Below, in pieces: positions 1 to 54,365 of a DNA stretch of 54,365 nt (the stretch's first letter is position 1; each line of letters begins with the position of its first letter). Location: the NCBI RefSeq assembly GCF_001076885.1, contig NZ_JVDT01000292.1, forward strand, positions 14,272-68,636, given 5' to 3'. A program made the translations under genes and the position numbers. This DNA is from Bacillus sp. 522_BSPC (GTDB taxonomy: Bacteria; Bacillota; Bacilli; Bacillales; Cytobacillaceae). The notes beneath the pieces are model-generated. The model saw only the letters and a program-made list of their open reading frames with translations. It made no database searches and was not told where the DNA came from.

Positions 1-133
1 TATCAGCCAAACCGACAAGGATATCAGCCAAAAAAAGAATATATCAGCAAACCACCAAGGATATCAGCCAAAAAAAGAATATATCAGCCAAACCACCAAG
101 GATATCAGCCAAAATAGAAATATATCAGCCAAA
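1..133. repeat. Short tandem repeat array (20/21-bp units)
   Basis: The core TATCAGCCAAA, with small variations, begins at 1, 22, 42, 62, 82, 103 and 123, a spacing of 20 or 21 bases. Two spacer types alternate, one with ACCACCAAGG and one with AAAAAAGAA, so the higher-order unit is about 41 bases. The array is cut by the left window edge and may continue. It has no dyad symmetry and units are too short for CRISPR. Frame 1 is open from 1 to 114 and closes with TAG at 115. It ends about 20 bases before the MFS gene start. Confidence 0.85.
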
Positions 134-153
134 CCAAAGAAAGTGGTGCTAGT

Positions 154-1371
154 TTGTATATTTTTCGAAATAAATCATTTACATATATGTGGATTGGTAA
201 TGGCATATCAGAATTAGCAGGAGCTTTTGGAACCTTTTGCAATTCGTTATTAATCTATGAAATAACAGACTCATCTTGGGCATTGGGGAGTATGTGGCTA
301 TTATATTTCCTGCCCTCCCTTGCGCTTCAGGTTTTTATTGGACCTTATATTGATCGTTGGAGTAGAAAATGGACCATGATTTTTGCACTTTGGAGCAGGG
401 GACTTGTGTTTGTCATACCCCTTATCGGTGTTATGACAAACACATTAGTCCCATGGCATATTTTTATTGTCCAAATCATTATAGGATTAATAACACCTAT
501 TTATTCACCAGCCAATCAAGCGATACTATCCAGTATTGTTTCAAAAAAACAATTGCATACAGCTAATGCATACATAGAAGGAATGGCGAGATTAATGACC
601 TTTACGGCTCCTGTTATGGCAGGGGTGGTCATTGAATATATCGGGGTTAACAGCACTTTATCTTTTATTTGCCTTTCCTTGATTATTAGCGGAAGTCTTT
701 TATTAGGAGTTTCCGAAGAAAGAGAAAAGAGACCGGAGAGAAAAGCATGGGGTACTGAATTTATGGAGGGAATCAGTTACTTTTTTCAGCAAAGGACGAT
801 AGTGTGGTTAGGGGTTTTTCTAGCATTTGTCCAATTTGGAGTAGGGGTTACGATGGTAATTAATATCCCATATATCAAAACGGTTCTATACGGAAATAAT
901 GCCATGTATGGTTATTTTATGGCGGGATTTCCGTTAGGCTATATGATAGGGACATTATTGGTTGGGAAATTAAAATACGCCTCAAGACGAAGATTGATGC
1001 TAGGGGCACTTTTAATTGGAGGGTTGACTTATATTAATCTTGGGATAACTAGCTCGCTCATTTTTGCCATAGCAACAGAATTGATTGCAGGTATCGCGAT
1101 GGCTTTTTTTAGTATCCATAATATAACGATTTGTCAGCAAACTGTTCCTAATCATCTAATGGGAAAAATTATTTCCGTGCGCTCTTTTATCATTCGTGCA
1201 ATGATGCCGCTTGGCGTATTAATAAGTGGAGTTCTAAGTGAAGTATGGGGAATCCGACCTTTGTACATTTTAATTGGAACATTAATTGCTATTATTTCCC
1301 TACTAGGAATGCTACTACCATATTTTGCGTTTATAGATAACGTGAATACTGAGGAAAAGCTTGCTTCCTAA
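154..1371 (+). CDS. MFS transporter (drug-efflux-like)
   Basis: A 405-residue, strongly hydrophobic protein with about 12 predicted membrane segments in two halves, the usual size and layout of the major facilitator superfamily. The first loop contains YIDRWSRK, the family's loop 2-3 signature, after the second helix. It resembles the MFS branch annotated as macrolide/multidrug efflux, but the substrate cannot be read from sequence. The start is TTG at 154 with only a weak purine stretch upstream. The frame stays open back to 118, so a slightly earlier start in unseen context is possible. The promoter region is occupied by the tandem repeat array. The gene is monocistronic and ends at a hairpin shared with the convergent fabF-like gene. 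Confidence 0.85.
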   Translation: MYIFRNKSFTYMWIGNGISELAGAFGTFCNSLLIYEITDSSWALGSMWLLYFLPSLALQVFIGPYIDRWSRKWTMIFALWSRGLVFVIPLIGVMTNTLVPWHIFIVQIIIGLITPIYSPANQAILSSIVSKKQLHTANAYIEGMARLMTFTAPVMAGVVIEYIGVNSTLSFICLSLIISGSLLLGVSEEREKRPERKAWGTEFMEGISYFFQQRTIVWLGVFLAFVQFGVGVTMVINIPYIKTVLYGNNAMYGYFMAGFPLGYMIGTLLVGKLKYASRRRLMLGALLIGGLTYINLGITSSLIFAIATELIAGIAMAFFSIHNITICQQTVPNHLMGKIISVRSFIIRAMMPLGVLISGVLSEVWGIRPLYILIGTLIAIISLLGMLLPYFAFIDNVNTEEKLAS

Positions 1372-1381
1372 ATTCCGATAA

Positions 1382-1422
1382 AAAAGACTAGGAAACGCTG
1401 ATAGTGATTTTCCTAGTCTTTT
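1382..1422. terminator. Bidirectional hairpin terminator
   Basis: AAAAGACTAGGAAA (1382-1395) pairs with TTTCCTAGTCTTTT (1409-1422). The arms carry A and T runs on their outer sides, so the hairpin can stop transcription from both the MFS gene and the convergent fabF-like gene. Confidence 0.85.
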
Positions 1423-1426
1423 CCCT

Positions 1427-2659
1427 TTAATACTTTTTCAACAAAATCGCAGAATTATGACCGCCAAACCCAAAGGAATTGGATAAACCAATAGATAAGG
1501 AAGCTTTTCTTGCTCCTTCTGGGACATAGTCTAAATCACAGTCAGAATCTGGAGTTTTTAAATTAATAGTTGGTGGAATAATACCTTCTCGCAAACTCTT
1601 AACTAAGGCGATTGCCTCCGCTCCACCCGCGGCACCAAGCATATGACCAAGCATCGATTTGTTCGCGGTTACTGGTATTTTATAAGCTTCCGCTTCAAAT
1701 AATTTCTTAATAGCTAATGTTTCCGATAAATCGCCTACTGGTGTACTAGTCGCATGAGCACTAATTACATCCACATCAGAAGGGGAGACATTTGCTTTTG
1801 CTAATGCATTTTTCATGGCGAGATATGCGCCTCTTCCTTCTGGATGGGTTGCAACCATATGATGAGCGTCAGAGCTCGCTCCATAGCCAATAATTTCAGC
1901 TAATATCTTAGCATTTCTCTTAAGGGCATGTTCCAAGTCTTCAACGACCAAGATTGCCGCACCTTCACTCATTACAAATCCATCTCGATTTCTATCAAAA
2001 GGTCTGCTTGCTAATGTGGGTTCCTCATTATTAGTAGATAAGGCCCTTGCATTACCAAAGCTAGCTAAGGATAAATTTGTAATAGCTGCTTCCGCTCCAC
2101 CGGCAAACATCACGTCTGCATCACCATTTCGAATGGTGTGAAAAGCTTCCCCAATCGAGGTATTTCCAATGGAACAAGCTGTTACAGGAGAAAGGGAAGG
2201 ACCTTGGGCTCCGAATCTAATACTAATTTGTGCCGCAGCAGCGTTTGAAATCATCATCGGCACTAAATTAGGACTTACTCGATTAGGCCCTCGTTGATTT
2301 AATGTATTTACATTATCAATAAGGGTGGTTAAACCGCCAATCCCTGAACCTACATAGACACCTAGCCGCTCTTTGTCTACTTTATTTAAGTCTAGCTGAG
2401 AGTTAGATAAAGCTTCATCTGCTGCTGCTAATGCAAACTGGCTAAATCGGTCAAGCTTCTTCGCTTCCTTTGTACCCCATCTTTCTTCTGGATGAAAGTC
2501 CGTTACAACTCCAGCTATTCTTGTTTTTAATGAAGAGGCATCTAAATGCTCGATCATACTGATTCCAGATATTCCATTTAAAAGGTTCTGCCAATAATCA
2601 TCTACATTGTTTCCTAACGGTGAAATGATTCCCATTCCAGTGATAACGACTCTTTTCAC
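1427..2659 (-). CDS. Beta-ketoacyl-ACP synthase II-like protein (FabF paralogue)
   Basis: This is a 410-residue thiolase-fold condensing enzyme expected to extend acyl-ACP by decarboxylative condensation with malonyl-ACP in the cytoplasm. The catalytic triad is complete: Cys162 in TACSIG, His302 in SAHATST and His339 in SMLGHMLGAAGG; the C-terminal NSFGFGGHNS loop is also present. The loop after Cys reads SIGNTS rather than the usual ATGTNS of the housekeeping FabF as I recall it, so I take this as a paralogue. The start is GTG at 2659 with GGGGGA eight bases upstream. There is no acyl carrier protein or fabH next to it. It stands alone, divergent from an MmyB-type regulator whose ligand domain can hold fatty acids, which suggests lipid-responsive control. 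Confidence 0.88.
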   Translation of the reverse strand: MKRVVITGMGIISPLGNNVDDYWQNLLNGISGISMIEHLDASSLKTRIAGVVTDFHPEERWGTKEAKKLDRFSQFALAAADEALSNSQLDLNKVDKERLGVYVGSGIGGLTTLIDNVNTLNQRGPNRVSPNLVPMMISNAAAAQISIRFGAQGPSLSPVTACSIGNTSIGEAFHTIRNGDADVMFAGGAEAAITNLSLASFGNARALSTNNEEPTLASRPFDRNRDGFVMSEGAAILVVEDLEHALKRNAKILAEIIGYGASSDAHHMVATHPEGRGAYLAMKNALAKANVSPSDVDVISAHATSTPVGDLSETLAIKKLFEAEAYKIPVTANKSMLGHMLGAAGGAEAIALVKSLREGIIPPTINLKTPDSDCDLDYVPEGARKASLSIGLSNSFGFGGHNSAILLKKY

Positions 2660-2708
2660 AAATTTTCCCCCATTCCTTTTTTATTTATTGTATGCTTTTT
2701 TTATCCTA

Positions 2709-2746
2709 TTACAAGTTGTAGTTTATACTAGTATAATTAATACTAG
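2709..2746 (+). promoter_or_regulatory. Promoter and overlapping palindromic operator between the fabF-like gene and its regulator
   Basis: TATAAT at 2732-2737 lies 17 bases after TTACAA (2709-2714), a plausible sigma-A promoter for the rightward regulator gene. The -10 box is inside a perfect 14-bp palindrome, TTATACTAGTATAA (2723-2736). The half-site ATACTAG recurs at 2740-2746, so CTAGTAT (2728-2734) and ATACTAG also form a 7-5-7 inverted repeat. Overlap with the -10 box suggests autorepression. This is inferred from position and symmetry only. Confidence 0.6.
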
Positions 2747-2765
2747 GTTAAAAAGGAGAATGTAT

Positions 2766-3599
2766 ATGAATAGAGACATCCGATTAGAAGCGCTATCCGA
2801 TTTTCTAAAAACAAAACGGTCAAAAATACAGCCACAAATGGTTGGACTTCCTGCTGGTAGTAGAAGAAGAACGGCAGGACTTCGTCGCGAGGAAGTAGCA
2901 CAATTAGCTGGTGTAAGCACTACATGGTATACCTGGCTAGAGCAAGGTAGAGACATTAAAGTATCTATTTCAGTTTTAGACGCTGTTGCAGATGCGCTCC
3001 AATTGAGTTTAGATGAGAGAAAATATGTGTACGGATTAGCTTTTGAAGAAGGTGGTTCCTTCTTTCCAAAAGGAGAGGAAGAGGAAATGATTACGCCATC
3101 CTTGGAGAAAATTTTAAAAGAGCTTCGTTACTGTCCTTCGATTATTACCGATCGACGCTCCTTTATTGTAGGATGGAATGAAGCTGCTAAACAAGTATTC
3201 TTGGATTTTGAAAAAATTCCACTTGAAAAAAGAAATCTAATTGAACTGGTTTTTTCAAGAAAAGAGCTAAGAGCATTAGCTGTTAATTGGGAAGACTTTG
3301 TCAAAGGATTTCTCTCTATCTTTCGCACTTATTTAGGGCAGTATATGGCAGATGAGTGGTATGGAGAATTTATTGAAGAGATGAAAAAGAACTATCCGGA
3401 TTTTAATAAAATGTGGAATGAAAGTGAAGTAAGTTCTGCGCCTGAAGTATTAATTGAATTTCGTCACTCCAAGGCTGGGAAAATGATTTATAATTTAACT
3501 TCTTTGCAAGTTCATGGCCGAAATGATTTAAGATGTAGCATTTATACGCCTGTTGATGGGACTGGTACAGAAGAGAAGATTAAGCATTTGATGAAATAA
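2766..3599 (+). CDS. XRE/HTH_31 regulator with MmyB-like ligand-binding domain
   Basis: A transcription regulator of 277 residues. Residues about 5-85 form a helix-turn-helix of the HTH_31 type, with the characteristic SRRRTAGLRREEVAQLAGVS stretch and TWYTWLEQGRD. The rest matches the PAS-like MmyB ligand-binding domain. One solved family member, from Chloroflexus, contained a bound fatty acid. The frame opens further upstream, but ATG at 2766 is chosen because GGAG (2755-2758) lies seven bases before it; ATG at 2760 is too close. It is divergent from the fabF-like gene and probably controls both genes through the palindrome between them. The effector is unknown. Confidence 0.85.
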   Translation: MNRDIRLEALSDFLKTKRSKIQPQMVGLPAGSRRRTAGLRREEVAQLAGVSTTWYTWLEQGRDIKVSISVLDAVADALQLSLDERKYVYGLAFEEGGSFFPKGEEEEMITPSLEKILKELRYCPSIITDRRSFIVGWNEAAKQVFLDFEKIPLEKRNLIELVFSRKELRALAVNWEDFVKGFLSIFRTYLGQYMADEWYGEFIEEMKKNYPDFNKMWNESEVSSAPEVLIEFRHSKAGKMIYNLTSLQVHGRNDLRCSIYTPVDGTGTEEKIKHLMK

Positions 3600-3773
3600 G
3601 AGGTGATTCTAGTTTAGGGGGGGCATATTACTGATTTGGTCCGTGTTAACAACAAATGAAGCGAATTCGTATTTGCATAATTTTTTCCGAAACAATCGGT
3701 CATGGTTTGTGTGTTAAGCGTATTCATTTATAGAGAATTATCGTATATCATGGAAATAGAAAGGAGAACAACA

Positions 3774-5906
3774 ATGAATCTAAATAAAAAATGTATGGCC
3801 ATACTAAGAGATTTATTAGAGACTCCTGACTACATCAAAATTCAAGAACTAGCTAATAAACTTGATATAAGTGAAAGGGCAATAAGATATAACATCAATA
3901 AATTAGATGAATTTCTTTTTCAAAATGGGTTTAACTGCATTGAAAGGCATCATTTAAAAGGAATTAAATTAAATAGAGTAAAAGAAGTAACAACGTTTAT
4001 AGCAAAGTTTCTAGAAGAGCATTCACCATATCAGTATATTTTATCGAAGGAAGAGCGTTTTATCTATATTTTGACAAGGTTGTTAGGTGAAACGGAACCG
4101 ATTTCATACTCTGATTTGCAAGATAAAATAGGAATATCTAAGTCTACCTTGGATTCAGAGCTGCAATTGATTAATGAATATATTGATCCATATGGTTTAA
4201 CTCTAGAGCGAAAAAGAAAGCATGGTGTTCTGATACAGGGAGATGAAAAGCAAAAGAGATCGCTTTTAAACAAGATGATCTTAGGTACCATTAGTGCAAA
4301 AGATATCTTTCAATATATTCGCAATCGCCGTGTTCTCTCGAAAATCAATACTATTTATTTTCATGATGTATTAAGTGAAATCGATATTCAATTTATTGAT
4401 GATTTAATTTTCTCAGCAGAACAGGAATTGGATAAAGAATTTGATGATCAGTCTTATATGAATCTGTTAACACACTTAATGGTTGCGGTAAAGAGGACAT
4501 TTCAGCATCGTGAAGTAGATATATCAGAAGCTATTATTAGTAATATCAGTGATACAAGAGAATATACAGTAGCTAAACATATGATGGAGGAACTGGCTTG
4601 GCATTATGCTATTTCTATTCCAGATATGGAGGCTGGTTATATTGCTTTACAATTATTAGGGGCAAAGAGCATTAAAAAGCATCCACTTGATCAACAAGAG
4701 TTGAATGGTGATGAGCTATACTTAGCTTCTCTAAAAATGGTCGATGAATTAGAATCCATCTATCAATGCAGGTTTGGGGAAGAGAAAGAAAAGATTGTTG
4801 AGGGATTACTTCTTCATTTAAAGCCAGCTATCTATCGAATTAAATATCACTTAACGTTAGAAAATCCTATGTTTGATGAGATTATCTTTCATTATGAGGA
4901 ATTGTTTCAACATACGAAAAAAATAACAAAGTATTTGGAAGAACATCTGGACCAGTCTTTTAACGATCATGAAATATCCTACATTACCTTGCATTTTGCA
5001 GCAGCATTAGAAAAAGCACAGGATAATATGGAAGCAAGAAAAAAAGTGTTGTTGGTTTGTGGTGCTGGAATATCGAGTGCCAATATTTTATCCAATCAAC
5101 TCCAAAAAGCGTTCCATGTAGAGATTGTAAACACAGTTTCGTTTAGAGCGTTACAGTATATGGACTCTAGCAGCTATGATTTAATCATAAGTACAATTGA
5201 TATTCCAGAGATGAATAATAAGAAATACTTGAAAGTTAATGTTTTTTTAACAGAGTCAGACTATGAGCTTATTAGTCAATTTTTACATTCCAAATTTAGC
5301 CAAGGGAATTATTACGAAGTTAACTTAAATAAGGTGAATAAACTATTGGAAGCGGTTCAATCACATGGAACAGTGAAGGATGTTTATAAGCTCCAATATC
5401 AATTTATGAAAATATTAATGGATAAAAAAGAAGATTCTACATCCTATGAGAATTTAAGTATTCGAAATATTATTAATGAAAGAACAATAAAACTGAAAGC
5501 AAAAGTAGGTTCTTGGGAAGAAGCAATTAAAGAAGGAACTGACTTATTATATGACGATAAATCAGCAACTAGCCCTTATTATGAGACGGTGATTAAACAC
5601 TTTCATGAATATGGTCCATATATGGTGGTTGCGCCTGGAGTTGTTTTATCACATGCAAGGCCAGAAGATGGAGCATTAAAGCTTGCTCTCAGTTTAGTTA
5701 CTTTTAAAAATGGTATCGATTTTAAAGACGATTTTAAAGAAGATGTCCGACTGGTGGTTACTTTAACGGTTGTGGATAAGACTAGTCACTTAGAAATATT
5801 GGGACAACTGATGAAACTATTAACGAATAAAGATGATGTGGAAAAAATAATTAAAGCGAATTCCAAGGAAGATATCTTCCAAATTTTCAATGAATATTCG
5901 CAATAA
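3774..5906 (+). CDS. PRD-containing PTS operon activator (BglG/MtlR family)
   Basis: A 710-residue multidomain regulator. In order it has an N-terminal winged HTH (about 1-70, with LANKLDISERAIRYNINKL), a second HTH-like segment (about 90-150), two PRD domains with the conserved LLTHLMVAVKR and LLLHLKPAIYR histidine motifs, an EIIB-like domain with the Cys loop LLVCGAGISS, and a C-terminal EIIA (fructose/mannitol type) with VLSHARPEDGA. Such proteins activate sugar operons when phosphorylated by PTS components according to sugar supply. The start is ATG 3774 behind AAAGGAGA; an earlier in-frame start at 3702 lacks a binding site. It lies just upstream of, and co-directional with, the EIIB-EIIA-EIIC genes, so it is almost certainly their dedicated activator. 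Confidence 0.9.
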   Translation: MNLNKKCMAILRDLLETPDYIKIQELANKLDISERAIRYNINKLDEFLFQNGFNCIERHHLKGIKLNRVKEVTTFIAKFLEEHSPYQYILSKEERFIYILTRLLGETEPISYSDLQDKIGISKSTLDSELQLINEYIDPYGLTLERKRKHGVLIQGDEKQKRSLLNKMILGTISAKDIFQYIRNRRVLSKINTIYFHDVLSEIDIQFIDDLIFSAEQELDKEFDDQSYMNLLTHLMVAVKRTFQHREVDISEAIISNISDTREYTVAKHMMEELAWHYAISIPDMEAGYIALQLLGAKSIKKHPLDQQELNGDELYLASLKMVDELESIYQCRFGEEKEKIVEGLLLHLKPAIYRIKYHLTLENPMFDEIIFHYEELFQHTKKITKYLEEHLDQSFNDHEISYITLHFAAALEKAQDNMEARKKVLLVCGAGISSANILSNQLQKAFHVEIVNTVSFRALQYMDSSSYDLIISTIDIPEMNNKKYLKVNVFLTESDYELISQFLHSKFSQGNYYEVNLNKVNKLLEAVQSHGTVKDVYKLQYQFMKILMDKKEDSTSYENLSIRNIINERTIKLKAKVGSWEEAIKEGTDLLYDDKSATSPYYETVIKHFHEYGPYMVVAPGVVLSHARPEDGALKLALSLVTFKNGIDFKDDFKEDVRLVVTLTVVDKTSHLEILGQLMKLLTNKDDVEKIIKANSKEDIFQIFNEYSQ

Positions 5907-5922
5907 ATAGGAGGAAATTAAA

Positions 5923-6210
5923 ATGAAAAAAATATTAATCGCTTGTGGTGCAGGTATTGCTACTTCTACTGTTGCTTTAAATAAATTACAGGATGCTTTA
6001 AAGGAAAGAGGATTGCTAAATCAAGTAACGCTTCATCAAACAACAGTTGCTGAATTGGCTAGTAAAGCAAATGAATATGATTTAATCGTAACAACTACAA
6101 ACTTCACAAAAGAATTAAATATTCCAGTTGTTAAAGGCTTATCATTCATTACAAATGTGGGGAAAGAGAAAACCATTGAGGAGGTTATTACGAAGTTAGG
6201 TCTAAAATAA
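5923..6210 (+). CDS. PTS galactitol-family EIIB component
   Basis: This 95-residue cytoplasmic phosphocarrier passes phosphate from EIIA to the incoming sugar. The N-terminal ILIACGAGIATST carries the active cysteine in the P-loop-like motif of the GatB/lactose-type EIIB fold. Length is normal for free-standing GatB-like proteins. AGGAGG precedes the ATG, and the gene follows the regulator stop by 16 bases, so both are probably on one transcript. The sugar cannot be named from EIIB alone. Confidence 0.88.
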   Translation: MKKILIACGAGIATSTVALNKLQDALKERGLLNQVTLHQTTVAELASKANEYDLIVTTTNFTKELNIPVVKGLSFITNVGKEKTIEEVITKLGLK

Positions 6211-6224
6211 GGGGGATAAGGAAA

Positions 6225-6680
6225 ATGGATTTCGTAATAGATGAAGAACTGATATTCACGGATCGAATATTTACAACCGATAAAGAGGTATTGGAATTTT
6301 TAGCGGATGAATTATTAAAAAAAGGCTATGTGAAAGATTCCTATAAAGAAGCACTCTTAAAACGTGAGGTTGAGTTTCCAACTGGACTTGATTTTGGAAA
6401 TTACGGAGTAGCAATTCCACATTCAGATGCAATTCATGTCAATAAATCGACGCTTGGAATCATCGTTCCAGAAAAACCTATTACATTTAGTAATATGGAT
6501 GGTAGTGGAGCGGTAGAAGTGAAATTAATTTGCAATATTGTTTTAAAAGATAAGCAAAATCAAACTGCTATGCTTTCCAGTTTAATGGGTCTCTTTTCTG
6601 AAGAAGAGGCTGTTAAAGAGATGATGACTGGTAATATTTCTTCTATTAAGAAATATTTAAGTCAACTTGTTGTAAGCTAA
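6225..6680 (+). CDS. PTS galactitol/fructose-type EIIA component
   Basis: A 151-residue EIIA of the PTS_EIIA_2 fold, which accepts phosphate from HPr and passes it to EIIB. The phosphorylated histidine is in the conserved GVAIPHSDA motif, with a typical GLDFGNYG stretch just before it. It begins 14 bases after the EIIB stop with GGGGGAT as binding site. This GatA-like EIIA, GatB-like EIIB and GatC-like EIIC form a complete phosphorylation relay on three separate proteins. Confidence 0.88.
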   Translation: MDFVIDEELIFTDRIFTTDKEVLEFLADELLKKGYVKDSYKEALLKREVEFPTGLDFGNYGVAIPHSDAIHVNKSTLGIIVPEKPITFSNMDGSGAVEVKLICNIVLKDKQNQTAMLSSLMGLFSEEEAVKEMMTGNISSIKKYLSQLVVS

Positions 6681-6760
6681 GTTTTTCAGGCAAATAAAAT
6701 GATCAATTGTAACCGTTATCATATTAGAGGGATTGCAATTGGTATTGGGAGGTAAGCCAC

Positions 6761-8116
6761 ATGGCTGTTCTAGATTATATTGTTAATTTAGGTGCAAGTG
6801 TCATGATGCCAATTATATTCACTATCTTTGCTCTTTTATTAAGAGTAAAGATAGGAAAGGCAATTAAATCAGGATTACTTGTTGGTGTAGGATTCATTGG
6901 GTTAAATATTGTTATTGCTTTATTAACAGATAACCTTGGTCCTGCTGCAGAGCAAATGGTAGAAAATTTCGGTCTGAATTTACATGTATTAGATGTAGGT
7001 TGGCCAGCTGCCGCCGCTATCGCGTTTGGTTCAAAAGTAGGGGCACTGATTATTCCAGTTTGTTTAGTAGTGAACATAGTGATGTTACTTACTAGAACGA
7101 CACAAACGGTTAATATTGATATTTGGAACTACTGGCATTTTGCTTTTACAGGATCGATTGTTGCAGTTTTAACAGATAGTTTTTGGTGGGGTATTTTTGC
7201 AGCTATTATAAATATGATTGTTATTATGGTTATTGCTGACCTGACTGCGAAAAGTGTCGAAAAGCATCTTGGATTAGAAGGAGTATCATTGCCGCATGGT
7301 TTTACTGCATCATTTGTACCGATTGCCATCGTTGTGAATAAAATCTTAGACTGGATTCCTGGGATTAATAAAATTAATTTAGATGCTGATGGGTTACAAA
7401 GAAGACTAGGTGTATTCGGTGAACCAATATTCCTTGGAACCATTATTGGTGGAATTCTTGGATTAATAGCTGGTTATGATGTAAAAGGTATTCTTAACTT
7501 AGCGATTACAATGGGAGCAGTATTAGTGTTAATTCCAAAAATGGCAGCAGTATTAATGGAAGGATTAATGCCTGTATCGGAAGCAACACAAGATTTGATT
7601 GAAAAACGCTTTAAAAATTTTGGGAAACTATTTATTGGTCTTGATTCAGCAGTTGGGATTGGTCATCCAACTACGTTAGTTGTATCTCTATTACTTGTAC
7701 CAATATCATTAGTTCTTGCAGCAATACTTCCAGGTAACGGTTTATTACCATTTGCAAGTTTAGCTGGTTTACCATTTGCCTTTGTGTTAATTGTCCCAAT
7801 TACAAAAGGGAATGTATTCCGTACATTCATTGTGGGTCTTGTTATTACAATATTAGGTCTATGGTTTGCTACAGATTTAGCGCCTATCTTTACAAATGCA
7901 GCTAGCTTAGTAAACTTTGCGATTCCTAATGGTTCAAGCTTAGTGTCAAGCATTGATTATGCAGCAAGTCCACTACCATGGTTTATCGTAAAATTGTTAG
8001 ATATAAAAGTAATTGGCGCAATTATCATTGCTGTTCTTACCCTTGCTTTAATGCTTTATAACAGAAGAAGAATTTTAAAAGAAGCGAAAGAACAAGCAGA
8101 TAATGTAGAAGCTTAA
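6761..8116 (+). CDS. PTS galactitol-family EIIC permease
   Basis: A 451-residue hydrophobic protein with about 10-12 membrane segments, matching the GatC (EIIC-Gat) family. It should bind and translocate the sugar while EIIB phosphorylates it. GGGAGG lies eight bases before the ATG. Galactitol, D-arabitol and other polyols or sugars are known substrates of this family. No dehydrogenase, aldolase or kinase gene follows in the operon, so the substrate and its catabolic route are not evident. The 80-base gap from EIIA holds no convincing promoter. A strong hairpin terminator follows. Confidence 0.88.
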   Translation: MAVLDYIVNLGASVMMPIIFTIFALLLRVKIGKAIKSGLLVGVGFIGLNIVIALLTDNLGPAAEQMVENFGLNLHVLDVGWPAAAAIAFGSKVGALIIPVCLVVNIVMLLTRTTQTVNIDIWNYWHFAFTGSIVAVLTDSFWWGIFAAIINMIVIMVIADLTAKSVEKHLGLEGVSLPHGFTASFVPIAIVVNKILDWIPGINKINLDADGLQRRLGVFGEPIFLGTIIGGILGLIAGYDVKGILNLAITMGAVLVLIPKMAAVLMEGLMPVSEATQDLIEKRFKNFGKLFIGLDSAVGIGHPTTLVVSLLLVPISLVLAAILPGNGLLPFASLAGLPFAFVLIVPITKGNVFRTFIVGLVITILGLWFATDLAPIFTNAASLVNFAIPNGSSLVSSIDYAASPLPWFIVKLLDIKVIGAIIIAVLTLALMLYNRRRILKEAKEQADNVEA

Positions 8117-8141
8117 AAAATAAGTAGTCGTAGAATACGTG

Positions 8142-8181
8142 ACAGCCACACTCCATGAATCAAAGGGTGTGGCTGTTTTCT
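8142..8181 (+). terminator. Terminator of the PTS operon
   Basis: ACAGCCACAC (8142-8151) pairs with GTGTGGCTGT (8167-8176), followed by TTTCTT. It lies 25 bases after the EIIC stop and faces the convergent reductase gene. Confidence 0.85.
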
Positions 8182-8194
8182 TATATGGACTTAT

Positions 8195-9058
8195 TTATTT
8201 TAAACCATTGAGAAGTTGTTTTATCCCTTCCACCACAGGAGTTTCCGAACGTCCAAGCAATTTCTCAAAGTCTTCGCTTTCTATTTCTAGGGAACCTTCG
8301 CGAATATCCTTTTGAATTGCAACAAGCATAGGAACGACAAAGTCTGGTACGCCAGCTTTAGTCATTATTTCAGCATAAGTTGTGTCATCAACCTGTTGAA
8401 CGGGTACTTCTTTTCCAATCACTGTGCTAACAGCAGCAGCGATATCTTCCTGAGATAATAGTTTGCCAGACAGCTCATAAATCGTATTCTCATGTCCTTC
8501 TCCTGCTAGTACTTCTGCTCCTGCTTCTGCGTAGTCTTGTTGTAAAGCCCAGCCGACTTTTCCCTCTCCAGCAGAGGTAATCCATGGTACTCCCGCTTGA
8601 ACACCTTGAATAGTAGAAAGTTCATTTTCAAGGTACCAGTTGTTACGCAAGAAAGAATAGGGGATGCCTGTTTGAAGAATAGCTTCTTCTGTTGCTTTGT
8701 GAACTTCAGCAAGGAAATTTGTGCTTTCTTGTGCATTTGCAATACTTGTATATGCGATAAACGAAACACCAGCATTTTTGGCTGCCGCGACTGCGTTACT
8801 GTGTTGACGAATTCTTGTTTCCGTGTCTCCATCTGCTGAAATAATCAATAATCGATCAATTCCTTTAAAGGCTGTTTCCAATGTTTCTGGCTTATCGAAA
8901 TCTCCCTCGCGAACATCTACACCTTTTACACGTAAATCTTCTGCTTTTTCAGGATGACGAACACTGACTGCAAGCTGGTCAGCAGAAACTTTTGATAGTA
9001 AAACATTCACGATTTTAGAGCCGAGTTTACCAGTAGCACCTGTTACTAATAGTTTCAT
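8195..9058 (-). CDS. NmrA/QorB-like NAD(P)-binding oxidoreductase
   Basis: A 287-residue atypical short-chain dehydrogenase. The N-terminal LLVTGATGKLGSKIV is a Rossmann dinucleotide-binding loop (GxxGxxG type), followed by SVRHPEKAEDL and GDFDKPETL, as in NmrA/QorB proteins. E. coli QorB (YtfG) reduces quinones with NADPH; the same activity here is inferred. ATG at 9058 is preferred over one seven codons earlier because GGGAGG lies nine bases before it. The gene is divergent from an HxlR-type regulator, the usual arrangement for redox- or electrophile-responsive reductases. Confidence 0.85.
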   Translation of the reverse strand: MKLLVTGATGKLGSKIVNVLLSKVSADQLAVSVRHPEKAEDLRVKGVDVREGDFDKPETLETAFKGIDRLLIISADGDTETRIRQHSNAVAAAKNAGVSFIAYTSIANAQESTNFLAEVHKATEEAILQTGIPYSFLRNNWYLENELSTIQGVQAGVPWITSAGEGKVGWALQQDYAEAGAEVLAGEGHENTIYELSGKLLSQEDIAAAVSTVIGKEVPVQQVDDTTYAEIMTKAGVPDFVVPMLVAIQKDIREGSLEIESEDFEKLLGRSETPVVEGIKQLLNGLK

Positions 9059-9125
9059 TTTATATTTCCTCCCATTCATTTTCTTATTTCATTATAACCA
9101 AATGTTTCTGACAAGATGTGTTGTT

Positions 9126-9156
9126 GTATATTCAATATAGGTATATAGTATATTCA
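9126..9156. promoter_or_regulatory. Direct repeats in the reductase-hxlR intergenic region
   Basis: GTATATTCA occurs at 9126-9134 and again at 9148-9156, 22 bases apart (about two helical turns), in the very AT-rich gap between the divergent genes. This is a candidate binding site for the adjacent HxlR-type regulator. No canonical YodB box was recognised, so this stays a positional inference. Confidence 0.35.
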
Positions 9157-9233
9157 TAGTTAGAAAAATAAAAGTAGTTATTTTTTAATGACATAGTCAC
9201 ATAAATAGTACCATGGGAAAGGAGATAGATCAG

Positions 9234-9581
9234 ATGGCTCGTTATTTTGTTCAAAGAACACCTGACTCGAGTGAAGAGGAAGGGTTCTGTCCTGTTACTT
9301 ATACGCAAAATTTAACAGCGGGAAGATGGAAAATTATTATCTTATGGCATTTAAGTCAAGGAACAAAACGCTTTAATGAACTACAAAGGCTGTTACCAGG
9401 CATTTCAAAAGGAATTTTAACAAGACAGCTAAGGGAATTGGAAGCAGATCAAATGGTACATCGAGAAGTATATAAAGAAGTGCCGCCTAAAGTGGAGTAT
9501 TCTTTAACAGAAAAGGGAGTAAGCTTTATCCCCATTCTTGATTTAATGGGGGAGTGGGGGAAGAAGCATTATAAGGACTAA
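9234..9581 (+). CDS. HxlR-family transcriptional regulator with a single cysteine
   Basis: A 115-residue winged-helix regulator. The family core runs from [22 protein letters not shown] through [25 protein letters not shown] to YSLTEKG. Its only cysteine is Cys19 in GFCPV, the position used by YodB, CatR and HypR of Bacillus subtilis to sense quinones, diamide or hypochlorite. ATG 9234 is chosen because AAAGGAGA lies eight bases upstream; the in-frame ATG at 9213 overlaps that site. It is divergent from an NmrA/QorB-like reductase that it probably represses. The inducer is inferred from family and context. Confidence 0.87.
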
Positions 9582-9587
9582 AGAAAG

Positions 9588-9611
9588 ATGGGGACAATTG
9601 ATTGTCCCCAT
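9588..9611. terminator. Near-perfect palindromic hairpin between convergent genes
   Basis: ATGGGGACAAT (9588-9598) pairs with ATTGTCCCCAT (9601-9611) around a two-base centre. It sits between the convergent hxlR-like and glnQ-like genes. The T run after it is weak, so its efficiency as a terminator is uncertain. A similar GGGAC/GTCCC hairpin ends vmlR at 13.9 kb. Confidence 0.65.
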
Positions 9612-9616
9612 AAGCT

Positions 9617-10345
9617 TTACAATACTTTATTCAAGAAATCTTTCGTACGCTCATTTTGTGGGTTTCCAAAGATCTCTTGTGGTGTACCTTCTTCGACAAT
9701 GTATCCATTATCCATGAAGATTACACGGTCCGCCACTTCTCTAGCGAAGCCCATCTCATGTGTAACGATAACCATGGTCATTCCTTCTTGTGCCAATTGT
9801 TTTATAACATTCAATACTTCTCCGACCATTTCCGGATCTAAGGCACTTGTTGGTTCATCGAATAGCATAATATCAGGATTCATGGCAAGGGCACGTGCGA
9901 TTGCGACCCTTTGCTTTTGGCCACCAGATAATTTAGCTGGATTTTCGTTCGCCTTTTCTTTCAAACCAACTCGATCTAAAAGTGCTAATGCTTTTTCTTT
10001 CGCTTGCTGTGGCGTTGCTTTCTTTAAATCAACTGGTGCTAGCGTGATATTTTCTAATACCGTTAAGTGTGGAAAAAGATTAAAGTGCTGGAACACCATT
10101 CCAATATTTTCTCTAATTTTATTTATGTCATTTTTTTTATCGGTTAATTTAAAGTCATTTACTACTACTTCTCCACTTGTTACTTCTTCTAACATATTTA
10201 AACAGCGCAGAAGGGTACTTTTACCAGATCCAGAAGGACCGATTAAGCAAACAACTTCGCCTTCTGTTACCTGTAAATCAATTGATTTCAATACTTCGAG
10301 ACTACCATATGATTTTTTCAGATTCGTCACTTTAAGCTTGGCCAT
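9617..10345 (-). CDS. glnQ: Polar amino acid (glutamine-type) ABC transporter ATPase
   Basis: A 242-residue nucleotide-binding subunit of the amino acid importer family. It has Walker [10 protein letters not shown], the Q-loop, signature [14 protein letters not shown], Walker [13 protein letters not shown] and the switch His in VTHEMGFA. It energises import with the fused binding protein-permease whose stop codon it overlaps by 14 bases, so the two are translationally coupled. Family and a TnrA/GlnR box upstream point to glutamine or another nitrogen-rich amino acid. Specificity is not proven by sequence. Confidence 0.92.
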
Positions 10346-11780
10346 TTTTTATCCTTCTTTCTAATACATTTGATACTTTTGTTAGAATCATAATGACAAT
10401 AAAGTACATAATGCCGACAATTAGCCACATTTGGAATGATTCTAAGTTTCTTGCAATAATAATTTTTCCGCTTTGTGTCAATTCATTGATACCGATAATC
10501 GAAAGAATAGACGTATCTTTCAAGGTGATAACAAACTGGTTAATAAATGCTGGAATCATTAATTGAATCGCCTGTGGAAGGACGACTTTTCTCATTGCTT
10601 TTCCATAAGGAAGTCCCAGACTACGTGCAGCTTCCATTTGTCCTTTATCAACCGATTGAATTCCTCCGCGGACAATCTCAGCCATGTAAGCACCAGCATT
10701 TAAACTTAGGGTAATAAGACCGGCAGCAACAGCTGAAATACGAAAATCAAGAGCTGCTGGTATTCCAAAATAAATAAAGAATGCTTGAACGATTAATGGT
10801 GTTCCTCGGAATATATCGATGTAAATAATAGCGATTGTGTTTAACACTTTATTTTTTGCAATACGTAATAATCCGAAAATAATCCCAAGTACGGTTGCAA
10901 TTAACAGAGAAATAACGGTTAAGATCAATGTCATTTTTAAACCAGATAGCAAGCTTGGGAAACTTTCTTTCAATAGACCGAAAAAGCCGCTTCCTTCTTC
11001 CACATCTGAGCCAGTTTCTAAGTATTTATCTAATATTCTTTGATATTCACCTGACGCCTTTAAATTAGCCAAACCAGTGTTAAACATCTCAAGAAGCTCT
11101 GTGTTTTGTCCTTTTGAGACAGCAAAACCATATGATGCTCCTGCTTCTTTATCTGTGACAATTTTTAATCCATTTCCTTGCTTGATTCCATATGCTAATA
11201 CAGGATAATCATCAAATACAGCAACGGAATTTCCTGTTCTTACTTCTTCGTACATATTAGCAGAATCGTCAAAAGTCACGATTGAAAATCCGTATTCGTC
11301 TTTGATGCTCTCTGCAAAGCTAGCACCTTCTGTTCCTGTTTTCACAGCAACTTTTTGACCTTTTAAATCTTCATAAGAGGAGATGGTCTCATTATCACTA
11401 TCAACCGCCATAATGATACCTGAATCAAAATAAGAATCAGAGAAATCAAACTTCTTTTGTCTTTCCTCTGTAATACTCATTCCGGCAATAACAGCATCTA
11501 CTTGGTTTGATTCAAGCGCTTGAACAGCAGCGTTAAATCCAAGTGGCTTCATTTCATATTGGAAGCCTTGGTCTTTTGCAATAGCAGCGATTAAGTCCAT
11601 ATCAATTCCAACGAAATCACCATTTACATCCTGAAATTCAAATGGTGCAAATGTAATATCTGTTGCAATCTGATATACTTTCTCCTTTGCTTCTGCTTTT
11701 GTTATGGGAGAAATAATACTCAATATAGTTAAGATAACTACAAAGAATAAAATAAATTTAGACATTCTTTTTTGCTTCAT
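10332..11780 (-). CDS. Fused amino acid-binding protein and ABC permease (GlnP-like)
   Basis: A 482-residue fusion. Residues about 1-33 are a signal or anchor segment, about 34-265 a family 3 solute-binding domain ([36 protein letters not shown]) and about 280-480 a permease domain with the coupling-helix motif [23 protein letters not shown]. Fused binding-permease proteins such as lactococcal GlnP are known; this one has one binding domain. ATG 11780 is chosen because GGAG lies eight bases upstream; the earlier in-frame start has no such site. It forms an operon with the ATPase. A TnrA/GlnR box lies 55 bases upstream, implying nitrogen control. Confidence 0.9.
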
Positions 11781-11799
11781 TCGTGTAACTCCTTTTCGC

Positions 11800-11851
11800 A
11801 TTATTCTTGATGTTGATAAGTTTTGGATATCTTATGTTAGATTATCTAACA
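11800..11851 (-). promoter_or_regulatory. TnrA/GlnR box and promoter of the glutamine transporter operon
   Basis: TGTTAGATTATCTAACA (11835-11851) is a perfect 17-bp dyad matching the TnrA/GlnR consensus TGTNA-N7-TNACA at every fixed base. On the minus strand a possible -10 box, AATAAT, lies at 11805-11800. That puts the likely start near 11793 and the box centre about 50 bases upstream, the spacing known for TnrA-activated promoters. Activation under nitrogen limitation is inferred; GlnR could bind the same site. Confidence 0.72.
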
Positions 11852-11959
11852 AAAACATAATTAAAATAATACTAAACAATCGTGATATTGTACAGATAGG
11901 AATATAAAGTGAAATTTTTCCATATTTTTTGTCAGAAATGGATTACATTACAGAAAGTA

Positions 11960-11968
11960 TGTTATACT
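11960..11968 (+). promoter_or_regulatory. Extended -10 promoter of vmlR
   Basis: TGTTATACT is an extended -10 element (TG, one base, then TATACT at 11963-11968). No good -35 box lies 17 bases upstream, which an extended -10 can tolerate. Transcription would start near 11975 and give a leader of about 285 bases before vmlR. Confidence 0.55.
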
Positions 11969-12004
11969 ACAGTTACTTACAACGAAAGGGATGATGGGTG
12001 AACG

Positions 12005-12016
12005 ATGAAGAACTAA
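12005..12016 (+). CDS. Putative three-codon leader ORF (MKN) of vmlR
   Basis: ATG-AAG-AAC-TAA is preceded by GATGGGTGA, a partial match to the ribosome binding consensus at suitable distance. Its last codons overlap ACTAATC (12012-12018), the 5' arm of a stem in the leader. A drug-stalled ribosome here would cover that arm. Very short leader ORFs are known in other antibiotic-resistance attenuators. Translation of this one is inferred from position and the RNA pairing only. Confidence 0.45.
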   Translation: MKN

Positions 12017-12234
12017 TCTTATTTTTCAACAATTTGAATGAAAAAATTTCAAATTAACCAAAAATAGGATTAGTCTGCCCATTTTCATATAACGCTTTTC
12101 TGTGTATATCTCTAATGGTATGCGCACAATTAGTGGTCGATATGCACGGTTTTTTTGTATATGATCATGATTGGGAACGAGCGGATAATTAGGTACGGCT
12201 AATCCTTCCAAGGAAAATTGGGAGGATTTTTTTT
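12012..12234 (+). promoter_or_regulatory. Transcription attenuator of vmlR
   Basis: Two exclusive pairings can be read. In one, ACTAATC (12012-12018) and the T run after it pair with AAAATAGGATTAGT (12061-12074). In the other, AGGATTAG (12066-12073) pairs with CTAATCCT (12199-12206), which is also the 5' arm of the terminator. That terminator is AATCCTTCC (12201-12209) with GGGAGGATT (12220-12228) followed by eight T, 28 bases before vmlR. A ribosome held on the leader ORF would free AGGATTAG to break the terminator. The logic is inferred from base pairing. Confidence 0.72.
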
Positions 12235-12261
12235 CTCCCTTCATAGAAAGGGTTTGATCGG

Positions 12262-13896
12262 ATGACAGAACTATTTAAATTAGTGAATATCAGTTATGAA
12301 GTGTTGGATGCAACCATTTTTGAAAAAATAAATGCAAGTGTACGGCAGGGAGAGGTTATTGGGATTATTGGCAAGAATGGTGCAGGCAAATCAACATTAT
12401 TGCAATTAATAAATCAAGATATAGCTCCTACAAATGGGCATTTGAAGTGGATAAAGGAAAATTTGGTTATTAGAATGGTTGAGCAAGAAACAGAAAACTA
12501 TGACCTAGCGGAAGAAAATTCAACTGAAATGAAGCTGTTGGAAAAATGGCAAGTGCCAACAAATGATTTTCAGAATATGAGCGGTGGGGAAAAGTTAAAA
12601 GCTCGGCTTGCTAGAGGTTTTGCTGTTGAAGCAGACATACTGCTTTTAGATGAACCAACCAATCATTTAGATGAGCGAAGTATGAAACTCCTTCAACAGC
12701 AAATCAAAAAATATAAGGGTACCATTCTCCTTGTCTCTCATGATCGTTATTTTCTAGATAGTGTAACCACAAAGATTTGGTCTATTGAAAGTAGGAAGCT
12801 TATTGAACATAAAGGAAACTATTCCAGTTATATGGAAGCGCGCGAACAGAAAAGGTTAACCCAGCAGAGGGAATATGATAAACAACAAAAGAAGATTAAA
12901 CAAGTCGAAGGACAAATGAAAGAGATTACCTCTTGGGCGCAAAAGGCACATGCGCAATCAACCAAACAAGAGTTTCCAAAGGAATATTATCGGGCAAAGG
13001 CGAAACGAATGGATGCTCAAGTGAAATCGAAGCAAAAACGATTGGAAAAGGAACTGGAAAGAAATAAAGTGGAGCGTGTAGAAGAAGAGTATACGGTATC
13101 TTTTTCGATTGAAGCGAATAAAAAGAAAGGAAAACGCTTTTTGGAGATTAAGGATTTATCGAAGAAATTTGGCTCTCGCGTTTTGTTTGAAAAAGGGAAT
13201 ATTACGATTCAATATGGCGAGAAGGTTGCTATTATAGGTCCGAATGGAAGCGGGAAGACAACCTTATTAAACATTATTTTAGGAAAAGAAAAAGCAGACG
13301 GGGAAGCCTGGATTTCTCCTACGGCCAATATGGGGTATTTAACACAGGAAGTATTTGATCTCCCTTTAGAGGAAACACCAGAACAGCTATTTTTTACTGA
13401 GACGTTTGCTGCAAGGGGAAAAGTACAAACGTTAATGAAACATCTAGGGTTTATGCCGTCCCAATGGAAGGAACCGATAAAAAATATGAGCATGGGGGAA
13501 CGGGTAAAGTGTAAGTTAATGGCATATATTTTAGAAGAAAAAGACGTGCTTATTCTGGATGAACCAACGAACCATCTTGACTTGCCATCCCGTGAACAAT
13601 TAGAAGAAACGTTATCGCAATATAATGGGACTCTTCTAATCGTTTCCCATGACCGCTATTTTTTGGAGAAAACAACAACAAGCAAAATAGTTTTAGCAGA
13701 AGGATTCTTAAAGAGGCAATGGACAGAATCGGAGAAGCAGGAAAGGGACAATAAAGAGGAACTGCGTTTAAAGCTAGAAACAGAAAGACAAGAAGTTCTA
13801 GGAAAATTAAGCTTTATGACACCAAAGGATAAAAAATATGCAGAATTAGATAGAAAGTTTCTGGATTTGACGAAGCGAATGAAGGAGTTGGAGTAG
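12262..13896 (+). CDS. vmlR: ABC-F ribosomal protection protein VmlR
   Basis: A 544-residue soluble ABC-F protein with two ATPase domains and no membrane segment. Domain 1 has GKNGAGKST, MSGGEKLKARLARG and LLLDEPTNHLD; domain 2 has GPNGSGKTT, MSMGERVKCKLMAY and LILDEPTNHLD. The linker carries SWAQKAHAQSTKQ and a long basic helix. Sequence and length closely follow Bacillus subtilis VmlR as I recall it, including GKRFLE, NIILG and LDLPSREQLEETLSQY. VmlR binds the ribosome and displaces virginiamycin M, lincomycin and pleuromutilins. The ATG follows AAAGGG. It is monocistronic and preceded by an attenuator; B. subtilis vmlR is also reported to be attenuated. Confidence 0.92.
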   Translation: MTELFKLVNISYEVLDATIFEKINASVRQGEVIGIIGKNGAGKSTLLQLINQDIAPTNGHLKWIKENLVIRMVEQETENYDLAEENSTEMKLLEKWQVPTNDFQNMSGGEKLKARLARGFAVEADILLLDEPTNHLDERSMKLLQQQIKKYKGTILLVSHDRYFLDSVTTKIWSIESRKLIEHKGNYSSYMEAREQKRLTQQREYDKQQKKIKQVEGQMKEITSWAQKAHAQSTKQEFPKEYYRAKAKRMDAQVKSKQKRLEKELERNKVERVEEEYTVSFSIEANKKKGKRFLEIKDLSKKFGSRVLFEKGNITIQYGEKVAIIGPNGSGKTTLLNIILGKEKADGEAWISPTANMGYLTQEVFDLPLEETPEQLFFTETFAARGKVQTLMKHLGFMPSQWKEPIKNMSMGERVKCKLMAYILEEKDVLILDEPTNHLDLPSREQLEETLSQYNGTLLIVSHDRYFLEKTTTSKIVLAEGFLKRQWTESEKQERDNKEELRLKLETERQEVLGKLSFMTPKDKKYAELDRKFLDLTKRMKELE

Positions 13897-13927
13897 TGGG
13901 ACGTGGGGCCGGGTTCCTTGTCCCACT
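13895..13927. terminator. Hairpin after vmlR
   Basis: AGTGGGAC (13895-13902) pairs with GTCCCACT (13920-13927). It overlaps the vmlR stop codon and touches the end of the convergent small membrane protein gene. There is no clear T run. The GGGAC/GTCCC arms resemble the hairpin at 9588-9611. Confidence 0.55.
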
Positions 13928-14139
13928 CAATTTACAAAATAATAAATTGCTGTAGCTATTGCTAATGACACAATCCCAATCAAACCAACTACTATGGAAA
14001 TCTTTGTGTTTAATGCGCGATCTTCTTTTGTTTCTGTGAAATAATGGTTTCTATGTTGCCGTCCATCGGGCCATGCGCCTACCATAGTTACAGCGATAAA
14101 AATCGCGATAATCCCAATGACTAAAAAAAATGTAAACAT
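13927..14139 (-). CDS. Small membrane protein, DUF5316-like
   Basis: A 70-residue protein with two predicted membrane helices (about residues 3-22 and 47-68) joined by a polar loop, GAWPDGRQHRNHYFTETKEDRALNTK. Layout and sequence fit the uncharacterised DUF5316 family of Bacillaceae. A good AAGGAGG site precedes the ATG. No function is known. It is convergent with vmlR and divergent from the S66 peptidase gene, and seems to be transcribed alone. Confidence 0.75.
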   Translation of the reverse strand: MFTFFLVIGIIAIFIAVTMVGAWPDGRQHRNHYFTETKEDRALNTKISIVVGLIGIVSLAIATAIYYFVN

Positions 14140-14263
14140 AGTTATTCCTCCTTTTCCAATGAAGCACCTTTTTCTTTTGTAAAATATACGTTTTGTCCTC
14201 CCTAAAAGTTACAGAAATATAAGATTATTTGTGTTTTAATAAAAAGAAAGAGGAGGAATAGGC

Positions 14264-15229
14264 ATGAGAGTACCTGTTAAGCTACAAAAGGGGGATGAAA
14301 TTAGAGTAATCGCTCCTAGTCGAAGTGCAAAAATTTTATCGGAAGAGGGAATTGTGCAAGCAAAGAAAAGATTAGAGGATTTTGGATTTGTTGTTACGTT
14401 TGGTAAGTATATTTTTGAATCCGACTTACAGTTTTCCACGACAATAGAACATCGAATAGAAGATATTCATGATGCTTTTCGGGATAAAAAGGTGAAAGGG
14501 ATTTTAACTGTAATTGGTGGATTTAACAGTAATGAGCTATTGCCTTATTTGGATTATGAATTAATAAAAAACAATCCAAAGATACTTTGTGGGTATAGTG
14601 ATATTACTGCTTTAGCAACAGCCATCACAACAAAGGCTGATTTTATTACATATTCAGGACCGCACTTTTCTAGCTTTCAAATGGATAAGTTACAGGAATA
14701 CCAAACGGAATATTTCCAGAAATGCTTGATGGAATCACAGAAATTTATGGTTGAGCCTTCTGATGTATGGACAGATGATGCATGGTATTTGGATCAAGAA
14801 AATCGTAACTATGAACCTGGTGGCTGGGAAGTATACCAAGAGGGTAGGGCAAAAGGGCAAGTGTTTGGCGGTAATCTATGTACCTTAAATTTACTGCAGG
14901 GAACAGAATATATGCCAAATCTGAAAGACAGCCTTCTGTTTGTAGAAGATGATGAATTAACCATTCCAGAAACGTTTGCAAGAGACTTAACTTCTTTATT
15001 ACAGACTGCTGGCTCCATAAAAGCGCTAGTAATTGGGAGATTTCAAAAAGCTTCTAAGATGTCAGAGGAGCAGCTTCTATTTATTCTGGATAAACATCCT
15101 CTTTTGAAAAAAATCCCTGTTCTCTATAATGTTGATTTTGGACATATTCAACCATTCTTTACTTTTCCAATTGGAGGAGAAGTAGAGATTGATACGATGA
15201 CACATGGAATAAAGATGACTACTTTTTAA
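14264..15229 (+). CDS. S66-family serine carboxypeptidase (LD-carboxypeptidase/MccF-like)
   Basis: A 321-residue cytoplasmic peptidase of family S66. The nucleophile is Ser112 in the GYSDIT motif, with VEDDE providing the acid and DFGHIQP the histidine of the triad. The N-terminal GDEIRVIAPS and the GGFNSNELL segment are typical. Family members cleave the L,D-bond of recycled muropeptides or, as MccF, inactivate microcin C-type peptide nucleotides. The closely spaced glycine-serine features do not tell these apart. AGAGGAGG precedes the ATG. The nuclease gene follows after 22 bases, probably on the same transcript. Confidence 0.87.
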   Translation: MRVPVKLQKGDEIRVIAPSRSAKILSEEGIVQAKKRLEDFGFVVTFGKYIFESDLQFSTTIEHRIEDIHDAFRDKKVKGILTVIGGFNSNELLPYLDYELIKNNPKILCGYSDITALATAITTKADFITYSGPHFSSFQMDKLQEYQTEYFQKCLMESQKFMVEPSDVWTDDAWYLDQENRNYEPGGWEVYQEGRAKGQVFGGNLCTLNLLQGTEYMPNLKDSLLFVEDDELTIPETFARDLTSLLQTAGSIKALVIGRFQKASKMSEEQLLFILDKHPLLKKIPVLYNVDFGHIQPFFTFPIGGEVEIDTMTHGIKMTTF

Positions 15230-15251
15230 ACAATCCAGAGGAGGAATCGAC

Positions 15252-16322
15252 TTGGAGCTTAAAGAAAAAATAAAAAATCTGCCAACATCTCCAGGGGTGT
15301 ATTTGATGAAAGACTCCTCTGGTCACATCATTTATGTTGGCAAATCAAAAAAATTAAAAAATAGAGTTTCTTCCTATTTCCAGCATTCGAAAAATCGGTT
15401 TGGCAAATGGGAGAAGCTTGTAAAGCATATAAAGGATTTCGACTTTATCCTAACAGATACGGAATTTGAGGCATTGATGCTGGAATGTAAGTTAATAAAG
15501 GAAATTCAACCTATGTACAATAGAATGATGAAAACAACAAAGGCTTATAACTACATCGTTTTTCGATGGCAGAAGGGAAACTATCATATGGAGATCGCCA
15601 ATGAGTTAGATAAGGACGATGTTCATTATTACTTTGGTCCCTTCACTAGTAAAGGAACAGTAGAAAATGTGATAAATGGAATAAAAGCATTTTATAAAAT
15701 AAATTGCTCCCAAGAGAAGTGGAGTCAAAGTCCGTGCTTGAATTATTCCATCGGAAAGTGTATGGGGATTTGTTTTGATCCAATAGCCAAAGAAGCTCAC
15801 CAACAAATTATTCATCGGCTTATCGCTTTATTTAATAAAAAGGATAATGGTGTACTAGAAGAGATGTCCACAAAAATGATTGAAGCCTCCAGTAATGTTG
15901 AGTTTGAGAAGGCAGCAGAAATTAGAGATACGATTACGAAAATAAATACGATTTTGCAAACAGAATCAGTAGTAAGTTTTATGGTGGATAATCATCTAAT
16001 AATGGCAGTAGAATCCTTAGCTGACTATCGAATAAAGCTTTTTCTTATTAGACGAAATAAAATTATTTATCAACAAATATATGAAGTCAATCAGGTAGAT
16101 ATTCAAGAAGTGAAGAGAAGGATAGAATCCCTTTCTGTACCCAACCAACATATCAGTGCTTTGGGAAAAGAGGAAATAGATGAAGCGTATATTATTTATA
16201 AATATTTAAACAGCGACAATTGTACGTATACTGTTATAGAGGATGATCGAGTAAGTAGCACTGAATGTGATTATTTGGAAGATGTTCTTAGGAGAATCCT
16301 TCCGATTCCTATCCAAAATTAG
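15252..16322 (+). CDS. Cho/UvrC-like GIY-YIG endonuclease
   Basis: A 356-residue protein resembling the N-terminal half of UvrC. Residues 13-90 are a GIY-YIG nuclease (SPGVYLMKDSSGHIIYVGKS, with the metal-binding Glu in TEFEALMLE). A Cys-rich middle (NCSQEKWSQSPCLNYSIGKCMGIC) follows, then a UVR motif around residue 205-230 (VEFEKAAEIRDTI) able to bind UvrB. The RNase H-like and helix-hairpin-helix domains of full UvrC are absent, as in E. coli Cho, which makes the 3' incision at bulky lesions. The start is TTG at 15252 behind AGAGGAGG. It lies between the S66 peptidase and a GNAT gene in one tight run. Confidence 0.87.
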   Translation: MELKEKIKNLPTSPGVYLMKDSSGHIIYVGKSKKLKNRVSSYFQHSKNRFGKWEKLVKHIKDFDFILTDTEFEALMLECKLIKEIQPMYNRMMKTTKAYNYIVFRWQKGNYHMEIANELDKDDVHYYFGPFTSKGTVENVINGIKAFYKINCSQEKWSQSPCLNYSIGKCMGICFDPIAKEAHQQIIHRLIALFNKKDNGVLEEMSTKMIEASSNVEFEKAAEIRDTITKINTILQTESVVSFMVDNHLIMAVESLADYRIKLFLIRRNKIIYQQIYEVNQVDIQEVKRRIESLSVPNQHISALGKEEIDEAYIIYKYLNSDNCTYTVIEDDRVSSTECDYLEDVLRRILPIPIQN

Positions 16323-16336
16323 AGGAGAAAATAAAT

Positions 16337-17161
16337 ATGCTGTCAAAAGAGCAAATTGCAGAAATAAAATCACTTAAAGAAATTTGTGAGCAAGAGGAAG
16401 GATATGAGTTAAAGCTTAACTTCGATATGCTAGAAAACCGAAATGGAGAAAATAAAGAGGACTTTTTCCATAATGAAGACGGCAAACTAGTTGGATTTTT
16501 AGGAAGCTACTATTTTGGAAGAAAAGTAGAGTTTTGTGGCATGGTTCATCCACAGTATCGAAGAAAAGGGATTTTTACAGCATTACTGGCGGAAGGTCTA
16601 GAGGAGGCAAGAAGGAGAGGGGCGACGAGCATATTATTGAATGCTCCTGCTACATCCCAGAGTGCGAAAGCATTTTTAGAGAAAATTCCTTGTTCCTATA
16701 CCTTTTCGGAGCATCAAATGAAATGGCAGAAGGCAAACATAATCGAGGACACAGCGATTAAGTTAAGACCCTATGATTATGTTCATGACAAAGAAGTAGA
16801 AATCCAGCTTGATGTCCGAGGATTTGGAATGGTGGAAGAGGATGTCAGAGCATATGTAGAAACAATAAGGGAACTGGATGATGATCACCGTATGATTATT
16901 GAGGTGGATGGAAAAATAGCAGGGAAAATCAGAGTTTCTGAAATGAATGGAGAAGCATGGATTTATGGTTTTGTGGTATTTCCAGAGTTCCGCGGGCAAG
17001 GAATTGGCAGAAGGGCATTATCGAAAGTAGTAAAACAAGAAGAGCAAAAAGGCTTGCCGATTTTTTTAGAAGTAGAAGCCAAAAATGCTCGTGCGCTTAA
17101 GCTTTACGAGTCTTGTGGATTTCGAAGCTATCATTCTCAGGATTATTACGAAATTAAGTAA
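16337..17161 (+). CDS. Tandem GNAT acetyltransferase
   Basis: A 274-residue protein with two GNAT folds. The first (about 1-130) has the acetyl-CoA motif VHPQYRRKGIFTALL; the second (about 140-274) has VFPEFRGQGIGRRAL and the C-terminal AKNARALKLYESCGFR signature. Both acetyl-CoA loops look intact, though one half in such duplicated proteins is often inactive. The target is unknown. It follows the Cho-like gene by 14 bases with AGAGGAG as binding site. Confidence 0.87.
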   Translation: MLSKEQIAEIKSLKEICEQEEGYELKLNFDMLENRNGENKEDFFHNEDGKLVGFLGSYYFGRKVEFCGMVHPQYRRKGIFTALLAEGLEEARRRGATSILLNAPATSQSAKAFLEKIPCSYTFSEHQMKWQKANIIEDTAIKLRPYDYVHDKEVEIQLDVRGFGMVEEDVRAYVETIRELDDDHRMIIEVDGKIAGKIRVSEMNGEAWIYGFVVFPEFRGQGIGRRALSKVVKQEEQKGLPIFLEVEAKNARALKLYESCGFRSYHSQDYYEIK

Positions 17162-17172
17162 CTGTCAAAAAA

Positions 17173-17204
17173 AGTAGGTAACCTAGAAAATAGGTACCTA
17201 CTTA
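17173..17204 (-). terminator. Terminator of the cueP-like gene
   Basis: AAGTAGGTA at the left pairs with TACCTACTT at the right (17173-17204). On the minus strand it is followed by seven T, so it ends the leftward cueP-like gene. It may also stop rightward transcripts, but without a T run. Confidence 0.75.
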
Positions 17205-17209
17205 GCATG

Positions 17210-17746
17210 TTAGGTTAAAGGAAGGGTAGTAATACAAGTGTTATCATCTTTAAAAGTAGCAAATTCGGTCTTAGCTGTCTTGCCATTATAAGAGATAGTC
17301 ATTTTAAAATCCTTGTTGCGAGGAAGCCATACATCGATAAAACCATTTGCTTGGGATGTTATCTGTTCATCCACATAAACCTTTCCATCTTGATCTTCAA
17401 TATATACAGCAAATTCCTTATTAGCCAATTCTCCGCGGCAACCTGCTAGATTATGGATTGCGCAAGGGTGTGTATCAATTAAGTAAGGAGCAAATGATAC
17501 GAAAAATTCACCTTTAGGCAACTGATAGATAAGTTCCTCGTTTTCAGGCGTGCTTACTGTTAGTGTATCGGAGCTAATCGAAGCAGAAACGGCTGATATT
17601 TTGCCAGTACTATAATCATGGACGAGTTGTTTAACATCTCCACTTTCCATTTTTTCATAGCGATTATTTTGATTGATTAATAAATAGATAGTTATGGCAA
17701 ATACTATTGTAATGAATATTGGGATGATAAGTTTATTTTTTTTCAT
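17210..17746 (-). CDS. CueP-family metal-binding protein
   Basis: A 178-residue extracytoplasmic protein with one N-terminal membrane anchor (about 6-24) and no lipobox cysteine. The central HPCAIHNLAGCRGEL matches the Cys/His copper-binding segment of CueP, which in Salmonella binds periplasmic copper. A third Cys is near the C-terminus (NTCITTLPL). In this Gram-positive cell it would sit on the outer face of the membrane. No copper exporter or CueR/CsoR gene is adjacent, so the link to copper rests on the family. GGGAG precedes the ATG at a slightly long distance. Confidence 0.82.
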   Translation of the reverse strand: MKKNKLIIPIFITIVFAITIYLLINQNNRYEKMESGDVKQLVHDYSTGKISAVSASISSDTLTVSTPENEELIYQLPKGEFFVSFAPYLIDTHPCAIHNLAGCRGELANKEFAVYIEDQDGKVYVDEQITSQANGFIDVWLPRNKDFKMTISYNGKTAKTEFATFKDDNTCITTLPLT

Positions 17747-18000
17747 CTTAATCGCATTCTCCCTTTTTAGTTTGATTGCTTATTTATTAAGATATCAAAC
17801 TAAACCGCAAAAAAGAGGAAAGAGAAATGGAGATTTTGTGAATTTTTCAAATTAAATAGGAAGTGATATTTTTGCTAGTTATGTAAGAAAATGTGAAAAA
17901 AGTCCTTCCTATCTCTTGTGCATCTGACTATTTTCCTATAAAATTTGTAATAGAAGCTAGAAAAAGGAAAAAATGTAATGCAATAATTCATTAAATATAT

Positions 18001-18134
18001 TAAGGTGTTAAAGGCAAATTCATCGAAAGGTGAAGACGCAAAGCTATAGGGACTAAGATCTTGGAGATTAAGTCAGCCAGTTACCGATTTATCTTTATAA
18101 ACGGAAGGCTAATCGGAAGAAGATTAGTTTTTTT
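18001..18134 (+). ncRNA. c-di-GMP-I riboswitch with terminator
   Basis: The aptamer (about 18001-18086) contains the conserved GEMM pieces in order: AAAGGCAAA, the GAAA-capped hairpin TTCATCGAAAGGTGAA, GACGCAAAGC, a second hairpin GACTAAGATC...GATTAAGTC, and CAGCCAG. A terminator follows: CTAATC (18109-18114) with GATTAG (18122-18127) and seven T. CCGATT (18084-18089) can pair with AATCGG (18111-18116) as an antiterminator, and it adjoins the aptamer's closing 3' strand. Ligand binding should then favour termination, an OFF switch. This direction is inferred. Confidence 0.88.
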
Positions 18135-18189
18135 CTGTATTTAGATCGTTGTAATATGCCGATGATAGTCTCACAAATTTAAGGTGAGG

Positions 18190-19176
18190 ATGAAGATGGG
18201 GATTTTCTATTTTTTTTGCGGGATAATATTTGGTATTTTCTTTTGGAAGGTAAATGCCAAACGAAAACATAATAGCTGGAAAGTGAAAATGGAAAGGGAA
18301 GATATTATGTTTCGCTTAGTGGAAAGCTCGAAGGATATTGTTTACAGATATGAAGTAAGACCGCAAATGAGACATTCGTATATTAGTCCATCCACCGATT
18401 ATATTTTAGGAGAGGGAATGGTTAAGGAATTCTATCGAAATCCCCATGCTCCTTTAGAATTAATCCATCCAGATGATTATCATATTATGTACAAAAAACT
18501 CATTGGAAAGATAGATTATAGTGAGCCATTGATCCAACGTATGAGATGTGTAGACGGTAATTATAAGTGGTTTGAGGAATATGCCACCCCTATTTATGAA
18601 CTAGGGAATCTAGTAGCTATACATGGAATTATTCGCAATATTGATGAGAAAGTGCGACTGCGACAAAATTTAGAGTATCAACTGATTCATGATGCACTGA
18701 CAGAGGTACATAATCGATTTTATTTTGAACAAAAGATGGAAGAATTTGATACAAAAATAGATGAGGCAATCGCTATTATTTTATGTGATTTAGACGAACT
18801 AAAGCAGGTAAATGATAAATATGGGCATAAACAAGGTGACGATCTAATCAAAGAAGCTGGAAAAATACTAAACACTTTTTCTTCCCCGTATATAACGGTC
18901 TCAAGGATCGGTGGGGACGAGTTTGTCCTACTAATACAAGGAATGGGAAAGGAAGAAATAGAAGAGTTGTACAAACGTATGTCCATGGAATTAAGCGGCG
19001 ATGAGGAAAGGGATACGGATACTACTGTAAAAATGTCTATAGGCTATGCATTTGTTTCAAGCTCCCTTGGAAAAATGACTGCGTTATTTACAGAAGCAGA
19101 TGATAATATGTACCAAAATAAAATGAAGAAAAAGAAAAATACCATACCTTACGGAAATAGAGTGATTGTAAAGTAA
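18190..19176 (+). CDS. Diguanylate cyclase with PAS domain
   Basis: About 328 residues: one N-terminal membrane segment (about 4-20), a PAS_3-type domain (about 40-155, with LIHPDDY and YKWFEEYATPIY), and a C-terminal GGDEF domain with HDALTEVHNRFYFE and the intact catalytic loop RIGGDEF. It should make cyclic di-GMP from two GTP at the membrane. The inhibitory RxxD I-site expected nine residues before GGDEF is missing (SPYI instead). ATG 18190 or 18196 fits the AAGGTGAGG site equally. It is the only gene behind the c-di-GMP riboswitch, so product feedback probably acts on transcription. Confidence 0.9.
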   Translation: MKMGIFYFFCGIIFGIFFWKVNAKRKHNSWKVKMEREDIMFRLVESSKDIVYRYEVRPQMRHSYISPSTDYILGEGMVKEFYRNPHAPLELIHPDDYHIMYKKLIGKIDYSEPLIQRMRCVDGNYKWFEEYATPIYELGNLVAIHGIIRNIDEKVRLRQNLEYQLIHDALTEVHNRFYFEQKMEEFDTKIDEAIAIILCDLDELKQVNDKYGHKQGDDLIKEAGKILNTFSSPYITVSRIGGDEFVLLIQGMGKEEIEELYKRMSMELSGDEERDTDTTVKMSIGYAFVSSSLGKMTALFTEADDNMYQNKMKKKKNTIPYGNRVIVK

Positions 19177-19210
19177 CTGGTTGGATAGCTAGTATATTGG
19201 TTGAAAGAAC

Positions 19211-19244
19211 GGCCTTCATTAGTCGAATGAGGGCTATTTTTTTT
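19211..19244 (+). terminator. Terminator of the diguanylate cyclase gene
   Basis: GGCCTTCATT (19211-19220) pairs, with G-U pairs, with AATGAGGGCT (19226-19235), followed by a T-rich run. Confidence 0.8.
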
Positions 19245-19331
19245 ACCACTATAAAAGATGAAGTGCTCCACTTTTGAAATATCCTTACCCTCAAGCATTG
19301 CTAAGCCAAATAAAATCCTTTTACCACCCCT

Positions 19332-19383
19332 ATATTAAAAAAATACAGATGATATTAAAAGAGTACTATTGTTAACGCTTACA
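19332..19383 (+). promoter_or_regulatory. Control region of the sugar importer: direct repeats, -10 box and cre site
   Basis: ATATTAAAA occurs at 19332-19340 and 19352-19360, exactly 20 bases apart, just upstream of a -10-like TACTAT (19364-19369) that lacks a good -35. This layout fits activation by an AraC-type response regulator such as the one encoded downstream. TGTTAACGCTTACA (19370-19383) matches the CcpA cre consensus TGWNANCGNTNWCA at all fixed positions and lies at the expected transcription start, where CcpA represses. The repeats as a regulator site are inferred. Confidence 0.68.
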
Positions 19384-19456
19384 AAAAGGCGTTTTTTCTC
19401 ATACAATTTTAACTGTAAAGAAAGGAAAGAACCAAATTCAAAGGGGGAAAAAATCA

Positions 19457-20566
19457 ATGAAAAGATGGAAATCCATATCCTTATTACTTGTAGTAGTGCT
19501 AATTGCTGCTCTGATGGGAGCTTGCAACAGCACAGGTGGAAGCAGCAATAAAATTAGTGTGGGAATTGTCTTGCCAACGAAAGATGAGCCACGCTGGGTA
19601 CAGGATGAACAGCGTTTTAAAGATGCCTTAAAAGACTCTGAATATACGACTGAAATTTTATTCAGCCAAGGTTCTTCTGCGAAGGAAAAAGAAAATGTGG
19701 AAACGTTAATTAATAAAGGAATTGAAGTACTTATTATAACTCCACAAGATGGAGCGGCAGCAGCGGCAGCTGTTGAGGCTGCTAAAAAAGATGGCATTAA
19801 AGTTATTTCATACGACCGTTTGGTTACAGATACTGATGCAGTTGATTACTATGTCACTTTTGATAGTGTGGCAGTTGGTGCTGCACAAGGGCAATATTTG
19901 ATTGAGCATTCAGAAGGAAAGGATGTCCCTTTGTATCTATATGCAGGAGCTGCATCAGATAACAATGCCTTTTTATTCTTTGAGGGAGCATGGAATGTAC
20001 TTCAACCAAAAATTGCGGATGGAACATTCAAAATTGCTAACTCAAGTGAAGCAGAAAAGTTAAAAGATAAGCAAGAGCTTAGTCGTGATGAAATGAGTAA
20101 AATCTTAGGCCAGGTTACAACAAACTGGGATCCAAACGAAGCGAAAAATAAAGCACAAACTCATTTAACAGCGGTAGGAACAGACATGAAGGGCGATGTT
20201 GCTGTCTTAGCGCCTAATGATGGAACTGCCCGCGCAATTGCTGATGTTTTCGCTTCTGATGGAGATATTTCTAGTTATACCGTGACAGGACAAGATGCAG
20301 AAAAGGCATCTATTCAATATGTGATTGATGGAAAGCAATCCATGACCGTATTTAAAGATGTTCGTACCTTAGTAACGGACGCAATGGGGATTGCTGTTGA
20401 TATCTTAGATGGAAAATCACCAGAAACTACAGGTTCTTATGATAATGGAGCGATTGAAGTAAGTGCGAAGCAAACAAATGTCATTGTTGTAGATCAAGAT
20501 AATGTCCAAACAGAATTAATTGACTCAGGCTATTATGAAGCAAGTGAATTTACAGGATTAAAGTAA
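19457..20566 (+). CDS. Monosaccharide-binding lipoprotein (ChvE/XylF-like)
   Basis: A 369-residue exported sugar receptor. Residues 1-23 are a lipoprotein signal ending in LMGAC, with Cys23 the lipidated residue. The mature part is a periplasmic-binding-protein-like I fold of the ChvE/XylF type (KISVGIVLPTKDEPRWVQDEQRF, VLIITPQDGAAAAAAVEAAK, VISYDRLV, VAVLAPNDGTARAIADVF). Known relatives bind xylose, arabinose, glucose or galactose. It feeds the ATPase and permease genes that follow. GGGGGA precedes the ATG. A cre box and direct repeats lie upstream, and a long hairpin follows, which should let this gene be expressed more than its partners. Confidence 0.9.
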   Translation: MKRWKSISLLLVVVLIAALMGACNSTGGSSNKISVGIVLPTKDEPRWVQDEQRFKDALKDSEYTTEILFSQGSSAKEKENVETLINKGIEVLIITPQDGAAAAAAVEAAKKDGIKVISYDRLVTDTDAVDYYVTFDSVAVGAAQGQYLIEHSEGKDVPLYLYAGAASDNNAFLFFEGAWNVLQPKIADGTFKIANSSEAEKLKDKQELSRDEMSKILGQVTTNWDPNEAKNKAQTHLTAVGTDMKGDVAVLAPNDGTARAIADVFASDGDISSYTVTGQDAEKASIQYVIDGKQSMTVFKDVRTLVTDAMGIAVDILDGKSPETTGSYDNGAIEVSAKQTNVIVVDQDNVQTELIDSGYYEASEFTGLK

Positions 20567-20596
20567 TTTTATAGAAGGGACTTCCAAAAAAAAAAT

Positions 20597-20660
20597 GTTC
20601 GGCCTCCATTGGCTATATCGATTGCTTTTGGTGATTGATATATCAAGGGAGGTCGGCCCT
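20597..20660 (+). other. Long intercistronic stem-loop
   Basis: The sequence from GGCCTCC (20601) to about 20625 folds back on about 20632-20657, ending GGAGGTCGGCC, with several G-U pairs. It lies between the binding-protein and ATPase genes. It has no long T run, so it more likely protects the upstream message or ends it only partly. The gap just downstream holds the strong AAAGGAGGA site of the ATPase gene. Confidence 0.7.
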
Positions 20661-20699
20661 TTCATCCATTCCCTTGTCAGCTTTTAAAGGAGGAAGAAA

Positions 20700-22220
20700 A
20701 TGAGTGAATATATTCTTGAAATGAATGGGATCACAAAAGAATTTACAGGAGTTAAGGCGTTAAGCAATGTGAATTTCAAGGTTAATAAAGGAGAGATTCA
20801 TTGTTTAATAGGAGAAAATGGAGCTGGTAAATCGACTTTGATGAAAGTGTTGAGTGGAGTCCATCCATATGGAACGTATGAGGGGGATATTGTCTTTGAA
20901 GATGAAATTCAACAGTTTCATAAAATTAGTGACAGTGTGAAAACAGGGATTGTCATTATTTATCAAGAGCTTGCTTTATTTCCTGATTTATCAGTGTATG
21001 AAAATATTTTCGCTGGCAATGAAGTGAAGCAAGGTGGAGTAATCAATTGGAACCAAACGATTGTAGAGTCAAAGAAATTACTAGAAAAAGTAAAACTGGA
21101 TGTTGCTCCAGACACACTTGTAAAAGATTTAAGTGTCGGGAAAAGACAGCTAATTGAAATTGCTAAGGCATTAAGTAAAGATGTAAAGCTTCTTATCTTA
21201 GATGAACCGACAGCTGCATTAAATGAGGATGATAGTGAAAATCTTCTTCGCTTGTTAAAGGAACTAAAGCATCAGGGGATTACTTGTATTATGATTTCCC
21301 ACAAGCTAAAGGAAGTTATCTCGATAGCAGATAAAGCGACTGTCCTTCGAGATGGCCAAACGATTTGTACCCTAGAAGCTGCTAAAGGAGAAATTACAGA
21401 GAATTTTATTATTAAAAACATGGTTGGTCGAGAAATAGAGGATATTTATCCAAAACGAAATAAGAAAGAAAAAGGAACCCCTATTTTAGAGCTGAAAAAT
21501 TGGAGTGCCTTTGATCCTCAATTAGGGAGAGATGTGGTAAAGAATATTAACCTCCATGTGAAAAAAGGGGAAATAGTTGGGATAGCAGGCTTAATGGGGT
21601 CAGGACGAACGGAGCTTGCATTAAGTATATTTGGAAATGCAAAATCGTATAAGATTCAGGGTCAAATGTATTTGAATGGGGAACCGCAAAAATTTAAACA
21701 TACGAGTGATGCTATTCAAGCGGGAATAGCGTATGTAACAGAAGATCGTAAAGGAGACGGATTATTCTTGCTGCAAGATATTAAGAGTAATATCTCCGCT
21801 GCTAATTTGAAAGGAATTGCGCAAAAAGGAGTCATTAATGAAAATGAGGAAATTAAGGTTGCTGACTCCTATAAAAAGTCGCTTCATATAAAAGCTTCAT
21901 CACTTGAACAGTTCGCAGGTAATTTAAGTGGAGGAAATCAGCAGAAAGTCTCACTTGGAAAGTGGCTCTTTGTTGCCCCAAAACTATTAATCTTAGATGA
22001 ACCAACCCGTGGCATTGATGTTGGTGCTAAATTTGAAATTTATACTGTTATGAATAAGCTGATTGAAGAAGGATTAAGCATCATCATGATTTCTTCTGAG
22101 CTAGGAGAGGTGCTTGGCATGAGCGACCGAGTGTATGTCATGGCGCAAACAGAATTAAAAGGTGAATTGTCTATAGAAGAAGCGAATCAAGAAAACATTA
22201 TGCAACTGGCAACACAATAG
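20700..22220 (+). CDS. Monosaccharide ABC transporter ATPase (GguA/XylG-like)
   Basis: A 506-residue double ATPase typical of class 2 carbohydrate importers. Domain 1 has GENGAGKST, LSVGKRQLIEIAKAL and LLILDEPTAALNEDD; domain 2 has the degenerate Walker A GLMGSGRTE, then LSGGNQQKVSLGKWL and LLILDEPTRGIDVGAK. Such a weakened second Walker A is normal in MglA/XylG/RbsA. It drives uptake through the permease encoded 16 bases downstream. AAAGGAGGA precedes the ATG. Confidence 0.93.
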   Translation: MSEYILEMNGITKEFTGVKALSNVNFKVNKGEIHCLIGENGAGKSTLMKVLSGVHPYGTYEGDIVFEDEIQQFHKISDSVKTGIVIIYQELALFPDLSVYENIFAGNEVKQGGVINWNQTIVESKKLLEKVKLDVAPDTLVKDLSVGKRQLIEIAKALSKDVKLLILDEPTAALNEDDSENLLRLLKELKHQGITCIMISHKLKEVISIADKATVLRDGQTICTLEAAKGEITENFIIKNMVGREIEDIYPKRNKKEKGTPILELKNWSAFDPQLGRDVVKNINLHVKKGEIVGIAGLMGSGRTELALSIFGNAKSYKIQGQMYLNGEPQKFKHTSDAIQAGIAYVTEDRKGDGLFLLQDIKSNISAANLKGIAQKGVINENEEIKVADSYKKSLHIKASSLEQFAGNLSGGNQQKVSLGKWLFVAPKLLILDEPTRGIDVGAKFEIYTVMNKLIEEGLSIIMISSELGEVLGMSDRVYVMAQTELKGELSIEEANQENIMQLATQ

Positions 22221-22236
22221 GGAGGGTGGAAGGATT

Positions 22237-23403
22237 ATGTATCAAGAAGCAAAAGCACTTATTCGAGCGAATATTCGTGATTATGGAATGTATATCGCTT
22301 TGTTTGTTATTATTCTTACGTTTACGATTATGACAGACGGACTATTTATCTCTTCGCGAAATATAAGTAATTTACTAGACTCAGCAGGATATATAGCCGT
22401 GCTTGCAGTTGCGATGACATTGATTATAGTTATTCGTCATATCGATTTATCTGTTGGATATGTTGCGGGATTTCTCGGGGCGATTGCCGCAATCCTACTG
22501 ACACAGGCAGGCGTATCTGTATATATTTCCATCCCCATCATTCTCATTCTAGGAATTGTAGTAGGATTATTTAATGGGCTGTTAGTAGCACAAGTAGGCA
22601 TACCATCCTTTGTGGCTACTTTAGCAGGAATGCTGATTTTTCGGGGGGCTTTATTGCAAGTAACGGAAAAAACAGGAACTATTATTATTCAAAATGATGC
22701 ATTTAATGCAATTGGCAATGGATATATTCCATCCATGTTTGAAGTAAATGGACTGCATTTTTTATCCTTATTGGTAGGGTTAATAGGGATTCTGCTCTAT
22801 ATTTATAGCGAAATAACAAATAGAAGGAACAAATTAAACTATCAATTCGATGTATTGTCTAAACCGATGTTTATTTTAAAATTAGCATTTGTTTCAATCA
22901 TTATTGCTTATATTACATGGATTCTTGCTGGATATAATGGATTCTCTTGGACCGTTATTGTAATGCTTGCAGTTGTTTTTGTGTATCATTTCTTGACTAC
23001 GAAAACAGTACTTGGAAGACATATTTATGCAGTCGGAAGCAATCCAGAAGCTGCTCACCTTAGTGGGATTAATGTCAAAAAAATTACTTATATTGTTTTT
23101 GGATCCATGGGAATGATGGCAGCATTATCCGGTATTTTATTCACGGCTCGTCTTCAATCAGCAACCACAACAGCCGGAACTCTATTCGAATTAGATGCCA
23201 TCGCTGCAGCCTATGTAGGGGGAGTTTCAGCTGCTGGAGGAGTTGGAAAAGTAACAGGTGCTATTATTGGTGCAATCGTTATGGCATCACTTTCAAGTGG
23301 GATGAACTTACTAGGTGTTGGAATATCTTATCAATATATGATTAGAGGCGGAGTTTTAGCAGGTGCGGTTATATTTGATGTAATGACGAGAAAGTCAAAA
23401 TAA
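22237..23403 (+). CDS. Monosaccharide ABC transporter permease (GguB/XylH-like)
   Basis: A 388-residue membrane protein with about 10 helices, matching the BPD_transp_2 family. LAVAMTLIIVIRHIDLSVG near residue 65 and AVGSNPEAAHLSGINVKKI in the coupling region are family signatures. The length of about 390 with an inserted loop (TNRRNKLNYQFDVLSK) fits GguB/XylH rather than RbsC. It forms the channel of the importer. GGGAGGGTGG precedes the ATG. A strong terminator follows, so the importer is a three-gene unit. Confidence 0.92.
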   Translation: MYQEAKALIRANIRDYGMYIALFVIILTFTIMTDGLFISSRNISNLLDSAGYIAVLAVAMTLIIVIRHIDLSVGYVAGFLGAIAAILLTQAGVSVYISIPIILILGIVVGLFNGLLVAQVGIPSFVATLAGMLIFRGALLQVTEKTGTIIIQNDAFNAIGNGYIPSMFEVNGLHFLSLLVGLIGILLYIYSEITNRRNKLNYQFDVLSKPMFILKLAFVSIIIAYITWILAGYNGFSWTVIVMLAVVFVYHFLTTKTVLGRHIYAVGSNPEAAHLSGINVKKITYIVFGSMGMMAALSGILFTARLQSATTTAGTLFELDAIAAAYVGGVSAAGGVGKVTGAIIGAIVMASLSSGMNLLGVGISYQYMIRGGVLAGAVIFDVMTRKSK

Positions 23404-23410
23404 ACTAGAA

Positions 23411-23441
23411 GGAGAGACAGCGGTCTCTCCTCTTTTCCGCT
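23411..23441 (+). terminator. Terminator of the sugar importer operon
   Basis: GGAGAGAC (23411-23418) pairs perfectly with GTCTCTCC (23423-23430), followed by TCTTTTCCGCTTTTT. Confidence 0.8.
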
Positions 23442-23542
23442 TTTTCACTAGGACAAGCCTATGCCACGTTTTTCACTAATCCCTTTTTTGCTGTTATTTC
23501 CCACTAGATAAATGATATTACTTTTCCCAGAAAAGATAACTA

Positions 23543-23570
23543 TTGAACAATCTACAAAGGATGCTATGAT
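23543..23570 (+). promoter_or_regulatory. Sigma-A promoter of the three-component sensor operon
   Basis: TTGAAC (23543-23548) and TATGAT (23565-23570) are 16 bases apart, 40 bases before the TTG start of the sensor gene. No cre box is seen here, so the sensor genes may be made constitutively at a low level. Confidence 0.6.
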
Positions 23571-23609
23571 GAGTTTGTGGGATACAATTAATGGAAGGAG
23601 ACTGATCTT

Positions 23610-24596
23610 TTGCGAAAAACAATTATGGTTATATTTTTAACGGTCATCCTAATTCTTTGTTATTTTACATTTGATGCAGCAAAAAATGTTTTTCGTGCGG
23701 ATTGGCAATTCCCCTCTGATGATAGGATGAACAATCAAGATCAGCAGCGTCTTGTCTTAATCACTCAGGAAAGAGATACTCCTTTTTGGGATAAAGTAGC
23801 AAAGGGTGCGAAGAAGCAGGCGGAAATTGAAGAAGTTAGTCTTGAAGTTTGGGGGAGCTATAGCCATAATCAGGAAGATTTTCTGAAAAACGTCGAAATA
23901 GCGATTCAATCGAAAGTAGATGGAATTATTGTTCAGGGGTTAGATACGGATGAGTTTAAGAATTTGACAAAAATAAAAGCCTCCTTTTATGGAGTTCCTA
24001 TCATTACTGTTGCCAATGATGTTCCGATAGCTGACAGTTTGCGAAGAACTTATGTAGGGTCCGATCAATTTTCAGCTGGAAAAATGATTGCAGAGCAACT
24101 AGTAAGGGATATGGGATCAAAGGGGAAGGTTGTTCTCATGCTTGAATCCCAGGAGGAATATTTTCAAAAACAACGATTGAAAGGCATAGAGGAGATACTT
24201 AAACAATATAAAGATATTAATGTTGTGTATGCAAAAACAATTGATACAACGAAAGAGCAAGTAGTTGTGACAACACAGGATATTTTAAATAAGGAACCTG
24301 ATACGAATGCGTTCATTGCTATTAATGCAAATGTTTTGGGAACTTTGGTTAAAGAAATTAGTAAGCGTTACCAAATCGATCCTTATTATTTATATTCCTT
24401 TGATGATGGACCGGAATCCATCTCCCTATTAGAAGAGGGAACCTTAGATGCCATGGTAGAGCAAACTCCTGAAGCAATGGGAGAACAGAGTGTCCAGTTA
24501 ATGATGGAATGGCTGAACGGTGAAAAAGTTCCGTTAGATAAAAATGGCTATCTTACAGATATAAAGATACAAAAGGCGGAAAATACAAATGAATAG
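23610..24596 (+). CDS. Membrane-anchored sugar sensor protein (XylFII/RbsB-like)
   Basis: A 328-residue periplasmic-binding-like protein held by an uncleaved N-terminal helix (about 3-22); there is no lipobox cysteine. The Peripla_BP_4 fold shows LVLITQERDTPFWDKVAKGAKKQ, VDGIIVQGLDTDEF and TYVGSDQFSAGKMIAEQL. It overlaps the kinase gene by eight bases. In Clostridium beijerinckii a similar trio (XylFII, LytS, YesN) senses xylose outside the cell and activates xylose import, so this protein probably presents sugar to the kinase. The start is TTG behind AAGGAG with nine bases of spacing. The ligand is unknown. Confidence 0.83.
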   Translation: MRKTIMVIFLTVILILCYFTFDAAKNVFRADWQFPSDDRMNNQDQQRLVLITQERDTPFWDKVAKGAKKQAEIEEVSLEVWGSYSHNQEDFLKNVEIAIQSKVDGIIVQGLDTDEFKNLTKIKASFYGVPIITVANDVPIADSLRRTYVGSDQFSAGKMIAEQLVRDMGSKGKVVLMLESQEEYFQKQRLKGIEEILKQYKDINVVYAKTIDTTKEQVVVTTQDILNKEPDTNAFIAINANVLGTLVKEISKRYQIDPYYLYSFDDGPESISLLEEGTLDAMVEQTPEAMGEQSVQLMMEWLNGEKVPLDKNGYLTDIKIQKAENTNE

Positions 24597-26019
24597 TATT
24601 CAGAAAAAAATTCTTCTGCTCACAACCATTGTCTTGATTATCATGTCTGTTATATGGATTGCGCTTACTTACTATAATCACAAGACGCAACAACAGTATA
24701 ATGAGATTTTGCAGCGTTATTTAAAACTAAACGAAGTTACCACTAGTAGCCAGAATGTCATTACTGATATAAATAACTACATGATAAAACCATCTGAAGA
24801 AAATATGTCTCAGCTTAACCAAAGTAAGAAGAGAATGGAAGAAGCAAAGCAAGGTGTTATTACACTAAGAAATGAAGAAAACAATTTTACCTTAACAAAC
24901 TATGTTCATTTAATGGATAGTTTTATTGAAACAACCAATCGACTTCTGCTATTTTTATCAGAAAATGACAGTGAAGCGGCAGCTCAGGAATTTTCTGAAG
25001 TAACAAGCATATCAACATATATTTCAGAGATGTCTTTATCTTTAGTAGATACAGAGCTAAAGACCTATGACCGTTTTTATAGAGGTATTATTAAACAGTC
25101 AGGTGAAGTAATGAAATTAGGAATCTTCCTTTTATTATTAATCATGTTTGTATTGTTTTTGGTAACATATTGGTTTTCTCTAACTATTACTAGACCAATA
25201 TTTAAGCTAACCCAGGCAGCAAACGAATTGTCTAAGGGCCGATTTGATTTGCAGGTGAAAGTAGAAACAAAAGATGAGATTGCCTTTCTAGCGAGAACCT
25301 TTGATCGAATGAGAAAGAACATTAATATGCTAATTTCAGAAATAAAACATAAGGCACAGTTAGAACATGAATTACAGCAGAGCAAACTATTACTGCAAGA
25401 AAGTCAATTTAAAAGTTTACAGAGTCAAATCAGTCCCCATTTTCTGTTTAACACCTTAAATACGATATCTAAAAAGGCTTATTTAGAAGGTTCAGAAGAA
25501 ACAAGTGATTTATTAGTTAGTGTAGCAGGAATTCTGCGCTACAATTTAAAGCAATTAGATCGGTCGGTGACACTGCGAGAGGAAATAATGGTGGTAAGGC
25601 AATATATGGATATACAAAAAGCAAGATTCACAGATAGATTACGATTTTTTATGGAGATAGATGAATGCTGTCTAGATTGGAAAATTCCGTCGTTAACTTT
25701 ACAGCCAATTATTGAAAATGCAGTTATTCATGCAGTGGAACCAAATGAGGATGGTGGAACGATTTGGGCAAGAGTAATCGATGAGAAGGATACAGTCCTA
25801 ATCGAAATTGAAGATGATGGGATTGGAATACATAAGGATAAAATAAACCTATTACTTACAGAGGATTCACAGCTAGTTGAAAATAAATCAAAAGGCATTG
25901 GAATAGGATTTAGCAATGTAGTAAAAAGATTACGACTGTTTTACGGCGAGGAAGATGTCATAACGATTAAGAGTGAGATTGGCTCAGGAACTAAGGTGAT
26001 CATTCAAATTAAAAAATAG
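24589..26019 (+). CDS. Sensor histidine kinase, YesM/LytS type
   Basis: A 476-residue membrane kinase. Membrane segments lie at about 7-28 and 175-199 with a short extracellular region of about 145 residues between. A HAMP domain (TRPIFKLTQAANELSKGRF) follows, then the His_kinase domain with His284 in QISPHFLFNTL, and HATPase_c with IENAVIHAVE and GIGIGFSNVVKRL. It phosphorylates the response regulator encoded next. The small extracellular part suits signalling through a partner, here the binding-protein-like sensor whose stop overlaps its start. Confidence 0.92.
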   Translation: MNSIQKKILLLTTIVLIIMSVIWIALTYYNHKTQQQYNEILQRYLKLNEVTTSSQNVITDINNYMIKPSEENMSQLNQSKKRMEEAKQGVITLRNEENNFTLTNYVHLMDSFIETTNRLLLFLSENDSEAAAQEFSEVTSISTYISEMSLSLVDTELKTYDRFYRGIIKQSGEVMKLGIFLLLLIMFVLFLVTYWFSLTITRPIFKLTQAANELSKGRFDLQVKVETKDEIAFLARTFDRMRKNINMLISEIKHKAQLEHELQQSKLLLQESQFKSLQSQISPHFLFNTLNTISKKAYLEGSEETSDLLVSVAGILRYNLKQLDRSVTLREEIMVVRQYMDIQKARFTDRLRFFMEIDECCLDWKIPSLTLQPIIENAVIHAVEPNEDGGTIWARVIDEKDTVLIEIEDDGIGIHKDKINLLLTEDSQLVENKSKGIGIGFSNVVKRLRLFYGEEDVITIKSEIGSGTKVIIQIKK

Positions 26020-26027
26020 GGTGTGGG

Positions 26028-27578
26028 ATGATGATAAAACTCCTCATTGTAGATGATGAACAAATAGAGAGAGATGGAATGGAGGCAATCATAAAAAAAG
26101 GTTTTCCTGATACAAAGATAATGCAAGCGAAAAATGGAAAAATGGCAATCGAATTAGCGGAAACATTTCGACCTGATTTAATACTAATGGATATTAAAAT
26201 GCCTGGCATCAATGGCTTGGAAGCAATGGAAAGGATTATCGCAAGCAATTCAATGGTTCGCTTTATTATGGTCACTGCTTTTGATACGTTTGAATATATG
26301 CGTCAATCCATAAAGCTAGGAGTGAAGGATTATATTCTTAAACCGAGTAGAGCAAGTGAAATTATTACAACGGTCGGAAAGGTTTTTCAGCAGATTAAAG
26401 AGGAACATAGAGCAACTATCGTCAGAAAATATCAAGAGGAAGCATTTTCGAAAGCGTTATCTCTAGTGGAGACTGATGTGGTAACACAATTATTATTCGA
26501 TCATGTCCACGAAGTGCATGTTGATATGCTTGTAGAAATGTTAGAGACGCCATCTACACAGGAAATGTTTGTCATGCTAGTGCTAATGCCAACAGGGGGA
26601 GAGTCTCTTTATTCGGTCATAAAAGAGAAAATTAGAGAAACGAAAAATTGCTGGGTAGGTGCCCTTTATGGTAGTCATCTTCCTATCATTGTGTTTAGAG
26701 ACGAAAAAGTTTCTTATCGTTCACAGGCAACTTCTCTAGCTCAACAAGTGCTTTCCATTGTTAAACGTACGAAGAAAGCGGATTGTTTTATTGGAATAGG
26801 GAATGTTTCGGATTCCTTAGAGAAGGTTCGCCAGTCGTACCATGAAGCTCTATTTGCGACGATGGATATTTCCTTACCAACAAAATATCGTTTTTATTCA
26901 GAAGAAGCAGCATCTTCAAGTGATACGATGAGTGGAAGATTAATAGAGCACCGGAAAAAGGAATTTGCTGACCAAATTCGAATGGGGCAATGGGAGAATG
27001 TACGAAAATATATTTTATATGTTCTGCAGCACTATGAAAAAGAAGCGGCAGACGTATTGCATACACAGCAACGAATATTAGAAATTCTTTGGATTATATC
27101 GCGAGTGATGGAAGAATTGGGAATGGAGACAGATCCCCCTTTATATGCATATAAGCCTTTAAACTATCGGGAATTGCAAGTAGAAACAACGAGATTACTC
27201 GATGAAATGGTTCATTCTTTTAGACAAAGAACAGAACGATTGGAAGCAGATGCGATCCATCAGTTGAAGCAATATATTCTTTCCCACTCTCAAGAAGATA
27301 TATCCTTAGATTCATTGGCTAGGAAAGTCGGTCTTAGTCCTATTTATATAAGCAAGATTTTTAAAGAAAAGCAAGGGGTTAACTATATTGATTTCTTAAC
27401 AGAATGTCGAATTGAAAAGGCAAAGGAATTAATAAGAGATACGGATAAAAGTATAAAAGAAATTACCTTCGAAGTTGGCTACCATGATCCCAACTATTTT
27501 AGTAAAGTCTTTAAAAAGCTATGCAATATGTCACCAAAGGAATATCGGAAGTTATTATTAGCGAATAAGACGTCCTAG
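26028..27578 (+). CDS. Response regulator, YesN type (REC plus AraC HTH)
   Basis: A 516-residue activator. Residues about 3-120 form a receiver domain with acidic pocket VDDEQ, phosphorylated Asp55 in LMDIKMPG and the conserved Lys in YILKPSR. A long middle region of unknown fold follows. The last 100 residues are two AraC helix-turn-helix motifs (LSLDSLARKVGLSPIYISKIFKEKQG, IKEITFEVGYHDPNYFSKVFKK). It probably binds the 20-base-spaced ATATTAAAA repeats before the sugar importer. The gene begins nine bases after the kinase stop. Confidence 0.92.
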   Translation: MMIKLLIVDDEQIERDGMEAIIKKGFPDTKIMQAKNGKMAIELAETFRPDLILMDIKMPGINGLEAMERIIASNSMVRFIMVTAFDTFEYMRQSIKLGVKDYILKPSRASEIITTVGKVFQQIKEEHRATIVRKYQEEAFSKALSLVETDVVTQLLFDHVHEVHVDMLVEMLETPSTQEMFVMLVLMPTGGESLYSVIKEKIRETKNCWVGALYGSHLPIIVFRDEKVSYRSQATSLAQQVLSIVKRTKKADCFIGIGNVSDSLEKVRQSYHEALFATMDISLPTKYRFYSEEAASSSDTMSGRLIEHRKKEFADQIRMGQWENVRKYILYVLQHYEKEAADVLHTQQRILEILWIISRVMEELGMETDPPLYAYKPLNYRELQVETTRLLDEMVHSFRQRTERLEADAIHQLKQYILSHSQEDISLDSLARKVGLSPIYISKIFKEKQGVNYIDFLTECRIEKAKELIRDTDKSIKEITFEVGYHDPNYFSKVFKKLCNMSPKEYRKLLLANKTS

Positions 27579-27644
27579 ATACTTCTTTGATTAACAAGAC
27601 CATTAGAAGAAAGAGCTAAAGTGATTAAAATAGGAGAGAGTTGG

Positions 27645-28724
27645 ATGAGACGGATAGGAAAACAAACATTGTTCATTCTGTTACTATGCTTAACAGGTAT
27701 TTTTGCTGGCTGTTATAAGGAACAAGGAAAACAGGAAGGGTATTTGCCGTCTAAGGCTACTTCCAAAACAATAGAAGCAAAAGAAGAGACTAAAAAGCTT
27801 AAAATAGGATTTTCAATGGATACCTTGAAAGAAGACAGATGGCAAAGAGACAGAGATTTATTTAAAGAAGCAGTGGAAGAGCTAGGTGCAGAAGTAGAAA
27901 GCGTTGCTGCGAATGGTGATGACGCTTTGCAAATTTTACAGGCAGAGACGTTAATAAGCAAAGGGGTCGATTTATTAGTCGTAGTCCCACATAATGCAGA
28001 AGCAATGGCAACTATTGTGAACAAAGCTCATTCGTCTGGAATAAAGGTTCTCTCGTATGATCGATTAATAAAAAATGCCGAAGTCGATTTATATATTTCC
28101 TTTGATAATGAAATGGTTGGAACATTGCAGGCGGAAGCAATTACAAAATTAGTGCCAAAAGGGAAGTATGTATACATTGGAGGAGCAGATACGGATAATA
28201 ATGCCCATCTTATTAAAAGAGGCGTATTTCAAGTTTTACAACCTTTTATAGATAGAGGTGATATTACCGTAGTGTATGATCAATGGTCAAAAAACTGGAA
28301 TCCAGAATATGCATACAGTAACATGGAAGAGGCTTTAAAAGCAAATGACAATAAAATAGATGCTGTTATCGCGGCAAATGACGCAACTGCTGGAAGTGCC
28401 ATTAAAGCACTTAAAAAATATGGACTAGAAGGGAAAATTCCTGTTGCTGGACAAGATGGCGATCTTCCAGCAGCACAACGGATAATCCAAGGAACTCAAA
28501 CGATGACTGTATATAAGCCAATTAAAGCATTAGCTGAAGAAGTAGCTCAAATTGCTGTTCGGATGGCAAATGGAGAAATGATCCCTGTGGAGAATAAGGT
28601 GAATAATGGGAAAATAGAGGTTCCGACTATCTTGCTTTCACCAGTTGCTGTAACAAAAGAAAATATGGAAGAAACAATCATAAAAGATGATTTTCATTCA
28701 AAAGAAGAAGTGTATAAAAAATAA
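27645..28724 (+). CDS. Second sugar-binding lipoprotein (XylF-like)
   Basis: A 359-residue lipoprotein with signal peptide ending in GIFAGC, then a linker rich in Glu and Lys and a Peripla_BP_4 domain (KIGFSMDTLKEDRWQRDRDLF, VDLLVVVPHNAEAM, VIAANDATAGSAIKALKKYG, QTMTVYKPIKALAEEVAQIA). It has the NKVNNGKIEVPTILLSPVAVTKEN end seen in XylF. ATG 27645 follows AGGAGAGAG by four bases; a GTG eight codons earlier has a poorer site. It comes 66 bases after the regulator gene and has no permease of its own, so it may supply another ligand to the GguAB-like channel. This is inferred. Confidence 0.85.
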   Translation: MRRIGKQTLFILLLCLTGIFAGCYKEQGKQEGYLPSKATSKTIEAKEETKKLKIGFSMDTLKEDRWQRDRDLFKEAVEELGAEVESVAANGDDALQILQAETLISKGVDLLVVVPHNAEAMATIVNKAHSSGIKVLSYDRLIKNAEVDLYISFDNEMVGTLQAEAITKLVPKGKYVYIGGADTDNNAHLIKRGVFQVLQPFIDRGDITVVYDQWSKNWNPEYAYSNMEEALKANDNKIDAVIAANDATAGSAIKALKKYGLEGKIPVAGQDGDLPAAQRIIQGTQTMTVYKPIKALAEEVAQIAVRMANGEMIPVENKVNNGKIEVPTILLSPVAVTKENMEETIIKDDFHSKEEVYKK

Positions 28725-28776
28725 ACGATTTCGTACCTATTTAGAGGTTATTGCATGTTCCATATGATGAAGAGGG

Positions 28777-28782
28777 TATAAT
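28777..28782 (+). promoter_or_regulatory. -10 box of selO
   Basis: TATAAT at 28777-28782 lies 37 bases before the selO ATG. TTGCAT at 28751-28756 is 20 bases upstream, too far for a normal -35, so only the -10 is supported. Confidence 0.45.
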
Positions 28783-28818
28783 AGAAAATATCCAAATAAC
28801 GATTGGAAGGGAGCTAAT

Positions 28819-30294
28819 ATGAGTAATAGTGAAATGAAAATAAATGCTGGCTGGAATTTTGATAACAGCTATGCTCGTCTTCCAGGTGTTTTTTATTCTG
28901 AAATGACGGTAAATCCAGTCAGTTCGCCAAGCTTGGTGAAGCTAAATTACGATTTGGCAAAGACATTAGGATTAAATACGGAACAATTGCAAAGCCCAGA
29001 GGTGATACAAGTATTAAGTGGTAATGAGATTCCGGAAGGAGGCTTTCCTCTTGCACAAGCGTATGCAGGGCATCAATTCGGCCATCCAACGATGCTTGGA
29101 GATGGAAGGGCAATGTTGATCGGTGAGCATATTACGCCGACAGGTGATAGAGTTGATGTTCAATTAAAAGGTTCTGGCCGCACTCCGTATTCTCGCGGAG
29201 GAGATGGGCGAGCTACTCTTAAGCCAATGCTGAGAGAGTATATTATAAGTGAAGCAATGCATGGACTTGGTATTCCAACAACAAGAAGTCTTGCAGTCGT
29301 GGCAACTGGAGAAAAGATTGTTCGTGAAACAGATTTGCCAGGAGCAATTTTAACGAGAGTTGCAGCAAGCCATCTGCGCGTAGGGACCTTTCAATATGCA
29401 GCTTCCCTTGATTCGAAGAAGGAACTAAAAGCCCTTGCAGATTATGCGATTGACCGCCACTTTCCAACGATTGAGAAAGATGGAAATCACTATTTAGCAA
29501 TGTTTAAAGAGGTGATTAAACGTCAAGCTACCTTAATTGCAAAGTGGCAGTTGGTAGGATTCATCCATGGTGTTATGAATACGGATAATATGACAATCAG
29601 CGGAGAGACGATTGACTATGGTCCTTGTGCATTTATGGATACCTTTCATCTAGAGACGGTGTTTAGTTCCATCGATGTCCAAGGGCGTTATGCATATGGA
29701 AATCAGCCGAAAATCGCTGGCTGGAACCTGGCGAGGTTTGCGGAAGCCTTGTTGCCATTACTGCATGATAATGTGGAAAAAGCAGTGGAACTAGCCCAAA
29801 ATGAATTATATGCATTTAATACGTATTATCAAGAGCATTGGCTTGATGGCATGAGAGGAAAGCTAGGATTACAAGCCAAAGAAGAAGAACAAGATGCAGA
29901 ACTAATTGAGAAGCTCCTTGGCATCATGCAAAATAATCGAGCTGACTTTACAGATACTTTCCGCTTTTTAGCATTAGGGGAAGTAGATAAATTGGAGCTA
30001 AGTAAAAATCAAGCATTTATTGATTGGCACAAGGCTTGGAAGGAAAGAATAGAGAGCCAAGAAGGTGGGGAAGTAGGCGCACGTGAAAAAATGAAAAAGC
30101 ATAATCCAGTCGTCATTCCTCGTAATCACCTTGTAGAAGCAGCTCTTGATGCTGCAGAAGACGGGGATTTAAGTGTAATGGAAGAATTATTGCAAATGCT
30201 TTCTAATCCATATGCTTATACAAAAGAACAAATAGAATACGGCATAGCCCCGCAAAAGGTGAATCCAGCTTTTAAAACCTATTGTGGTACATGA
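28819..30294 (+). CDS. selO: Protein adenylyltransferase SelO (YdiU family)
   Basis: A 491-residue pseudokinase-fold enzyme of normal family length. SelO proteins bind ATP in flipped orientation and transfer AMP to Ser, Thr or Tyr of target proteins, linked to redox stress. Family landmarks include [51 protein letters not shown] and [22 protein letters not shown]. The protein ends YCGT: the third-last residue is a cysteine where many eukaryotic relatives have selenocysteine. AAGGGAG precedes the ATG. It is transcribed alone. Confidence 0.93.
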
Positions 30295-30496
30295 GTTAAA
30301 TGCAATAAATATAAAGTCCTTCAGTAAATGCTGAAAAAGGCAATTTGCGGTCCGCTTTTTTGTTAACGGCAATATGATTTAGGGACTGTTAAAGATGTCT
30401 AATCTTCTGTCATTTGCAGTGCTGTTTTGTGTATCAAGGGTTCGAGAGGGTCCGCACTTGTCGGTTGGGGTATAAGGGAAAGCATCTGGGTTGAAA

Positions 30497-30685
30497 AATA
30501 GACGGAAAAATTTCGCTTATTTAGTAATTATTATTAAAAAAGGCTTAAATAGACGGAGAGATTCCGCCTATTGACTCGAAAAATGCGAAAAAGGGAGAGT
30601 TTGCTTTGCATAATCGGAAAAAATCCCCTTATTTACCCCGAAAAAAGCTCTATTCTGCGTTTAACCGGAAAACTTCCGCTTATTT
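30497..30685. repeat. Four degenerate dyad repeats (CGGAAAAATTCCG type)
   Basis: Copies lie at about 30497-30522, 30547-30573, 30609-30635 and 30658-30685, with CGGA at 30503, 30553, 30614 and 30665. The best copy reads AATAGACGGAGAGATTCCGC, then CTATT; arms AATAG-CGGA and TCCG-CTATT are complementary. All copies have the same orientation. The last two are preceded by similar TTTGC or TCTGC bases, so the duplicated unit is about 50-60 bases. Confidence 0.65.
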
Positions 30686-30869
30686 CCCTTTTGCCGATTA
30701 CTTGATTCAGGACAAAACGTCTTGTTTAAAAGGGAGTGAGTCTAAGAAATCCTTATTTTAATGCATGACGGTGAACTGTACCAATAGTAAGTGGGGTTTT
30801 ATATACCAATAACGCTGCCAATGCCACTGTCAAATCGACACACATTTAAAGAAAAGTACCTCAAAAAGG

Positions 30870-30966
30870 AACCCTTTAAAGGTAACAGAGAATCGCCCTT
30901 TGAGCCCCAACCCAAGAATACCAACAACAAAAGGTAACAGAGAAGGCATCTTACATCTTAAAGCCG
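30870..30966. repeat. Dispersed GGTAACAGAG repeat, copies 1 and 2
   Basis: TCAAAAAGGAA (30871) leads to AAAGGTAACAGAGAATCGCC and CTTTGAGCCCC. A second copy, AAAAGGTAACAGAGAAGGCA (from 30929), ends in CTTAAAGCC. Both match a pair of copies at 51.26-51.35 kb over about 45 bases, in the same order of blocks. Confidence 0.65.
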
Positions 30967-31138
30967 ATATAATCAAAAAGTAAAAAATGCTGTACGAAAA
31001 GTAGCTTGTTAAGCTGAAAATAATATAAAGTACAACCTGATAATACTGTGACATCAACATTAACAGGAGTTTATTTCAAGTAGAAATATACGCTAAAAAA
31101 AGACTTCTAAGTTAACCTTTTTCTCCTGGCAATAGCGC

Positions 31139-31657
31139 CTAAAAACTTATCTTCGAGCAAGGATATACATCTGCAAACCAACGTAGAACTTCATTATGAT
31201 GCCCAATAATTTGCTCGGCTGTTAACAAATTAGTATCCCAAGTACTATGTGCATCAGAAACAAGCGTAATCTTATAATGCTTACTAAAAGCACCTCTACA
31301 AGTCGTATCGACACAGGCTTCTGTTTGGATGCCAGTAATAATTAATTGCTCAATTTCTAATTGATTTAACTCTTGCTCTAAATAAGTGTGAAAAAATGCA
31401 TCTGGCGTTGTTTTCTGAATGATAATATCCTCCTTTTCTGGAGCGATTTCGGGATGGATTTCCCAACCATGTGTACCATATTCCAGCGGTTTACCAATTG
31501 CTGATTGATGCTGTATGTAAAAGACAGGTGTTTTTGTGAAGCGTGCTTGATCCAGTAAAGATTTGATACGACGAAGTAATTGCTCGCCATTATGTACGAC
31601 ATTCCCTTTTTGAAACATGCCATTTTGGACATCAATAATCAAAAGTGCTTTTTTCAT
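31139..31657 (-). CDS. Isochorismatase-family cysteine hydrolase
   Basis: A 172-residue cytoplasmic hydrolase. The catalytic triad of the family is visible: Asp9 in ALLIIDVQNGM, Lys82 in IIQKTTPDAF and Cys115 in GIQTEACVDTT. Members act on isochorismate, nicotinamide or other small amides. Length and the TEACVDTTCRGAF motif fit the cysteine-hydrolase branch often named YwoC- or PncA-like, but the substrate is not evident. It is monocistronic and divergent from the ydjGHI-like cassette. Confidence 0.87.
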   Translation of the reverse strand: MKKALLIIDVQNGMFQKGNVVHNGEQLLRRIKSLLDQARFTKTPVFYIQHQSAIGKPLEYGTHGWEIHPEIAPEKEDIIIQKTTPDAFFHTYLEQELNQLEIEQLIITGIQTEACVDTTCRGAFSKHYKITLVSDAHSTWDTNLLTAEQIIGHHNEVLRWFADVYPCSKISF

Positions 31658-31820
31658 TCTTTTCCCCCTATATATAAGTTTCGAAAGTACCTAATTGTTT
31701 ATTGTGATACACCACATCTAACGTTCGCTTTTTGTCTCCTTTTCTCCTTATTATGCCAGTTCTTTATGAAAATTAGAATATGAAGTGATGGGCTTTGATT
31801 CTAAGGAGAGAATAGGAAAA

Positions 31821-31849
31821 TGAAACTTTTTCTACATCCAATCAGTATA
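31821..31849 (+). promoter_or_regulatory. Possible extracytoplasmic-function sigma (sigma-W-like) promoter
   Basis: TGAAACTTTTT (31821-31831) matches the sigma-W -35 element including its typical T run. After a 17-base spacer comes AGTATA (31844-31849), one base away from the CGTATA -10 element. It lies about 95 bases before the ydjG-like gene. B. subtilis pspA-ydjGHI is known to be transcribed by sigma-W, which supports the reading. The mismatch in the -10 makes it tentative. Confidence 0.5.
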
Positions 31850-31945
31850 TGTATATATCATCCTTTTTCAAGGGTAGGAAAGCAGTAAGAGGATAATTAA
31901 GTTATTATTAGTATATTGATAGATAAATAAATTGAGGTGATTAAC

Positions 31946-32974
31946 TTGATCCTTCATTATAAATGTCCAAATTGTGGGGGAGACATGAGCTTTAATGCAG
32001 ATACTGGCAGTTTATCTTGCCCTAGCTGCGGAAATGAAGAGAATATTGAAAACTATCCAGACAATTTAATGTCTGCATCATTTGAAGAAAATGAAGTAAA
32101 GGAGTACCATTGTGACAACTGTGGTGCAGTGTTATTAACAGAAGCAGATACTACGGCAACCAATTGTAGTTTTTGTGGTGCGGGAATAGTGATCGCCGAT
32201 CGGTTGGCAGGTGTGCTTGCCCCTAAAAAAGTAATTCCTTTTACCATCAGTAAAGAAGAGGCCATCATAGCCTTTCGAAAATGGTGCAGAAAAGGACTTC
32301 TAACACCAAAAGGATTTATGAGTGCAGATCGGATAAAAAGCATTACAGGTATGTACGTTCCATTTTGGCTTTATGATTTAAATAGTGATGTGGATGTAAC
32401 AGCATCATGTACGAAGGTTCGGACTTATACAAGTGGGGATTATATTTATACGGAAACGAAGTATTATGAAGCTTATCGGAAAATAAATTTAGATTATGTG
32501 AAAATTCCAGTAGATGCTTCTGAAAAAATGAATGACGAGCTAATGGATAAATTAGAGCCTTTTCCTTATGAACAGCTAAAAGATTTTAAAACACCTTATC
32601 TTGCTGGCTTTATATCGGAAAAATATAATTATACAGATTCAGCGTTATTGCCGAGAGCAAAAGATAAAATTAGTGATTATGTTGATTCCTTTGTGCACTC
32701 CACTTTCGCTGGATATCATTCGATTCATTATCGAGATAAAAATATTGATACGAGAGCGGTGCGAAGTGACTATGTGTTACTTCCTGTATGGATGGTAAGC
32801 TATGATTATGAAAACCAAGAGCATATTTTTGCGATGAATGGGCAAACAGGAAAAGTAGTAGGAAAACCGCCAATTAGTAAAGGAAAAGTGGCATTATGGT
32901 TTAGTGGAATTGCCGCTAGTTCCTTCCTAGCATTAAAATGTGTCTCCTTCTTTATGGGAGGTGGCTTCTTTTGA
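31946..32974 (+). CDS. ydjG: YdjG-like zinc-ribbon membrane protein
   Basis: A 342-residue protein with two N-terminal zinc ribbons (CPNCGGDMSFNADTGSLSCPSCG and CDNCGAVLLTEADTTATNCSFCG), a long soluble domain and one C-terminal membrane helix (about 318-338). It matches YdjG, encoded with PspA, YdjH and YdjI in B. subtilis. The start is TTG 31946: GAGGTGATT lies eight bases upstream, and the GTG at 31937 is part of that site. The stop overlaps the start of the next gene. It probably helps tether the stress complex to the membrane. Confidence 0.85.
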   Translation: MILHYKCPNCGGDMSFNADTGSLSCPSCGNEENIENYPDNLMSASFEENEVKEYHCDNCGAVLLTEADTTATNCSFCGAGIVIADRLAGVLAPKKVIPFTISKEEAIIAFRKWCRKGLLTPKGFMSADRIKSITGMYVPFWLYDLNSDVDVTASCTKVRTYTSGDYIYTETKYYEAYRKINLDYVKIPVDASEKMNDELMDKLEPFPYEQLKDFKTPYLAGFISEKYNYTDSALLPRAKDKISDYVDSFVHSTFAGYHSIHYRDKNIDTRAVRSDYVLLPVWMVSYDYENQEHIFAMNGQTGKVVGKPPISKGKVALWFSGIAASSFLALKCVSFFMGGGFF

Positions 32975-33828
32975 GAAAGTTGTTAATCAAGTATAGTAGT
33001 TTCCTTTTTATTGCCTTGGCAATAATGTCCATTTTTTCTGGTATGACAGTAAAGGCGGCTTCAGAAAACCAAAAGCAATTTGTTTTTGATCAAGCAATGC
33101 TTTTAACAGATACGGAAAGAACAGAACTAGAAAGCTTGGCAGTGGAATTAGGGGAAGAAACGGAAACGGCATTATTGGTACTAACATTAGATGGTATAGA
33201 TGGAAAAGACATCAAGAAATACGTTGAGGATTATTATGATGATGAGGCACCTGGCTATGATCAGCCTTTTGGAAATACAGCTATTTTGGCAATTGACATG
33301 GAACAAAGGGATATTTATTTGGCCGGCTTTAAAAAGGCAGAAGATAATTTGGATAATGCTACTTTAGATTATATTCGGGAACAAATAACGCCAGCTTTAT
33401 CTGAAGGTGACTATTTTGAGGCGTTCTCAACCTTTATGCATGAATCAGCCTATTATTTGGTTGATGATCCAGCAAATTTAGAAAATGATTATGATTACAG
33501 TGGAATTGCTGACTCTCGAAATGAATATATCGAAGGAAATAGTTCAAATGGGATGCTAGGACTTCTTTCTCATTGGGGCTTCCAATTGATTGTTTCTATT
33601 GTGCTTGCGGGAATTGTAGTGAGTATTATGGTCTTCCGATCAGGCGGAAAAGTAACGGTAAATGGCAATACGTATATGGATAAACGAAATTCAAAGATTA
33701 TAAATAGACATGATCGCTTTATTCGAAAAACAGTGACAAAACAACGAAAGCCACAAAATAATTCAGGTGGTGGTGGAGGGATTACTGGTGGTGGTCACTC
33801 CCATAGTGGAAGTAGAGGGAAATTCTAA
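32971..33828 (+). CDS. ydjH: YdjH-like TPM-domain membrane protein
   Basis: A 285-residue exported protein: signal or anchor helix (about 8-28), an extracytoplasmic TPM domain (about 33-175; LTDTERTELESLAVELGEETETALLVLTL, FGNTAILAIDMEQRDIYLAGF), a second membrane helix (about 205-225) and a basic, Gly/His-rich tail (GGGGGITGGGHSHSG). TTG 32971 is the start, overlapping the preceding TGA by two bases, with GGGAGGTGG upstream. It corresponds to YdjH of the PspA-associated operon. Its biochemical role is unknown. Confidence 0.85.
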   Translation: MRKLLIKYSSFLFIALAIMSIFSGMTVKAASENQKQFVFDQAMLLTDTERTELESLAVELGEETETALLVLTLDGIDGKDIKKYVEDYYDDEAPGYDQPFGNTAILAIDMEQRDIYLAGFKKAEDNLDNATLDYIREQITPALSEGDYFEAFSTFMHESAYYLVDDPANLENDYDYSGIADSRNEYIEGNSSNGMLGLLSHWGFQLIVSIVLAGIVVSIMVFRSGGKVTVNGNTYMDKRNSKIINRHDRFIRKTVTKQRKPQNNSGGGGGITGGGHSHSGSRGKF

Positions 33829-33861
33829 ACAGTTATTTGAATAATGAAAGGGGATAGAACG

Positions 33862-34869
33862 ATGTCATTTTTTCGCAATCAATTTGCAAATGTTGTGGAA
33901 TGGGAAGAATTCAGAGAAGATATGATCTTCTATAAATGGAAAAACCGTGAAATTAAGAAGGGCAGTAAATTAATTATTCGCCCAGGGCAAGACGCTATCT
34001 TTTTAAACAATGGCAGTATAGAGGGAGCATTCCAAGAAGATGGAGAGTATGATATTGAGTCACAAATCGTCCCATTTTTATCAACTTTAAAAGGTTTCAA
34101 ATTTGGATTTAACAGCGGAATGCGTGTAGAGGTGCTATTTGTCAATACAAAGGAATTTACGGTTAAATGGGGTACAAAAAATGCGATAAATATACCAGCA
34201 ACTGGACTTCCTGGAGGAATGCCAATTCGAGCGAACGGAACCTTTCAATTTAAAGTAAATGATTATATTTCTTTAATTGATAAAATCGCAGGAATTAAGA
34301 ACCAGTATTTAGTGGAAGATGTAAAAATACGCATTATCTCCGTTCTAGATCAGCTTCTTATGAAATGGATTGTCACAGAAGGAAAGGATATGTTTAATCT
34401 GCAGGCAAATGCCTTTGAAATTGCTAAAGGCATAAGAGAAGATTTAGATAGTCAAATGGCCGAAAGCGGACTTTCTATCACAGGCTTCCAAATCATGAGC
34501 TTTAGCTATCCGAAGGAAGTACAGGATATGATTAATAAAAATGCATCCCATGGAATGGTTGGCAATATTGATAAATATCAACAAATCTCCATGATAGATA
34601 GCATGTCTAGTGGGAAAAATTCTGGTGGTGGAACGGCATCTGACATGGCTGGAATGATGATGGGCATGAATATGGCTAATCAAATGATGGATAAAATGAA
34701 TAAGCAAAATCAAAATCAGCAGCAAAATCAACAACCAGCATCGGAACCAGCATCGGAACCAGCACCACAGAGTCAGGAGAAAAAGCAGCGACCGAATTTC
34801 TGTCCAAATTGTGGGACGAAAACAGGGGAAGGGAATTTTTGCTCCAATTGTGGACATAAGTTAGTATAA
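33862..34869 (+). CDS. ydjI: YdjI-like SPFH-domain protein with zinc ribbon
   Basis: A 335-residue cytoplasmic protein. The first 240 residues are an SPFH-type (virion core-like) domain beginning MSFFRNQFANVVEWEE. A Met/Gln/Asn-rich linker (GMMMGMNMANQMMDKMNKQNQ) and repeated PASEPASEP follow, then a C-terminal zinc ribbon with CPNCG and CSNCG. YdjI of B. subtilis is needed to place PspA at the membrane. ATG 33862 follows AAGGGG; a start six codons earlier overlaps this site. It ends the cassette at a strong terminator. Confidence 0.87.
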   Translation: MSFFRNQFANVVEWEEFREDMIFYKWKNREIKKGSKLIIRPGQDAIFLNNGSIEGAFQEDGEYDIESQIVPFLSTLKGFKFGFNSGMRVEVLFVNTKEFTVKWGTKNAINIPATGLPGGMPIRANGTFQFKVNDYISLIDKIAGIKNQYLVEDVKIRIISVLDQLLMKWIVTEGKDMFNLQANAFEIAKGIREDLDSQMAESGLSITGFQIMSFSYPKEVQDMINKNASHGMVGNIDKYQQISMIDSMSSGKNSGGGTASDMAGMMMGMNMANQMMDKMNKQNQNQQQNQQPASEPASEPAPQSQEKKQRPNFCPNCGTKTGEGNFCSNCGHKLV

Positions 34870-34877
34870 AAATGGAT

Positions 34878-34918
34878 ACAGGACGGTTCTACTCGTTAGC
34901 GAGCCGTCCTGTTTTTTT
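34878..34918 (+). terminator. Terminator of the ydjGHI-like operon
   Basis: ACAGGACGGTTC (34878-34889) pairs with GAGCCGTCCTGT (34901-34912), followed by seven T. Confidence 0.9.
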
Positions 34919-35001
34919 GCGTGAATGTTCTTAACAAAAAATAAATTTAAGGGGATAATACTAATATCTTAATAAATAATTTGTATTAAAGAGGGAAGTA
35001 A

Positions 35002-36780
35002 ATGAGCAACGAGAATAATATGGAGCGACGATTAAACACATTTATACAAGTATCGAAAAATATTACGACAAATGATAGTCTAAAGGAATTGATTCAGCAA
35101 ATTATCGAAGACGTTATTGGCGCTATTGATAAGGCAGATGCAGGATTTTTATTGCTTTGGAATGAGGAAAATCAGTATTTGGAAATTGAGGCTGCCGTTA
35201 ATTTTAAGGAAGATATTTATTTGCAAAATAAGCTGCTAGAAGGAGAAGGGATTAGCGGAACCGTTTTTGCAGAAGGTAGAAGCATGTTAATCAATACAAT
35301 CGACGAAATTGAAAAAGCAATGTCCAATATGCGGAATAAGACACTTCAATATTATCTGAAATCGACGGTTCATGCTTTAATGCCAGTTAGCTGTATGTCT
35401 GTGTTGCTTGTTTATCAGCAGCAAAAAATTGGCGTTCTTACGATTGATAACTTTAAAAATGAAGGCTTTTTCACAGAAGAGGATTTACGATTTCTAGAAG
35501 CAATCGGGAGTCAAATAGCCATCTCTATTGTAAATGCACGTGCTTTTTATGAAAAACAACAAAGAGCTCTACAGTTAGAAACAATTCTTAAACTGCATAA
35601 TCAATTAAATGAGACAGTGCTAGAAGGAAACGGGATGCAATCACTTGTAAAAAGTCTTGCCCGAAATCCAAATGATTGCATTTATTATTTTGATTCATTA
35701 GGTCGGCTTGATATATCTCATCCAACCTCTAGCGGCGATGTTTCATTTTTAAGCGACTGGCTTAGGGAAAATCGGAAAGTCCTGCAAATCCAGCAGCTAC
35801 AGAAAATATATAAAAGGGAGGAGTTGTTTGGACAGGCATTATCTGTGCAATCTTCATTTGGAACAATTGGTTATTTAGTGATTACAGGAAAAAGCGTTCC
35901 ACTCGATATTGTGGGAGAGCTTTCCTTTCAGCATGCTGCTTCTATTATTGCGATTGAGCAAATAAAGCTCCAAGAACAATTAAAGAGCAGACAAGCGGAA
36001 AAGGAAGCTTTATTAAAAGATATTTTAAACTTGAATTTAACTACAGAGGTTCAAGGCTATTTAAAAAAACAGGAGATGATTCCTTCCAAGTACTTTGTCT
36101 TTCTTGTAATCAAAAGCAAGCAGCATTCTTTTGAAGAACTAACGCAGTTTCATTTGCTAGAGGAAGGGATGCGGCAAGTATTCAAAAAAGAATTTTCAGT
36201 GATGATTTTCCCAAATCGAAATAAACTATTTCTGCTGTTAGGCGCAAAGAAGGAAGATTCGGGGAATGTTCAAGTTGTTAGACAATATATAGAACGATTA
36301 CAAGCGAGCTATAAGGATATACTCGTTTATATTGGCCGTCCGGTTTACTCGATGCGTCACCTCCCCATCTCCTATAAAGATGCTGAATTATTAGAGAAAG
36401 AGATGGATCCCATTCAAAAAGAGGAATCGGTGTTTGACTTTCAAGCTCTTGGCTATAAGCGCTACTTATTTAATGTACCAGAAGAAGAAGCAGAATACTT
36501 TGTAGAAAATATTTTGGGACCTATTCTTTCCCAAGTAAATAATCGAACAAAAAATGAATGGTTGAGTACCTTACAAAGCTACTTATATTCGAATAAAAAT
36601 GTCTCAAAAACAGCTGAAATAATGCATCTTCACCAAAATACGGTCTACTATCGAATTCAACAAATTCAGGAAAAATTGAACTGTGACTTTGATAATCTAG
36701 ACCACTTAACTAATTTAAAGGTAGCATTGTTTTTGTATGAACGACAAGAACAAGGAACGATGGGGAATGAAGAGTATTAA
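35002..36780 (+). CDS. GAF-domain PucR/CdaR-type transcriptional regulator
   Basis: A 592-residue regulator. Residues about 10-185 are a GAF domain (DAGFLLLWNEENQYLEIEAAV, GEGISGTVFAEGRSMLI, GVLTIDN) able to bind a small ligand. A long middle part resembles the GGDEF-like region of CdaR proteins. The C-terminus (about 525-585) is a PucR-type HTH, with NVSKTAEIMHLHQNTVYYRIQQIQ. Such proteins often control nearby catabolic genes. It converges on the M20 hydrolase-AbgT pair, which is therefore a candidate target. The ligand is unknown. Confidence 0.85.
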   Translation: MSNENNMERRLNTFIQVSKNITTNDSLKELIQQIIEDVIGAIDKADAGFLLLWNEENQYLEIEAAVNFKEDIYLQNKLLEGEGISGTVFAEGRSMLINTIDEIEKAMSNMRNKTLQYYLKSTVHALMPVSCMSVLLVYQQQKIGVLTIDNFKNEGFFTEEDLRFLEAIGSQIAISIVNARAFYEKQQRALQLETILKLHNQLNETVLEGNGMQSLVKSLARNPNDCIYYFDSLGRLDISHPTSSGDVSFLSDWLRENRKVLQIQQLQKIYKREELFGQALSVQSSFGTIGYLVITGKSVPLDIVGELSFQHAASIIAIEQIKLQEQLKSRQAEKEALLKDILNLNLTTEVQGYLKKQEMIPSKYFVFLVIKSKQHSFEELTQFHLLEEGMRQVFKKEFSVMIFPNRNKLFLLLGAKKEDSGNVQVVRQYIERLQASYKDILVYIGRPVYSMRHLPISYKDAELLEKEMDPIQKEESVFDFQALGYKRYLFNVPEEEAEYFVENILGPILSQVNNRTKNEWLSTLQSYLYSNKNVSKTAEIMHLHQNTVYYRIQQIQEKLNCDFDNLDHLTNLKVALFLYERQEQGTMGNEEY

Positions 36781-36821
36781 CAAACAGCATTACGGAAACA
36801 TTCCTCTTAAAAAGCTATTGA

Positions 36822-36867
36822 AAAGCCAAACAATCATACGAAAACTTTCGTGTAATTGTTTGGCTTT
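36822..36867. terminator. Bidirectional hairpin between the PucR-type and M20 genes
   Basis: AAAGCCAAACAAT (36822-36834) pairs with ATTGTTTGGCTTT (36855-36867), and the inner ACGAAA and TTTCGT extend the stem. The A- and T-rich ends suit both directions. Confidence 0.85.
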
Positions 36868-36908
36868 GTCTTTGGCTAAAATACATATGTCCCAGCTTCT
36901 TTTTCCTT

Positions 36909-38120
36909 TTATTCGTTAATCAAGCTTTCTTGTTTAATTTCGACAGACTCATTCTTTAAATAGTGTAATGCTGCAGTTCCTAGTGTCTTGGCTGCGATTA
37001 AAAGTGACCGCTCATCAATATTGAATCTAGGATGATGATGTGGATATACTTCTTTCCAATTAGGATCCATGGCACCTGTAAAGAAGAAGGCGCCTTTTAC
37101 ATGCTGTAAGTAGTATGCGAAATCTTCTCCGCCCATAAGTGGATCACAAATTCTTACTTGTTGCACTTCTTCTATTTGTTCTGCATGCTTGATAATAAAG
37201 TCTGTTTCTTCTTGATGGTTCACAACAGCAGGATAGCCACGTTTAAAACGATAATCATAAGTTGCATCAACCATCTCACAGGATGCCTTGATGACATTTC
37301 CAATTTCCTTCTCGATTAAGTCACGAGCTTCATCGTGGAATGTTCGCGCTGTTCCGCTTAATTTTACAGTATCAGCAATAACATTAAAGGGATTCTGCGC
37401 TTCAAAGCTACCAATAGAAACAACAGCAGGGTGTAATGGATTTACTCTTCTTGAAACAATTTGCTGTACATTTGTAATAAATTGGGCACCAATCATAATC
37501 GCGTCTTTCGTCATATGTGGCTCGGATCCGTGGCCGCCCTTTCCTTGAATGGTAATATCGAATTGGTCGGCAGCTGCCATAATAGGACCTGCGTTAATCA
37601 TAATATTTCCAAGTGGTTCTGTTGCCCATAGATGGGTACCGAAAATAACATCCACCCCTTCTAAACATCCATCCTCAATCATTGCAATCGCACCACCTGG
37701 AGATAGCTCTTCCGCAAATTGATGAATAAAGACAATGGTTCCTTCGAAGTCTGCCTGCAGCTTGTTTAATGCTTTTGCTAATACTAATAAAGTAGCAGTA
37801 TGACCGTCATGGCCACATGCATGCATGACCCCATCTACTTTAGATTTATAAGGAATATCATTTTCTTCCTGGATGGCAAGTGCGTCAAAGTCTGCCCGTA
37901 ATGCAACTGTTTTACCTGGTTTGTTCCCTCTTAGTGTAGCAACTACACCGCGACCACCAACGCCAGTTCTAACTTCATGCCCTAATTTTTGATGATATTC
38001 TGCAATATAAGCAGGTGTATATACTTCGTGATAGGATAATTCTGGATGTTCGTGAAGATGACGACGAATTTCAATCATCTCCTGTTCGTATTCTTTTAAG
38101 AGTGAAAATAAAGCTTCCAT
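36909..38120 (-). CDS. M20-family amidohydrolase (AbgB/HipO-like)
   Basis: A 403-residue metallo-amidohydrolase that removes an acyl or aryl group from an amino acid or peptide. Metal ligands are visible in MHACGHDGHTA and in the GGEDFAYYLQ segment; ELSPGGA carries the catalytic Glu region. The lid domain is present (IQGKGGHGSEPHMTKD). It lies downstream of an AbgT-type transporter in the same direction, so both may import and split aminobenzoyl-glutamate-like or other amide compounds. The exact substrate is unknown. GAGGGG precedes the ATG. Confidence 0.9.
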   Translation of the reverse strand: MEALFSLLKEYEQEMIEIRRHLHEHPELSYHEVYTPAYIAEYHQKLGHEVRTGVGGRGVVATLRGNKPGKTVALRADFDALAIQEENDIPYKSKVDGVMHACGHDGHTATLLVLAKALNKLQADFEGTIVFIHQFAEELSPGGAIAMIEDGCLEGVDVIFGTHLWATEPLGNIMINAGPIMAAADQFDITIQGKGGHGSEPHMTKDAIMIGAQFITNVQQIVSRRVNPLHPAVVSIGSFEAQNPFNVIADTVKLSGTARTFHDEARDLIEKEIGNVIKASCEMVDATYDYRFKRGYPAVVNHQEETDFIIKHAEQIEEVQQVRICDPLMGGEDFAYYLQHVKGAFFFTGAMDPNWKEVYPHHHPRFNIDERSLLIAAKTLGTAALHYLKNESVEIKQESLINE

Positions 38121-38166
38121 GTTACTTACCCCTCATTTCCATTTTTTTAAAATTATATGTAGCATG

Positions 38167-38187
38167 GCAACCTAAATTTCAGGTTGC
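38167..38187 (-). other. Intercistronic hairpin between abgT-like and M20 genes
   Basis: GCAACCT (38167-38173) and AGGTTGC (38181-38187) form a perfect 7-bp stem with a seven-base loop. It lies in the 85-base gap and may lower expression of the second gene or stabilise the first message. There is no T run. Confidence 0.55.
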
Positions 38188-38205
38188 ACATGGTGAATGT
38201 CTAAA

Positions 38206-39762
38206 TTATTTTAAGAAGATAGGGTCTCCTGGTCCTAATGGAAGTCCACATAAATACCAGACTGAGAACAATAAAATCCAACTAATCGCAAAGAAGATAG
38301 AATAAGGAAGCAATGCTGATATTAGAGTTCCAATCCCAATCGACTTATCGTGTTTTCTAGCAAAAGCTAAAAGGATCGCAAAGTAGGCAAGCATTGGTGT
38401 GATTGGATTTGTGATAGAATCTCCAATTCGATAAGCCATTTGCGTTAATGCTGGGCTATAGCCTAAATACATAAACATCGGAACAAAGATTGTAGATAGT
38501 AATGCCCATTTTGCAGATGCGCTGGCAATTAATAGATTAATAAACGAACAAATAATGATGAAACCAATAATCATTGGCAGACCAGTAAAGTTCATCGCTT
38601 GAAGCAATTCTGCACCTTTAATCGCAAGAATCGGACCAATATTGCTCCAGCTAAAGTAAGCAATCATTTGTGCAGCGACAAAAGCTAGCACGATAAACGG
38701 AGCTAAGTCTGCAATGGATTTAAATAGTTTTTCCGCAATATCTTTATCACTTTTAACCGTTTTAGAGCCAATACCATATGCTAAAGCAGGTAATAAAAAG
38801 AAAAATAGCATGAGTGGAACGATTGAGGACATAAATGGCGAGTTAATAACAGAGCCTGTCTCTAAATCGCGTAGCCAACCATTTCTTGGAATAACCATTA
38901 ATAAAATGACAGCTAAATAGATGATTAAGGTAATACCGGCAAAACGTAATCCTCTTTTTTCATTTGCAGTTACTTGCTCTAGTTGTTGTACTACACCTGT
39001 GTATTTACCAAAGCGAGGTTCCACAAATTTTACGGTAACCCAAGTAGTGACAGCAACTAATAAAAAGGTAGAAATGATTAAGAAATAATAATTCATCGTA
39101 GGATTTCCAACATAATTAGGATCTACCGTTTTTGCAGCTTGTTCTGTAATACCGGCTACTAATACATCTAAAGAATTAAGAATCAGATTTGCACTATAGC
39201 CACCAGCAATAGCTGCATAAGTGGCAATAAGACCCACAATAGGACTTCTTCCCACACTCATAAAAATAAGCGCTGCAATTGGTGGGAACACGATAAATGC
39301 CGCATCTGCTGCAATATTGCCAAGGACTCCTGTTAAAACAATAACAGGAAGGATTAATTTTTTTGGTGCACTTAACACCGTTCTTTTCATAACCGTTTGA
39401 ATAAGACCTGTCGTTTCTGCAAGACCAACCCCTAGCATAATGACTAATACTAGTCCAAATGGAGGGAAGGAAGTAAAGTTGCTCACCATACTTGTTAAGA
39501 TTTGAATAATACCTTCTCGATTCAGTAAATTAACTACTTCAATAGTCTCGCCTGAGCTAGGATTAGTAGCAGAGACACCAATTAAAGATAGTAAATAAGA
39601 AGCGACTAAAATAATGGCTGACATGATGACAAACAAGGTAATAGGATCAGGTAACTTATTACCTGCACGTTCAATGATGTTTAAAAACTTGTCCACTAGT
39701 TTTGTTTTACTAGGCGGTGTTGGTTCGGCATAGTTTGGATGTTTTTTTGCAAGTTCGCTCAT
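38206..39762 (-). CDS. AbgT-family transporter
   Basis: A 518-residue membrane protein with about 11-13 helices and hairpins, of the AbgT family (VDKFLNIIERAGNKLPDPITLF at the N-terminus; GGYSANLILNSLDVLVAGITEQAA; PALTQMAYRIGDSITNPITPM). E. coli AbgT takes up p-aminobenzoyl-glutamate; other members export sulfonamides. Pairing with an M20 amidohydrolase favours uptake and hydrolysis of an amide. It is the first gene of the pair, with AGGT-rich site before the ATG. The 227 bases upstream show no cre or TnrA box. Confidence 0.9.
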   Translation of the reverse strand: MSELAKKHPNYAEPTPPSKTKLVDKFLNIIERAGNKLPDPITLFVIMSAIILVASYLLSLIGVSATNPSSGETIEVVNLLNREGIIQILTSMVSNFTSFPPFGLVLVIMLGVGLAETTGLIQTVMKRTVLSAPKKLILPVIVLTGVLGNIAADAAFIVFPPIAALIFMSVGRSPIVGLIATYAAIAGGYSANLILNSLDVLVAGITEQAAKTVDPNYVGNPTMNYYFLIISTFLLVAVTTWVTVKFVEPRFGKYTGVVQQLEQVTANEKRGLRFAGITLIIYLAVILLMVIPRNGWLRDLETGSVINSPFMSSIVPLMLFFFLLPALAYGIGSKTVKSDKDIAEKLFKSIADLAPFIVLAFVAAQMIAYFSWSNIGPILAIKGAELLQAMNFTGLPMIIGFIIICSFINLLIASASAKWALLSTIFVPMFMYLGYSPALTQMAYRIGDSITNPITPMLAYFAILLAFARKHDKSIGIGTLISALLPYSIFFAISWILLFSVWYLCGLPLGPGDPIFLK

Positions 39763-39920
39763 ATGTACCTCCGTGTTGTGAAGTGTTTTTGGATTTTTTA
39801 AAATTATACGAATATTTAAGAAAATAATCTATGGAATAAATTCTAAATTTCTTCCTTATTTTTGTGTTCAAATACAAAGAGGTGGTCGGATAGAGGCTTA
39901 GGAAAGATGCACCTTTACGG

Positions 39921-39949
39921 TTTACAATAAATAAAATATAAAGTAGTAT
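39921..39949 (+). promoter_or_regulatory. Probable promoter of the leader ORF-corA unit
   Basis: TTTACA (39921-39926) and TAGTAT (39944-39949) are 17 bases apart, 40 bases before the leader ORF. The -10 match is moderate. Confidence 0.45.
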
Positions 39950-39989
39950 GTAATAGGTTTAAAGATTACTAGCAAGGAGTTGAATTTTT

Positions 39990-40118
39990 ATGAGTACTCG
40001 AATGTGTATGGAACCTGATCCGGAACCCACGGCCATGAAAGAGGGAGTCATGAATAACCCTTCCTTTAGAAGTTTGAATGCTGATAAAGATTCAACTTTA
40101 TTTGGCAGAGCATTTTGA
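39990..40118 (+). CDS. 42-codon ORF with MgtL-like MEPDPEP motif, upstream of corA
   Basis: A 42-residue ORF with AAGGAG ten bases before its ATG. Residues 7-14 read MEPDPEPT. E. coli and Salmonella MgtL, the leader peptide of the Mg2+ transporter gene mgtA, begins MEPDPTP; its acidic-proline stretch destabilises translating ribosomes at low Mg2+. Here the ORF ends 28 bases before a CorA-type Mg2+ transporter gene, and a hairpin holding the corA ribosome binding site begins three bases after its stop. The rest (MNNPSFRSLN...TLFGRAF) is unfamiliar. A role as Mg2+-sensing leader is inferred; it could also be a small functional protein. Confidence 0.65.
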   Translation: MSTRMCMEPDPEPTAMKEGVMNNPSFRSLNADKDSTLFGRAF

Positions 40119-40119
40119 C

Positions 40120-40139
40120 TTCCTCTAAACAAGAGGAGG
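40120..40139 (+). promoter_or_regulatory. Hairpin sequestering the corA ribosome binding site
   Basis: TCCTCT (40121-40126) pairs with AGAGGA (40132-40137) across a five-base loop and covers most of the corA site AGGAGG (40134-40139). The same TTCCTCT (40120-40126) could instead pair with AGAGGGA (40040-40046) inside the leader ORF, just after the MEPDPEPT codons, which would free the site. The alternative pairing has one G-U pair. The switch is inferred from complementarity. Confidence 0.55.
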
Positions 40140-40146
40140 TAAGAAC

Positions 40147-41085
40147 ATGAGAAAAATTTATATTTCTACTGAAGAAGGAATGCTGAAAGAAACGGATAGC
40201 ATGATGGATGGCTGCTGGATTAATTTAATTGCACCAACAGAAGCAGAAATTACAGAAATTGCTACCGGTTTAGACATTCCATTAGCGTTTATGAAAGATC
40301 CCTTGGATGAAGAAGAGCGTTCAAGAATTGAAAAGGATGGGGAAAATGTCTTAATTATCGTGAATCTCCCCCTTGTTTCCTTTGATGAGAAAAGTATGCC
40401 TATTTATGACACAATCCCATTAGGTATGATTATTGCCAAGAATTGCTTTATTACGGTTTGCTTAAAGGATAATCCGATATTTTACCAGTTTTCTGAAGGC
40501 AGAATGAAGAGCTTTTTTACGTATAAAAAGACACGATTCTCCCTGCAAATATTATACTGTATGGCAACTGCCTATTTAAAATATTTAAAGCAAATTAGCA
40601 AGAAGACAGATACTATTGAAAAAGAACTTCACCAATCTATGAAAAACAAAGAGCTATTTTCCTTGCTTAATATCGAAAAAAGCTTGGTGTATTTTACCAC
40701 TTCCTTAAAATCAAATAATATTGTCATGCAAAAAATGCTCAAAAGCAATTATTTGAAAATGTATGAAGATGATCAAGAATTGCTAGAAGATGTAATTATT
40801 GAGAATCAGCAGGCAATTGAGATGGCTGAAACCCATATGTCTATTTTAAGTGGGATGATGGACGCTTTTGCTTCTGTTATTTCAAATAATGTCAATATTG
40901 TCATGAAATTCTTAACATCTTTCACGATTATTTTGTCATTACCAACAATGGTTGCAAGCTTTTATGGAATGAATGTTCATATTCCATATCAAGATGTACC
41001 ATATTCTTTTACAATTGCGATTATGATTTCCTTCCTATTATCAGGCGTAACTGCTTTGATCTTTTGGAAGAAGCGGTTTTTTTAA
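40147..41085 (+). CDS. corA: CorA-family Mg2+ transporter
   Basis: A 312-residue membrane channel of the CorA family. The N-terminal 240 residues form the cytoplasmic funnel; two C-terminal helices follow (about 250-275 and 285-307). The signature YGMN is present in ASFYGMNVHIP between them, and the C-terminus is basic (FWKKRFF). CorA proteins carry Mg2+, sometimes Co2+ or Ni2+. AGAGGAGGT lies seven bases before the ATG, but in a hairpin, and a MEPDPEP leader ORF precedes it, which points to translational control by Mg2+. No M-box riboswitch is visible. Confidence 0.9.
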   Translation: MRKIYISTEEGMLKETDSMMDGCWINLIAPTEAEITEIATGLDIPLAFMKDPLDEEERSRIEKDGENVLIIVNLPLVSFDEKSMPIYDTIPLGMIIAKNCFITVCLKDNPIFYQFSEGRMKSFFTYKKTRFSLQILYCMATAYLKYLKQISKKTDTIEKELHQSMKNKELFSLLNIEKSLVYFTTSLKSNNIVMQKMLKSNYLKMYEDDQELLEDVIIENQQAIEMAETHMSILSGMMDAFASVISNNVNIVMKFLTSFTIILSLPTMVASFYGMNVHIPYQDVPYSFTIAIMISFLLSGVTALIFWKKRFF

Positions 41086-41109
41086 TAAAGGGGCCTGCTC
41101 GTTGTCTCT

Positions 41110-41139
41110 AACTCCTCCATTTTGAAGTGGAGGAGTTTT
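41110..41139. terminator. Terminator after corA
   Basis: AACTCCTCCA (41110-41119) pairs with TGGAGGAGTT (41128-41137), followed by TTCT. It lies between corA and the convergent AraC-type gene. Confidence 0.8.
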
Positions 41140-41955
41140 CTAATAAAAGGAGCGGAATTCTTTAGGAGTATATCCTGTTTCTTTTTTAAAGGTGGCAACA
41201 AAGTGACTTGTATCATTGAATCCAGTTAGAAAGGTAATGTCTTTTATTTTTACATCTCTTTTTGTAACTAAAATTTCTTTAGCCTTTTTGATTCGATAAG
41301 CAAGTACATATTGATAGACGGAAATGCCAACAAATCGTCTAAAAAGCTTGTTCAAATACTGTGGCGATATAAAGAGCCTTCCTGCTATATCGGAAATATC
41401 ACATTTTTCTCCATAGTTTGTTTCAATCCATTCGATAGTAGGGGAGATATATTGATGATATAAATCATTCTTTTGAAACGTTCTGTGTAAACCATGATCC
41501 CGGATATTTAGTAAGAAGTTATACACGTCAACGGAAAGCTTTTGCTGTACAGAGTTTTTGTTTTCGTTTTTTATATGTGATAACATCCTCTGCGTCCAAT
41601 CACTATAGGAAAAATCAGGACAGTCATTTGCTAGATAGTAAGAGGAAGTACCAAGTATCTCGGCTATACTTGCGGAAAAAGTACCGTTAATTGTCATAAA
41701 GTTTGTGCGCCATCCTTTTGCTGAAATCGATTCATAAAAGTGGGGAACAAATGGTGCGATAAGTATCCCTTCTTGAGGATGCAATTGGATTTTTTCATTT
41801 GCAATCGTTACTTCCCCTAATCCTTCTGCTGTTTGTAGCCAGTGATAGTAAGGATATCCCTCTTCTCTTAAGACCATTGGTTGTTCCCACATATACCCAA
41901 TGCTTTCAATGGAAAAAGGATTGAAATGATCTAGTAAATTAAAATATACTTCCAT
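41140..41955 (-). CDS. AraC-family transcriptional regulator
   Basis: A 271-residue regulator with an N-terminal cupin-like sensing domain (about 1-150; YYHWLQTAEGLGEVTIANEKIQLHPQEGILIAPFVPHFY) and two C-terminal HTH motifs (CDISDIAGRLFISPQYLNKLFRRFVG, IKDITFLTGFNDTSHFVATFKKETG). It is divergent from the GH42 beta-galactosidase gene with 115 bases between, so it probably activates that gene in response to a sugar. AAGGGGA precedes the ATG. Confidence 0.88.
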   Translation of the reverse strand: MEVYFNLLDHFNPFSIESIGYMWEQPMVLREEGYPYYHWLQTAEGLGEVTIANEKIQLHPQEGILIAPFVPHFYESISAKGWRTNFMTINGTFSASIAEILGTSSYYLANDCPDFSYSDWTQRMLSHIKNENKNSVQQKLSVDVYNFLLNIRDHGLHRTFQKNDLYHQYISPTIEWIETNYGEKCDISDIAGRLFISPQYLNKLFRRFVGISVYQYVLAYRIKKAKEILVTKRDVKIKDITFLTGFNDTSHFVATFKKETGYTPKEFRSFY

Positions 41956-42070
41956 TTATGTATCCCCTTACAATAGTTTCATAATTTTATATAAACTAGT
42001 TACTCTTATTATACTTTTTCTCCATTTGCCTTTCTATAATGAATGTATAAAAAGTGCGGAGGGATGAAAT

Positions 42071-44074
42071 ATGGAGAAAAAATTGTTTAATCGTTTTTTG
42101 TATGGAGGAGATTATAATCCGAATCAGTGGCCAAAGGATATCTGGGAAGAGGATATGCGCATTTTTAAAAAGGCAGGAATTAATTCGGCAACAATCAATG
42201 TTTTTTCATGGGCAAAAATTCAGCCTTCGGAAGAAGTATATTATTTTGATGAGCTAGACGAAATCATAGAAATGCTAAGTAAGGATAGGTATGACATTAT
42301 TCTCGCTACTTCTACTGCTTCTTTGCCTGCATGGATGGTAAAAAGATATCCTGAAGTGGCGCGAACCGATTATGAAGGAAGACATCATAAGTTTGGACAA
42401 AGACATAATGCTTGTCCGAACAGTCTTGTTTATCAGAAGTTTGCTAGCAAATTGGCAGGAAAACTTGCAGAAAGATATGGAAGCAATCCCCATGTAACCT
42501 GTTGGCATATTAATAATGAGTATGGGGGCGAGTGCTATTGCGAAAACTGTGAGAAGGCCTTTCGTGTATGGCTAAAAAATCGCTATAAAACGATTGAAGC
42601 ACTAAACAAAGCATGGAACTTAGAATTCTGGGGTCATACTATTTATGAATGGGATGAAGTAGTATTGCCGAATGCACTAAGTGAAGGAATTGGCAGCGAT
42701 AAAACCGCTTTTGCAGGAATATCTATAGATTATCGCCGTTTCAACTCGGATAGCATGCTGGAAAATTTCAAGATGGAACGAGATTCGATTCGGAAATACG
42801 ATACTGAAACGCCAATCACTACAAATTTAATGGGTACTTACAAAAATTTAGATTACTTTAAATGGGCAAAAGAGATGGACATTGTTTCCTGGGACAATTA
42901 TCCAAGCTATAATACACCATTAAGCTATACAGCGATGTGCCATGATTTGATGCGCGGGCTTAAAGATGGGCAACCATTTATGCTAATGGAACAAACCCCA
43001 AGTCAACAAAACTGGCAGCCTTATAATTCCTTAAAAAGACCAGGGAAAATGCGTGCGCAAAGCTACCAGACAATTGCCCATGGAGCTGACACCATCCAAT
43101 TTTTCCAGCTACGCCGTTCAGTAGGGGCATGTGAAAAATTTCATGGTGCTGTCATTGAACATGTTGGACATGAAAATACACGAGTGTTTCGAGAAGTGAT
43201 GGAGCTTGGAAAAGAACTACAGCAATTAGAGGAAATTCTAGGATCAACAATAAAAAGTAAAGTCGGCAGCATGTTTGACTGGGAAAATTATTGGGCGCTG
43301 GAGTATACGAGTGGACCAAATAAAGATTTAACCTATGTAGACCAAATCCATCAGTACTATCAATATTTTTATAATGAAAATATTCTAGTCGATATGATTT
43401 CGGTCGATAGTGATCTCTCTAAATATGATGTGGTGGTAGCCCCAGTTCTTTATATGATGAAAGCAGGCTTGGCAGAGCGCATTACAGCGTTTGTTGAAAA
43501 TGGAGGACAGTTTGTCACTACCTTTATGAGCGGTATTGTGAATGAATCAGATAATGTATACCTAGGAGGATACCCAGGACCATTGCGCAAAATAGCTGGA
43601 ATATGGGTAGAAGAAATAGATGCATTAGCGCCAGAGCAAAAAAATGCCGTTGCATTTAATGATGGAAATGCATATACCTGTACGTTGCTATGTGACATTA
43701 TTCATCTCGAAGGTGCAGAGGCCATTGCCACCTATAAAGAGGATTTCTACAGTGATACTCCAGCAATTACGAAAAATTCGTATGGGAAAGGGAATGTCTG
43801 GTATGTTGGCACACAAGTAGAGCAAGAGGGCATTGCCCATTTATTCGATCAAGTGATAGCAGAAACGACTGTAAAACCAATCTGCACGAACGGAAAAGGT
43901 CTAGAAATTACGAAAAGAGACACAGCAGATTCCTCCTATTATTTTGTTATTAATCAACATCCAAAGATACAGAAATTGCCAGAAGAGCTTGTTGGCAAAC
44001 TAAATCTATTAACCGGAGAAGTAGTAAAAGAAGCACTAGAGCTAGAGCAATTTGCTGTGCTTTTATTGAAATAA
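42071..44074 (+). CDS. GH42 beta-galactosidase
   Basis: A 667-residue glycoside hydrolase of family 42. Glu150 in HINNEYGG is the acid/base and Glu307 in LMEQTPS the nucleophile. Cys114, Cys155, Cys157 and Cys160 form the zinc site seen in several GH42 enzymes. A TIM barrel is followed by the A4 beta-galactosidase trimerisation domain and a small C-terminal domain. There is no signal peptide, so it acts in the cytoplasm on imported galacto-oligosaccharides, perhaps from arabinogalactan. TATAAT at 42035-42040 is a likely -10 box. It is controlled presumably by the divergent AraC-type protein. Confidence 0.92.
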   Translation: MEKKLFNRFLYGGDYNPNQWPKDIWEEDMRIFKKAGINSATINVFSWAKIQPSEEVYYFDELDEIIEMLSKDRYDIILATSTASLPAWMVKRYPEVARTDYEGRHHKFGQRHNACPNSLVYQKFASKLAGKLAERYGSNPHVTCWHINNEYGGECYCENCEKAFRVWLKNRYKTIEALNKAWNLEFWGHTIYEWDEVVLPNALSEGIGSDKTAFAGISIDYRRFNSDSMLENFKMERDSIRKYDTETPITTNLMGTYKNLDYFKWAKEMDIVSWDNYPSYNTPLSYTAMCHDLMRGLKDGQPFMLMEQTPSQQNWQPYNSLKRPGKMRAQSYQTIAHGADTIQFFQLRRSVGACEKFHGAVIEHVGHENTRVFREVMELGKELQQLEEILGSTIKSKVGSMFDWENYWALEYTSGPNKDLTYVDQIHQYYQYFYNENILVDMISVDSDLSKYDVVVAPVLYMMKAGLAERITAFVENGGQFVTTFMSGIVNESDNVYLGGYPGPLRKIAGIWVEEIDALAPEQKNAVAFNDGNAYTCTLLCDIIHLEGAEAIATYKEDFYSDTPAITKNSYGKGNVWYVGTQVEQEGIAHLFDQVIAETTVKPICTNGKGLEITKRDTADSSYYFVINQHPKIQKLPEELVGKLNLLTGEVVKEALELEQFAVLLLK

Positions 44075-44081
44075 TAATTTT

Positions 44082-44108
44082 GCTGCACCGATGTTGGTGC
44101 AGCTTTTT
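44082..44108 (+). terminator. Terminator of the GH42 gene
   Basis: GCTGCACC (44082-44089) pairs with GGTGCAGC (44096-44103), followed by five T. Confidence 0.9.
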
Positions 44109-44148
44109 GCTTTGGAGGTTTAGAGGGGGAGATTGGTGATTGATCCTG

Positions 44149-44470
44149 GATGAAGGCCGGGAGCTTTGGGGAAGCGGGAAAAGTGGTGTTTATGGAGGAG
44201 ATGAAAACCAAAAATGATGACAGGAGAGGGAAAAATGGAGTTCATCCAGTCGATGAAAACCAAAATTGATGACAGGAGAGGAAAAAGTGGAGTTCATCCA
44301 GTCGATGAAAACCAAAATTGATGAAAGGAGAGGGAAAAGTGGTGTTCATCAAGCCGATGAAAACCAAAATCCATGCCAAAAGCTGGAAAAGTAGTGTTCA
44401 CCAAACCAATGAACACCAAACCTCATGCCAAAAACAAAAAAGGTTTTCATCCCAAGCATGAAAACCGAAT
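44149..44470. repeat. 52-bp tandem repeat array with a hairpin in each unit
   Basis: GATGAAAACC-type unit starts occur at 44149 (diverged), 44200, 44252, 44304, 44356, 44408 and about 44457, so the period is 51-52 bases and about six units are present. Each unit junction has TTCATC, five bases, GATGAA, a small hairpin; the last copy has a 9-bp stem, GGTTTTCAT with ATGAAAACC. Units diverge towards the ends. The period is not a multiple of three, arguing against coding. Confidence 0.85.
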
Positions 44471-44576
44471 TTACAAGTGTAAAAGAAAAAGTGTCTTTAC
44501 TAAACAGCTTTTCTCCAAAAACGAAAGAACCATTAACCGTGCAGTTTATTCTTCAACAGAGGAGTTTCCCATTCCA

Positions 44577-45491
44577 TCACACAGGATTACTGTAATAAGT
44601 AATAAAATTAATATCTTGATTGTAATTTCCAAACCCTTTTCCAAATAAAGTAACGCCACCAAGATTGTGGGCATCTTCTTTTATTTCTACCTTTAAATCC
44701 CACATTCCACGTTGTTCTTCACGAAACTCGTCAATAGTAGTGTCTGATAATTTTTTCCCATCTGCATAAACACCATGCTTGGTAATGCGAATTGTTAGCA
44801 AGATGCCGTATTGATTGGTTTCATTCGGCCACCAATCAGGGGTGAAGCGACCTCTTGTATCAGAAAAGTCTCCTGGGCTAGTCCACATACACAGCTCTTT
44901 TCCATTTAAGGAGAACGTAATGTCAGATGGCCAAACATTATTGGAAAAAGGGAATTCTGATGATGCCTCTAATACAATATCAATCATCTCTAGCCTATCC
45001 GTCTTTTTTAAAATAGATGGAATGCGATATTCAATAAATCCCTTTGTAAACCAAAGGATAGCTGCTTGATTTTTTTGTGGATCCATAAAGTATTTGGGAT
45101 CATCGTATTCGCCAATTGGATGTGTTGTGGTAGCAAGTCCGCATGTTGGATAAACATCAAAATTAAAATAATGCCCAACAGGAATTTCCTGTTTATAGCT
45201 TTCATAAGCAGAGTAGATCTTTTGTGGAAATTGTATTTCAATTCGATCTACTTTTAAGATAACAACTTTTTGCAGACCAGATTTACCAGGGATTGTTTCG
45301 GTTTTTACTAACCCTGCATCGCTCATTTTTGTAATATGTCTACTCACTATCGCACTACTTATATTCAATTCCTTCGCTAGTTCTCCAATATTCATTTTTT
45401 TCTTGGATAATAATTTAATAATGTTGATTCGAGTAGGACTGGATAGAACCTCGTACACAGGGATAGAATTTTCCGAAATATCTAATTGCAT
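44577..45491 (-). CDS. ArsR-type regulator with large C-terminal domain
   Basis: A 304-residue protein. Residues about 8-85 are a winged HTH of the ArsR type (VLSSPTRINIIKLLSKKKMNIGELAKELNISSAIVSRHITKMSDAGLV). The remaining 210 residues are beta-rich (DITFSLNGKELCMWTSPGDFSDTRGRFTPDWWPNETNQYG), resembling a carbohydrate-binding beta-sandwich, and no metal-binding cysteine motif is seen. Similar proteins sit beside glycoside hydrolase genes. It is divergent from the GH51 gene, so it probably represses it and senses an arabinose-containing sugar. AAGGGGG precedes the ATG. Confidence 0.8.
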   Translation of the reverse strand: MQLDISENSIPVYEVLSSPTRINIIKLLSKKKMNIGELAKELNISSAIVSRHITKMSDAGLVKTETIPGKSGLQKVVILKVDRIEIQFPQKIYSAYESYKQEIPVGHYFNFDVYPTCGLATTTHPIGEYDDPKYFMDPQKNQAAILWFTKGFIEYRIPSILKKTDRLEMIDIVLEASSEFPFSNNVWPSDITFSLNGKELCMWTSPGDFSDTRGRFTPDWWPNETNQYGILLTIRITKHGVYADGKKLSDTTIDEFREEQRGMWDLKVEIKEDAHNLGGVTLFGKGFGNYNQDINFITYYSNPV

Positions 45492-45598
45492 GTGTGATTC
45501 CCCCTTTTATTATTCTTATATTACTACAGGAATAAATTAATGGCAAAATAAATTATTTTACATAACCGAATGGTTAACAAAGATGATAAAATTATTAA

Positions 45599-45647
45599 AA
45601 TAGTATACTATTAAGTTATTGACAACGGTTACAAAATATAATATATT
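45599..45647 (+). promoter_or_regulatory. Promoter, cre box and palindrome of the GH51 gene
   Basis: TTGACA (45619-45624) and TATATT (45642-45647) are 17 bases apart, a good sigma-A promoter. TGACAACGGTTACA (45620-45633) matches the cre consensus TGWNANCGNTNWCA fully and overlaps the -35 box, implying CcpA repression. Just upstream is a perfect 14-bp palindrome, AATAGTATACTATT (45599-45612), a candidate operator for the divergent ArsR-type regulator. Confidence 0.75.
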
Positions 45648-45782
45648 TTAGTCGTAAGTTTATCTTTGAAGTATGTAACTGGCAATGGATAATGAGTTAG
45701 ACGCAAAGGAGGAATTAATACATAGAGTAGCCTATTATCTGTTCACATTTTTCCAAAAAAACAGTAATGGAGGAATAACAAT

Positions 45783-47234
45783 ATGCAAGTAAATTTATTA
45801 TTAGATAAACAAGGACCGAAAATTAGTAAACATATTTATGGACAATTTGCAGAACATTTAGGGCGATGCATTTATGAAGGAGTATGGGTTGGCAAAGATT
45901 CCGATATTCCTAATGTAAATGGAATTCGTAAAGATGTAGTGGCAGCATTAAAGGAAATTCAAGTACCAGTAGTTCGCTGGCCAGGTGGTTGCTTTGCGGA
46001 TGAATATCATTGGAAGGATGGAATTGGACCAGTTGAGAATCGAAGTACAATAGTCAATACACATTGGGGTGGCGTAACAGAAAACAACCACTTTGGAACA
46101 CACGAGTTTTTTGAATTAATTCGTCAGTTAGAATGTGAAGCATATATTAACGGTAACGTTGGTAGTGGAACTGTTCAGGAAATGCAAGAATGGGTTGAGT
46201 ATATGACGATGAACGGTGAGTCGCCAATGGCAAATCTTCGTAGAGAGAATGGTCAAGAGGAAGCCTGGAAAGTAGAGTTTTTTGGAGTAGGAAATGAAAA
46301 TTGGGGCTGTGGCGGAAATATGCGTCCCGAGTATTATGCGGATTTATACCGCAGATATCAGACATATGTCCGCAAGTATGGAGAACATAATATTTATAAA
46401 ATTGCCTGTGGCGCAAGTGTAGATGACTATAATTGGACAGAAGTATTAATGAAAAATGCCGCAAACTTTATGGATGGACTTAGTTTACATCATTATTCCA
46501 TTCCAACAAGAGTATGGCAGGATAAAGGAAATGCCTTAAACTTCCCAGAGGAACAATGGTATTCTTTATTAGAACATGCACAGTATATGGACGAGTTAAT
46601 CACGAAGCATAGTACTATTATGGATAAATACGATCCAGAAAAACGAGTTGGTTTAATCGTAGATGAATGGGGTTCTTGGTACAACGTAGAACCTGGAACA
46701 AATCCAGGCTTCCTATATCAACAAAACACGATTCGTGATGCAATGCTTACTGCGATTACGCTAAATATTTTTCATAAGCATGCAGACCGCGTTCATATGG
46801 CGAATATTGCCCAAATGGTGAACGTATTACAAGCGATGATTTTAACAGAAGGGGAAAAAATGATTAAAACCCCTACTTATCATGTTTTCGATTTATATAA
46901 ACATCATCAGGATGCAGAGCTTGTCGACTCTTATGGCGATGAGACTAATCATGTCACATACACAGCTTCCAAGAAGGACGGCAAAGTAGCGATCTCCTTA
47001 TGTAACTATGATGTAACAGAAACGAGAGAAATTACGCTTTCTAGAAAGAATGGAGAATTTGTTGTCCTAAAAGCGGAATATATTACAGCTGATGTAATGG
47101 ATGCACATAATACATTTGAAGAACCAGAAATTGTAGCAAAAAAAGAGTTTACTAGTTATCTAGTAGATAAAGAAACGCTAAAAGTTACATTGCCTCCAAT
47201 GAGTGTTGCAAGCATCCTAACAAAGGAAAATTAA
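45783..47234 (+). CDS. abfA: Alpha-L-arabinofuranosidase, GH51
   Basis: A 483-residue enzyme that removes arabinofuranosyl residues from arabino-oligosaccharides. It starts at the typical [21 protein letters not shown]. Glu172 in [11 protein letters not shown] is the acid/base and Glu295 in IVDEWGSWY the nucleophile. A TIM barrel is followed by a beta-sandwich (about 385-483). No signal peptide is present, so it acts inside the cell on imported oligomers. GGAGG lies upstream of the ATG. Its promoter carries a cre box. The DUF6171 gene follows after one base. Confidence 0.93.
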
Positions 47235-47235
47235 G

Positions 47236-47472
47236 ATGGCTTGTGTAGGCTGCGAGATAAAGGAACAGGTTGGTCGATTAGATGTTGAAGCACTTGTTCA
47301 AGAACAGCTTTCCTTCGAAATAGATTTAGCCCAGGAGGAAGTAAGAGATCAGCGGTTAAGCATATGTGAACAATGTGAGTACCTAAATCAACATACATGT
47401 GGGAAATGCGGATGCTTTGTCCGCTTCCGTGCTAGCTTAGTTAAGAAGAGCTGTCCAGATCGAAAGTGGTAG
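47236..47472 (+). CDS. Small Cys-rich protein, DUF6171-like
   Basis: A 78-residue protein with paired cysteines that could bind zinc: CVGC near the start and CEQCEYLNQHTCGKCGCF, then SCPDRKW at the end. It fits the uncharacterised DUF6171 family of Bacillota. It begins one base after the GH51 stop, so it is translationally coupled to it, but no functional link to sugar breakdown is known. Only a modest AAAGGA site precedes the ATG. Confidence 0.78.
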   Translation: MACVGCEIKEQVGRLDVEALVQEQLSFEIDLAQEEVRDQRLSICEQCEYLNQHTCGKCGCFVRFRASLVKKSCPDRKW

Positions 47473-47529
47473 AGCTATAGATAGTAAACAATCCTAGATA
47501 TCACTTGAAAAATCGGAATAATATTTTGC

Positions 47530-47558
47530 GAAGGTTAGCAATTGCTGCCTTCTTTTTT
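47530..47558 (+). terminator. Terminator after the DUF6171 gene
   Basis: GAAGG (47530-47534) pairs with CCTTC (47548-47552), with GCA and TGC extending the stem inside, followed by six T. Confidence 0.75.
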
Positions 47559-47659
47559 AATGTACAAAAATAAATTTCATAATCCGAAATTTTTTCGTAA
47601 ATTATAGTGAATATTTTCATTATTTGTAATACAATAACTCTTTGTGGGGAGGAAAAAGA

Positions 47660-49399
47660 ATGAACTTATTAAGAACTACTTTACAGCATTTTAAACCATA
47701 TTGGCGTAAGTTATTGATTGCTTTATTTTTCTCATTAATTGGTGGTGCATTTACGATTTTACCTCCAATTCTTGTAGGGAAATTGGTAGATGAAGTAATC
47801 GGAGACAAAGCAATAGCATTTATTTTATGGATTGTTTTCGGAATATTAGCAGCATTTTTAGGGAAGGCACTATTTGAATCTTTACAAGAATTTGTACAGG
47901 TGAAAATTGGCTTTGATGTGATTACAGATATGCAAATTCGTGCATTTAAAAGACTTCACAGAACGCCGATGTCCTTTTTTTCAAAGACACCTCGTGGGGA
48001 TATGCTATATCGACTAACCCATGATGTAGAATCGATACAAAATTTAAATAATACGGTTGTACCACGGATACTTCAACAAGTAATTAGTGCAGTAGCAGCT
48101 TTTATCACGGTATTTGCGATATACTGGCCAGCTGCGATTGTGATGTTCATTGTATTTGCTATTTACATTCTCCCATCCTTTAAATTAGGGAAAACAATGC
48201 GGAAAATGAGTGCGGTACAAAGAGATATGAGTGCAGACATGTATCAGCATTTGCAGGAAAGTATCGAAAGTGTTCGTTTAGTAAGAACCTATCAAACGCA
48301 AAAAGAGGAAATTGCTACACAGGAAAAGAAACTGACCAATTGGAAAAATTATTCTATTCGGGCGGCTTTAATTGGAAAAGTCAATTGGCGTCTAGGAAAT
48401 TTATTTAATATTGCTACTCCTGGTGTTGTGATGCTAATTGGTGGATTATCGATCTGGCAAGGGAATATTACCGTTGGAACACTCGTTTCTTGCTTGAACT
48501 TTATTCCAATCATGTTCCAGCCCGTTCGTTCCTTAGCAGAAAATGCCTTAACGATTCAACAAGCCATTCCAGCATTGCAAAGAATATACGAATACTTTGA
48601 TTTGCCAGAAGAGCATGAACAAAATCTTCCGAACTTTGGTGTAGTTCAAGGAAAAATAGATTTAGATAATATTTGGTTTTCCTATCCAGGAAGCGATAAG
48701 CAAGTGCTAAAGGGTGTATCTGTTTCTGTGGAATCCGGTAAGCATATCGGCATCGTTGGAACAAGTGGCGGAGGAAAAAGTACACTAATTCAAATTTTGC
48801 TAGGGCTTTATGAACCGGAGAAAGGCTCAGTGACCATTGATGGGAAAAATTTATTTGCTTATAATCGCAATAGTTTTCGCAGGCAGGTTGGAGTTGTCTC
48901 ACAGGAAACCTTCCTATTAAATAGTACGCTTCGCAATAATCTTCTTTATGGAAAGCCAGATGCAACGATGGAAGAGCTGGAGCAGGCTGTTGAAGCGGCA
49001 GGATTAAAAGAGCTAATTGATTCCTTGGAGGATAAGTATGAAACGGTTGTTGGAGAACGTGGCTTGAAGCTTTCGGGGGGACAAAGACAACGGGTTGCCC
49101 TTGCAAGAGCAATTTTACGCCAGCCACCAGTGTTAATTTTTGACGAAGCTACATCATCCTTAGATGGGGAAACGGAAGAAAAGGTTCAAGACTCACTAGA
49201 ACAATTAATTCCAGGAAGAACGACGATTACGATTGCCCATCGATTGATTACAGTCAGAAAGGCAGATACAATTCTGCTACTTGATCAAGGGATGGTTGCC
49301 GAACAGGGTACACATGAAGAACTGTTAGCTTTAAAAGGACAGTATTATCAATTATATCGAGCACAATATAGCGAGCTGGAGAAGGAGATGATTGGATGA
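47660..49399 (+). CDS. ABC exporter half-transporter 1
   Basis: A 579-residue type IV ABC half-exporter: six membrane helices (about 15-300) and a C-terminal ATPase with GTSGGGKST, LSGGQRQRVALARA, LIFDEATSSLD and the switch His in IAHRL. All catalytic residues are canonical. ATG 47660 follows GGGGAGG; a frame opening six codons earlier includes that site. Its TGA overlaps the ATG of a second half-transporter, so the two probably form a heterodimer of the lipid/multidrug exporter type. The substrate is unknown. Confidence 0.9.
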   Translation: MNLLRTTLQHFKPYWRKLLIALFFSLIGGAFTILPPILVGKLVDEVIGDKAIAFILWIVFGILAAFLGKALFESLQEFVQVKIGFDVITDMQIRAFKRLHRTPMSFFSKTPRGDMLYRLTHDVESIQNLNNTVVPRILQQVISAVAAFITVFAIYWPAAIVMFIVFAIYILPSFKLGKTMRKMSAVQRDMSADMYQHLQESIESVRLVRTYQTQKEEIATQEKKLTNWKNYSIRAALIGKVNWRLGNLFNIATPGVVMLIGGLSIWQGNITVGTLVSCLNFIPIMFQPVRSLAENALTIQQAIPALQRIYEYFDLPEEHEQNLPNFGVVQGKIDLDNIWFSYPGSDKQVLKGVSVSVESGKHIGIVGTSGGGKSTLIQILLGLYEPEKGSVTIDGKNLFAYNRNSFRRQVGVVSQETFLLNSTLRNNLLYGKPDATMEELEQAVEAAGLKELIDSLEDKYETVVGERGLKLSGGQRQRVALARAILRQPPVLIFDEATSSLDGETEEKVQDSLEQLIPGRTTITIAHRLITVRKADTILLLDQGMVAEQGTHEELLALKGQYYQLYRAQYSELEKEMIG

Positions 49400-51198
49400 G
49401 TAAACTGGATATCTCCAAACAAAAGAAAATCGGTGATGGCAAACGTGTTATTCAATTTTTAATGCCTTATAAAAAATGGGTCATAGGCGATTCCCTAGTT
49501 ATTGCTATTAGCCAAGTCTTTTCTGCGTTAATACCAACTTTAGCCTTAAGCTGGCTAATTGATACCATTTTGCCAAGTGAGAATAACACCTGGCTATGGG
49601 GATTAATGTGGCTATTGGTATTATCTGCTGTATTAGATTTAGGCATGATGATCATTGATGAATACTTTTGCCATATTACTGCGAAGTCTGTGACAAATAG
49701 ACAAAAGCTACGATTATTTGGGCATTTGCAAGTACTCCCTTTTTCGTTTTATCAAAATAATTCATCTGGGGAATTATTAGCACGAACTTCTGATGATCCA
49801 GATACCCTTCATAATTTTTTAGCATGGGAAGGGTCAACCTTTATGGCAAGTGCTCAAGGGGTAGTGATTTATAGTATTGTATTGCTGTTCATTCACCCTT
49901 ATTTAATGATCACAAGTGTTGTTCTTGGAATTCTGTTTTACTGGGCATCCAACTATGTAGGGGCTAGAACGCGAGCTGCATCAGCAGACGCTAGGGCAGA
50001 AGCTTCCAAATATTTAGAGAGATTAAGAGAATCTGTTACAGGTATTCATCTATCACGAGTAATGGGTGTTTCCGATAGTGAAGTAAATAGTGTCGTTTCC
50101 ATTAGGGATTCTTTTGTAAAACATTCACTACGAGAATTAAAAGCAAGAATGCAATCAGTAGTTGTGATTGCAAGCTATAATGGTTTTGCATTAGGACTTG
50201 TTTATTTTATCAGTACGCTCCTTATCTGGAATGGGGATTTAACTAGCGGTCAAATGTTAACAGCAGGAGGATTAGTAACGATTGCGGCAAATGAAATGCA
50301 ACGTCTCCTAAGAAATTGGCTTTCAGTTAGACGAACAGGCCCTGCTTTAGACAGATCAGATATCTTGCTTTCACAACCTGTATCAGAAGCAGAAACGAAG
50401 CAAGGGGTAAGGGGAGAAAGAGCAAGTGGTGATGTGCGCTTGAAAGACGTGTCCTTCGTTTATCCAGATAAAGAAGAGAGCGTATTAAAAGGTGTTTCTT
50501 TTGCTATTAAGGCAGGAGAGAAAATAGCGTTAGTTGGGCCGAGTGGTTCTGGGAAATCAACGATTATTGACTTACTCTTTCGATTATATGACACAACAAA
50601 GGGTTCTATTGAAGTAGATGGACGAGAGATTCGAGAATGGGATACGGACTGGCTTCGTTCGCAAATGGCAATCGTTACACAGGATGTACTAATGCGAAGT
50701 GGCACGTTGGCAGATAATTTACGGATTGGAAAATCAGATGCAACAGAGAAAGAATTGTATGATGTTCTCCGTGCGAGCGGTTTAGGCGAATTACTAGAAA
50801 CCCTTCCAGATGGGTTGAACACAAAGGTTGGAGAAAGAGGAAGCTTACTGTCAGGCGGGCAGAAACAGCGTCTATCTTTAGCGCGGGCAATTTTGAAGGA
50901 TGCCCCAATCCTTGTATTAGATGAAGCAAGTTCAGCGCTAGATCCTATTACAGAAGCAAAAATTAATGAAGCTGTTTTAAAAACGACGAAGAAACAAACG
51001 ATTTTCATCATTTCCCACCGACTATCTACGGTATTATCTGCAGATCGTATTATCGTATTAGATAAAGGGGTAATAGTCGAAGAAGGTACACATAACGAAC
51101 TATTAAAAAATAATAACGGTGTATATTCACGATTATTCAAACGAGAAGCAGATATTGGAGAGGCAACTGTTAATCAGAAAGAAACACAGCCTATTTAA
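49396..51198 (+). CDS. ABC exporter half-transporter 2
   Basis: A 600-residue half-exporter with the same layout: six helices (about 25-310) and an ATPase with [34 protein letters not shown] and ISHRL. Both ATPases keep the catalytic Glu after Walker B, unlike many heterodimeric exporters where one site is degenerate. The ATGA overlap with the first gene and an AAGGAGAT site show tight coupling. A cytoplasmic N-terminal extension (MSKLDISKQKKIGDGK) precedes helix 1. Drug or lipid export is plausible but not shown. Confidence 0.9.
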   Translation: MSKLDISKQKKIGDGKRVIQFLMPYKKWVIGDSLVIAISQVFSALIPTLALSWLIDTILPSENNTWLWGLMWLLVLSAVLDLGMMIIDEYFCHITAKSVTNRQKLRLFGHLQVLPFSFYQNNSSGELLARTSDDPDTLHNFLAWEGSTFMASAQGVVIYSIVLLFIHPYLMITSVVLGILFYWASNYVGARTRAASADARAEASKYLERLRESVTGIHLSRVMGVSDSEVNSVVSIRDSFVKHSLRELKARMQSVVVIASYNGFALGLVYFISTLLIWNGDLTSGQMLTAGGLVTIAANEMQRLLRNWLSVRRTGPALDRSDILLSQPVSEAETKQGVRGERASGDVRLKDVSFVYPDKEESVLKGVSFAIKAGEKIALVGPSGSGKSTIIDLLFRLYDTTKGSIEVDGREIREWDTDWLRSQMAIVTQDVLMRSGTLADNLRIGKSDATEKELYDVLRASGLGELLETLPDGLNTKVGERGSLLSGGQKQRLSLARAILKDAPILVLDEASSALDPITEAKINEAVLKTTKKQTIFIISHRLSTVLSADRIIVLDKGVIVEEGTHNELLKNNNGVYSRLFKREADIGEATVNQKETQPI

Positions 51199-51206
51199 AT
51201 AACATC

Positions 51207-51243
51207 AAAGAACAGTATTTCTTATGAGGATTACTGTTCTTTG
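51207..51243 (+). terminator. Terminator of the ABC exporter pair
   Basis: AAAGAACAGTA (51207-51217) pairs with TACTGTTCTTT (51232-51242). Confidence 0.8.
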
Positions 51244-51257
51244 CGTATGTTTGATTT

Positions 51258-51352
51258 TTTAGAGAAAGCGCCTCTTAAGCCCATTTCGTCAAAAAAGGAA
51301 AGCAAAAGGTAACAGAGTCGCCCTGTAAGTGCCCGTTTCCTATTTTCAAGAA
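51258..51352. repeat. Dispersed GGTAACAGAG repeat, copies 3 and 4
   Basis: AGAGAAAGCGCCTCTTAAGCCC (from 51260, shown here as two blocks AGAGAAAGCGCC and TCTTAAGCCC) and AAAAGGTAACAGAG followed by TCGCCCTGTAAGTGCCC (51304-51334) are two diverged copies of one unit. The second matches the 30.9 kb copies, including the TCAAAAAAGGAA lead-in. The rest of the 240-base gap shows only the exporter terminator. Confidence 0.6.
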
Positions 51353-51438
51353 AGCTAATAAAAATCCATTGCTAGTTTTAAAAAATGCTATAGTTATTAT
51401 ATAGTCGAAATATTCTGATCGAGAGTAGGGAGAGTAAG

Positions 51439-52536
51439 ATGGCAATTACATTAAGAGATTCATATAACAAAACCACCTATAAATTAGGCAATCATGGCAA
51501 AAGAAATGTACAGGTACTAAAAGAAGCATTGCAGGAAATAGACGGAAATGTAGAAAGTGATATGTATGGACAAGGAAAAATAATAGGAGATTTTCAGCAA
51601 AAAATGGCCAATCTTTTCGGAAAGGAAGCAGCAGTCTTTTTTCCAAGTGGAACGATGGCACAGCAAATCGCCCTACGAATATGGTGTGATGAAAAAGATT
51701 TAGGGAAAGTCGCCTATCATCCATTAAGTCATTTAGAAATTCACGAGCAAGATGGATTAAAGAAGCTTCATAAAATCGAAACAATTCTATTAGCAGATAA
51801 AACGAGAGTAATAGAATTAGAAGATATTATGGAAATGGAGAATGGCGTTGCCTGTGTGCTGTTAGAATTGCCACAGCGTGAAATTGGTGGTCAATTACCA
51901 AGCTTTGAGACATTAGAGAAGATTTCACGTTATTGCAAAGAGCATGGAATGAAGCTCCATCTTGATGGGGCTAGATTAATGGAAGTGCTGCCCTATTATC
52001 AAAAAACAGCAGCAGAGGTATGTGCGTTGTTTGATAGTGTTTATATGTCTTTTTATAAAGGAATAGGCGGCGTTGCTGGGGCAATCCTAGCTGGGAGTAA
52101 AGAATTTACAAGCCAGTCAAAGGTTTGGAAACGAAGATATGGCGGTGACTTAATCAGTTTGTATCCATATATTTTGTCTGCTGATTATTATTATGAAAAA
52201 CGAGTTAATAAAATGGCTGAATACTATGAATCTGCCAAACAGCTAGCAGCGTTTTTTAACAGATGTGAAGGGGTTCAAACACTTCCAATTGCGCCAGTTT
52301 CTAATATGTTCCATGTTCATTTTGATTTGGAAAAAGAAGCAGTAGAGACTATTTTGACAGATATTCAAGAGATAATGGGAATTGGTATAAGTGGCTATGT
52401 AAAAGAGCTAGCTGAAAATAATTGTTCTTTTGAAATTAGCTTAGGTGATGCTTATCAAGAAATTCCGACAGAGACTGTCAGAAAAATGTTTGGTTTACTT
52501 GCAGAAAAAATAAGCGAGAAAAGGAGCGGTGAATAA
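51439..52536 (+). CDS. Threonine aldolase-family PLP enzyme
   Basis: A 365-residue fold type I PLP enzyme of the beta-eliminating lyase/threonine aldolase family. Lys207 in YMSFYKGIGG binds PLP and Asp176 in LHLDGARLME contacts its pyridine nitrogen; FFPSGTMAQQIAL holds the phosphate loop. It probably splits L-threonine or a related beta-hydroxy amino acid into glycine and an aldehyde. The substrate range cannot be told. GGGAGA precedes the ATG, and its stop overlaps the next ATG. Confidence 0.87.
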   Translation: MAITLRDSYNKTTYKLGNHGKRNVQVLKEALQEIDGNVESDMYGQGKIIGDFQQKMANLFGKEAAVFFPSGTMAQQIALRIWCDEKDLGKVAYHPLSHLEIHEQDGLKKLHKIETILLADKTRVIELEDIMEMENGVACVLLELPQREIGGQLPSFETLEKISRYCKEHGMKLHLDGARLMEVLPYYQKTAAEVCALFDSVYMSFYKGIGGVAGAILAGSKEFTSQSKVWKRRYGGDLISLYPYILSADYYYEKRVNKMAEYYESAKQLAAFFNRCEGVQTLPIAPVSNMFHVHFDLEKEAVETILTDIQEIMGIGISGYVKELAENNCSFEISLGDAYQEIPTETVRKMFGLLAEKISEKRSGE

Positions 52537-52958
52537 TGGAAATAATCCAGCAATGGGTTCAAGAGGATAGTGATTATATTCGAAAAAAACTGGTTGCTTA
52601 TAATATGGAGCAGCTGCCAGAAAAATTGAAAAGTCCCTATGAAAATATTAGTTTTGTTGTAAGAGATGATAATGGCACAATCGTGGCTGGTGTTACGGGT
52701 CATATGTTTTGGCATCATATGCATGTTGATTTCTTATGGGTGGATGAGAGTGTAAGGAAAGCAGGATATGGCAGCAAGCTTTTAGAGAAGATGGAACAAG
52801 CTGCGGAGAAAAATGCATGTGCATTTATTTATCTAGATACTTTCAGTTTTCAAGCACCAGATTTTTACCAAAAGCATGGCTACGAAGTATTTGGAACTTT
52901 AGATCATTTTCCAGAAGGAGTAAAACAATACTTTTTGCAGAAAAGATTAGTGGAATAG
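52536..52958 (+). CDS. GNAT-family acetyltransferase
   Basis: A 140-residue single GNAT domain with VDESVRKAGYGSKLLEKMEQAA as acetyl-CoA loop and TFSFQAPDFYQKHGYEVFG near the end. It shares a base with the aldolase stop (TAATG), so the two are translated together. AAAGGAG lies upstream. The acetyl acceptor is unknown; coupling to the aldolase-like gene hints at an amino acid derivative, which is inference. Confidence 0.87.
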   Translation: MEIIQQWVQEDSDYIRKKLVAYNMEQLPEKLKSPYENISFVVRDDNGTIVAGVTGHMFWHHMHVDFLWVDESVRKAGYGSKLLEKMEQAAEKNACAFIYLDTFSFQAPDFYQKHGYEVFGTLDHFPEGVKQYFLQKRLVE

Positions 52959-53171
52959 AAAAAGTATGATAGTGAAGAAGAGGATTGGCTGATAAATGGA
53001 AATTTTTGCTGGTATATCATAAATTTCACTGATGTTAGATTAAGAAAGCCTTATCTCCCTATCCCTTCACACTGATTTGGAAAAAATGGGGTTGATTAGC
53101 AATCGATATATTCATATAATTTGAATAGTATAAATTTTTAGATAGAAAGCGATAAGAAGGAAAGGGGATCT

Positions 53172-54101
53172 ATGAGAAAATTTGCGAAATTAATCATCTA
53201 TTATTTACTTGGAACGATGGCGATACTCGCATTAAGCGTTTTTCCAAAATACTTTCAAATGAGGGATTTTCCAGAGGGAGAGGGATATTTTTCAACCCTG
53301 CTATCTTTTTTATCGGAGGAATTTTTTCAGAAGGATGGATGGGTATATTCCTTAAATGGAGTAGATGAAAAGCCGATATTGGATATACTATTTCCGGCGT
53401 TTATTTATTCGATGGAAATTTTGTTTGGTGCGTTGTTATTAGGGAGCATTGCTGCATTTGTATTATCACTTGTCTCTTTTTTTCTACCCAAATTTCTTTT
53501 GCAGCCAATAAAAAGAATCTTAGATTTAATTGAATCGATTCCAGATATAATTATAGCGACACTTCTGCAATCTTTCGTTATCTTTATTTTTGTGCAAACA
53601 GGGGTAGAGATATTTGAAGTAGCCAGTTATTCAGAAAAGGCATATTTAGGGCCAATTCTAACCCTTGCAATTATTCCTGCTGTTTCTTTATTCAAAATTC
53701 TTATCTTGATGATGGAAGAAGAATATTTGAAGATGTATGTAAATTTTGCAAGAAGTAAAGGTATCCATAATTTTCCTATTTTGTGGAAACATATTCTCCG
53801 AAATATAATTCCCGTTTCCTTTCATCATATGAAAATTATCATTTGGGGATTGCTATCAAGTCAATTTATTATTGAACGACTCTTTAATATACATGGATTT
53901 ACATATTTTCTAGTAGAAAGCTTTACACCAATGACGATTGCTGTTTCCTTGCTGCTTATATTCACGCCATTTTTTATTATTTTTCAGTTAGGCGAAATAG
54001 TATTGAAAGAGGAGAAGGAACCAGCACGGGAATTGAAAAAGGAATCGTGGAGAGAGAAGATAACCGTTACATCCTTCGTTTCCTCCCTCTATAAATATTG
54101 A
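53172..54101 (+). CDS. ABC transporter permease, DppB/OppB-like, without partners
   Basis: A 309-residue permease with an N-terminal helix (about 9-27), an extracellular stretch and about five further helices from residue 78. The coupling motif resembles the EAA loop (EYLKMYVNFARSKGIHNFPILWKHILRNIIPVSFHH), as in peptide permeases. AAAGGGG precedes the ATG. The usual DppC-like permease, ATPases and binding protein are absent: 264 non-coding bases follow to the window end and a GNAT gene lies upstream. Partners may lie elsewhere. Confidence 0.82.
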   Translation: MRKFAKLIIYYLLGTMAILALSVFPKYFQMRDFPEGEGYFSTLLSFLSEEFFQKDGWVYSLNGVDEKPILDILFPAFIYSMEILFGALLLGSIAAFVLSLVSFFLPKFLLQPIKRILDLIESIPDIIIATLLQSFVIFIFVQTGVEIFEVASYSEKAYLGPILTLAIIPAVSLFKILILMMEEEYLKMYVNFARSKGIHNFPILWKHILRNIIPVSFHHMKIIIWGLLSSQFIIERLFNIHGFTYFLVESFTPMTIAVSLLLIFTPFFIIFQLGEIVLKEEKEPARELKKESWREKITVTSFVSSLYKY

Positions 54102-54106
54102 TTTAT

Positions 54107-54155
54107 CAACGGTTTGAGCCGTTGTTGGGGTGTCAAAAAAATATTTTTCGACACG
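54107..54155 (+). terminator. Hairpins after the permease gene
   Basis: CAACGG (54107-54112) pairs with CCGTTG (54119-54124). A second near-palindrome, GTGTCAAAAAAA then TTTTTCGACAC, follows at about 54130-54155. Either could end the permease transcript. Confidence 0.5.
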
Positions 54156-54200
54156 ATTCCTAACAGAATTTATATATTATGTGTAATTATTCCAACCTAC

Positions 54201-54299
54201 GGGTACGCTACGCGGTCACTACTGGATAATTATAGAAAGTAGTGATAGGGAATTATGCGATGCACAATGGATCTCTGCGTAGCTTATGATGACGTACCC
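54201..54299. other. Nested inverted-repeat element at the window edge
   Basis: Three nested pairings are visible: GGGTACG (54201-54207) with CGTACCC (54293-54299), CTACGC (54208-54213) with GCGTAG (54277-54282), and TCACTACT (54216-54223) with AGTAGTGA (54238-54245). The outer two are adjacent on the left but separated by ten bases on the right. Base composition is higher in G+C than nearby. It may be a structured RNA or the end of a small mobile element; the window stops 66 bases later. Confidence 0.55.
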
Positions 54300-54365
54300 T
54301 CCCATGTCTCTGGGCATCTATGTGCCTACATTCCTTCGTTCGGTCTAGTCATAAGGCAGAGGCTA

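Follow-up and report, generated by a model that had tools for sequence, protein, structure and literature searches.

In Bacillus sp. 522_BSPC, the corA gene of the window (the whole 54,365-nucleotide stretch of DNA analyzed here) follows a short open reading frame (ORF) that encodes an acidic-proline motif close to its N terminus. We propose, at a probability of about 0.68, that this corA 5' leader acts as a translational attenuator, sensing Mg2+ via its nascent peptide and switching corA on when Mg2+ is low. Computational comparison across relatives establishes the ORF, the conservation of its motif at the protein level, two RNA folds with compensatory changes, the spacing of the motif from the RNA switch, and the modeled accessibility across species. 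Peptide-sensing logic of the mgtQ and mgtL kind is already known; what is new is its setting in the Bacilli and a new target gene. In enteric bacteria, the destabilization of ribosomes by acidic-proline nascent chains is linked to the sensing of Mg2+. If the proposal is true, it would point to a general, repeatedly evolved sensing of Mg2+ through the ribosome itself, would explain corA control in genomes without an M-box match, and would provide a compact setting in which to study how acidic-proline chains are dealt with by Bacillus ribosomes, EF-P, and ABC-F factors.

Locus organization and leader peptide conservation

The leader and its surroundings comprise the following features.

39921..39949, + strand: possible promoter TTTACA-17-TAGTAT, a weak consensus match (9/12)
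39974..39979, + strand: leader ribosome-binding site AAGGAG, read from the sequence and overlapping segment A
39977..39991, + strand: segment A, the leader Shine-Dalgarno (SD) sequence and start codon; predicted OFF-fold partner of C (40084-40098)
39990..40118, + strand: leader ORF of 42 codons with an ATG start, from the ORF listing; protein MSTRMCMEPDPEPTAMKEGVMNNPSFRSLNADKDSTLFGRAF
40011..40028, + strand: EPDPEP codons (residues 8-13), proposed ribosome-destabilizing motif, from [DE]P[DE]P conservation
40041..40049, + strand: segment B (GAGGGAGTC), predicted ON-fold partner of D
40060..40067, + strand: segment B', which resembles D; local OFF-fold partner of B in the minimum free energy (MFE) fold
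40069..40082, + strand: segment C', which resembles A; ON-fold partner of C in predicted folds
40084..40099, + strand: segment C (anti-A), from predicted folds, A:C covariation, and the swap test
40117..40125, + strand: segment D (GACTTCCTC), overlapping the leader stop; predicted to pair with B or E
40132..40140, + strand: segment E, the corA ribosome site (GAGGAGG at 40133-40139), hidden by D in the predicted OFF fold
40147..41085, + strand: corA, a CorA-type divalent cation transporter of 312 aa (Pfam PF01544, E 1.5e-58)

The elements on which the original prediction was built are all present in the sequence, including the 42-codon ORF with MEPDPEPT as residues 7-14, the AAGGAG upstream of it, and a gap of 28 bases between the leader stop and the corA ATG at 40147. 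The GGAG columns of the leader ribosome-binding site are at least 90% kept in an alignment of 66 leaders. The promoter call is weak because the window contains nine such sites and shuffled sequence an average of 6.4. The predicted identity of the downstream gene also holds, as its product scores 198.9 bits against Pfam CorA and carries YGMN; its score against the NCBIfam corA equivalog (121.5 bits) lies under the cut-off of 200.75. A terminator scan found no intrinsic terminator in 39770-41160, and no Rfam family matches the leader at its gathering score, the three matches seen (E 1.4-4.3) lying far under their cut-offs. The source genome, a 5.14 Mb assembly, contains two MgtE matches, no DUF1003 match, and no M-box match in a search whose controls, B. 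subtilis and Lactococcus lactis, were positive. Genes for an AbgT-type transporter and an M20 peptidase, divergent from corA, occupy 36909-39762, and elsewhere the window holds Rfam matches to the Bacillus sRNA ncr1575 (11973-12233) and to a c-di-GMP-I riboswitch (18003-18088).

Of 193 genomes of the family, 118 contain a relative of corA (E <=1e-30), as do 78 of 299 sampled from the order. Leader ORFs were sought, as the original prediction had proposed, in the upstream DNA of 98 of these corA loci, 30 from the family list and 68 from the order list. They are recognized at 87 of the 98, by a loose criterion judged by eye (at least 18 codons, with a start codon and a word resembling a ribosome site), and a [DE]P[DE]P leader is present at all 30 family loci read. 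For part of the loci, the candidate start giving the peptide richest in D/E/P was chosen; a composition-blind start rule gives the same start in 60 of 66 leaders. Eleven of the 98 loci have no adjacent leader (L051, L061-L063, L067, L068, L072-L075, and L098). L051 belongs to this group because an insertion separates its leader, about 1.8 kb upstream, from corA; the 451-codon ORF of this insertion presumably encodes a transposase. At L136 (genome G453), an insertion with an apparently transposase-like ORF parts leader from corA at the corA ribosome site.

A 93% similarity filter reduces the 87 leaders to 66 non-redundant ones, which range from 25 to 55 codons in length and start with ATG (40), TTG (25), or GTG (1). 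The [DE]P[DE]P motif is carried by 46 of the 66, at residues 8-11 in 33, and the exact motif is absent from 20. Variants such as DPDT, PEPE, NPDP, DPEGP, and KPDP keep its chemistry, and 62 of the 66 have at least three D/E/P residues, including an acid and a proline, within residues 3-15; four fail this test. D/E/P content is 0.48 at residues 4-12 and drops to 0.11 at residues 19-33, while in the two other frames it is 0.10 and 0.11 at residues 4-12. In the 33 leaders with the motif at residue 8, the third codon positions of the motif have entropies of 0.52, 1.70, 1.75, and 1.74 bits; these leaders were picked by the motif, so the zero entropy at first and second positions holds by construction, and the codon evidence is limited to the free third positions and the count of 46 in 66. 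D and E interchange within the motif, and together with mostly free third positions this exchange indicates that selection acts on the acidic-proline character of the protein and not on the letters of the RNA.

The leader is thus deeply conserved, more than chance would allow, with ORF and helices recurring in relatives. Of the MEPDPEP unit originally singled out, the [DE]P[DE]P part is conserved and the methionine at residue 7 is not. The acidic-proline motif is the best-kept part of the leader peptide, the reverse of the pattern (motif unconserved, rest of the ORF kept) that had been named as refuting.

Alternative folds of the leader RNA

Across leaders, the recurring segments read A GGAGTTGAT, B GAGGAAGTC, C ATCAACTC, D GACTTCCTC, and E GAGGAGG. 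Two mutually exclusive folds recur in structure prediction and covariation, one predicted to hide and the other to free the corA ribosome-binding site (RBS). The OFF fold consists of A:C enclosing B:B', plus D:E, and is the MFE fold of the window; in the ON fold, B:D encloses C':C and E is unpaired. B' and C' are predicted to complete these two closed folds. The hairpin that the original prediction had placed over the corA site is borne out by pairing of 40118-40126 with 40132-40140, which covers 40133-40139, and so is the alternative pairing, formed by AGAGGGAGTC (40040-40049) with GACTTCCTCT (40117-40126) and including one G-U. For the interval 40112-40152, the folding energy is -13 kcal/mol (z -3.09); the whole leader folds at z -3.24, with none of 200 shuffles as stable.

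Covariation of B:D and D:E had been named as a check, and it is strongly compensatory for B:D and less so for D:E. For B:D, 89.1% of 594 alignment cells are paired, a percentage that none of 500 shuffles reaches; two-sided changes affect eight of nine pairs (one of 500 shuffles as high), and 30 cells change on both sides, against 8.6 in shuffles (0/500). In a closer set of 29 leaders, 97.3% of B:D cells are paired. A:C cells are 84.6% paired, and ten of them change on both sides against 3.4 in shuffles (0/500 for each measure), while 70 of 500 shuffles have at least as many A:C pairs with a two-sided change. Slid A:C structures have 14 and 15 two-sided cells against the true 10, but only 41-46% of their cells are paired against 84.6%. 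D:E is paired in 95.1% of cells (1/500 shuffles), with seven two-sided cells against 1.3 (1/500), C-G replaced by U-A in five sequences, and a number of pairs with two-sided change that 105 of 500 shuffles reach. D:E covaries less because the ribosome site limits its letters, and part of the constraint on this helix comes from the SD itself.

In a swap test, each segment is paired with its own or with permuted partners. Mean duplex energies are -22.3 (own) versus -17.4 kcal/mol (permuted) for B:D, a gain of 4.9, and -19.6 versus -12.5 kcal/mol for A:C, a gain of 7.1, while own partners are better by 0.7 kcal/mol on average for D:E (0/2000 permutations in all three). Among the control combinations, A:D is flat (1245/2000), and B:C and A:B are also slightly better than permuted, by 0.9 (28/2000) and 0.75 (9/2000), so part of the swap signal reflects relatedness; both the shuffle and the swap tests ignore phylogeny. 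Taken leader by leader, a median of 14% (B:D), 6% (A:C), and 30% (D:E) of foreign partners pair more favorably than the leader's own. The interval between B and D folds at a mean z of -1.78 in 61 leaders (24 of them below -2), five leaders with a short interval having been left out. Listeria grandensis and L. rustica (L211 and L212), which score only 20.1 and 15.9 bits with R1, the covariance model built from the 66 corA leaders only, have EPDP leaders whose B and D differ in letters and still pair (-19.0 and -25.7 kcal/mol).

Proposed attenuation mechanism and its rivals

Leader translation, abortion at the motif, the Mg2+ signal, and the sign of control are what we infer from this anatomy. 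In a ribosome-free leader, A:C would hide the leader start and D:E the corA start, leaving corA off. When Mg2+ is ample, ribosomes would pass EPDPEP, move across B and C, and terminate on D; after their release, the tight local D:E hairpin would re-form, giving low, basal corA expression. When Mg2+ is low, ribosomes would pause at the acidic-proline codons or leave the RNA there, while initiating ribosomes hold A, so that bare B could pair with D and C' with C. The B:D pairing would then free E and turn corA on.

The spacing of the leaders is consistent with this scheme. The leading edge of a ribosome lies about 15 nt past the P-site codon. In 34 of the 46 motif leaders, the distance from the first proline codon to B is 16-22 nt (range 8-26), which places B near the reach of a ribosome paused at the motif; in the window, this distance is 25 nt. 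In an accessibility model where only RNA 3' of the ribosome may fold, the corA SD of the 66 leaders has a median accessibility of 0.006 when no ribosome is present; the median is 0.408 if the ribosome edge stands immediately ahead of B, 0.004 once the edge has passed B, and 0.015 if B is shuffled. The edge-before-B value exceeds the no-ribosome, past-B, and shuffled-B values by more than 0.05 in 52, 56, and 55 of the 66 leaders, respectively; in 14 leaders the gain over no ribosome does not exceed 0.05. Placing the first proline in the P site raises accessibility by more than 0.05 over the ribosome-free state in 36 of the 46 motif leaders.

The original claim that abortion at low Mg2+ frees B for D and thereby opens corA thus agrees with the motif conservation, the B:D covariation, the spacing, and the model in 52 of 66 leaders, but the window's own leader departs from it, as the equilibrium model leaves its corA site closed (0.008) with the edge before B. 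The two window folds are nearly balanced (-28.6 versus -27.2 kcal/mol, a difference of 1.4), and in nascent window RNA ending at 40128, before E, the B:D probability is 1.0. With near-equal folds and B:D forming first in the nascent RNA, a kinetic choice of the open fold is possible in the window.

The same anatomy could also operate with the opposite sign: completed leader translation would leave the terminating ribosome on D, D:E would open, corA would become coupled to leader translation, and abortion would lower corA. Of the 66 leaders, 44 have a stop codon that overlaps D, as in the window, and 19 one that lies past it; a finishing ribosome could therefore itself open D:E, and a reversed sign is conceivable. 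Contact of a finishing ribosome with D may account for basal corA expression or, on this rival view, for the opposite sign. We consider such a reversal rather unlikely, as it leaves unexplained the compensatory B:D pairing, the distance of mostly 16-22 nt from the motif to B, and the exposure predicted before B and not after it, and as it would lower a Mg2+ importer at low Mg2+. Unlikely, too, is an attenuator of this design that responds to another signal, such as prolyl-tRNA charging, EF-P/ABC-F activity, polyamines, or general ribosome stress. The proline codons within the motif would suit such a signal, the mgtP ORF in the mgtCBRU leader of Salmonella responds to charged tRNA-Pro (in the accessible text of PMC8092293), and EttA relieves pausing at acidic residues in E. 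coli (in the accessible text of PMC11282234). Acidic residues are nevertheless kept alongside the prolines, with D and E exchanging, the controlled gene is CorA, the leader adjoins an M-box in two genomes, and five leaders before DUF1003 genes keep an ESD stretch without a P-acid-P repeat, all of which speak against another signal.

Conserved alternative folds are also what a metal-sensing riboswitch would display, with the RNA itself binding Mg2+ and the ORF incidental. We regard this as very unlikely given that the alignments, inspected by eye, contain no conserved unpaired core, that helix letters change (as in the two Listeria leaders), and that motif codons are mostly free at third positions. 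Short ORFs are plentiful in this DNA (51 of at least 25 aa within 6.5 kb), so the possibility that this one arose by chance within a structured 5' UTR has to be weighed; the conservation of start, frame, motif, and spacing, and the occurrence of the leader model in 16 families of the order, refute it almost to the point of certainty.

By analogy, the leader proposed here to sense Mg2+ would work like mgtQ with the motif of MgtL, and published descriptions set it apart from both. In Salmonella, as described in the available sections of PMC8092293, acidic residues of mgtQ lower translation of this upstream ORF (uORF) and raise the transporter at the translational level, with a helix 2:3 replacing 1:2 and 3:4, the latter of which hides the transporter RBS. 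The closest known counterpart of the present leader is mgtQ of the mgtCBRU operon, with which it shares a short ORF with acidic residues immediately ahead of a Mg2+ transporter gene, the exclusive helices, the hidden RBS of that gene, and the putative translational level of control. In contrast, mgtQ is intergenic and has eight codons, its proline codon acts via RNA pairing, and its gene is mgtB (same sections), whereas the present leaders have 25-55 codons, form a corA 5' leader in Bacilli, and carry their acid-proline stretch typically at residues 8-11. MgtL of enteric mgtA undergoes ribosome drop-off at EPDP at low Mg2+, which turns the gene on, according to the portions of PMC11282234 and PMC11552253 available. 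The two leader peptides, each preceding a Mg2+ transporter gene, have EPDP close to their N termini in common, here at residues 8-11, but the MgtL acids in these portions are Glu2 and Asp4, and the control there is Rho-dependent transcription termination, while here a predicted hairpin hides the RBS. CorL of enteric corA, in the accessible part of PMC11552253, is likewise a Mg2+-responsive uORF before corA whose translation lowers corA; it is Rho-dependent and has few proline or acidic residues. The leader of the Bacilli has apparently arisen separately from those of enterics. In Mycobacterium tuberculosis, an M-box and a conserved uORF before pe20 similarly combine a Mg2+ regulator with a uORF, but there the M-box controls the uORF, whose role is given as unclear in the accessible text of PMC12810186. 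Within the open-access literature, to which our search was largely confined (most subscription papers lie outside it), no description of an acidic-proline corA leader in Bacillota was found; corA does not occur in PMC11109978, and PMC4448311 names yfjQ once, in a table.

Distribution, the M-box, and DUF1003 genes

The R1 leader occurs in 73 of 299 order genomes under 16 family labels, these genomes having been taken by hand from matches above 37 bits. A class search of 398 genomes adds four matches of at least 50 bits outside the order (G481, G514, G530, and G658), and a phylum search of 309 genomes gives no R1 match above 31 bits except the window's own. Among named corA loci, 40 of the best 80 of a longer list have R1 scores of at least 53 bits, including those of Geobacillus thermocatenulatus, G. 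jurassicus, Anoxybacillus, Parageobacillus, Neobacillus, Peribacillus, Metabacillus, Rossellomorea, Paenibacillus prosopidis, Sporolactobacillus, and Tuberibacillus. The Pseudomonas title of one record (L206, Pseudomonas sp. ISL-84) is probably wrong, as its leader is nearly identical to that of Bacillus sp. J33 (L204). Among matches below 34 bits, seven from the order search (G220, G309, G355, G201, G406, G197, and G348) and six from the class search (L159-L162, L164, and L165) were inspected by eye, and none of these proved to be a leader. A 36-bit match in G312 (L135) has an EPDPDP-like start, no clear D:E, and no corA listed; it is not counted and is apparently a decayed relic.

The M-box (ykoK, RF00380) controls Mg2+ transporter genes including corA, according to the available portion of PMC4072509, and differs from the present leader in being a ligand-binding RNA; no covariance-model match to it occurs at the window or the leader (leader E up to 5). 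In genomes G203 and G248, an M-box and the peptide leader stand in tandem before the same corA, the aptamer (160 bits; L054 1103-1271 and L142 1329-1497 (minus strand)) ending 43-44 nt ahead of the leader and separated from it by a stem-like stretch. This arrangement places two regulators in series. Two further genomes (G042 and G047) have a 41-43%-identical corA with an M-box about 320-350 nt upstream. The M-box occurs in only 70 of the 299 order genomes sampled, and five of these share it with the leader against 17 expected from 73 and 70 genomes (Fisher p 5e-5, uncorrected for phylogeny). At the family level, where the M-box is found in 24 of 193 genomes, there is no anti-correlation of M-box and corA: the M-box is present in 14 of the 118 genomes that have a corA match and in 10 of the 75 that lack one. 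The case for Mg2+ as the signal is circumstantial, and the tandem arrangement is its best part.

The R1 leader also stands directly before a DUF1003 gene at all eight loci checked for this (G478, G393, G437, G368, G251, G514, G658, and G530), a count that leaves out two further R1 genomes, G214 and G416; in G481, which is outside the order, the leader precedes corA. These DUF1003 genes score 112-126.5 bits in Pfam against a cut-off of 27.4, and at their loci (L130-L134, L149, L155, and L156) they encode membrane proteins. Three of the DUF1003 leaders carry VPEP, NPDP, or DPSP, while the five with the ESD stretch read PSIxESD followed by a PT-EEV-like stretch and are acidic. In the open-access literature searched, two papers mention DUF1003, neither of them alongside magnesium. 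If the proposed sensing is true, DUF1003 would gain a testable role, as NrmT did through the M-box in the accessible text of PMC4072509.

Taken jointly, these observations may mean that Bacilli independently evolved widespread nascent-peptide Mg2+ sensors based on intrinsic ribosome destabilization, which stand in for the M-box in some lineages and govern both corA and DUF1003, that DUF1003 is an unrecognized player in Mg2+ homeostasis, and that the principle arose several times, as yet another acidic-proline corA leader (MDSGPE) in Clostridia would imply. We hold this combined reading to be possible, at somewhat less than an even chance.

At several clostridial corA loci (L217, L218, L233, L239, L240, L242, L244, and L245), another short leader ORF is present that starts with MD[SN]GPE or similar, as in MDSGPEHSC, MDNGPERSC, MDSDPN, and MESGPSPE. 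The pattern used to find these leaders required D or E at residue 2, and the MD[SN]GPE type is possibly a separate type of acidic-proline leader.
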